Below, piece by piece: positions 1-32,911 of a stretch of DNA of 32,911 nt (positions are counted from its first letter, which is position 1; every line of letters starts with the position of its first letter). The DNA comes from Oligoflexia bacterium (GTDB lineage: Bacteria; Bdellovibrionota; UBA1018), in the NCBI GenBank assembly GCA_014376785.1, contig JACMQW010000033.1:1-32911 (forward strand), in the 5' to 3' direction. Below the pieces are notes generated by a model, which saw only the letters and a program-made list of their open reading frames with translations, did no database searches and had not been told where the DNA came from. The position numbers were made by a program, and so were the translations under genes.

Positions 1-251
1 ACATAACCAATCGAACGGCGTATCGCTTGAAGAGTCGATGCGTTCGCCGTCGCGAGATCGTACCCGAAAAGAGAAAGCTTTCCGGAACTCGCTTCCTCTT
101 CAGTCGCAAGCATCCGAAGCAAAGTTGATTTTCCAGTCCCGGTGCCGCCCAGCACGTAGAGGAAATCTCCTTTTTTTAATTCGAGTGAAATTTGATCGAG
201 TACCTTTTTGCGCTCCGAATATCCTTTGGAGAGCGTTTGCAGCTGAATCAT
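1..251 (-). CDS. ABC transporter ATP-binding protein, FtsE-like (N-terminal part, runs off the left edge)
   Basis: Translating the minus strand from the ATG at 251 gives about 83 residues beginning MIQLQTLSKGYSERKKVLDQ. A Walker A motif GGTGTGKST lies at residues 35-43, and the stretch ends RRSIGYV, just where the Q-loop would follow. The pattern 'VLDQISLEL.KGDFLYVLGGTGTGKSTLLRMLATEE..SSGKL' is that of small stand-alone ABC ATPases; FtsE (cell-division partner of FtsX) is the closest fit I recognise, and a LolD-type lipoprotein exporter ATPase is the main alternative. A G-rich run (GGGGG) lies about 8 bases upstream of the ATG. The gene is divergent from the tol cluster and incomplete, so signature motif and Walker B cannot be checked; the next gene outside the window (an ftsX or a lolC/E) would decide. 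Confidence 0.8.
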   Translation of the reverse strand, partial: MIQLQTLSKGYSERKKVLDQISLELKKGDFLYVLGGTGTGKSTLLRMLATEEEASSGKLSLFGYDLATANASTLQAIRRSIGY

Positions 252-361
252 CCTGATTCCCCCGCAAGAATTCTAACACAGAACTGATAACTCCAAATCG
301 TCATGATTTTGACACCTAGCAGGGATGGTGACTGAGATTGCGATCCGAGTCTAGGTCCGTA

Positions 362-1270
362 ATGATGAGGCAAATGCGAAGATCCCTTCTACTTGTGCTG
401 TCTTACCTCACTTGGAATGCCGCCTTTAGGCTCGTCATCCTGTCTCTGGCGGTCTATTCGATGTCCCGTTCGGGTGCGACCTTTGCCGAAATTTCCGAAA
501 CCACCACCACAAACCAAATTTTGGTCGTGGGTATGGGATGCCTCGGTTTCCTTTTTCTCATCACCCAGATGAATCCCATCGCGACCGTTTCTCGCACCGA
601 AATCGTGACCGGCCACTTGATCGAGACCCGTTTCTATCCCGCCTTTCTCAGAGGGACCGTTCTAGCGTGCGTCTTTGCTTTTGTCGGATTGGTGGCAGGG
701 TACTACCATTACATCGGCTTTTTTGTGCAGAGCGATTCGCCGGCTCTGGCATTTTTCGGACTCCTCTTCCGCGCTGTTTCCATTCTGCTCATGGTTTACA
801 TCGATGAATTTATTTTTAGAGGGCGTTTCCTTTCTTTGCTGAGGAACTCAGCCCACCCCATCCGAATGATTTTACTCTGTGCGCTGCTCTATTCACTCTC
901 TAAATCTCTCCTCTTTCACCTCGGACTGGCCCAGTTACTGACTCTCGCACTGCTCGGGACAGCGCTCTCCCTCCGAGCCTACCTCTACCGGACATTCGCG
1001 GAAGGTGCGGGGTTTCTAGCGGGATTTCTCATCGTCGCTCACTGTGTCTTCAGCCTACCGATCTTCGGAAATGAAACTCAGGGTTTCATCCTTCTGCATT
1101 ACGATATCCGGCTCGACATCGATGCGCCGGTCGTTCGTTTCTTAACCGGGGGTATCGGAGGTCCGCTGAGCAGCGTCGCGTTCCAACTCCTCCTCCTAGG
1201 CGACATTCTCAGGAATGCTTACCGGGAAAAGAAATCGCTTTGGCCGCTCCAAACCCGAGCGTTAGACTGA
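362..1270 (+). CDS. Multi-pass membrane protein, probable CPBP (CAAX-protease/bacteriocin-processing) family
   Basis: A 302-residue, strongly hydrophobic protein with about seven to eight predicted membrane spans. Near residue 148 it carries D-E-F-I-F-R, which matches the (E/D)ExxxR first motif of CPBP intramembrane proteases; a later SLLFH (His at about 186) and an AHCVFS (His at about 227) lie where the second and third His motifs should be, but both are degenerate. It may therefore be an inactive or divergent member. The frame is open from a TTG at 338, but the ATG at 362 is preferred: an AGG lies 6-8 bases upstream and it removes an odd polar extension. Four bases separate its stop from tolQ, so it is probably the first gene of the tol operon. 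Function of CPBP homologues at such loci is not known to me. Confidence 0.6.
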   Translation: MMRQMRRSLLLVLSYLTWNAAFRLVILSLAVYSMSRSGATFAEISETTTTNQILVVGMGCLGFLFLITQMNPIATVSRTEIVTGHLIETRFYPAFLRGTVLACVFAFVGLVAGYYHYIGFFVQSDSPALAFFGLLFRAVSILLMVYIDEFIFRGRFLSLLRNSAHPIRMILLCALLYSLSKSLLFHLGLAQLLTLALLGTALSLRAYLYRTFAEGAGFLAGFLIVAHCVFSLPIFGNETQGFILLHYDIRLDIDAPVVRFLTGGIGGPLSSVAFQLLLLGDILRNAYREKKSLWPLQTRALD

Positions 1271-1274
1271 GGTC

Positions 1275-1994
1275 ATGCAAAGCACCCTTCCTCATGTGAC
1301 TTCTCTTGGATTACTCGATCTTGTTTTTAGTGCCGGCCCGATGGGTAAGCTCATCATGCTTCTCCTTTTGGCTGTCTCCATTTACTGTTGGGCGATTATT
1401 TTTGCGAAGTGGAGGACGATGAAAGTCGCAAACGCGGCGAATGCCCGCTTTCTCCAGTTTTTTTGGCAATCCAAAAGCATGGACGATATTTTCCTGAACG
1501 TGGACCAGTATGCCCAATCGCCGATCGCGGCGGTTTTCAGGTCTGGGATGAAGGAACTTCGAAAGCTCCCCGGGACGTTAGATCCCGCAACGGCGACCCT
1601 CGAAGTGGAAAACGTCTCGCGTTCGCTCTCACGCGCGTCGAATGACGAAGTGGCGCTGTTAGAGAAAAACGTGACTTGGCTTGCGACGACCGCAAGCTCG
1701 GCTCCCTTCATCGGACTCTTCGGAACCGTGTGGGGCATCATGACGGCGTTTCAGCGAATCGGTGCATCCGGCGCAGCAAACTTAGCGGTCGTCGCGCCCG
1801 GAATCTCTGAGGCTTTGATTGCTACTGCGGCCGGGATTGGTGCGGCTATTCCCGCGGCCATCTTCTATAACTTCTTTCTCAATCAGATCAAACGAGTCGC
1901 GCTCGACATCGATGGATTCAACCAAGATTTCTTAAACATCGTTCGAAGAAGTCAGATTCAGTCCCGAGACCGGGGCAACACGAGCGGGGTTTAA
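1275..1994 (+). CDS. tolQ: TolQ, proton-channel subunit of the Tol envelope system
   Basis: A 239-residue protein of the MotA/TolQ/ExbB family. One membrane span lies near residues 22-42 (GKLIMLLLLAVSIYCWAII). A long cytoplasmic loop follows, and then two more spans around 133-160 and 168-195, including the family hallmark 'APFIGLFGTVWGIMTAF' and 'PGISEALIATAAGIGAAIPA'. TolQ and TolR form the proton-driven motor that energises TolA across the inner membrane to keep the envelope constricted and stable during division. I call it TolQ rather than ExbB because tolR, tolA and tolB follow directly. A GAGG sits just before the start. It is packed tightly with its neighbours: 4 bases after the upstream stop and 1 base before tolR. 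Confidence 0.95.
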   Translation: MQSTLPHVTSLGLLDLVFSAGPMGKLIMLLLLAVSIYCWAIIFAKWRTMKVANAANARFLQFFWQSKSMDDIFLNVDQYAQSPIAAVFRSGMKELRKLPGTLDPATATLEVENVSRSLSRASNDEVALLEKNVTWLATTASSAPFIGLFGTVWGIMTAFQRIGASGAANLAVVAPGISEALIATAAGIGAAIPAAIFYNFFLNQIKRVALDIDGFNQDFLNIVRRSQIQSRDRGNTSGV

Positions 1995-1995
1995 C

Positions 1996-2418
1996 GTGGG
2001 ATTTTCTCCAAATAAAACTCAGACCGCGCTCTCAGAAATCAACGTCACGCCGCTTGTCGATGTGATGCTGGTGCTCTTGATTGTCTTTATGATCTCAGCG
2101 CCGCTGATGCAGCAGGGTATCCAAGTCGATCTCCCGAAAGCAAATGCGCCGACGCTGAACGAAATTCCTGACCAGCTGGTCCTCGTCGTCGATAAAGCAA
2201 AAAGAGTGCTGATCAATGGGAATGCCGTGGCTTCGGGAAGCTTGCGCAATCGACTGGTCGCGATGTCGAAGGCGAAACCGGAAATTCAAGTCTTTATCCA
2301 AGCCGACCAAAACATCCCTTACGGCTTCATCGCCCAAGTGATGGCGGAAGTGAAACAAGCGGGTATCACCCGAGTCGGACTCGTTACCGAGGCCCAAGAC
2401 AGCAATTCCAGGCTCTGA
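1996..2418 (+). CDS. tolR: TolR, ExbD/TolR-family motor subunit
   Basis: A 140-residue ExbD/TolR family protein. The short cytoplasmic N-terminus leads into a single span (about residues 20-38) with the conserved proton-carrying Asp, here D22 in 'NVTPLVDVMLVLLIVFMI'. A periplasmic domain follows with the typical 'GIQVDLPKA' and 'VFIQADQNIPYGFIAQVMAEVKQAGITRVGLVTE' ending. Translation starts at a GTG, one base after the tolQ stop, and its TGA overlaps the tolA ATG by one base, so the genes are translationally coupled. TolR dimers sit within the TolQ ring and gate proton flow. Confidence 0.95.
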   Translation: MGFSPNKTQTALSEINVTPLVDVMLVLLIVFMISAPLMQQGIQVDLPKANAPTLNEIPDQLVLVVDKAKRVLINGNAVASGSLRNRLVAMSKAKPEIQVFIQADQNIPYGFIAQVMAEVKQAGITRVGLVTEAQDSNSRL

Positions 2419-3209
2419 TGCAAGCAGCACGTGAAGACCAACTCGCAAAGGCACTGAAGTGGTCGCTGTTTGCTCACGCGGCCATCTTCGCAGCCGTGAT
2501 TTTGAAAAGTCTCGTCTTCCCGGCGGATGTCGTACAAATCGCTCCCTCTCTCCGAGTCGACATGGTCGGATTACCCGACATTCTGAAAAAAGACCTCTCG
2601 AAAGTTTCTCGGACCGTTCCGAAATCTGCGCCAAAAGAAGAGCCAGCTCCGGAACCGGTCGTGAAGGCGCCGGTTACTCCAGTTGAAGCGACTCGGCCGG
2701 ACGAGCTGATCCTTCATCCTAAGAAATCAGATAAGAAACCACCAAAAACCGGAGAAAAAACCGTCGAAAAAAATCGCGAGAAAAAACTCCAGTCTGCATT
2801 GGCTCGGATTCGCGCGCTCGAAAGACTGAAAGATAAATCGGATGATGAGGAGGAAGACGATGCGGCGGTCATCATCAAAGGCAATCAAGCGTCCAAAGGT
2901 TCCAGCTTAAGCGGAGATGCCAAAGAGAGCGCGCAGTCCGGCTATTACGATTTAGTTCGTGAAGGTCTGGTCGAATTTTGGACGCTTCCTCCTTGGCTGG
3001 GTCGTCAGAAATTATCTGCTCAGGTTTTGATCCGGATCGATCCCTCTGGGCGAGTACTTGAAACGAAGTTTGTGAAAAAATCAGGAAACTTGCAATTTGA
3101 TGACGCCATCCTCGCAACGATACGAGATTCACAACCCCTTCCACGCCCGCCTAAAGAACTTCGCGAAAGTCTCGTGAGTGGCGGTGTGGTGGTGGGCTTT
3201 CCGCTTTAA
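2418..3209 (+). CDS. tolA: TolA/TonB-like energy transducer
   Basis: A 263-residue protein laid out like TolA. It has one N-terminal membrane span (about residues 14-33). The middle is a long, charged and Pro/Lys/Glu-rich region (about 58-165), with a helical basic-acidic stretch around 'LARIRALERLKDKSDDEEEDD'. The C-terminal TonB/TolA-like domain (about 170-263) reads 'DLVREGLVEFWTLPPWL', 'AQVLIRIDPSGRVLETKFVKKSGNLQFDDAIL' and 'QPLPRPPKEL'. It would span the periplasm and link the TolQR motor to TolB and the outer membrane. The C-terminal domain reads more like the TonB_C/TolA-II 'TonB family' type than enterobacterial TolA domain III. The ATG overlaps the tolR stop. Confidence 0.85.
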   Translation: MQAAREDQLAKALKWSLFAHAAIFAAVILKSLVFPADVVQIAPSLRVDMVGLPDILKKDLSKVSRTVPKSAPKEEPAPEPVVKAPVTPVEATRPDELILHPKKSDKKPPKTGEKTVEKNREKKLQSALARIRALERLKDKSDDEEEDDAAVIIKGNQASKGSSLSGDAKESAQSGYYDLVREGLVEFWTLPPWLGRQKLSAQVLIRIDPSGRVLETKFVKKSGNLQFDDAILATIRDSQPLPRPPKELRESLVSGGVVVGFPL

Positions 3210-3222
3210 CTGGAGAATAAAA

Positions 3223-4602
3223 ATGAAAAAAAAATCACGGCAATTTCAACTCCCTCAGTTTTCTGCTCTCACGCTGCTTTGCGTGGGACTATCGATCACC
3301 TCTGTATTTGCGGAGGATGCCCCTAGCAATTCCACTTCCACTCCTCCGGCCGCGAAGGACCAAACCTACATCGCTGTAGGCCAGGCAAAAACTCGTAAGA
3401 CTTCGATCGCTCTTCCGAGCTTTATTGGATCCCCTCCATTGAAGGCAGCCGGTGAAAAAACATTGGAAATCGTTCGAGCCGATTTGATGTACATGGATTC
3501 TTTTCAAATCCTCGATCCGAAAGGATTTACCGATACTTCTGCCGGTGTGGAACCCGGCACCTTCCAAATGACAAATTGGAGCTCCGTTCAGGCTGAATTC
3601 GTTTTCAAGGCTTCCATGAAGAACACTGAGAGCGGAGTGGCATTAGAAGGCTACCTCTATAATGTCGGTAGCGGAAATGCCATTGTGACGAAACGTTACC
3701 TTGCGTCCTTAGGGGATCTAAAAACTCTCGGTCACACCGTTGCAAACGACATCGTGAAAGCCATCAGCGGTCTCCCAGGAATTTTCTTAACGAAAATCGC
3801 TATGGTCTGCGACCGAACGTCGAAAAAAGAAATCTACGTCATGGATTTCGACGGCTCAAACAACCGCCAAGTCACCCATCATAAATCAGTCACGCTCAGC
3901 CCAGCCTGGAGCCCTGACGGTACTCGGATTGCGTACTCACTTTACGCAAAGAACAAGCGCAACATCAAAAACGTCAATCTTTACGAATTTGATTTCTCCT
4001 CGAATAGAATCAAACTGCTTTCTGACCGTCTCGGAATCAACAGTGGTGCACACTACCATCCGGACGGAAAAAAGATCGCACTCACCATGAGTTTTCTTGG
4101 AAACCCTGAAATTTTTTCGTTCGATCCCAGTTCGAAAAGTGTGACTCGTTTAACAAATAATGCCGGAGTAGACGTCGATCCGAACTGGGCACCCGACGGA
4201 AAACACCTCTCATTCGTCTCAAACCGCGCGGGTGCACCGATGGTTTATCGAATGAATTCTGATGGGTCCGATGTCCGGCGTTTAACTTTCGCGGGTACCT
4301 ACAACGCCACTCCGTCTTGGTCTCCGCAAAATAATAAAATTGCGTTTGCTGGGTGGCTGGATCGCCGCTTTGATATTTTCGTCATGAATCCAGACGGAAC
4401 AAATATCGAGCGACTCACGAAAGATCAAGGAAACAACGAGGATCCTTCTTTCAGTCCGGATGGGAACTTTCTTGTTTTCAGCTCGAACCGTGCGGGTCAG
4501 AAAAACGTCTACGTGATGAATATCGATGGGACTTTCGTAAAGCGAATGACCTATGGTCTCGGAGACTGTGTTTCGCCTCGCTGGTCGAATCCTTCACGCT
4601 AA
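3223..4602 (+). CDS. tolB: TolB, periplasmic beta-propeller protein of the Tol system
   Basis: A 459-residue protein. The signal peptide (KKKSR start, hydrophobic 'ALTLLCVGLSITSVFA') is probably cut after residue 30. A TolB N-terminal domain follows, with 'LPSFIGSPPLKAAGEKTLEIVRADLMYMDSF...'-type text (residues about 60-180). Six PD40 propeller repeats come next; each has a version of 'MDFDGSNNRQVTHH...PAWSPDGTRIAYS', the last ending 'GDCVSPRWS'. TolB binds TolA, Pal and outer-membrane proteins. The open frame reaches back to a GTG at 3178 inside tolA, but the ATG at 3223 has a GGAG 7-8 bases upstream and begins the signal peptide, so it is the start. No pal gene follows, unlike the classic tol-pal order. 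Confidence 0.94.
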   Translation: MKKKSRQFQLPQFSALTLLCVGLSITSVFAEDAPSNSTSTPPAAKDQTYIAVGQAKTRKTSIALPSFIGSPPLKAAGEKTLEIVRADLMYMDSFQILDPKGFTDTSAGVEPGTFQMTNWSSVQAEFVFKASMKNTESGVALEGYLYNVGSGNAIVTKRYLASLGDLKTLGHTVANDIVKAISGLPGIFLTKIAMVCDRTSKKEIYVMDFDGSNNRQVTHHKSVTLSPAWSPDGTRIAYSLYAKNKRNIKNVNLYEFDFSSNRIKLLSDRLGINSGAHYHPDGKKIALTMSFLGNPEIFSFDPSSKSVTRLTNNAGVDVDPNWAPDGKHLSFVSNRAGAPMVYRMNSDGSDVRRLTFAGTYNATPSWSPQNNKIAFAGWLDRRFDIFVMNPDGTNIERLTKDQGNNEDPSFSPDGNFLVFSSNRAGQKNVYVMNIDGTFVKRMTYGLGDCVSPRWSNPSR

Positions 4603-4627
4603 ACTTAAAAAATCGCAGGAGAACATT

Positions 4628-4993
4628 ATGATTTGGAAATCGCTCAGTCTCTGGATCATGGCTGCCTTCTATTTCTTCGCTGGTCTCCTGCATTTCAAGT
4701 TTCCAAAAACCTACTTAAAAATCATGCCTCCCTACTTGCCGGCTCCCCTCACGCTGGTCTACGTCAGTGGGTTTGCAGAATCAGCTCTTGCGGTCGCACT
4801 CCTCTTTCCCGCAACGAGAAATTTAGCCGCATGGGGAATCATTGGACTCTTGGTGGCGGTTTTTCCGGCAAACATCTACATGCTTCAGCAGGGAAGCGCA
4901 GTGGTCCGAATTCCCGAATGGGTTTTGATCGCGCGAATTCCGCTCCAATTCGTATTCATATATTGGGCTTATACGTTTACCGATCATTCATAG
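4628..4993 (+). CDS. DoxX-family small integral membrane protein
   Basis: A 121-residue protein with four hydrophobic spans. It carries the family pattern 'FAGLLHFKFPKTYLKIMPPYLP', then 'YVSGFAESALAVALLFPATRNLAAWGIIGLLVAVFPANIYML'. This matches the DoxX/DoxX-like group of inner-membrane proteins, whose biochemical role is mostly unknown. The ATG at 4628 is chosen because a clear AGGAG lies 6-7 bases upstream and the first span begins directly; an in-frame ATG at 4553 would sit inside tolB. It starts 25 bases after tolB and ends ahead of a strong hairpin, so it is probably the last gene of the tol transcript, though no functional tie to Tol is implied. Confidence 0.8.
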   Translation: MIWKSLSLWIMAAFYFFAGLLHFKFPKTYLKIMPPYLPAPLTLVYVSGFAESALAVALLFPATRNLAAWGIIGLLVAVFPANIYMLQQGSAVVRIPEWVLIARIPLQFVFIYWAYTFTDHS

Positions 4994-5027
4994 CCCGCTC
5001 AATAATCATCACGGAAGTTCACGAATG

Positions 5028-5068
5028 AATAAGGGGACGCTGCACCATCTGCACAGCGTCCCCTTATT
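5028..5068. terminator. Strong bidirectional hairpin terminator between convergent genes
   Basis: A perfect 15-bp inverted repeat (arms 5028-5042 and 5054-5068, 11-base loop). The arms begin AATAAGGGG and end CCCCTTATT. It lies 35 bases after the DoxX gene and 18 bases beyond the end of the opposing Trp-rich gene, so it could end transcription from both sides. The short A- and T-runs flanking a GC-rich core fit intrinsic termination. Confidence 0.85.
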
Positions 5069-5085
5069 TCGTTTAAAAGAATCGG

Positions 5086-5361
5086 CTAAGCAGTCGCGCG
5101 CTTCTCGCCCGACCACCACTGCTTTGCCCAGGTGGTCTCAGTGCGATCGACCCATGCGTTTGTCCGCACTTCTTGCCAGACGAATTTCTCAAGATCATCC
5201 CAGTTCTTAGCGTCTACCCACACCATTGCGTCCCAGGATCCGGTGGTAGACCAGACCCCTTTCACCCAACTATTTTTAGACCAGTTTTCCCATGCATTTT
5301 CAGGGGTGCCTGGCTTCCACTTCACATGAACCCACGCTTGCCACACATTTGCTGTCGCCAT
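5086..5361 (-). CDS. Tryptophan-rich small protein with a Lrp/AsnC ligand-binding (RAM)-like domain
   Basis: A 91-residue protein with 15 Trp residues (about 16%), spread evenly as VW, AW, KW, NW, SW. No signal peptide is visible. The middle to end, 'VKGVWSTTGSWDAMVWVDAKNWDDLEKFV' and 'RTNAWVDRTETTWAKQWW', has the strand-helix layout of the Lrp/AsnC C-terminal domain: 'tG.yD.l..v...d...l..fv......gv..t.T'. The DNA-binding half is absent, so it is a stand-alone ligand-binding-like or dimeric alpha-beta barrel protein. A GAGGAG lies 7 bases before the ATG. It is likely a single-gene unit between two terminators or gene ends. The function is unknown and the fold call is an inference from pattern only. 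Confidence 0.75.
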   Translation of the reverse strand: MATANVWQAWVHVKWKPGTPENAWENWSKNSWVKGVWSTTGSWDAMVWVDAKNWDDLEKFVWQEVRTNAWVDRTETTWAKQWWSGEKRATA

Positions 5362-5440
5362 GATCGACTCCTCGTCGTTGCTAAAATGAAATCAGACTCT
5401 CGCGAGCCGTAACTAATCGCCGCATTTCATCTTAAGGAAC

Positions 5441-6652
5441 TTAGTCGACGATCGCAAAGGCAGTTTCGCTTCGGTTCCGAAGATGTCGGGTGCGTAGGTT
5501 AATCGTCAATCCTGCTACGCTTGCGAGCGCCATCGAGAAAGCCCACGCATGGAACCAAGCCCGATCAATCAGTAAACCAGATAGGATGGGGCCAAGAATC
5601 GAGCTCACCGAATTCAATGACTGGATCAATCCCATCACGCGCCCCTGCTGGCTTGCGGGGCTTTGTCGTGAAATAAGCGACGTGAGCGCAGGCCGAAGGA
5701 CCCCCCCACCGAACGCAGAAAAAGTAGCAGAAAGCATAACGATCGGCACGGTGTGCGCGTAAGCCAAAATGGAATACCCGATCGTTGCGCAAACAAATGA
5801 GAAGACCACCACGCGGTCTTCGCCGAATTTTTTCACAATCCGGCCGACTAAGCCGCCTTGGATAAGAATTCCTAAAAAGCCGGAATAGGCAAAAAGGTAA
5901 CCGACCTCTCGCGGTCCGAACGGATGACCTCCGGAAAGAAATCTCCGTTCCGCAAATAGCGCAAATCCCGCGATAAAAATAGAGAACGCCATGAAGAATG
6001 CGCAAAACTGGTAGAGCGTGGACTTGATTTTCGGATTCTGAAAATCTTTTCGGTAAGATAGAATTTCGAAGAGTCCCAGTTTTCTCTCTTCCACTTCATC
6101 GGCGTGCTTCGCAGGCTCCCTCAGAATCAGCACGGTTAAAATAATGCTCAGTAAAGAGAGTCCCGCAGCGGCGTAGATGGGATAATGAATCCCGTAATGG
6201 GCGAGATATCCCGATGCGGCGGGCCCGACTAAAAAACCGAGGCCAAAAGCAATTCCAATGATTGCAAAAGACTTCGCGCGATCTTCCGGCTTCGTGACGT
6301 CAGCAATGTAGGCTTGGGCCACGGAGAGATTTCCGGCAGTGGCTCCATCAATGATTCGCGAGAGAAAAATCATCCAAAGCATGCTCGCGCGTGCGAGCAA
6401 AATAAATCCTAAGAAAGTTCCAATTTGGCTAATGATAAGAATCGGCTTTCGTCCGTAACGATCAGAAAGCTGGCCAAGAATCGGCCCGGAGACCAGTTGA
6501 AAAAATGCATAAGCAGATACCAGCAAGCCAACGACGGAGGGGGAAGCACCGTATTTTTCTGCGTAAAAGGGGAGCAGGGGGATGACGAGGGTGAGACCCA
6601 GTACGTCTACCGCGACGATGAGTGAAATCGGCAGGAGTTGGGATCGGTTCAT
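5441..6652 (-). CDS. MFS transporter, drug/tetracycline-type exporter family
   Basis: A 403-residue protein with about 12 membrane spans. The first half reads 'LGLTLVIPLLPFYAEKYGAS..VVGLLVSAYAFFQLVSGPILGQLSDRYGRKPILI', containing MFS motif A (GQLSDRYGRKP, about residues 59-69). Next comes 'RIIDGATAGNLSVAQAYIADVTKPEDRAKSFAIIGIAFGLGFLVGPAASGYLA', close to the motif C region of drug:proton antiporters of the TetA/Bcr group. The closest style is TetA-like exporters, but the substrate cannot be read from sequence. A GGAAGGAAG sits directly before the ATG. It follows the lipoprotein gene by 26 bases on the same strand, so the two may share a transcript. Confidence 0.9.
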   Translation of the reverse strand: MNRSQLLPISLIVAVDVLGLTLVIPLLPFYAEKYGASPSVVGLLVSAYAFFQLVSGPILGQLSDRYGRKPILIISQIGTFLGFILLARASMLWMIFLSRIIDGATAGNLSVAQAYIADVTKPEDRAKSFAIIGIAFGLGFLVGPAASGYLAHYGIHYPIYAAAGLSLLSIILTVLILREPAKHADEVEERKLGLFEILSYRKDFQNPKIKSTLYQFCAFFMAFSIFIAGFALFAERRFLSGGHPFGPREVGYLFAYSGFLGILIQGGLVGRIVKKFGEDRVVVFSFVCATIGYSILAYAHTVPIVMLSATFSAFGGGVLRPALTSLISRQSPASQQGRVMGLIQSLNSVSSILGPILSGLLIDRAWFHAWAFSMALASVAGLTINLRTRHLRNRSETAFAIVD

Positions 6653-6678
6653 ACTTCCTTCCGTACCACAAAAAAGGA

Positions 6679-7881
6679 CTAATTTTGAAAGCGGATCTTT
6701 CGCAGCTGCTCAGTCACCCAAGCCAAATCGCTTGCTCGAGCCGCCGCATCGAGACAGGGCATTTCAGCCACTCTCGGGAACGGACGTTTTTCCGAATGTG
6801 CGGCTGCGGAAAATGCCCATTGGTTGGGTGAGTCTTTTGCTCGATGGCTGCTCATCACGGAGTCAAGCTCAGAGAGTCGGCGTTCCCGAATCTTCTGGTA
6901 CCGCTCTAACTCACTTCGCTCAATTTTTAGATTCAGAAGCTCCGCCTGATCATGAAGCCGATCGTACAGCCCATCGAGAGACGCATAAAGGGCGACGATC
7001 CCGCGCCTCGATTGCTCGATGTACCAACCCGCATTCGCATACGAACCGGGCGATACGAAAGTCAGGTCTCCTGAATCATAGGAGTCTTGAAGCGTGGCTT
7101 CCACGGCCACTTCTTCCAGTTGCAGCCCGATCATGCGTCGATCCGTCACGTCTACTAAAGCGAGAAAAGCGTGAGATTGCTCTTTCAATCTCTCCTCGGG
7201 GGTTATCCCTTCCGCAAGGTTCAGCACGCGGATTTTTTTTTCGAGTTCGTTCCGTTCACTGAGGGATTCTTCATTACTCACGTTTGCCACTTTCGCGTGG
7301 GCATGAAAATTATGGTGCATGAATTCGTGCACAAGCGTCCAGCGACTGGCGTCTTCTCGCACAATGATCGCAGCCGCTTGGAAAAGTGAAGCGCCCCCCC
7401 CGTCCTGAGCGAAATAGACTCCGCCAATGATCGATTCACGGTAAAATTCTTCGATTTCATCCCAACGAGTGGAGAGATCAGCGGGCAGCGTGCGGTTGAA
7501 GCCTAAGTTCTTACAACTGCGTTCTGTATAAGCACCCGAGACGTAGACGTTTGCACCGGTCGACTCGATCACCGAACTCGTCATTTTCATTGAAAGGTGA
7601 CCCACTCGCGCCAACCACTCCCGGTCATAGGGCTTTCCGAAGTAACTCAAACGGATGCGGGGCGGACGCACTGAAATCGCCTCACCGTCTCCCTGTTCAC
7701 TCGTAAAAGCGCAGCTCTGCTCGATGTAGAAGCGCGGTGAGCGAGCGACTTGGCTCTGAACCCGGTCTTCTGCCGTACAACCCGCGATCAGCGCTAGAAG
7801 CAAAACGAAGAGAGCGTCTTGTCCGAGGTCCCCCGACCTGGACAAGACGCTCTCTTCGTTTTTTCTAATGAACCACCCCAT
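6679..7881 (-). CDS. Lipoprotein with HExxH zinc-metallopeptidase motif
   Basis: A 400-residue protein when started at the ATG at 7881. That start has an AGGGG 5-6 bases upstream and gives a signal peptide with a hydrophobic run 'ALFVLLLALIAG' and a lipobox LIAGC (Cys35), so it should be an acylated envelope lipoprotein. The frame is open further, to a GTG- or ATG-type start at 8070, but that extension (no signal features, Cys-rich basic text) is probably not coding. A zinc motif 'LVHEFMHHNFHAH' lies at about residues 184-195: H185, E186, H189, with a further His at 195 in metzincin-like spacing. The C-terminal third is helical and charged. Known members of this type are unknown to me beyond 'putative zinc protease'. 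Oddity: codons 7-27 are built from a near-perfect inverted repeat (see separate entry). Confidence 0.72.
   Translation of the reverse strand: MGWFIRKNEESVLSRSGDLGQDALFVLLLALIAGCTAEDRVQSQVARSPRFYIEQSCAFTSEQGDGEAISVRPPRIRLSYFGKPYDREWLARVGHLSMKMTSSVIESTGANVYVSGAYTERSCKNLGFNRTLPADLSTRWDEIEEFYRESIIGGVYFAQDGGGASLFQAAAIIVREDASRWTLVHEFMHHNFHAHAKVANVSNEESLSERNELEKKIRVLNLAEGITPEERLKEQSHAFLALVDVTDRRMIGLQLEEVAVEATLQDSYDSGDLTFVSPGSYANAGWYIEQSRRGIVALYASLDGLYDRLHDQAELLNLKIERSELERYQKIRERRLSELDSVMSSHRAKDSPNQWAFSAAAHSEKRPFPRVAEMPCLDAAARASDLAWVTEQLRKIRFQN
7802..7862. repeat. Long perfect inverted repeat (terminator-like hairpin) inside a coding region
   Basis: Arms 7802-7824 and 7840-7862 are exactly complementary over 23 bp. 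After one bulged G (7825) the stem continues for five more pairs (7826-7830 with 7835-7839) around a CCCC loop. On the plus strand the right arm runs into TTTTTT (about 7859-7864), as in an intrinsic terminator. It lies 18 bases inside the lipoprotein gene, in the region that encodes the n-region of the signal peptide. No plus-strand gene ends nearby that would need a terminator. Confidence 0.9.
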
Positions 7882-8064
7882 GCTAACCCCTACGAAAACA
7901 ACGCCGTTCAATCTGAATAAGCTTAGTGAAACCCTAGTAACACATTGCGTTAAATTAGGGCAAGAAAAACCCTCGCCGAAGCCACATTTAAAAAAAAGCT
8001 CAATCAATCTCGCTGTCAAGCCGTCTTCAATGTCGGTGTCAATAGTCGAAGTCGGAGCCGGAGT

Positions 8065-8288
8065 GCCCACCCGGAGAGATGTTTGACGAGAGCGATGGCG
8101 TCAATCGTCATTTAGTATCCATCGGGGTGGGCCTAACTTTCGGAGCCCTAGCACCAAGCTCGATGCATAAAAGGGTATGCGTAAGTTATGCGTATGTCAA
8201 AGCTGAGAATGAGATTCCTGGAAAGGGATCAGGCACGCCCTTCCCAATGCGACTGGCCATGCGCAAAGGTGAATCACGGAGATTCACT
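8065..8288 (+). promoter_or_regulatory. Structured leader of cysK (candidate cis-regulatory RNA)
   Basis: The stretch before cysK holds several complementary segments. The outer stem is GCCCACCC (8065-8072) with GGGTGGGC (8125-8132). Inside it, TGACG (8084-8088) pairs with CGTCA (8099-8103), and CGATGG (8093-8098) in that loop can pair with CCATCG (8119-8124), which would make a pseudoknot. Just before the gene, GTGAATC (8269-8275) pairs with GATTCAC (8281-8287), placing the GGAG ribosome site in and next to the loop. I do not recognise a known riboswitch class; folding and comparison are needed. Confidence 0.35.
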
Positions 8289-9200
8289 ATGAAAGCGCGA
8301 ACCATTCTCGACATCATCGGCCACACGCCCCATTTAAAAACCAATAGACTCTTCGGATCGACTGAAGTCTGGCTGAAACTCGAAAAACAAAACCCCAGCG
8401 GCAGCATCAAAGACCGCATCGCGCTGGCCATGATCGAAGATGCAGAAAAAACCGGCCGCTTAAGCCGGGGAATGCGCATCATCGAACCGACATCCGGAAA
8501 TACCGGGATCGGACTTGCGATGGTTTCAGCGGTGAAAGGCTATCCGCTCACCCTCGTGATGCCGGAATCGATGAGCATCGAGAGGCGCGCGATCATGAAG
8601 GCCTACGGAGCAGAATTAGTGCTGACCTCGAAAGAAAAGGGAATCAAAGGCTCCATCGAAAAGGCCACCGAGCTTGCGAAAGAAAACGGAAACGCCTGGA
8701 TTCCCCATCAATTCGAAAATCAAGCGAACGTCGAAGTCCATGCTCGCACCACCGCTGATGAAATCATTGCGGATTTCCCGACCGGATTCGACGCCCTGAT
8801 CACGGGAGTGGGAACAGGCGGTCACATTACCGGGGTAGCAAAAGTCCTGAAGAAGAGATTTCCAAATCTAAAAGTATTTGCGGTGGAGCCCGAACTTTCG
8901 CCCGTCCTTTCCGGCGGAACCCACTCGCCTCACCCGATCCAGGGTATCGGAACAGGGTTCATCCCCGCCATCCTGGATCGCTCACTCCTCGACGGTGTCG
9001 TCCAAGTCTCCAAGGAAGAGGCGTTCGATTACACCCGCCGCTGCGCGCGCGAAGAGGGCCTCCTCTGTGGAATTTCTTCCGGCGCTACCTTAGCGGCAAT
9101 CGCTAAAAAAATTCCTGATCTGCCAAAAGGCGCAAAAATCCTCGGATTCAACTACGATACTGGGGAGCGATACCTGTCTATCGAAGGACTTTTCACCTGA
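8289..9200 (+). CDS. cysK: Cysteine synthase A (O-acetylserine sulfhydrylase)
   Basis: A 303-residue fold-type II PLP enzyme that makes L-cysteine from O-acetyl-L-serine and sulfide in the cytoplasm. The Schiff-base Lys is K41 in '[11 protein letters not shown]'; the substrate loop TSGNTG lies at 68-73. The PLP-phosphate loop GTGGHITG is at 175-182, and '[11 protein letters not shown]' follows. '[10 protein letters not shown]' and the GTGG loop favour CysK over CysM, although the length is at the short end. The frame is open from 8079, but the ATG at 8289 begins the conserved 'ILDIIGHTP' and has a GGAG 7-8 bases before it. It is divergent from the lipoprotein gene. The spacer RNA may regulate it (see leader). 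Confidence 0.92.
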
Positions 9201-9249
9201 ACGCTGTCTTTCCTCTTGAACGACCCTGAACCAGAGATAGATTAAACGC

Positions 9250-9543
9250 ATGAAGCCGAATACTCCCCGAACCGTTCTCCACGAAAATGTCTCTTACTCC
9301 GTTGTGCGCCTCTATAGCTCCGGAATCGGAAACCAGTATGCCTGCACCTGGAAGGACGGGAACGGTAAGCTTCAAACCTTACTACTGACAGAAGAACTTG
9401 TGGATCGCCACTCTGAGCACGTCCCGCTTTACCGAGCCTGCGCAAAGCGTTTCGACGACCACCTGACCTTCGCGAAGTATCTGGGATCGAGTTCTTTTCC
9501 GAATGCGAAACTCCCACCAGACGGAATTACTAAAAAAGAATAA
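9250..9543 (+). CDS. Small protein of unknown function
   Basis: A 97-residue protein, 49 bases after cysK on the same strand, with a purine-rich AGAGATAG upstream of the ATG. It looks soluble and has no signal peptide or membrane span. Two beta-strand-like segments ('VSYSVVRLYSSGIGNQYACTWKDGNGKLQTLLL') precede a helical half ('RHSEHVPLYRACAKRFDDHLTFAKYL'). I do not recognise a family. Codon use resembles the neighbours, so it is probably a real gene, possibly co-transcribed with cysK. Confidence 0.6.
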   Translation: MKPNTPRTVLHENVSYSVVRLYSSGIGNQYACTWKDGNGKLQTLLLTEELVDRHSEHVPLYRACAKRFDDHLTFAKYLGSSSFPNAKLPPDGITKKE

Positions 9544-9627
9544 AAGAGAAGCTCCTCATTCGCTTGCATTTTGACGCCAGATGTTATCTCTGTGCCTCAG
9601 ATGTGAATTAACTTTTGAGGAGTCTCT

Positions 9628-10275
9628 ATGAAGTCGCTTTCTGCTTTCGCGCTGATCCTACTTATTTCCGTTTCTGCCCTGGCTGATGATCTGATCGAGC
9701 AAATTTCCGGCGAAATCGTTACCCTGAATTCTGAAACGATTCGCTTAAACAGCCAAGAAGCGACTCTGGTTCGCACGGCTTCTACTCCAGAAAAAGTGAC
9801 TCTCGAAGTTCCCGTTGAAATGACGGAAACGGTTTGCACTGCTTATGCGCCGGTTACTCGCTCTGGATACGACTCTTACCACTGCGGTTCCGACTACTTC
9901 CCGGTGCGCGTTTGCAACGGCGGCGGATACGGCCCAAGGAACTACGGCGGATACGGACGTTTCGGCGGATTCAGCGGCTATGGCTATGGCTATGGCGGGT
10001 GCTACACGAACAACCAGGCACAACCTCGTTTCTGCAGCTGGCAGGAGTCAACTTGCGTGAGCACGGCCCCCCAAACTTCGACCGCTTTAAAATCGGTAAA
10101 GATCCGTTTCAAAAACACCAAACTCTTGGGCTCTGAAACAGAAACATACTCTTTTAATGGTCGCCAAGTTCGGACCGATCACCAGAAAGCGACTTATGCG
10201 ATTCAAGGCCTCGAAACTCGGGGATCGATCGAAGTAAAAGGCGACCACGGAACGATCGTCATCCGTAATCGCTAA
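9628..10275 (+). CDS. Secreted Gly/Tyr-rich, six-cysteine protein of unknown function
   Basis: A 215-residue protein with a clear signal peptide (MKSLSAFALILLISVSALA, cut after 19). The first mature part is beta-rich and polar (residues 20-65). A central segment (about 98-125) is a low-complexity Gly/Tyr run with GGYG and GYGYGYGG repeats. Six cysteines at about 70, 86, 96, 125, 136 and 143 bracket that segment and probably form disulfides in the periplasm or outside. A short charged C-terminal domain ends 'GSIEVKGDHGTIVIRNR'. A GAGGAG lies 6-9 bases before the ATG, suggesting good expression. It is followed by its own terminator. The function is not recognised. Confidence 0.75.
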   Translation: MKSLSAFALILLISVSALADDLIEQISGEIVTLNSETIRLNSQEATLVRTASTPEKVTLEVPVEMTETVCTAYAPVTRSGYDSYHCGSDYFPVRVCNGGGYGPRNYGGYGRFGGFSGYGYGYGGCYTNNQAQPRFCSWQESTCVSTAPQTSTALKSVKIRFKNTKLLGSETETYSFNGRQVRTDHQKATYAIQGLETRGSIEVKGDHGTIVIRNR

Positions 10276-10300
10276 CTGAAAAATTAAACCACGCTTTGTG

Positions 10301-10336
10301 ACTCCTCTTCATCGATTTTCGGTGGAGAGGAGTTTT
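10301..10336 (+). terminator. Intrinsic terminator after the Gly/Tyr-rich gene
   Basis: ACTCCTCTTCA (10301-10311) pairs with TGGAGAGGAGT (10323-10333) over 11 bp with one G-T wobble. Two more inner pairs are possible, and TTTT follows. It lies 25 bases downstream of the stop of the secreted protein gene. Confidence 0.7.
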
Positions 10337-10420
10337 GTCAATTTTCAAACGCAAATCAGGCTTTGAAATGCGGAATCAACGATTGAGTCGATGGGGTTCT
10401 TTCTCTAAAGTAAAGAGACT

Positions 10421-11206
10421 ATGAAAAGTAGACCTTGGCCCATTGTTCTCTTAGCGATTCTCCAATTCCTCTCTCCTTTGATTTATATCCTGGTTGCCGC
10501 GTTCTTTTACGAAACGAGTGTGGCAAGCACCACGCGAGAAATGATCGCCCTCGCCCCAGACCTCCGGAAATTCGAAATTTTCGTACTGCCGCTCATTTTG
10601 GGCGGACTCCTTTTCATCACCAGGCGCACGGGCTACTACTTCTTTTTGCTCGGTTGCATCTACCAAATTTCCCGTGCAGTCGTTGTGTTCATGGCTTCGA
10701 ATGAGACGGATCCCGTTTTCCCGCTCGTGATCACGAATTTGATCGGTGCGATTGCCATTCTGTATCTCTTGCGGCCCCGCACGCGCATGATCTACTTTAA
10801 TGCCCGAATGCGATGGTGGGAAACCGAACCCCGTTACGTGGTAGACTTTCCCGCTTCAGTGAGTCGAGTCGGCGCGTCACCCGTAAAATCCCGAATTCAA
10901 AACATCGCTAGCGGCGGAGTTGGAACCGAAGTCGAAAATTTAAACTTTCTCTCCGGGGAAAAGGTCGCCGTCGAATTTCAGCATGAAGGAATTGTTTACG
11001 CTCTGAAGGCGCGAGTCGCATGGAATCGCCCGACGGGAAATCAGACCTTCCTCGGCTTAGAATGGTCGGCGGACAATTCGAATGCAGAACGATCTAAAGT
11101 TCGCCGGCTCGTGCGCCATCTTCAATCCAAAGGCGTCAAAACCACTCACGAAACGCCGGCTTGGTGGGATGATTTCAAATCCTGGGTGAAACGAGAGCCT
11201 CGTTAA
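10421..11206 (+). CDS. Membrane protein with C-terminal PilZ (c-di-GMP-binding) domain
   Basis: A 261-residue protein. The N-terminal half has four hydrophobic spans (about residues 8-30, 52-66, 70-92, 99-117). The cytoplasmic C-terminal half (about 130-245) looks like PilZ: basic 'RWWETEPRYVVDFPASVS', then 'SRIQNIASGGVGTEVE' and 'GEKVAVEFQHEGIVYALKARVAWNR...TFLGLEW'. PilZ domains bind cyclic di-GMP through an RxxxR motif and a (D/N)xSxxG motif; here the second reads NIASGG, with Ala in the usual Ser position, and the arginine motif is loosely spaced. Binding is therefore likely but not certain. It would act as a membrane-bound c-di-GMP effector. No partner gene is evident next to it. Confidence 0.75.
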   Translation: MKSRPWPIVLLAILQFLSPLIYILVAAFFYETSVASTTREMIALAPDLRKFEIFVLPLILGGLLFITRRTGYYFFLLGCIYQISRAVVVFMASNETDPVFPLVITNLIGAIAILYLLRPRTRMIYFNARMRWWETEPRYVVDFPASVSRVGASPVKSRIQNIASGGVGTEVENLNFLSGEKVAVEFQHEGIVYALKARVAWNRPTGNQTFLGLEWSADNSNAERSKVRRLVRHLQSKGVKTTHETPAWWDDFKSWVKREPR

Positions 11207-11371
11207 CCCTTTAAGGGGCAAGTTTTGCGGCACTGTGATTGCAGTGATCTTGTTTAACCTGCCCCGTATCAGCGAAACCTCGTCGACGAGTGAGTCGACT
11301 CGCAGACGCTGGCTTTTACCGCTGCAGGGCTGGAGAGGGGAATAAGAGTTTATCTCTTATTCCCCGTTTTT
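11207..11371 (+). ncRNA. Structured intergenic segment ending in a terminator: small RNA or 5' attenuator leader
   Basis: Between the PilZ gene and the acetyl-CoA hydrolase homologue lies about 200 bases without an ORF but with strong pairing. GGGGCA (11215-11220) pairs with TGCCCC (11260-11265), enclosing CACTG (11231-11235) with CAGTG (11242-11246). Next is a palindromic GAGTCGACTC region, and then a perfect 12-bp hairpin (11337-11348 with 11354-11365, loop TTTAT) followed by GTTTTT. The arrangement suits either a discrete small RNA or a riboswitch-like leader for the gene starting at 11406. No known RNA family was recognised. Confidence 0.4.
11337..11371 (+). terminator. Intrinsic terminator upstream of the acetyl-CoA hydrolase homologue
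   Basis: A perfect 12-bp stem (arms 11337-11348 and 11354-11365) with a 5-base TTTAT loop, then G and a run of five T. It is 131 bases after the PilZ stop and only 34 bases before the next start, an unusual place unless it ends a small RNA or acts as an attenuator. Confidence 0.88.
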
Positions 11372-11405
11372 ATGGGATGATCGGGATGAAGAAAGGTTCA
11401 TTTCG

Positions 11406-13361
11406 ATGACACGGTTTTTCACGCGAACGGCGGACGCTTGTGCTGAAATTTTCAGCCCGAGTCGAAAGCGAGATTCCGCGGGCAAAGAAATGAGAATTGC
11501 CTCTCCTCTCGGCCTGGGGAAACCAAATACCCTTCTCAATTTAATCTATGAGGAAGCGAGGATGCATTCGGAGATTTCTCTGAAGCTCTACACCGCTCTC
11601 TCACTTCTCCCCCCCTACCCTCGCGATCGCCTTGCTGAAAACTTCATCGGTCCGTTTCGAAATGCGCACTGGGGCGAAAACTACCCTGACCTAAAATACG
11701 CGCGGGACGGAAACGCAGCAAAGCTTCCGGCAAATGTTTCGGTTCACGAATTCTATTTTCAAGCGGGCGGGGCAATGGAGTCGCATCAACTCCAGCAAGC
11801 GTATCAGAGCATCAATTACACCCATGTGGTTGCCTCGCTTGTGGAAGCGAAAGTGGAAGTCCTCGTGCAGCTGATTGCTAAGCGAGCTGATCACCGAGGC
11901 ACTCGTTACAGCCTCTCCAGTAACCCCGATCTCACACTGGACTTAGTCGACGCTTATCGGAAAGCGGATCTCCCCCTCTACGTGGTAGGCGTCGTCCATC
12001 GTGACCTCCCCTTTTTGGGCGGCGAGGCTGAAGTTCCTGAAAATTTCTTCTCCGCCATCGTTGAAGATCCTGAAACAAATCATGAACTTTTCGCACTCCC
12101 ACGAACACCAATCAGCCCAGAAGATCACCTGATTGGATTCCACGCGAGCGGGCTCATCGCTGATGGCGGAACGCTCCAAATCGGAATCGGATCGCTCTCC
12201 GATGCAGTCGTTCACGCCCTCCTCGTCCGGCACCGAGATGAACGCCTCTACTCATCAGTCCGCCAAACGATTCAGGCAGAAAGAAAGCTCTCCCTCGGAC
12301 TCGATCTGCAGTCCGGTAGTTTTCGTGAAGGACTCTATGGACTCAGCGAAATGATCAATGACGGCTTTATGCATTTGAGAAAAGCCGGCATCTTGAAAAG
12401 AGAAGTCATCGACGAGGTGACCGGTAATCGCACCTATTTGCACGGAGCATTCTACCTCGGATCGAAGGCATTCTATCGCTGGCTCAGAGAACTGAGTAAA
12501 GAGGATGAGTCTGGCCTTCGCATGAGCCGCATCTCGAAGATTAATGACCTTTACGATCCAAATGAAATCCTCCTACGACGGCAACGAAAGAAGGCGCGCT
12601 TCTTAAATACTTGCATGCAAGTGAGTCTACTCGGTGGGGCGGCTTCCGAAACACTGGAAGACGGAAGAGTGGTCAGTGGGGTCGGTGGCCAATACAATTT
12701 TGTTTCCATGTCACATGAACTCGAAGGCGCGCGCTCGATTCTCATGCTGAGAAGCACGCGCGTTTCACGCGGAAAACGTTACTCGAATATCGTATGGGGA
12801 CACCGACACCTCACCATCCCAAGGCACTTGCGAGACATCGTGGTGACCGAATACGGGGCAGCGAATCTTCGGAATCGCTCCGATGAAGAAACCATCACCG
12901 AATTGCTAAACATCACCGATTCTCAGTTTCAAGATGGGCTCCTGAAACAAGCTCAGAAATTAGGCAAGGTCCGGTCAGACTACGAAATTCCAGATTGGGC
13001 GAAAAAAAATACGCCTGGTCAGGTTAAAAAATGGACGTCTTCCGGAGACCTGAGGGTTCACTTTCCTGCTTTTCCTTTCGGCAGCGATTTTACACCCGTT
13101 GAGGAGCGACTCGCTCTCGCGTTGGGCGATTTAGCAGCCTTAAAAGAGAGCAAGCCCAAGGGTAAGTTCTTCTTTTGGACCGTGTGCGAGCTGTGGAAGT
13201 CGATAGGCCCTCATTCGGGGACGTTCGGACCTGAAATCACGCGGATGAACTTGGGCAAAGGATCCGGATTGAAAAATTTCGTATTGCGACGTCTCCTGAT
13301 AAGAAGACTCGCTGAGAGACTCGAAAATCAAGAATCGAAGGAAGACCATGCATCCCCGTAA
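11406..13361 (+). CDS. Acetyl-CoA hydrolase / CoA-transferase family protein, long form
   Basis: A 651-residue protein. The central part has the CoA-transferase nucleotide loop 'DGGTLQIGIGSLSDAVVHALL' (about 253-273) and 'LYGLSEMINDGFMHLRKAGIL', whose Glu315 is the likely catalytic glutamate (the family's TEM/SEM motif). The C-terminal domain has 'SGVGGQYNFVSMSHELEGARSI', 'RHLRDIVVTEYGAANLRNRSDEE', typical of AcetylCoA_hyd_C. Such enzymes hydrolyse acyl-CoA or move CoA between acids. It is clearly longer than the usual 430-550 residues, with an N-terminal extension of about 100 residues and extra C-terminal sequence. Where relatives read 'EVDLxGxVN' this protein has 'MQVSLLGGAAS', so substrate use may differ. 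It overlaps rlmF by 14 bases. Confidence 0.85.
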   Translation: MTRFFTRTADACAEIFSPSRKRDSAGKEMRIASPLGLGKPNTLLNLIYEEARMHSEISLKLYTALSLLPPYPRDRLAENFIGPFRNAHWGENYPDLKYARDGNAAKLPANVSVHEFYFQAGGAMESHQLQQAYQSINYTHVVASLVEAKVEVLVQLIAKRADHRGTRYSLSSNPDLTLDLVDAYRKADLPLYVVGVVHRDLPFLGGEAEVPENFFSAIVEDPETNHELFALPRTPISPEDHLIGFHASGLIADGGTLQIGIGSLSDAVVHALLVRHRDERLYSSVRQTIQAERKLSLGLDLQSGSFREGLYGLSEMINDGFMHLRKAGILKREVIDEVTGNRTYLHGAFYLGSKAFYRWLRELSKEDESGLRMSRISKINDLYDPNEILLRRQRKKARFLNTCMQVSLLGGAASETLEDGRVVSGVGGQYNFVSMSHELEGARSILMLRSTRVSRGKRYSNIVWGHRHLTIPRHLRDIVVTEYGAANLRNRSDEETITELLNITDSQFQDGLLKQAQKLGKVRSDYEIPDWAKKNTPGQVKKWTSSGDLRVHFPAFPFGSDFTPVEERLALALGDLAALKESKPKGKFFFWTVCELWKSIGPHSGTFGPEITRMNLGKGSGLKNFVLRRLLIRRLAERLENQESKEDHASP

Positions 13362-14271
13362 TCGACACACCGGCCATTATGAATTTGAAAAGCTCGTAAA
13401 AGCCGTCCCCGAGCTAAAAGCTTTTGTGATTCGGAATCCTTCCAACGAGATGACGATCGACTTCGCAAATCCCAGTGCAGTGAAGACCCTCAACCAAGCG
13501 CTCATGAAACTTTTCTACGGTATCCGCGAATGGAATATTCCCGAAGGCTACCTCTGCCCACCCGTTCCCGGCCGTTCTGATTACATCCACTCGATTGCAG
13601 ATTTACTCGCGTCTTGTCACGAAGACCAGATTCCGCGAGGTGACGGTATTCGGGTTCTTGACATCGGGGTGGGTGCGAATGGAATCTATCCACTCATCGG
13701 GCGCAGTGAGTACGGCTGGAGTTTCGTCGGTTCAGATATCGATCCAGAAGCACTCGATGCGGTTGCCGCTACCATCGAGGCAAATGATAGCCTACGCGGC
13801 GGTGTCGAGCTTCGTCATCAAACCAACCGCGCCCGAATTCTTCGCGGCGTCATCGATGAAAACGAAGAGTTCGATCTGGTGATGACGAATCCACCTTTCC
13901 ACGAATCTCTCGAAGCTGCTCGCGGAGGAAGTGAACGCAAATGGAAGAACCTCGGTCGCGAAATCCGCGGCGCAAGTCCCGTATTAAACTTCGGAGGCCA
14001 GGGCTCAGAGCTCTGGTGCGAGGGGGGAGAAGTCGAATTCATCCGCACTCTCATCGATGAGAGCCGCGCTTTTGCGAAAACCGTATTCATTTTTTCCGCG
14101 CTCGTCTCACGCGAAATTCATCTTCCCGCACTTTATCAGGCACTCGAGCGGGCGAACGTCGACGATGTCGAGACCATCGAGATGACCCAAGGCCAGAAAA
14201 AGAGTCGCATTCTTGCTTGGACGTTTCTATCCCTCGACGAGCGGGATGCTTGGATGAAGCGGCGCTGGTAG
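13348..14271 (+). CDS. rlmF: RlmF, 23S rRNA (adenine-1618-N6)-methyltransferase
   Basis: A 307-residue SAM-dependent methyltransferase. The RlmF-specific start is 'MHPRNRHTGHYEFEKLVKAVPEL...FVIRNPSNEMTIDF', followed by 'ALMKLFYGI..WNIPEGYLCPPVPGRSDYIH'. The SAM loop is 'LDIGVGANGIYP' (about 104-115) and the catalytic motif NPPF is at 181-184. It methylates N6 of A1618 (E. coli numbering) in 23S rRNA. Its ATG lies inside the end of the upstream CoA-transferase gene (14-base overlap in another frame), so the two are probably translated from one transcript. The 3' end overlaps the opposing rhomboid gene by 45 bases. Confidence 0.95.
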   Translation: MHPRNRHTGHYEFEKLVKAVPELKAFVIRNPSNEMTIDFANPSAVKTLNQALMKLFYGIREWNIPEGYLCPPVPGRSDYIHSIADLLASCHEDQIPRGDGIRVLDIGVGANGIYPLIGRSEYGWSFVGSDIDPEALDAVAATIEANDSLRGGVELRHQTNRARILRGVIDENEEFDLVMTNPPFHESLEAARGGSERKWKNLGREIRGASPVLNFGGQGSELWCEGGEVEFIRTLIDESRAFAKTVFIFSALVSREIHLPALYQALERANVDDVETIEMTQGQKKSRILAWTFLSLDERDAWMKRRW

Positions 14272-14982
14272 CGGTTCGAATTCGACGCCTTCCCAAACCG
14301 GATAATAAGTAACTCGCCGAATCGTCTCCTCCGCGGAGAGAAATTTTTCTCGGTTGATAAAATAATATCCAGAAGCGCTGACGATTCCGGATGTAAAACC
14401 GACGAAATGCGTAGAGTAGCTTACTTCCGCCCGATAGGTCGAAGGAAGAAACAGGAGCATCGACACGCCAGCCGCTTTCAAGAACCGAAGGGAACGACTT
14501 TCTCGTCGATCGATGAAGTAGGCGAGGGTGATCCATGCGGAGCCCATCCAGTAAACAACGCCCGAAGCTCCGATCACTGAAACTCCCGCCGGAAGGTAAA
14601 ACGTCGTCACGATGTTGATGAGTCCTCCGATGAAGAGCCCGCCCAATGGAAAGAATGCGTAGCCAAAATATCCAACCAATAAATAAGAAAAAGGAATGAA
14701 AAGGACGAGATTCCCAAGCAGGTGTTCCGCGTCCGCGTGCGCGAAAATCGCAGTCCATGGCCGCCAAATTTCAGAATAGCTCGCTCCTGCCGGCATGAAA
14801 TGGCTCAAACCTAAAAGATCAAAATGGAATGCGAGTCCAGCCGCCAGCAGGAATACAACGATGGCGAGAGTCGCTAACCCTCCGTTATGCCTAGGATGAC
14901 GAGTTAACCAATTTTTCTGGAAGGTCGTTTCAAATTCCATAACCAAAAGATGGGAATGAAAGAACAAGACGCAAGTCGTCAT
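14227..14982 (-). CDS. Rhomboid-family intramembrane serine protease
   Basis: A 251-residue membrane protein with about six spans. The rhomboid signature is complete: 'HLLGNLVLF' with H87xxxN91, the nucleophile Ser140 in 'GASGVVYW', and the partner His192 in 'STHFVGFTSG'. It should cleave membrane-spanning substrates within the bilayer; no substrate can be inferred. Two starts are possible: the ATG at 14982 (AGGGA 8 bases upstream) or the ATG at 14940, which would drop a 14-residue hydrophobic leader-like stretch. I keep the longer form with reservation. It is convergent with rlmF and the two share 45 bases of coding sequence. Confidence 0.88.
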   Translation of the reverse strand: MTTCVLFFHSHLLVMEFETTFQKNWLTRHPRHNGGLATLAIVVFLLAAGLAFHFDLLGLSHFMPAGASYSEIWRPWTAIFAHADAEHLLGNLVLFIPFSYLLVGYFGYAFFPLGGLFIGGLINIVTTFYLPAGVSVIGASGVVYWMGSAWITLAYFIDRRESRSLRFLKAAGVSMLLFLPSTYRAEVSYSTHFVGFTSGIVSASGYYFINREKFLSAEETIRRVTYYPVWEGVEFEPLPAPLHPSIPLVEG

Positions 14983-15079
14983 CTTAATTTTCCCTAAGTG
15001 TCTGATGCTAAGCGGTTATTTATCGCCTAATGCCGTCGACATCCTGGGAACTGCGACGGAGGTCGCGTAAAGAAGAGGT

Positions 15080-16138
15080 ATGACTGCTGCAATTCCAACC
15101 GATGCGACATTAGGCCTTTTTTCGATTCATGCGCGCCCGAGCGGGAATCTCTCCCCAGGCCCCGTCCCCGATGCGTTTCACACCGCTTTGATCGCGGGCG
15201 CCGCCGGGAGTGCGCTCGTGCAGTTATCGGGAGTTTGTCGTGGGAAACCCGTACGCATTTTCCCAAATCAAGATCATGCGGCAGTTGCCGGGGAAATGGC
15301 GAGCAATCCAAATCGCCTTTTTCAAGTTTTCGGCTCTCCTCTTTTCCCCATTGCGAATCGGTTGCGTGGACCTGCCGGCCAGGCAAACGTCTTGGGAAAA
15401 ACCATTCACTTTCCTCTGAATCACCATGGAAAACTCGCAGACGCTGAACCTCACCACTTGCATGGAAATCTCTTCTCTCGCACCGCTGATTCGATTCGCA
15501 ACGGCGAATCTGAAGGCGAAGCGTTTTCTACGAGTGTCTTTCACGCGAATAAAGACGGCGCGTGGGCTTCTGAATTAGAAGTAACGGTTCGGCATTCCCT
15601 TCAAAACGGAAGCTACACTTTCGAAATGACGGCCGAGAACAAAGGAAACGAATCTGTTCCGGTCGGTTTCGGAGCCCACCCTTATTTTGAGTTACCCAGT
15701 GGGGATCCATTCCGGGCAACTTTACAAATTCCGGCCGACCGCGTGGCAGAGATAGATAACTTCGATAACGTTTTTCCGACGGGCCGATGGTTTCCGACCG
15801 AAAACTCCCGCTTTGATTTTCGAACGCATTCTCCCTTGCCGGGTCGCGGGTTTGACCATTTTTTTCATTTCGATGGCCGTAAAGGAGCGCGGATTGAACT
15901 TCATGACGGAGCGGCTGGGGTCGCCTTCCGGATGACTGCCCTCACGGAGAATATTCTCGGCGCACAGTTTTACTACCCGGGCACGGGGAGCGTATTTGCA
16001 CTGGAGCTTGTGACTCATGTTCCCGATCCCCGTGTGGAAACCTGGGGAGAGGAAAAAACCGGAATGCGGCTTCTCAACCCGGGAGAAACCGAAACGTACG
16101 CATTCAGTATCGAAGTTTACTCCATCGCGAAGGCTTAG
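15080..16138 (+). CDS. galM: Aldose 1-epimerase (galactose mutarotase)
   Basis: A 352-residue protein of the galactose mutarotase fold. Landmarks: 'PNRLFQVFGSPLFPIANRLRG' with the substrate-binding NRL (93-95), 'HHLHGN' with an active-site His at about 128, 'VGFGAHPYFELP' with a second His at 200, and 'TGSVFALELVTH' near the end. It interconverts alpha- and beta-galactose so that galactokinase receives its preferred anomer. The context supports this: it faces galK and overlaps it by 4 bases, and galT and a sugar symporter follow. GAGG ends just one base before the ATG, which is closer than ideal. Glucose-6-phosphate epimerase-type (YeaD) relatives are the alternative, but the gal context favours galM. 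Confidence 0.86.
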   Translation: MTAAIPTDATLGLFSIHARPSGNLSPGPVPDAFHTALIAGAAGSALVQLSGVCRGKPVRIFPNQDHAAVAGEMASNPNRLFQVFGSPLFPIANRLRGPAGQANVLGKTIHFPLNHHGKLADAEPHHLHGNLFSRTADSIRNGESEGEAFSTSVFHANKDGAWASELEVTVRHSLQNGSYTFEMTAENKGNESVPVGFGAHPYFELPSGDPFRATLQIPADRVAEIDNFDNVFPTGRWFPTENSRFDFRTHSPLPGRGFDHFFHFDGRKGARIELHDGAAGVAFRMTALTENILGAQFYYPGTGSVFALELVTHVPDPRVETWGEEKTGMRLLNPGETETYAFSIEVYSIAKA

Positions 16139-17226
16139 ACTTCGGGAACGAGTAGAACGCCATGCCTCTTTGGATCGCGGTGATAAATTTCCAGAATCTT
16201 TTTACCAACGCTCGCCCCCGTTCCTGCTTTTACTAACGCGACGATCGAACCACCGAATCCCCCGCCGGTAAGTCGTGCACCGAAAACATTCGAATCGAAG
16301 CGTGCGGCCTCTACCAGAGCATCGATTTCTGGAACCGAGACTTCATAGTCGTCGCGCATGGAAGCGTGGGATTCGAAAAATAGACGACCGAGCTCAGAAA
16401 AATCATTAGACTCGAGTGCAGTAACCGCATTTTTTACGCGCTCGTTTTCCGTGATGACGTGTTTAGCCCTTCGATTCATCGGCTCGGCAAGCGTCGCAAC
16501 TCTAGGCAAATCTTTCAGGGAGAGCTCACGTAGACTTTCGACGCCCAGAGCCTCGCAAGCTTTCTCGCATTCCGCTCGACGCTGATTGTAACCGTTTGCC
16601 GACGACAGGGCATGGGTGACTCCAGAATTCACAATGACTAACTCAACCGACTCGCGAGGAATTCGCACATTTCGGTAAACGAGGTCCCGAGTATCGAGAA
16701 AAAGCGCTTCCCCGCTCTTCGCAAAGCTACAGGCCATCTGGTCCATGATCCCGACTCGCGCGCCGACGAATTCGTTTTCGACTCTTTGTCCGAATTGGGC
16801 GATCTGCATGTCTGGAATATCGAGATTTTGCGATCCACGAATCGCCTTTAAGACGCTCACTTCCAATGCCGCGCTCGAAGAAAGGCCACTGCCTTCGGGA
16901 ACGTTCGAACGAATCGATAGGTCAAACCCCTTCAAAGAAAAACCTGATTTTGCGAGCACACTCGTAACGCCCTGGACGTAATCCCACCATTGGCCCGTCG
17001 CCTTCTCTTCACCCAGTCGATAGGCCGTATGCCGGTGTTCTCCGGATTTCGGATCCGCCCCAGCGTCGATCGTGACCTGCCCGTCTTCTCTCGGTGTGAC
17101 GTGAACCGTGGTTTTCTGAGGAATCGCCGTGGGAAGAACCCACCCACCGTTATAATCGGTATGCTCTCCGATTAAATTCACACGTCCATGGGCAAACGCT
17201 TCCGCCGCTACTGGCTTTTTCTCCAT
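16135..17226 (-). CDS. galK: Galactokinase
   Basis: A 363-residue GHMP kinase that phosphorylates galactose to galactose-1-phosphate with ATP. The galactokinase signature GRVNLIGEHTDYNGG lies at residues 14-28, the ATP-binding 'PEGSGLSSSAA' at 110-120, and the third GHMP motif 'LTGGGFGGSIVALV' near 335. Length is normal for bacterial GalK (about 380). Its ATG follows the galT stop by only 3 bases, with AGGAG 8-9 bases upstream inside galT. It is the last gene of the minus-strand gal operon and its end overlaps galM by 4 bases. Confidence 0.96.
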   Translation of the reverse strand: MEKKPVAAEAFAHGRVNLIGEHTDYNGGWVLPTAIPQKTTVHVTPREDGQVTIDAGADPKSGEHRHTAYRLGEEKATGQWWDYVQGVTSVLAKSGFSLKGFDLSIRSNVPEGSGLSSSAALEVSVLKAIRGSQNLDIPDMQIAQFGQRVENEFVGARVGIMDQMACSFAKSGEALFLDTRDLVYRNVRIPRESVELVIVNSGVTHALSSANGYNQRRAECEKACEALGVESLRELSLKDLPRVATLAEPMNRRAKHVITENERVKNAVTALESNDFSELGRLFFESHASMRDDYEVSVPEIDALVEAARFDSNVFGARLTGGGFGGSIVALVKAGTGASVGKKILEIYHRDPKRHGVLLVPEV

Positions 17227-17229
17227 GGT

Positions 17230-18345
17230 CTACTTCTCCTGAGCCGCACGAAGTTCGGCAGCTTTTTCTTCGGGCACGCTATCGTTCACAAACATACCGC
17301 CTCCGAGTTCGGTTCCAGCTAGGTACTTCAGCCGGTCTTTCGTTCGGTAAGGAGGATAAATTTCGAAATGCACATGGGCTTCCGGATGGGCCGCACCATC
17401 GAGCGGCGCTTGATAAAGGATCATCAAATAGGGTTGCGGACGGTTCCAGAGCGCATCGTGTTTTAAAATGGTTTTCTTCAGGACCCGCGCTAAGGAATCG
17501 CGTTCCGCATCGTTCAACTCGTGTAAAAATGCGCGAGGTTTCGAAGGCGCTATCCAAGTTTCGTACGGATAACGAGCGAAGGCAGGAACGAACGAAAGTG
17601 CGGATGCCTCTCCCGTTTGCAACTCTTCGTCGACGATGATCCTTCGGCCATCCTTACGCTCAGAATCGATCAAGTCTTTGAAGAGGCCGCGACCGGTTTT
17701 TTCGTAGTGAGCGCTCATCGATTCCAGCATCTTCGCGGGAACTGGGGGAACGAACGGATAGGCGTAGAGCTGACTGTGCGGGTGGTGGAGCGTGACTCCC
17801 ATTTCGACGCCCCGATTTTCGAAGGGGAGGACGTAACGAATGCTTCTCTCGCGACTAAGCGCGAGCGTTCGCTCCGCGAGCACGTCGAGAATCAACCGAA
17901 TTCGCTCGACCGGCAAAGCACCGAGTGACGTATCGGGATCTTTCGTGAAGACGACTACTTCACAGCGTCCCTCGGCCGCCCGGGTCGGAACATTCGCGAT
18001 GATTTCTGAAGGCGCGACGGGATCCGTCGTCGTGTTTAAAGAAGGAAATAAGTTTTCAAACACCGCCACTTCGTAATCACCCGCCGGCATCTCGGTCGGA
18101 AAGTCCGAGGACTTCGTAACCGCTAACGGCGAATAATCCTTCGGCGGGAGAAAGGTTCGATTTTGGCGATGGCTTGCGTAAGCTACCCACTCACCTCGAA
18201 AGGGATGCCAGCGAAACTCGGGTTTCGCGGTCACCGCATCGTGCTTCGGATTTGTCGGAACGATCCCGCTCTCGATCGGACGAGTCGAGTAAAGGAAGAG
18301 GTCGCGCCCATCGGGTTTTTTCAGCGATTGGCTAAAAAAATTCAT
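17230..18345 (-). CDS. galT: Galactose-1-phosphate uridylyltransferase
   Basis: A 371-residue HIT-superfamily enzyme that swaps UMP between UDP-glucose and galactose-1-phosphate. The active-site motif is HPHSQ at 188-192 (classic HPHGQ; the second His carries the UMP). Other marks are 'RWHPFRGEWVAYASHRQNR' at about 45-63, 'VVVFTKDPDTSLGALPVERI' and 'HVHFEIYPPYR' near the end. The CxxC-type cysteine pair that binds zinc in E. coli GalT is absent here; the equivalent region reads 'LPPKDYSPLAV'. Its ATG overlaps the stop of the preceding 73-aa gene (ATGA), so translation is coupled. Confidence 0.93.
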   Translation of the reverse strand: MNFFSQSLKKPDGRDLFLYSTRPIESGIVPTNPKHDAVTAKPEFRWHPFRGEWVAYASHRQNRTFLPPKDYSPLAVTKSSDFPTEMPAGDYEVAVFENLFPSLNTTTDPVAPSEIIANVPTRAAEGRCEVVVFTKDPDTSLGALPVERIRLILDVLAERTLALSRERSIRYVLPFENRGVEMGVTLHHPHSQLYAYPFVPPVPAKMLESMSAHYEKTGRGLFKDLIDSERKDGRRIIVDEELQTGEASALSFVPAFARYPYETWIAPSKPRAFLHELNDAERDSLARVLKKTILKHDALWNRPQPYLMILYQAPLDGAAHPEAHVHFEIYPPYRTKDRLKYLAGTELGGGMFVNDSVPEEKAAELRAAQEK

Positions 18346-18563
18346 GAACGCTTTTCCTCCGCGGGAGCTTTCGCAAAAAGGGCTGAAAGTGCGAGAGAAC
18401 CACCGACGGTGATGAGCATTCCGCCGCCCAGTAAATTAACATGAATTCCCTGAGCCACGTCGGAGCCGCTGGTGAGGAAACTCAGAAGCACGAGCAGTCC
18501 GATGAGTGTGAGGAACAAACCGATGACGAAGCGAAGATCAGTGACGGCTAATTTGAGATTCAT
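18342..18563 (-). CDS. Small two-span membrane protein in the gal operon
   Basis: A 73-residue protein with two hydrophobic spans (about 12-30 and 43-63) joined by a short loop 'TSGSDVAQGIHVN', and a charged tail 'KAPAEEKRS'. An AGG lies 7-8 bases before the ATG. It sits 5 bases after the symporter stop and overlaps galT by 4 bases, so it must be co-expressed with both. I do not recognise a named family; it could be an accessory subunit of the symporter or an unrelated small membrane protein. Confidence 0.75.
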   Translation of the reverse strand: MNLKLAVTDLRFVIGLFLTLIGLLVLLSFLTSGSDVAQGIHVNLLGGGMLITVGGSLALSALFAKAPAEEKRS

Positions 18564-18568
18564 GATGT

Positions 18569-20227
18569 TTACCTAAAGATCCAGTTAAGAACGCAAGTCG
18601 CAAGAATCGCTGCCGCAGCCAAAGGACCCGGTCTCCGAAACCACTGAGCTTCACCCTCAGTCGATTTCTTGGTTAAGGAATAGACGAGTCCTTCTAATTC
18701 AGATTCTTTGCGAGGCTTGGTAAAAAGACTCACGACGATCGTCATCACGAAACAAGCCGTCCAGGCCACGATCGCAATGAAGAAAGCCTGTCCCATACCC
18801 GAGACGAAGGTGTGAATGGGGGTTGTGACCAGCCATCCGCCCTTGCCTTCCGCTTGAGTCAACCCGTGCGCGAACGAAGCAGCGAGCGTTCCACTCAAGA
18901 GACCCACAAACGCTCCGTGCGCGCTCGTTCTCTTCCAAAACATTCCGAGCATAAACGTCGCAAACAAAGGAGCGTTCACAAATCCGAAGATGAGTTGGAG
19001 CAGGTCCATGATGTTGTTAAATTCACGGGCTAAGTAAGCAGTCGCGATGGAGAGCAGGATTCCCAAGATCGTCGTGATTTTGCCCACCCGCAGATAATGG
19101 TCGTCGGTCCCATCTTTTTTAATGTGAGCTTGGTAAATGTCATAAGTCCAAACCGCATTGAACGCGGTCACGTTGCCCGCCATTCCCGACATGAAAGAAG
19201 CAATCAAGGCAGTGAGCCCGACTCCGAGCATTCCCGTGGGATAATAATGCGCAAGCAGCGATGGGAGCGTTAGATCATAATCAACTCGGCCGTCCAGCTT
19301 GAGTGGGAGGTGGTAGTCTCCACCCATCTTCGTGAGAGTGAGCGCAATCAAGCCAGGTAAAATCACCACAAACGGTAGAAGCATTTTCGGAAAGGCGGCG
19401 ATGAGCGGGGTCCGCTGCGCTGAAGACATATTCCGCGCGATCATCGCTCTCTGAACTACGAGAAAATCTGTACACCAATATCCGAATGAAAGAACAAAAC
19501 CGAGTCCCAGCGCCATTTGCCAAAGTGCGACGCCCATCGGATTTGAACTCTCGGTCGCAGCGTATTGCCAGATGTGAGTGAACTGCGGCTCCAAGCGGGC
19601 TTGGATACCGTCCCATCCCCCTACATTTTTTAATCCGACGATGACGAGCGGAATGATGCCGAGAACAATTAAAAAGAACTGGAGAACTTCGTTGTAGATC
19701 GCACTCGTGAGTCCGCCCAGAAGCGTGTAAGTCATCACGATTCCAGCAGCGAGCAGAATTGAAATATGAAAATTCCATCCGAGGAGCGATTGGAAAAGAA
19801 TTGCGAGCGCGTAGAGAGAAACTCCGGACGAAAATAAAGTCATCGCTGCGAACGAGAATGCGTTGAAAGTGCGAGTTTTTTCGTCAAACCGTAAGACGAG
19901 GTATTCGGGAACCGACCGGGCGCGAGATCCGTAGTAAAACGGCATCATGAAAATTCCGAGGAAGGCCATCGCAGGAATGGCTCCCAGCCAATAGAAATGA
20001 CTGGTCATCATTCCATATTTGGCGCCCGACGCGGCCATGCCGATCACTTCCTGTGCGCCTAGATTCGCAGAGATAAAGGCCAGACCTGTAATCCAGAGGG
20101 GAAGAGACCGGCCGCCCTGCAGGAAGTCTGTGCTGCTTTTCGTCCTCCGCTTTACAAGGATTCCAATGCCCAGAACGAAAGTGAAGTAGACGGCAATGAT
20201 GGCGTAATCAACAAGCTGGAGGCGCAT
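18569..20227 (-). CDS. Sodium:solute symporter (SSS family), probable Na+/galactose transporter
   Basis: A 552-residue inner-membrane transporter with about 14 spans. SSS-family marks include 'FLQGGRSLPLWITGLAFISANLGAQEVIGMAASGAKYGM', matching the SGLT substrate/Na+ region; 'SVPEYLVLRFD'; and 'SFMSGMAGNVTAFNAVWTYDIYQ', the conserved helix near the Na+ site. It most resembles the vSGLT type of sugar symporter. Being first in an operon with galT and galK, it most likely imports galactose with sodium. No strong Shine-Dalgarno is visible before the ATG (GGGCATGCTAAAG only). Confidence 0.9.
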   Translation of the reverse strand: MRLQLVDYAIIAVYFTFVLGIGILVKRRTKSSTDFLQGGRSLPLWITGLAFISANLGAQEVIGMAASGAKYGMMTSHFYWLGAIPAMAFLGIFMMPFYYGSRARSVPEYLVLRFDEKTRTFNAFSFAAMTLFSSGVSLYALAILFQSLLGWNFHISILLAAGIVMTYTLLGGLTSAIYNEVLQFFLIVLGIIPLVIVGLKNVGGWDGIQARLEPQFTHIWQYAATESSNPMGVALWQMALGLGFVLSFGYWCTDFLVVQRAMIARNMSSAQRTPLIAAFPKMLLPFVVILPGLIALTLTKMGGDYHLPLKLDGRVDYDLTLPSLLAHYYPTGMLGVGLTALIASFMSGMAGNVTAFNAVWTYDIYQAHIKKDGTDDHYLRVGKITTILGILLSIATAYLAREFNNIMDLLQLIFGFVNAPLFATFMLGMFWKRTSAHGAFVGLLSGTLAASFAHGLTQAEGKGGWLVTTPIHTFVSGMGQAFFIAIVAWTACFVMTIVVSLFTKPRKESELEGLVYSLTKKSTEGEAQWFRRPGPLAAAAILATCVLNWIFR

Positions 20228-20418
20228 TGCGTGGCTTTAGCATGCCCGGTGCGATGATCGAACACTTTTTAGCGATGAATTTGCGCACGGCGCGTGTCCT
20301 AACTGTGGAATATTTATTCACTTTAAACCGTCTAAGAACCGCGTAATAAATAGCATTTGACCGCGCTACTGCGCTGCATTAGAAGCTACCCATTGTTCTT
20401 TACTCGAAAGGCACTCCT

Positions 20419-20676
20419 ATGAAGGCAATTCTTTTATTAACGCTCTCCTTCCTCACAATTGGTACTCAGATCGGAATCTCGTCTGCGCATGCGGACTCGT
20501 GCAAACAGGAATGCCAAAAACTGCATAAGCTGTGCAAAAAACAAAAGATTCGCGAATGTTCCGGAGATCTCAGTTGCATCATTGATGAATTCGAAGACTG
20601 CCACGACGTGCGCGATGAGTGCAAAGAAAAGTGCGACCAGCCACTCCCTGCAATTTCTGACAGCCCTCGTGGATAG
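20419..20676 (+). CDS. Tiny secreted protein with eight cysteines in mirror-symmetric spacing
   Basis: An 85-residue protein with a signal peptide (cut after about residue 25, 'SSAHA|DS'). The mature part of about 60 residues holds eight Cys at 28, 32, 39, 47, 53, 61, 68 and 72. The numbers of residues between them are 3-6-7-5-7-6-3, a palindrome, with CX3C at each end. That fits an antiparallel helical hairpin held by up to four ladder disulfides, as in CHCH-type folds. AAAGG lies 8 bases before the ATG. It is linked to the next gene by a short spacer. No family is recognised. Confidence 0.78.
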   Translation: MKAILLLTLSFLTIGTQIGISSAHADSCKQECQKLHKLCKKQKIRECSGDLSCIIDEFEDCHDVRDECKEKCDQPLPAISDSPRG

Positions 20677-20685
20677 GATGACATC

Positions 20686-21096
20686 TTGAATTATCTATCT
20701 CGAATCGTTCCAGTCATTTTTGCACTTCTTTCACTGAGTGCAGCGGCGGGTGAAGTTTTTTCGATTCCAAGCGACGAACTGTTTGTTCTCATCTCGATTC
20801 CACCGAAAACTCTCTATCCGACGAGAGAAGATGGGGAGACGATTCAAATTTACTCCCGCCTGTATGCAGAAAAAAATAACGCGGAAAACGTCTGCCTGAG
20901 CCATAAAGCACTTCTCGTGAAATACGCTACTGGCCTCTGCAAAGACCTCGTGCCTGAAGCTAAAATTACGGGCGTCGATTCGGTCGGCGCTCCGACTCGG
21001 ATCAGCCAAGACGGGATAGCGGATGAATGGAGACCTGAAAAGTCTCAGCGATACACCACTCGTTACTGCCTCAGTCGGGTCGTGTGCGAGAAGTAA
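20686..21096 (+). CDS. Secreted protein of unknown function, TTG start
   Basis: A 136-residue protein beginning at a TTG; AGGATG overlapping the previous stop serves as ribosome site with 7-base spacing. The N-terminus is a signal peptide (hydrophobic 'IVPVIFALLSLSAAAG'). The mature part has four Cys ('NVCLSH', 'GLCKDL', 'YCLSRVVCEK') and a strand-rich look. It starts 9 bases after the eight-Cys protein, so the two are probably made together and exported together. A strong terminator follows. I do not recognise the family. Confidence 0.68.
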   Translation: MNYLSRIVPVIFALLSLSAAAGEVFSIPSDELFVLISIPPKTLYPTREDGETIQIYSRLYAEKNNAENVCLSHKALLVKYATGLCKDLVPEAKITGVDSVGAPTRISQDGIADEWRPEKSQRYTTRYCLSRVVCEK

Positions 21097-21122
21097 TTTC
21101 AGTAAATGGGAAGAGTTTAATA

Positions 21123-21156
21123 AAAAAGAGCGGGAGGACTACCTCCCGCTCTTTTT
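21123..21156 (+). terminator. Strong intrinsic terminator
   Basis: A perfect 15-bp stem (21123-21137 with 21142-21156) around an ACTA loop. The stem core is GAGCGGGAGG and the right arm ends in TTTTT. It closes the two-gene secreted-protein unit. Confidence 0.92.
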
Positions 21157-21329
21157 CATTGAAATGCATTGGAGTGCATTGATGTCGATTGATGCCCTCC
21201 AGAAGTTAGACAGCTAACACTTTACTCACAGTAGAATAGCGCCAGAATCGAACACCCTCGATTTAAGGGCGGGCATAGGGGTTGCTATAAAGGTAACTGA
21301 AACCAAAACCCCCATACCTGTGAGAATTT

Positions 21330-22403
21330 ATGAAAAAGTATCGTGTCTCAACTGCTCTCCTTCTTTGCACATCGTTCTTAGCGACCACTGTTTCCTACGC
21401 AAAGGATCCTTCTCAGGAACCGGCCCCTAAAAAGAAAACTTCAGTGAAAGCAGCGGCAAAAGGCACGCTTCTTCATTCCTCTGAATCTCCAAGCAGCGGT
21501 AGCTCTACGGGCGGCATGGTCGGCGCAAGCGCAAATTTAGTGATGTCTCCCCTGACGAATACTTCGGGACGTGAACTCACGCCTCTGTTTAAAGCGAATC
21601 TCGAAGGCGGCGTTGCCCAACACCCTCTCAAGCCTTCCACCATTATCGGAATCGGGAACGCTTCTGTCATCGGATCGGCCGACCTCGGTGGCAAATCGAT
21701 TCGCACCCCGATCGGAGCAACTCGCTTCCGCCCTGTGCTCGGAGTAAAAGCATCAGCGGACGCAGCGACGATTCAGAACCCGGCTCTTTTGCTGGGTGGA
21801 TCAGCCGTAACCCCTCGCGGAGAAGCAACCCTCTACGTGAGCCCAGCAGCTTCCGGCTTCACGGATCGCGTAAACGAACTTTCCGGGAAAGTACGATCCG
21901 TCGGATTGAATGCTGAACACCAGTTCGGAAATAGAAATCGCAAAGGAGTCTCCCAAGGCATCATCCTCAGCGGCTACGCATCTTACGGAAGACTGACTGA
22001 GATGGGCAAACGCGGAATGAAGGCTGAAAAGACTTCGAAGGTCCTCCTCCAGACCGGAACTCCTCCATCGTCGTCTGTCATCAGAACGACCACCACGAGT
22101 CCAACTGAAATAGTGGAAACGGTCGACACCAACATCGATTGTAATGGTCCATTCCACCAAATCGTTCAGAACACGACGAAACTGCTTCAGACAGAACGTG
22201 ATGGAAAAGGTTATGTCCTTCAAGCTGGGATTTCTGCAACCTCCCAACTCGGTCAACGCTTAACCCTGACCTGCGGAATCGGAGCGACTCGCGTCGCAAC
22301 CGTAGTGACTGAGAAGAACTTCACCGAAACACTCTCGAAGTCTGTGAAGAACGATCAGATGACTGGCCAAATCAGCGTGGGTTACTTGCTCACCAAACAA
22401 TAA
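21330..22403 (+). CDS. Exported protein of unknown function, possibly outer-membrane
   Basis: A 357-residue protein with a signal peptide (cut after about residue 24, 'VSYA|KD'). A Lys/Ser/Gly-rich linker follows ('KKKTSVKAAAKGT', 'SSPSSGSSTGG'). The rest is rich in alternating hydrophobic stretches such as 'GRATLYVSP'-like, 'GIILSGYASYGRL', 'GYVLQAGISATSQLGQRLTLTCGIGATRVATVV' and a last 'TGQISVGYLLTKQ'. These could be beta strands of a small barrel, but that is inference. Two Cys near the end ('IDCNG', 'LTCGIG'). GAGAA lies 4-8 bases before the ATG. A strong hairpin follows. Confidence 0.7.
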   Translation: MKKYRVSTALLLCTSFLATTVSYAKDPSQEPAPKKKTSVKAAAKGTLLHSSESPSSGSSTGGMVGASANLVMSPLTNTSGRELTPLFKANLEGGVAQHPLKPSTIIGIGNASVIGSADLGGKSIRTPIGATRFRPVLGVKASADAATIQNPALLLGGSAVTPRGEATLYVSPAASGFTDRVNELSGKVRSVGLNAEHQFGNRNRKGVSQGIILSGYASYGRLTEMGKRGMKAEKTSKVLLQTGTPPSSSVIRTTTTSPTEIVETVDTNIDCNGPFHQIVQNTTKLLQTERDGKGYVLQAGISATSQLGQRLTLTCGIGATRVATVVTEKNFTETLSKSVKNDQMTGQISVGYLLTKQ

Positions 22404-22418
22404 GTTTAATTCGATCAA

Positions 22419-22463
22419 AATAAGAAAGGCCAGAACCACGGTGTGGATCTGGCCTTTCTTATT
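22419..22463. terminator. Strong bidirectional hairpin terminator
   Basis: A perfect 16-bp stem (22419-22434 with 22448-22463, arms AATAAGAAAGGCCAGA and complement). The 13-base loop contains a further CCAC/GTGG pair set. It sits between two convergent genes (stop at 22403, opposing stop at 22479) and can serve both. Confidence 0.88.
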
Positions 22464-22478
22464 TCAGTCACTAGGACT

Positions 22479-23273
22479 CTAGTTTCGAATCACCTGGCAA
22501 CTCGTCATGAACCGCTCTGTCTTAACCGGATTCAATGAGCAAAGATCCATGGTTCGGTAGGAACCCGATTTAGAAGCAGAAGAGTAATCGAGCGAAAGGA
22601 CTCTCGTCACGAATCCGAGATTCATAGAGATGAGCCACTCCCCAGTCCAATTGGCCGGGTCGGCAGAATTTCCTTTGGTGTTGAATGAATAGATGACTGA
22701 GGTGCCATCGGGCTGATCCATGACTTCTCCTTTACTGCCCACTAAGTAGGCCGAGAAGAAGTCAGGATAAACCAAAAACTCTAAGCGGAGCTTTCCGAAT
22801 ACTTTGAAATCTTTAAAAGTGTCGCAGTTGTAAGCGAGGACCGGAACTCCCGGACGATCGAATATTCCGTTCGAGATCGAGTAATTTCGATCATCCAGCC
22901 CCATGAGCATAAAATAATCGTGGGCGACTAATACGAGTTTCTTTCTTGGCAACTCCCGGAGCTCGTCCCAACGCGCACGGTTTAAAACGTCTCTTTGATC
23001 AGGCAGCATGACCACAGAGTCCACTTCCTGATTATTCAGGTAAACCTTTGCTTGGCTAGAGACGCGAGTTCCGTCGAGGACTTCCGCAAATTTCTTAGCT
23101 GAAATGTCCCGATGGGGAGTACGGCGAAGCATCCCCAAGATTTCAGAACCGATGTGGGAGAACTCTTTTGCGTACGGGTCCGGTCCTTCGTTCTGGATAG
23201 GGGATGCGAATGCGATCGACGCATTTAGAAGTAAAAACCAGATCGAAAACAAGGAATGCTGAAGGAATCGCAT
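22479..23273 (-). CDS. Exported protein of unknown function
   Basis: A 264-residue protein. The signal peptide 'MRFLQHSLFSIWFLLLNASIAFA' is probably cut after residue 23. The mature part mixes helix and strand; three Cys lie in the second half ('YNCDTF', 'DLCSLN', 'SCQVIRN'). GGAG is 4 bases before the ATG. No recognised domain. It is convergent with the exported protein at 21330 and followed (upstream on the chromosome strand) by further secreted genes on the same strand, each with its own spacer. Confidence 0.7.
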   Translation of the reverse strand: MRFLQHSLFSIWFLLLNASIAFASPIQNEGPDPYAKEFSHIGSEILGMLRRTPHRDISAKKFAEVLDGTRVSSQAKVYLNNQEVDSVVMLPDQRDVLNRARWDELRELPRKKLVLVAHDYFMLMGLDDRNYSISNGIFDRPGVPVLAYNCDTFKDFKVFGKLRLEFLVYPDFFSAYLVGSKGEVMDQPDGTSVIYSFNTKGNSADPANWTGEWLISMNLGFVTRVLSLDYSSASKSGSYRTMDLCSLNPVKTERFMTSCQVIRN

Positions 23274-23361
23274 AAGGCTCCAATAGTGGGTTTCGGAGTT
23301 TCGTAACCGAATCCGTGTTGACTCGCAACGGATAATATTAAAGCCCCGGGATTCAATAATC

Positions 23362-24540
23362 TCACAGAGAGCAGGTTGTGCGTCCTAAATAACCACCCCG
23401 CTGGTGCCGGGTCACATCAGTGATGAAATTATCGAAACTCGATTCGATCCCCATTTTTTCTTTCAGATGAGAAACGAAGTCTTTGCCTTCGTAGACTAAA
23501 CCCAGCGCCTCCGGAACAGTACGGGCCAGAAGCCCCTCGCCGCTCGACTGATAATCACACGAGAGAAGAGCCGAGATGAATTCATGGTGGTTCCAATTTT
23601 TCACAGACTTCCCGAATAAATAAATCGCCAATCTGTCCTGCCGAAACTTCGCTCGGAGCGCGACAAACTGGTCCTTTCGATTCAACCAGGTAAGGTATTC
23701 ACCTAAAGCGCCCTGCGCGCTGGAACCTTGGTCGAGTGATGCGCGCCAGAAAACTTCCCCGAAGCCGTCGACCCACCCGAGCTCGGAAGTTCCGGCCGAA
23801 TAGAGATAAGCCATGATGGAGAAAATCCTTCTCTTCTCAGTCCCCGGTCTAAAGAGTTCCGTAAAATCGATCGCCTGACTTTTGCTTTCCACGCGTCTAG
23901 CCAGATTTGAAAGAAAGAAATCGACATCCGCTCCAGCCGCGTAAAAGGTTTGGCCGCGCTTATTTTCAGTGTCCCTCAGACCCGTTAAAATCGGGCGCTC
24001 TCCGGCGAAACAAGGATTCCCGTCATGCGAACCATCAAAATTCGCAGAGGTGACGCTTGCACACCAAGGATCGAGCTGGATGAAGAGGTAATCCAGCGGC
24101 GAAAGTCCTGCAGGATTTAAAGAGATAAGGTGGGCGCCGACCCGGGCACTTCGAAATTTCACACGCTCTTCTTCGAAAAGGATTTGGTCAGCTTCGCGCA
24201 ATTTTTCGGCACAGCCAGAATGGGAGCGCTTGATCTGCACCGACATTCGATAGGCATCTAGCGAGCGAAGAAGGCGATCGGTATTCGAAAGAGCAGAGCT
24301 GGAAGCTTCACGGCGAGCTTGCGACACAGCATCTACCTGGAGTGCTTCTCCCATCGTTCTTGCGCAACCGCGAAGGGCTTCTACTCGGATTTCCAGAACG
24401 CGATTCACGCGTCCCGAGAGAATCGACCTGCGGAATTCGTCCGGATTGCGAAAATCTTCCGCTTGAACAGATGGGACGGTAAAAAGAAAAAGGGTCGGAA
24501 GAATCGCTTGAAATCTGATTTTAGAAAAACTGGATTTCAT
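23362..24540 (-). CDS. Exported protein of unknown function
   Basis: A 392-residue protein with a signal peptide ('KIRFQAILPTLFLFTVPSVQA', cut after 27). The mature part begins with a helical, Arg-rich section ('FRRSILSGRVNRVLEIRVEALRGC', then 'ARREASSSALSNTDRLLRSLDAYRMSVQIKRSH'). Later come Cys pairs ('DPWCASV', 'NPCFAGE') and a helical C-terminal half. A GGGAG lies 7-8 bases before the ATG. No known domain is recognised. It ends 88 bases before the next gene on the same strand, so co-transcription is possible but not shown. Confidence 0.7.
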   Translation of the reverse strand: MKSSFSKIRFQAILPTLFLFTVPSVQAEDFRNPDEFRRSILSGRVNRVLEIRVEALRGCARTMGEALQVDAVSQARREASSSALSNTDRLLRSLDAYRMSVQIKRSHSGCAEKLREADQILFEEERVKFRSARVGAHLISLNPAGLSPLDYLFIQLDPWCASVTSANFDGSHDGNPCFAGERPILTGLRDTENKRGQTFYAAGADVDFFLSNLARRVESKSQAIDFTELFRPGTEKRRIFSIMAYLYSAGTSELGWVDGFGEVFWRASLDQGSSAQGALGEYLTWLNRKDQFVALRAKFRQDRLAIYLFGKSVKNWNHHEFISALLSCDYQSSGEGLLARTVPEALGLVYEGKDFVSHLKEKMGIESSFDNFITDVTRHQRGGYLGRTTCSL

Positions 24541-24595
24541 GTCGATACTCCCGACCTTTTAATTTTTAAGAACGACAGCTGTTAATATTTACAGC

Positions 24596-25018
24596 TTAGT
24601 AGTTTCCGCTGGATGGAACTGGGATCGGGTTCGAAGGGGTCGACACGTTGATGAAGTTAACGTTGATGGTGTCGCTCGTTTTGTTCGAGTTCGAACGAAT
24701 CACAACTTGAATGGAGTTGTACCCGGTTCCGATTGCGCGCTTAGGAATCGTGAAGCTTCCAGAGCGGGAACGGTCTTGACCTTGGAGTTTAACCATTTTG
24801 TAGCGATCGAGACTGACGATGTCGAAATTCGAGCAGTTCACCACGTCGTTAAACACGATGTTCACTTGGCCAGAATCGTCGTTTCCAGACTCGGTGACTT
24901 TGATCGTTCCGCCACAGTCTGGCAGAGACGCGTATTCGCCGATCGTCATCGAGCCGTAGCCAGCGAATGCAGATTGGGCGCCCATGAGGAGAACGAGGAG
25001 TGACATGATTCTTTTCAT
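24596..25018 (-). CDS. Small exported beta-rich protein of unknown function
   Basis: A 140-residue protein with a signal peptide ending 'GAQSAFA' (cut after 19). The mature part is strand-rich and polar with two Cys ('LPDCGGT', 'VVNCSNF') that could form one disulfide. The end is Pro/Ser-rich ('STPSNPIPVPSSGNY'). AAGGATCCATA precedes the ATG with good spacing. The look is that of a small periplasmic or extracellular immunoglobulin-like module; no family is recognised. Confidence 0.7.
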   Translation of the reverse strand: MKRIMSLLVLLMGAQSAFAGYGSMTIGEYASLPDCGGTIKVTESGNDDSGQVNIVFNDVVNCSNFDIVSLDRYKMVKLQGQDRSRSGSFTIPKRAIGTGYNSIQVVIRSNSNKTSDTINVNFINVSTPSNPIPVPSSGNY

Positions 25019-25374
25019 TATGGATCCTTTGGATGAATAGGTTTCAAAATGCGGGTTTTGTTACCGGGCATCTATCGCACTAAGTAATGCGATGTGCCAG
25101 ATGAAAGGTTTTTTAGGTCCTAATAACTGGCCCTTTTGAGACAACAAAACGCCGGCGAATCTTACTCAAATACTCGAATTTATGGACATTTTTTAATTTT
25201 GTACTGATAGATATTAGGTTTCCCAAACTTGAAAAAGCCTTAGCCTCATCGCCATATGACGGCGATGAGGCTAAGGCTTTCCACTGTGGAAAAATAGGAG
25301 GGATCCAAATAATCGCCCTTCACAGGAACGCGATAAACTTCGAACTACTGCAAACAGACAGAGTTTTAAAACAG
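25019..25374. promoter_or_regulatory. Intergenic region with an operator-like dyad and a terminator
   Basis: No ORF here. At 25075-25092 an imperfect dyad, TCGCA(C)TAAGTAA TGCGA, lies about 57 bases before the start of the minus-strand gene at 25018 and could be an operator. The right half contains the terminator of the gene at 25375 (separate entry). The AT-rich stretch 25120-25215 shows nothing else I can name. Confidence 0.3.
25234..25280 (-). terminator. Very strong hairpin terminator of the tandem-repeat protein gene
   Basis: A perfect 20-bp stem (25234-25253 with 25261-25280) and a 7-base loop ATATGAC. Read on the minus strand the stem is followed by TTTTTC, so it ends the transcript of the gene at 25375-26040, about 95 bases after that stop. 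The plus-strand side has only TTT. Confidence 0.88.
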
Positions 25375-26040
25375 CTACTCCAGTAATTTCAGCGCATCTT
25401 TAGTCTTGGTCAAATTCGCGGTATTATCGCTGCTGTTTTTCATGAACGACTTCACTGCAGGAATGATCTTACCTTCACGAATCGAACGGAACGTTTTCCA
25501 TGCTTTGATTGCGGTCGCTCTACCCAGTTCTTTTCCCTTAATGTCCAACTTTTCGATGCAAACACTAGTATCTTCCGCTGTTTTATTAACAACCGCTTCA
25601 TCCCCTTTGCCATCCTTATAAAGTAGGAGCGCAGCGCGCGCTTCATCCGCTTTCCGAATGCATTCGCCAGACTTGTTGTCTTCGCCCATGGATTTGAGAG
25701 CGTCTTTCGTCATGTCGAGATTGGCTTTGTTGTCTTTGGTTTGTTGATTGTAGAAAACCACCGTCGGCAGAATTTTTTCTTCCCGAAGTTTTTGGAAAGC
25801 TTTCCATGAAGCAATCGCTTCATCTTTAATTTGAGTTTTTCCATGGGCATCAACGTCAGCGATACAGCGAGCAGCGTCGACCGTCGATTGCTTGACGGCT
25901 GCTTCAGTTGACTGACCTTCCTTGTAACGAAGCATTTCGGCCCGTGCTCCATCCGCCTTCTGGATGCAATCGTGGGGAGAAGAAGCAAATACCGTAGCGG
26001 TGGCCAATAATAGTACGAGTGCGAGTATGATTTTTATCAT
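25375..26040 (-). CDS. Exported protein made of two tandem ~94-residue repeats
   Basis: A 221-residue protein with a signal peptide (cut after 19, 'ATVFA|SS'). The mature part is a duplication: residues 25-118 align with 127-220 at a constant offset of 102. Examples are 'CIQKADGARAEMLRYKEG' against 'CIRKADEARAALLLYKDG' and 'AIASWKAFQKLREEKILP' against 'AIKAWKTFRSIREGKIIP'. Each unit has two Cys 34 residues apart (25/59 and 127/161) and looks all-helical, so each is probably a disulfide-pinned helical bundle. GGAGGAGGT lies 9 bases before the ATG, an excellent ribosome site suggesting high expression. The function is unknown. Confidence 0.8.
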   Translation of the reverse strand: MIKIILALVLLLATATVFASSPHDCIQKADGARAEMLRYKEGQSTEAAVKQSTVDAARCIADVDAHGKTQIKDEAIASWKAFQKLREEKILPTVVFYNQQTKDNKANLDMTKDALKSMGEDNKSGECIRKADEARAALLLYKDGKGDEAVVNKTAEDTSVCIEKLDIKGKELGRATAIKAWKTFRSIREGKIIPAVKSFMKNSSDNTANLTKTKDALKLLE

Positions 26041-26335
26041 GTTGAGAGTACCTCCTCCCGAAATATTAAAGTCTTATCGCGGTAAATAGTAATTTAAATA
26101 ATTCCTCAACGAACAAATAATTTCGTGCACGCGAGCTGTCTCCTCTATTTTCCGCATGCCAACGCCACCTCTTTTCAACTAAATTGCCACCAATGGTCTG
26201 GTAAGGTTTTCTGAGCTGCTTTTACCTAAGATCGCCAGCGACCATGAAGAACGCGTCGAACGTGCTAGTTGGGATAATAATCCTATGAAAGCTCTGTGAG
26301 AGTCTGAGGTTTGGCGAAAGCAACTCTCTCAAGTC

Positions 26336-27871
26336 TTAATTACTTTTGCCCACAAGTTGGTCGTATGCCCAACTCGCACCATCACGATGCTGTTGAGCAG
26401 TAAGTTCCAAATGTAAAATATTGAGGTCGAGTTTCAATTTCTCGAATTCAAATTCTGCCTCCGTCCACTCTTCAGGTCGAATCACATTTTTTTGTGGGTA
26501 GCCTAATGCAATTAACGATTTTCCTTTAGTACCCAAGTATGACTCTTCCATCGATATCCGTTTGTAAACCCAGCCTAGAACCTCGCTTGCAAATACGGGC
26601 ATATTCAATCCCACAAAGTTTCGGTTTCCAAGGCGGACTAGTTCTGCAGTCAGCATTGCGGCCCCGAAATAGTGGTAGTTACCTGCGCGAAACATACTGT
26701 CACTGAAATTTGATTTCGCGTACTCATCAGGAAATCGCGATTTTAATTTCTCCATTCGATTACGTAAAAAGCGAAATTGGCCAGCAATTTTTTTTGTGGG
26801 GATGAGCGTGCTTATTCCACCATTTTTAAATAAATGAGACGTTCCATCAGGTTCGAAAGCATTCAGGGTCGCAGGCCATACCGGATGCGGACCGACTGGA
26901 AGAAGTGGACGAAACACGTTATCGTGTCCAAAGATTCCTAGAACACGAAGCGCACGCATCCGGTCACCTGCAGTGGATTCTAAGGCCAAATCCCAAATGT
27001 CAAAATTATCGCGAGTCTCCTCAACTCCGATTTCTGGAAGCTGGTTTGGGCTGGTTCGATCAATGGCTTGAAGCCTAGAATAAAAATCAAGAGCATCACC
27101 GAACAACACCGCGTCGCCGCTCACCGAGTTACTCCAATGTGCTATAATCCCTTTATTTTGCAGCCCTATCCCGGTTAACTCCCCACCGTTAGAGCTTACG
27201 AGCAAGGACTTCAAATCGGAAAGGAGCTTAGATGGACGGGAACTTTTTCCGAAGAGGGAGTGCAGCAATACCTCTGCATAAGAAATAATTTCGTTCGCGG
27301 ACTTAGACCGTGTATCTGCAGAAGTTATATTGGGATTCAGCAGATTTTTCATTCCGCCTGAAAAATCGCCGTCGACCGAAAAATTACGCGAAATCCTGCC
27401 ATCTAATTCCGACTCAATTTTTTCAATGAGTTGAACTATTTTGTTCCGCTGTTCGGGAGATAATCCATAAGTGGTCGAAACTATGTGTTGGCTGGTAGCG
27501 AGATCTTTGCGAATTGTCTGGACGATCTGTGGATTTATATCCCATGCCAACAACACCTCGATTTTTGCGAGTTCATCAACTACAATCTGGATCGGGGCAT
27601 AGGAGAGAATTCTTGGGCCGTTCGAAAAGTATCTTGCTGTCGCTGCTTTAGCGGCAGTGGAAACATCTCGAACTTTTTTTTGTTCTAAATTTTCAATGGC
27701 TTCATTAGAAAACGGAGAGAAATTTTTAATCGCGGTTTTGCCAAGATATCGAACACAATCCCATACAGCACTGTCCGTTAATTGAAGAGTAGTAGAATGT
27801 GGCTCCTTTCCAAATGCGAACGAAACTTGTGCGAATAAGAAGAAAACGATGAGCGTTAGTAAATTACGCAT
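26336..27871 (-). CDS. Exported protein of unknown function
   Basis: A 511-residue protein. I start it at the ATG at 27871, because it begins a good signal peptide (MRNLLTLIVFFLFAQVSFA, cut after 19); the frame is open to 27928 but the extra 19 residues would bury it. The mature protein is mostly helical with few Cys ('VWDCVRYLG'), and no motif I recognise. A helical stretch near the end reads 'WTEAEFEFEKLKLDLNILHLELTAQQHRDG'. Base composition is visibly more AT-rich than the left half of the window. It might be part of a family of envelope proteins private to this lineage. Confidence 0.65.
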   Translation of the reverse strand: MRNLLTLIVFFLFAQVSFAFGKEPHSTTLQLTDSAVWDCVRYLGKTAIKNFSPFSNEAIENLEQKKVRDVSTAAKAATARYFSNGPRILSYAPIQIVVDELAKIEVLLAWDINPQIVQTIRKDLATSQHIVSTTYGLSPEQRNKIVQLIEKIESELDGRISRNFSVDGDFSGGMKNLLNPNITSADTRSKSANEIISYAEVLLHSLFGKSSRPSKLLSDLKSLLVSSNGGELTGIGLQNKGIIAHWSNSVSGDAVLFGDALDFYSRLQAIDRTSPNQLPEIGVEETRDNFDIWDLALESTAGDRMRALRVLGIFGHDNVFRPLLPVGPHPVWPATLNAFEPDGTSHLFKNGGISTLIPTKKIAGQFRFLRNRMEKLKSRFPDEYAKSNFSDSMFRAGNYHYFGAAMLTAELVRLGNRNFVGLNMPVFASEVLGWVYKRISMEESYLGTKGKSLIALGYPQKNVIRPEEWTEAEFEFEKLKLDLNILHLELTAQQHRDGASWAYDQLVGKSN

Positions 27872-28007
27872 TGAATTTCTCAGTGGAGGATAAACTAAGG
27901 AATGTTTCTGTAGGATGAATTGCGTCACCTTGAACTTCCAGAATCTTATCGGCTCTATGGTGCCGAATAATGTGACGACAATTTCTACTTTTTCAAGGGT
28001 AGCAATA

Positions 28008-28133
28008 ATGGATTATCAGCCAAAGCAAAATGTTAGGTATCTGTCCTCCGAGGTAGGAGAGGGATTTCAGCGATTACCCGTGGCTAAAAGAAGCCTGGAA
28101 ATTCAAAAAGAGACTGACTGGCGTCCTGCTTAA
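28008..28133 (+). CDS. Possible 41-residue small protein
   Basis: A short open frame MDYQPKQNVRYLSSEVGEG... with AAGG 9 bases upstream of the ATG. It is polar with no span or signal. The frame is also open from 27915, which would overlap the start of the opposing gene. Nothing confirms that it is translated; it could equally be a remnant next to the element border. Confidence 0.2.
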   Translation: MDYQPKQNVRYLSSEVGEGFQRLPVAKRSLEIQKETDWRPA

Positions 28134-28488
28134 GAACAACCAAGACAGATTCGAAGTGAAAGATTAATTTCCGCAATTTTTTTGACACAGGAATGAACTG
28201 CTCAAGAGCTCATTTCCATTCATGAAATTTTTTGAAGAGACACTGAAGTCCTGGGCTGAGCCCATGGTGCGGATTTGGCGCTCCACGGAGATGGAAATGA
28301 TTGCACTCTGCGGGTAGGTTGGAGCATTTGCCGTGAGAAATTAATTCGACGCGAAATCTTCGTGCCCCACGTTTCGGGGTAGAGCCACTCGATTCGGCGA
28401 GACGAAAAAGAAATCTCAGTGGTCAGAATTAGGTCACAAAATCGGGGTAGGCTATTTAACTCTGCGATTTTTGGACTGAATAAAAAAA
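28134..28488. other. Gene-free stretch at the chromosomal side of the element border
   Basis: No ORF or RNA gene recognised over about 355 bases. It holds short hairpins: TGGGC/GCCCA at 28252-28264, CCCC/GGGG at 28365-28379, and AAAATCG (28438-28444) with CGATTTT (28465-28471). None is long enough to name. If the att interpretation is right, this is the original chromosomal DNA downstream of a tRNA-Ser gene. Confidence 0.4.
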
Positions 28489-28503
28489 TGGCGGAGAGAG
28501 TGG
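28489..28503 (-). other. Attachment-site-like remnant: 3' end of a tRNA-Ser gene
   Basis: On the minus strand this reads CCACTCTCTCCGCCA, the typical end of a bacterial tRNA-Ser (acceptor arm plus CCA). The bases before it on that strand do not make a tRNA, and T-rich sequence follows the CCA, as after a tRNA gene. It lies 52 bases beyond the stop of a tyrosine recombinase gene. This is what a target-site copy left by integration into a tRNA 3' end looks like. Confidence 0.6.
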
Positions 28504-28555
28504 AATCTCCCTAAGCCATTGATTTAACAGGACTGAGCCTTGCCACTAACTACAT

Positions 28556-29656
28556 TCAACTACGGACAGGTAACGCAATTACCTTCTGCACGTTAGCGCT
28601 AGCGTCATGGAGACTTAGGCAATCCGTACTTCCGACAATATCGATCCCTGCTTTTCTCGCGTAGATCATCATTGTTTCTAGATCCTTCCAGCCACCCATT
28701 TTCATAACTTTAATGGCTTGGACACCCTTCCCAAGTAGCAGGGTTGCCCATGTAGCCCTTAAGTCATGAAACCGTAGCGCAGGCAAATTCATCCCTACCA
28801 GGAACCGTTGAAGCTCCTTGGCTTGGTCGCCTCTGTCCCACTTGCATAGACGCGGAAGAACAAATGTCTCGCCCCTACTGTTTAGCTTAAGCTCACGCAT
28901 CACGGGGATAAGGCCGGGAGGAATTTCCACTACACGGTCGTCGCCGGACTTGGTTCTATCCTTAAACCCATTTTTATTGTCCCAAGCACATTTCACGAAA
29001 ATACGACGACCTTCTAGATCGACGTTGTCCCAAGTGAGAGCGTACAGTTCACCATTGCGCATCCCTGTATAGATCGCCATGGACCAATGCGGATACCAGT
29101 CATCATTAAGCTCACGTGCCGTATTCAAAAATTCCCGAACCTCTGGCTCAGTGAGAACTAATTTAATTCTCTCCCCAACCCGAAACTTAAGCATTGGAGT
29201 CGGATTATTAGCAATGAAGCCGGAATCGACAGCATGCTGAAAAGTTCGTCTGAAACTTTTGAGAATGTATTTTTGATGGCCCGATGATTTATGTCCCACG
29301 GCCTTTCGGTGAGTCTCCAATATATCCGATCTTGTTATCGAATTAATTAAGCGATTTTCCCACTCAGGCAATGTGTGCGCTTTTAGACAAGTAGAATATC
29401 CGTGAATTGTTTGCTGCGAATATCCGAGTAAACGGCATTCATCTAAAAACAAATCGATTACCTTTGGCCAAAGTGGAATCTTTAAAGACTCAATCTTGCG
29501 ATCGACCTCTAATACCAACTCCGTATATATTTTCTTAGCATCACGCTCGGTCGCAACTCCTTTACGCGTAAGCGATACAGGTAATTGTTTTGGCCCCGGA
29601 CGCTTTGAATAAGAAACCGTCCAACAATTCTTTAAGGTGTCTTTTTTAATTCCCAT
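28556..29656 (-). CDS. Tyrosine recombinase (phage-type integrase)
   Basis: A 366-residue integrase. The N-terminal part (about 1-60) resembles an arm-binding AP2-like domain, followed by a core-binding SAM-like domain (about 62-155). The catalytic domain has Arg200 in 'YTGMRNGELYALTW', Lys236 in 'RTKSGDDR', H297xxR300 in 'LRFHDLRATWATLLL', Trp323 in place of the second His in 'GGWKDLETMMIYAR', and the nucleophile Tyr332. All residues needed for strand exchange are present, so the enzyme is probably active. AAGGAG lies 6-7 bases before the ATG. It would integrate the element at the adjacent tRNA-Ser-like site together with the small HTH protein just upstream. Confidence 0.94.
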   Translation of the reverse strand: MGIKKDTLKNCWTVSYSKRPGPKQLPVSLTRKGVATERDAKKIYTELVLEVDRKIESLKIPLWPKVIDLFLDECRLLGYSQQTIHGYSTCLKAHTLPEWENRLINSITRSDILETHRKAVGHKSSGHQKYILKSFRRTFQHAVDSGFIANNPTPMLKFRVGERIKLVLTEPEVREFLNTARELNDDWYPHWSMAIYTGMRNGELYALTWDNVDLEGRRIFVKCAWDNKNGFKDRTKSGDDRVVEIPPGLIPVMRELKLNSRGETFVLPRLCKWDRGDQAKELQRFLVGMNLPALRFHDLRATWATLLLGKGVQAIKVMKMGGWKDLETMMIYARKAGIDIVGSTDCLSLHDASANVQKVIALPVRS

Positions 29657-29666
29657 AGGAACTCCT

Positions 29667-29921
29667 TCATTTTGATTTCCTCAAAAGAAGTTCTTCAAGG
29701 TCACTGACCCGAAATCGATTAAGTCGTCCGATTTTTCCGCTTACTTCAATTGTCCCATTACTTACTTTATTCCTTAATGAACCAACTGAAATTCCAAGAA
29801 AATCGGCGGCCTCACTCGAATTAAGCCATTCCTTATTTTGAGACCCTGCAAAGTAATTACCCTGCAAATTCTCCTCTATTGTATTTTCAAAGACCCTTTT
29901 GGAACCGTTTTGGCTCGGCAT
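29667..29921 (-). CDS. Excisionase-like helix-turn-helix protein
   Basis: An 84-residue protein whose second half is a MerR-type/excisionase HTH: 'LNSSEAADFLGISVGSLRNKVSNGTI' followed by 'GRLNRFRVSDLEELLLRKS', the usual 'wing' pattern of helix_turn_helix_17 proteins. Such proteins bend DNA at the att site to steer the integrase toward excision, or act as repressors. AAGGAG is 5-6 bases before the ATG. It ends 10 bases before the integrase start on the same strand, the standard xis-int order. Confidence 0.85.
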   Translation of the reverse strand: MPSQNGSKRVFENTIEENLQGNYFAGSQNKEWLNSSEAADFLGISVGSLRNKVSNGTIEVSGKIGRLNRFRVSDLEELLLRKSK

Positions 29922-29942
29922 AGCTACTCCTTCGGTTAGAAT

Positions 29943-30353
29943 TTAAGAAGAGGAATTGGTAATTTTAATTAGTTCCGCAGAATATTGAGCCTCTAGGTGC
30001 TTAAGGCGTTTTGAGAGAGTTTGGATTAACCTAGAGCTGGGGGACTTTCCGAATAGCGGCTCCTCTTCCTCTAATTCGGCAATTTGATTTCGAATTAGTC
30101 GGATTAAAGAATCCATTTTCAGTAATTTCGAAGTATCGAAAATCGTTGAAGAATTGAGCAGACCCCATATTTCTCCATTCTTATGGAGCTCTGTAATTCG
30201 ATAAATTCCCACTTTGCCACGAATAAAAACCTGCACACCGCAGGAGTCGCAAAAGAAATAAGGCTTATTCTTCTTCGACATTCGAATTTCCCTGAATTCC
30301 AAACACGTAGGACATGGGTATTCTTCTGGAAGACCGCTTCTAAGCTCGCTCAT
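29943..30353 (-). CDS. Zinc-ribbon protein with a helical C-terminus, unknown function
   Basis: A 136-residue protein. The N-terminal zinc ribbon has two Cys pairs: 'YPCPTCLEF' and 'FFCDSCGVQVF' (residues about 14-17 and 35-38). The C-terminal half is a charged helical stretch ('KMDSLIRLIRNQIAELEEEEPLF', 'TLSKRLKHLEAQYSAELIK') that may be a coiled coil. Its ATG overlaps the end of the rep gene by 14 bases, so it is likely co-translated and may assist replication, for example as a DNA-binding or Rep-partner protein. That role is inference from context. Confidence 0.72.
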   Translation of the reverse strand: MSELRSGLPEEYPCPTCLEFREIRMSKKNKPYFFCDSCGVQVFIRGKVGIYRITELHKNGEIWGLLNSSTIFDTSKLLKMDSLIRLIRNQIAELEEEEPLFGKSPSSRLIQTLSKRLKHLEAQYSAELIKITNSSS

Positions 30354-31266
30354 ACGTGCTACCCGTACTTCTATTAACGTTACATAACGTTGGGCCTGGT
30401 TCCGGGGGCTTTATTCTGCGAGTCGCTCTAAAGCCCTGAATGTAATTTCTTCGGTCAGTGAGATCGGAATGGATATAGTTCCCCAGTATATTGCGTGCCT
30501 CGGTCTCAGAGACTTTACAGAAGCGGTACTGCGCATTCGATTCCGGACGCGACTCCCTCAACAATTCGTTCAAATTAATTCCCTGAGAAGTTGAATACGC
30601 GCGGCCTTTTCCGTGTTCGAGGGACCGCATTTGCTTTCCAAGGTATTTAGAAAGATATCGGGCCGCGCCCGTGTCGGCCTTTCGAATGTCGACAATAGGT
30701 CCTCCTCCGACCGATACCCATGCCTGCTTTAACCATTCATGATTAATGAATTGATCGAAAAGAATATGGAGATGGGCTCGCCCATTCTTTTGAAATTCGA
30801 CAACCGATACAAACTGGATCGGAGTATTGAATTTCCGCATTTGAAGAATTCGGAATTTATTCCAACTTTTCCGAATATATTTCCGGCTTTCGTTAGGATC
30901 GGACGGTGCGGTTTTCGGGTCGAGGGTCAAAGACGCAAACACGCGCAACCCAAACTTATCGATAGCGAGTTCAATTCCCTTCTGAACCTGAAAAACCTTC
31001 CGAGGTCCGCAGTAGTCGCATCGGTATGACTTACAAAAGGTTTTAAAGTGGGAAAACAAACCCTCCGAATCAACCGTTCCGCTGAGAAGAAAATCAGCAG
31101 ATTTACATGGCGCGGGGATATTTCTTTCTGCGTCGACCGAGTCTTGCGAGCTGTTGGAGTTACGCTCTATTGAATCAAGGGAATTACGAGAAACTCTCCC
31201 AGAGACTTTCTTAATAAGAGTGGCGCGAGGCCCTTTTTCGTCATTCGATATCATTTGATTGCTCAT
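30340..31266 (-). CDS. HUH-endonuclease replication initiator (rolling-circle type Rep)
   Basis: A 308-residue protein with the three motifs of HUH Rep proteins in order: motif 1 'FASLTLDP' (110-117), motif 2 'HLHILF' (His165 and His167), and motif 3 'YLSKYLGK' with candidate nucleophile Tyr204 or Tyr208 and Lys207. A zinc-type cluster 'FCKSYRCDYCGPRK' (Cys78, 83, 86) precedes motif 1, as in phage and plasmid Rep proteins. Such enzymes nick a hairpin origin and start rolling-circle copying. A long polar N-terminus (1-60) looks disordered. AAGGA lies 7-8 bases upstream of the ATG. The tandem hairpins just before the gene are a plausible target. Confidence 0.85.
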   Translation of the reverse strand: MSNQMISNDEKGPRATLIKKVSGRVSRNSLDSIERNSNSSQDSVDAERNIPAPCKSADFLLSGTVDSEGLFSHFKTFCKSYRCDYCGPRKVFQVQKGIELAIDKFGLRVFASLTLDPKTAPSDPNESRKYIRKSWNKFRILQMRKFNTPIQFVSVVEFQKNGRAHLHILFDQFINHEWLKQAWVSVGGGPIVDIRKADTGAARYLSKYLGKQMRSLEHGKGRAYSTSQGINLNELLRESRPESNAQYRFCKVSETEARNILGNYIHSDLTDRRNYIQGFRATRRIKPPEPGPTLCNVNRSTGSTYERA

Positions 31267-31344
31267 AGTTAAGTCCTTTTCTAGACGTAGAAATCCCTGC
31301 CGAGTCTCACTCAGCTAAAATCACTTCTTTCGAGAACCATTTTG

Positions 31345-31391
31345 GTTGGGAGGACGAGATAATCTCGTCCTCCCAACGCCCCACTTGGGGC
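31345..31391. other. Tandem hairpins upstream of rep: candidate replication origin
   Basis: Hairpin 1: a perfect 14-bp stem (31345-31358 with 31364-31377) and an ATAAT loop; the symmetry extends further into the loop. Hairpin 2 follows without a gap: GCCCC (31378-31382) and GGGGC (31387-31391) with an ACTT loop. No T-run follows on either strand, so this is not a standard terminator. It sits in the gap between spoVG-like and rep genes. HUH initiators recognise hairpins of this sort next to their gene. Confidence 0.5.
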
Positions 31392-31436
31392 CTTGTCCCA
31401 CCTCAATGGTTTAAGAAATGGGCAAGATTAAGGTCG

Positions 31437-31724
31437 CTACGCTCGTGTCTCAGGATGCGTATTGTAAGACTCGATGATTTTCGGATACAGATGAGCTTGT
31501 AAGGTTCGGCTCGTCCAAAGCATTTCCTTGTAAGCAGTCTTTCCATTTTTATCCTGGTACTTTTCCTGCGGCGGCGCTACGAACTGCCCTTTCCCTGACA
31601 TCTCAACCACCCGAAAACCTTTAAGCGCGATTTCACCTTTTGAAGTTTGGAAAGACACATCCACCTTCGCTTTTAAGGATGATTTTCCTTTCACCGGCCA
31701 GACCTTAATTTCAATTATTTCCAT
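31437..31724 (-). CDS. SpoVG-like small DNA/RNA-binding protein
   Basis: A 95-residue protein when started at the ATG at 31724, which has a perfect AGGAGG 6 bases upstream; the frame is open further back to 31808 inside the polymerase gene but lacks such a site. The text 'IIEIKVWPVKGKSSLKAKVDVSF', 'IALKGFRVVEMSGKGQFVAPPQEK' and 'YKEMLWTSRTLQAHLYPKIIESY' follows the SpoVG pattern. SpoVG proteins bind nucleic acid and regulate genes; copies also occur in phages and plasmids. It overlaps the end of the polymerase gene by 14 bases, so the two are one operon. Confidence 0.7.
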   Translation of the reverse strand: MEIIEIKVWPVKGKSSLKAKVDVSFQTSKGEIALKGFRVVEMSGKGQFVAPPQEKYQDKNGKTAYKEMLWTSRTLQAHLYPKIIESYNTHPETRA

Positions 31725-32911
31725 TGGGTTCCTCCTTACGATTTTCGCTTTTCTTAGCCTCAGTCCATGTCGAACCGATGCCTCCGTCGACCTGCAGTGG
31801 AATCGCAAACCACGAGACAGGGTCTTCTAGAACTCTTTTAATTTGCACGAATAGACGTTCGGCTTGCTCTTCCGGCGCTTCAAGAATGACTTCATCGTGC
31901 ACATGTAGAAGAAACTTCACGCTGAGTGGCAGCGCTCGCCTGATCTGCACGAGCTTGTATTTGAAAAGCGTGGTTGCCGATCCTTGAATCACCGCATTGA
32001 TTGCCTGCCGTTCGGCTTGATAGCGTTCGTATTCGTCTTCTGAAGATATGGCGTCGATATAGCGCCGACGACCCATCAGACCTTCAGCGAAGCCGGTTAG
32101 ACAGGTTGTTTTGATTGTGCGTTTTTTAAAAAGTTCAATTTCTGGATATCGTTTAAAGAACTTCGAAATAAATCCCTGGGCCTCGGCCAATGATACGCCG
32201 AGATTCGTGGCCATTCGCTTAGCGCCGAGCCCATACATCACACCTAACACCACCTGCTTAGCGATATCCCTCACCGGTGCATTTGTACTTTCATTTGAAA
32301 ATACTTCGGTCGCGAGGCGGGTGTAGAAGTCCTGGTCAGACGAAAATAGTTCACGGAATGCGCCTTCACCAACAAAATGAGCAAGAGCGCGCGGCTCGAT
32401 CTGAGAAAAATCGAATACGATAAGTTTGTGGCCAGGTCGCGATTTGAAGAGTTTTCGTAGTGAAGATTTCTTCTCGATATTTTGGAGATTGGGATTCGAC
32501 GAAGTGCACCTTCCTGTATCCGCACCCAGTGTGTTTATGTACGGATGGATCGCATTCGTGTCAGGGTCGGAGAATCGGAGAATTGTATCGCACTGCTTAA
32601 GCTGACCGATTAGCTTCTGGCGTTGAATTAACGCCTCGATTCGGAAGTCGGGAAGTAGCTGCACGAGTGCCTTGTGCGAGGTCGATACTTTTCCGTTAAG
32701 AAACGCTAAAGGAAGATTCCATTCGCCGTAAACCAATCGCTTTAACTGCAGATGCGAATTCAAGTTTACGCTCGGCGCATTTATCGTAGCTTCGTTAGAA
32801 CTGATCCCACTTTCGGTTTCATAGCGTAGTTCAGATACGGCTCCTCTATCGACGAGGATTCCATTTCGTTCGCATTCTAAATTTACCAATGCGAATGGCC
32901 GCTCGACTTCG
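31711..32911 (-). CDS. Family A DNA polymerase (Pol I-like), C-terminal part; 5' end beyond the window
   Basis: The frame is open through the right edge: before the first possible TTG start (32889) the codons still read 'EVERPFALVNLECERNGILVD', matching the Pol A stretch that links to the polymerase domain. So the gene is cut by the window, not started at 32889. Motif A 'DFSQIEPR' (32389-32412), motif B 'RDIAKQVVLGVMYG' (32230-32271), 'QAINAVIQGSA' and motif C 'HVHDEVIL' (31882-31905) are all present, so the polymerase is probably active. At the position of E. coli Phe762 it has Leu (32245-32247), known from viral Pol A. Whether it has a 3'-5' exonuclease domain cannot be seen. It would copy the element's own DNA. 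Confidence 0.9.
   Translation of the reverse strand, partial: EVERPFALVNLECERNGILVDRGAVSELRYETESGISSNEATINAPSVNLNSHLQLKRLVYGEWNLPLAFLNGKVSTSHKALVQLLPDFRIEALIQRQKLIGQLKQCDTILRFSDPDTNAIHPYINTLGADTGRCTSSNPNLQNIEKKSSLRKLFKSRPGHKLIVFDFSQIEPRALAHFVGEGAFRELFSSDQDFYTRLATEVFSNESTNAPVRDIAKQVVLGVMYGLGAKRMATNLGVSLAEAQGFISKFFKRYPEIELFKKRTIKTTCLTGFAEGLMGRRRYIDAISSEDEYERYQAERQAINAVIQGSATTLFKYKLVQIRRALPLSVKFLLHVHDEVILEAPEEQAERLFVQIKRVLEDPVSWFAIPLQVDGGIGSTWTEAKKSENRKEEPNGNN

Follow-up and report, generated by a model that had tools for sequence, protein, structure and literature searches.

An HUH replication initiator and a family A DNA polymerase side by side in a candidate tRNA-integrated element of Bdellovibrionota

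Why should a gene for an HUH replication initiator lie in one compact block with a gene for a family A DNA polymerase, and do the two belong to a mobile element that replicates by means of both? The question is raised by the right-hand end of a 32,911-nucleotide stretch of DNA (hereafter the window), which is the whole of contig C98 in a 3.2-Mb, 103-contig Bdellovibrionota MAG of 96.6% completeness and 2.15% contamination. Ordinary chromosomal genes lie to the left of position 28489, and six minus-strand genes follow at 28489-32911, in the transcription order polA, spoVG-like, rep, zinc ribbon, HTH_17/Xis and integrase. The genes and sites are as follows.

28489..28502, minus strand: attR-like fragment CACTCTCTCCGCCA at the integrase-side boundary, identical to the last 14 nt of tRNA-Ser(GGA) at C77:1410-1499 (pattern search, tRNA scan)
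28556..29656, minus strand: tyrosine integrase, 366 aa (PF00589 2.7e-19, phrog_1 2.8e-47)
29667..29921, minus strand: HTH_17 protein, probable excisionase, 84 aa (PF12728 7.3e-11, phrog_66 excisionase 1.8e-4)
29943..30353, minus strand: zinc-ribbon protein, 136 aa, its four cysteines and FIR motif invariant in three relatives
30340..31266, minus strand: HUH replication initiator, 308 aa (PF23343 1.4e-12, phrog_3419 9.5e-15)
30376..30391, no strand assigned: palindrome AACGTTACATAACGTT / AACGTTACRTAACGTT, candidate operator, just upstream of the zinc-ribbon gene
31335..31411, no strand assigned: T-shaped fold, candidate origin, with outer stem 31335-31341/31405-31411, large hairpin 31345-31377 and small hairpin 31378-31391
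31437..31724, minus strand: SpoVG-like protein, 95 aa (PF04026 7.3e-8 to 1.6e-7, above the curated cut-off), alignable with its counterpart in the related element described below
31711..32911, minus strand: family A DNA polymerase, C-terminal 399 aa (PF00476 5.8e-82)

A first-pass annotation of the DNA had proposed this minus-strand block, and all six of its genes were recovered in place and on that strand, with two corrections: polA is incomplete because the contig ends there, and only one boundary of the element falls within the window. The start codon of spoVG lies within the 3' end of polA, so that the two genes overlap.

The same annotation had suggested looking for other genomes that carry Rep, SpoVG-like protein and Pol A in this order, and one was found. 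With Rep as the query, a set of 369 genomes from the phylum yielded a single relative, G158, whose contig was also the only match among GTDB genomes, where it belongs to the uncultured Bdellovibrionales MAG Kiruna_bin-06382, of another family of Bdellovibrionota. The G158 element carries the six genes in identical order, with identities to the window of 48% for Rep, 49% for the integrase, 51% for Xis, 46% for PolA and 32% for the zinc ribbon, and thus the block in the window is no chance assembly of open reading frames. On sequence evidence, the arrangement of Rep and PolA is unusual and is conserved across two families of the phylum.

Rep matches PF23343 at 48.2 bits in the window and 54.7 bits in the sister element, against a curated cut-off of 27.8. 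Whether the Rep motif residues would hold in homologues had been named beforehand as a point on which the proposal could fail; the motifs TLDPK, HLH (165-167) and YLSKY (204-208) are invariant in the window and G158, which conserves the HUH histidines H165-L-H167 and the catalytic tyrosine motif in both elements. Outside these two elements the relationships are distant. The match of Rep to the RepSA profile is weak (4.2e-4, below cut-off), the sister Rep has weak matches in inoviruses, microviruses and a pleolipovirus, and its nearest match in the phage collection is ORF1 of HRPV-1 (31% over 122 aa, E 5e-5). The Rep profile (PF23343, phrog_3419), which takes in Reps of the filamentous-phage and microvirus types, is common to the element and to these viruses; the matched virus genomes are of 3-7 kb. 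The window Rep matched nothing in IMG/VR or among the phages and plasmids searched, and no PolA was seen at the other PF23343 Reps of the phylum in the loci read. The predicted structure of Rep (pLDDT 44) and that of a 321-aa protein of the sister element (pLDDT 36) were too poor for use, and a fold search gave no match at E <= 0.001. Two further PF23343 proteins of the phylum were noted on short contigs: a Rep at L034 664-1958 (G251:C41, 7.1 kb, another Bdellovibrionota genome), possibly of an inovirus-like replicon, and a strong match (1.9e-25) at L031 (G320:C35, 4.6 kb), possibly a microvirus binned with the genome.

The polymerase has kept its catalytic motifs A, B and C (DFSQIEPR, R..AK.V.L...YG and HDE), which are invariant in the window and G158. 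The sister PolA is complete, with 3'-5' exonuclease and polymerase domains, and no 5' nuclease domain was found in it. The element polymerases differ from the host Pol I, which either genome has besides: they reach 836 and 1266 bits, whereas the chromosomal-type polymerases common to most genomes of the phylum stay at or below 278 bits, and the window genome has its own separate Pol I. In a PolA tree, from which the coverage filter removed the polymerase of a third contig (G163, below), both element polymerases form one clade with support 1.0 on a long branch, the deeper placement of which is not settled. Family A polymerases about 30% identical to the element PolA over the domain are found in IMG/VR, and the polymerases of tailed phages (phrog_17) are alike in family and in this degree of identity; they differ in their surroundings, since in the 80 viral loci inspected around polymerases of this kind no Rep, SpoVG or zinc-ribbon homologue lies nearby.

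Between spoVG and rep, where the first-pass annotation had placed a candidate origin, the DNA is indeed structured, and the structure recurs in the complete G158 element. At the window site two 16-nt arms, 31345-31360 and 31362-31377, make a perfect inverted repeat, and the 91 nt around it fold as single-stranded DNA with z = -6.7, a value to which 0 of 200 shuffles came up; the G158 site gives z = -5.4. Both sites form a common figure in which a 7-bp outer stem (AACCATT/AATGGTT in the window, AAACGTT/AACGTTT in G158) encloses adjacent hairpins of 5 bp (GCCCC/GGGGC and GCTCC/GGAGC, respectively) and 15-16 bp. The pairing is kept by compensatory changes. In a MAFFT alignment six pairs are changed on both sides, against 3.0 in shuffles, a count reached by 6 of 500 shuffles and lost when the partners are slid by 1-3 columns, and these statistics are modest as they come from two sequences only. 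The alignment underestimates the large hairpin, the arms of which differ by one pair in length and fall out of register; read arm by arm, 15 of 15 pairs form in both elements, with one wobble in G158. The site folds equally strongly as RNA on either strand, and its one match in Rfam was sub-threshold. We regard the T-shaped fold as the best candidate for an origin; it may act on rep as an RNA regulator, or be an origin of the double-strand or of the single-strand kind.

The ends of the element are best seen in G158, where a 13-nt repeat of the tRNA-Met 3' end (L009:7146-7158) stands at 17342-17354, 62 nt past the integrase stop. A terminator-like hairpin and T-run follow this repeat, as would be expected at a place to which insertion had moved the former downstream sequence of the tRNA. 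The element between the tRNA-Met 3' end and the repeat is about 10.2 kb, a span that counts a 432-aa open reading frame beside the tRNA as a candidate member. In the window MAG, the tRNA-Ser(GGA) whose end is repeated at 28489..28502 has its 3' end 1.4 kb from the end of contig C77, and between the tRNA and the contig end lies a 391-aa open reading frame (L013 44-1219, G000:C77) with no relative in the phylum or in the phages and plasmids searched, as expected of cargo. The tRNA probably marks the other end of the window element, C98 and C77 probably being joined, and the 391-aa frame is a probable cargo gene at that end. In G340, of the same genus, about 1 kb separates a homologue of window 13348-14271, which is in inverted orientation, from the ClC gene, the neighbour of the tRNA on C77. 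No other contig of the window MAG matches the 24-nt right end of C98, and none matches the N-terminal part of the sister PolA or the 321-aa protein of the sister.

What the complete element contains, and lacks, narrows its identity. Its cargo includes a SIR2-domain protein (L009 9303-11069) with a match of 5.2e-198 to PDC-S65, a defence candidate in PADLOC, and an XRE-type regulator gene before it. Among the G158 element proteins scanned, no capsid, portal, tail or terminase family was found above Pfam cut-offs, no relaxase, mobilisation or secretion family was recognised, and there was no FtsK/SpoIIIE-type transfer gene. An ordinary tailed prophage or ICE with a known gene set had been named as an outcome that would refute the original proposal; the complete relative has no such set, and therefore the element is neither a recognisable phage nor a recognisable ICE. 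The scan also found no helicase, primase or recognised SSB, so that of the initial description the pairing of an HUH initiator with the element's own family A polymerase is upheld and the word self-sufficient is not.

A third contig bears on how tightly the two replication genes are bound. A profile of the zinc ribbon, which has only weak Pfam matches, found relatives only in G158 and G163 among the 369 genomes. On the 4.6-kb contig G163:C61 (L153 1-4604) a tyrosine integrase stands next to an intact tRNA-Ser(GCT), and the contig further encodes the zinc ribbon, an HTH_17 protein and a PolA that is about 21% identical to the sister PolA over the aligned part. In the position of rep stands a short winged-helix-like frame with an in-frame stop codon before it, and no HUH Rep is present in the 4.6 kb sequenced, which ends inside polA. 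A Silvanigrella phage (CP017838) matched by this PolA has no Rep or zinc ribbon. The palindrome that precedes the zinc-ribbon gene has the look of an operator: a TAACGTTACGTAACGTTA-like palindrome is near-identical at the corresponding site of G163 (L153 2468-2483), and in G158 (L009 near 15495) one half is kept and the left half is degenerate. The make-up of the G163 contig points to a modular exchange of replication genes on a shared backbone of zinc ribbon, Xis and integrase. Since the G163 PolA has no visible HUH Rep, PolA and HUH Rep may not depend on each other.

Among known systems, AICEs of the pSAM2 type are alike in their tyrosine integrase, Xis, HUH-type Rep and chromosomal integration (PMC3218068), and here too integrase and Xis lie near an HUH-type Rep at a tRNA gene; they differ in their FtsK/SpoIIIE-type Tra, which was not found in G158; the elements described here have a SpoVG-like gene and a polymerase of family A. 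Pipolins, as PMC7385651 describes them, are likewise integrative elements encoding their own DNA polymerase. That polymerase is of family B and primer-independent, whereas PF00476 is found in all three elements here, in the window and G158 with an HUH nickase. IMEs and phage satellites share the small size, the integrase, the tRNA insertion, the cargo and the want of structural genes, and differ in relaxase, mobilisation and packaging genes, which were not detected in the G158 element; Rep nicking may have a role in mobilisation. We take the arrangement to be an unusual form of a known kind, the tRNA-integrated rolling-circle element, which possibly makes up a small class of its own. In the literature covered, no HUH Rep and family A polymerase were reported in one integrative element, and as that coverage is partial their absence is unproven.

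With moderate confidence, we read the block as one end of a small tRNA-integrated rolling-circle element that has its own polymerase and would replicate via Rep and PolA. The gene content, the boundaries of the sister and the conserved fold are seen in the sequence, whereas excision, nicking, polymerase use and transfer we infer. Integrase and Xis would excise the element as a circle, and Rep would place its nick in one strand, within or close to the folded site, and remain on the 5' end. The element PolA, Klenow-like in the relative, would then extend the free 3'-OH and displace the old strand, possibly helped by a host helicase, while the SpoVG-like protein would bind or regulate nucleic acid. 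The released strand would be closed by Rep and made double-stranded by host enzymes, and the circle would reintegrate. No transfer or capsid genes were found, and therefore the element would depend on a helper or on uptake of DNA to pass from cell to cell. Carriage may be favoured by cargo next to the intact tRNA, such as the SIR2-type defence candidate of the relative. More tentatively, such elements could form a distinct class in Bdellovibrionota, in which HUH nicking at a T-shaped origin is coupled to a dedicated family A polymerase, leading-strand synthesis is independent of the host replicase, anti-phage genes are carried and initiator and polymerase are exchanged as modules. The class first suggested would comprise two elements with the full gene set, along with the third contig, related and lacking an HUH Rep in its available part.

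The element might instead be an ordinary rolling-circle integrative element whose Rep uses the host replicase, with PolA serving in gap repair, in second-strand synthesis after transfer, or in defence or counter-defence, an explanation we consider rather unlikely. In pSAM2 it is host Pol III with a helicase that elongates from the Rep nick (PMC3218068), the backbone in G163 carries a different PolA and no visible HUH Rep, and the sister PolA matches a PADLOC model of defence-associated PolA at 3.9e-42, a match that may reflect the shared polymerase domain only. Against it, in both elements polA has the candidate origin and rep as neighbours and retains its catalytic motifs.

A phage satellite, excised, replicated and packaged when triggered by a helper phage and freed by its own PolA from host or helper polymerase, would agree with the small size, integrase and Xis, the lack of structural genes, the replication module of its own and the defence cargo. 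We think it improbable, given that no gene for packaging or capsid remodelling, and none like a terminase, passed the Pfam cut-offs in G158 and that no relative of Rep or of the zinc ribbon was found in viral contigs. Nor is it probable, and here our doubt is strongest, that a degenerate prophage or composite genomic island brought the genes together by chance; only part of the element lies in the window and tRNA-borne islands are often composites, but the complete sister element, in a different family, has open genes in identical order with conserved motifs and cis sites.

If the block is indeed a tRNA-integrated rolling-circle element that brings its own polymerase, such an element, with nickase and polymerase together in distant hosts, would be a natural example of rolling-circle replication served by a dedicated replicase, would link rolling-circle elements with self-synthesizing ones, and would carry defence genes in a lineage to which predatory bacteria belong.
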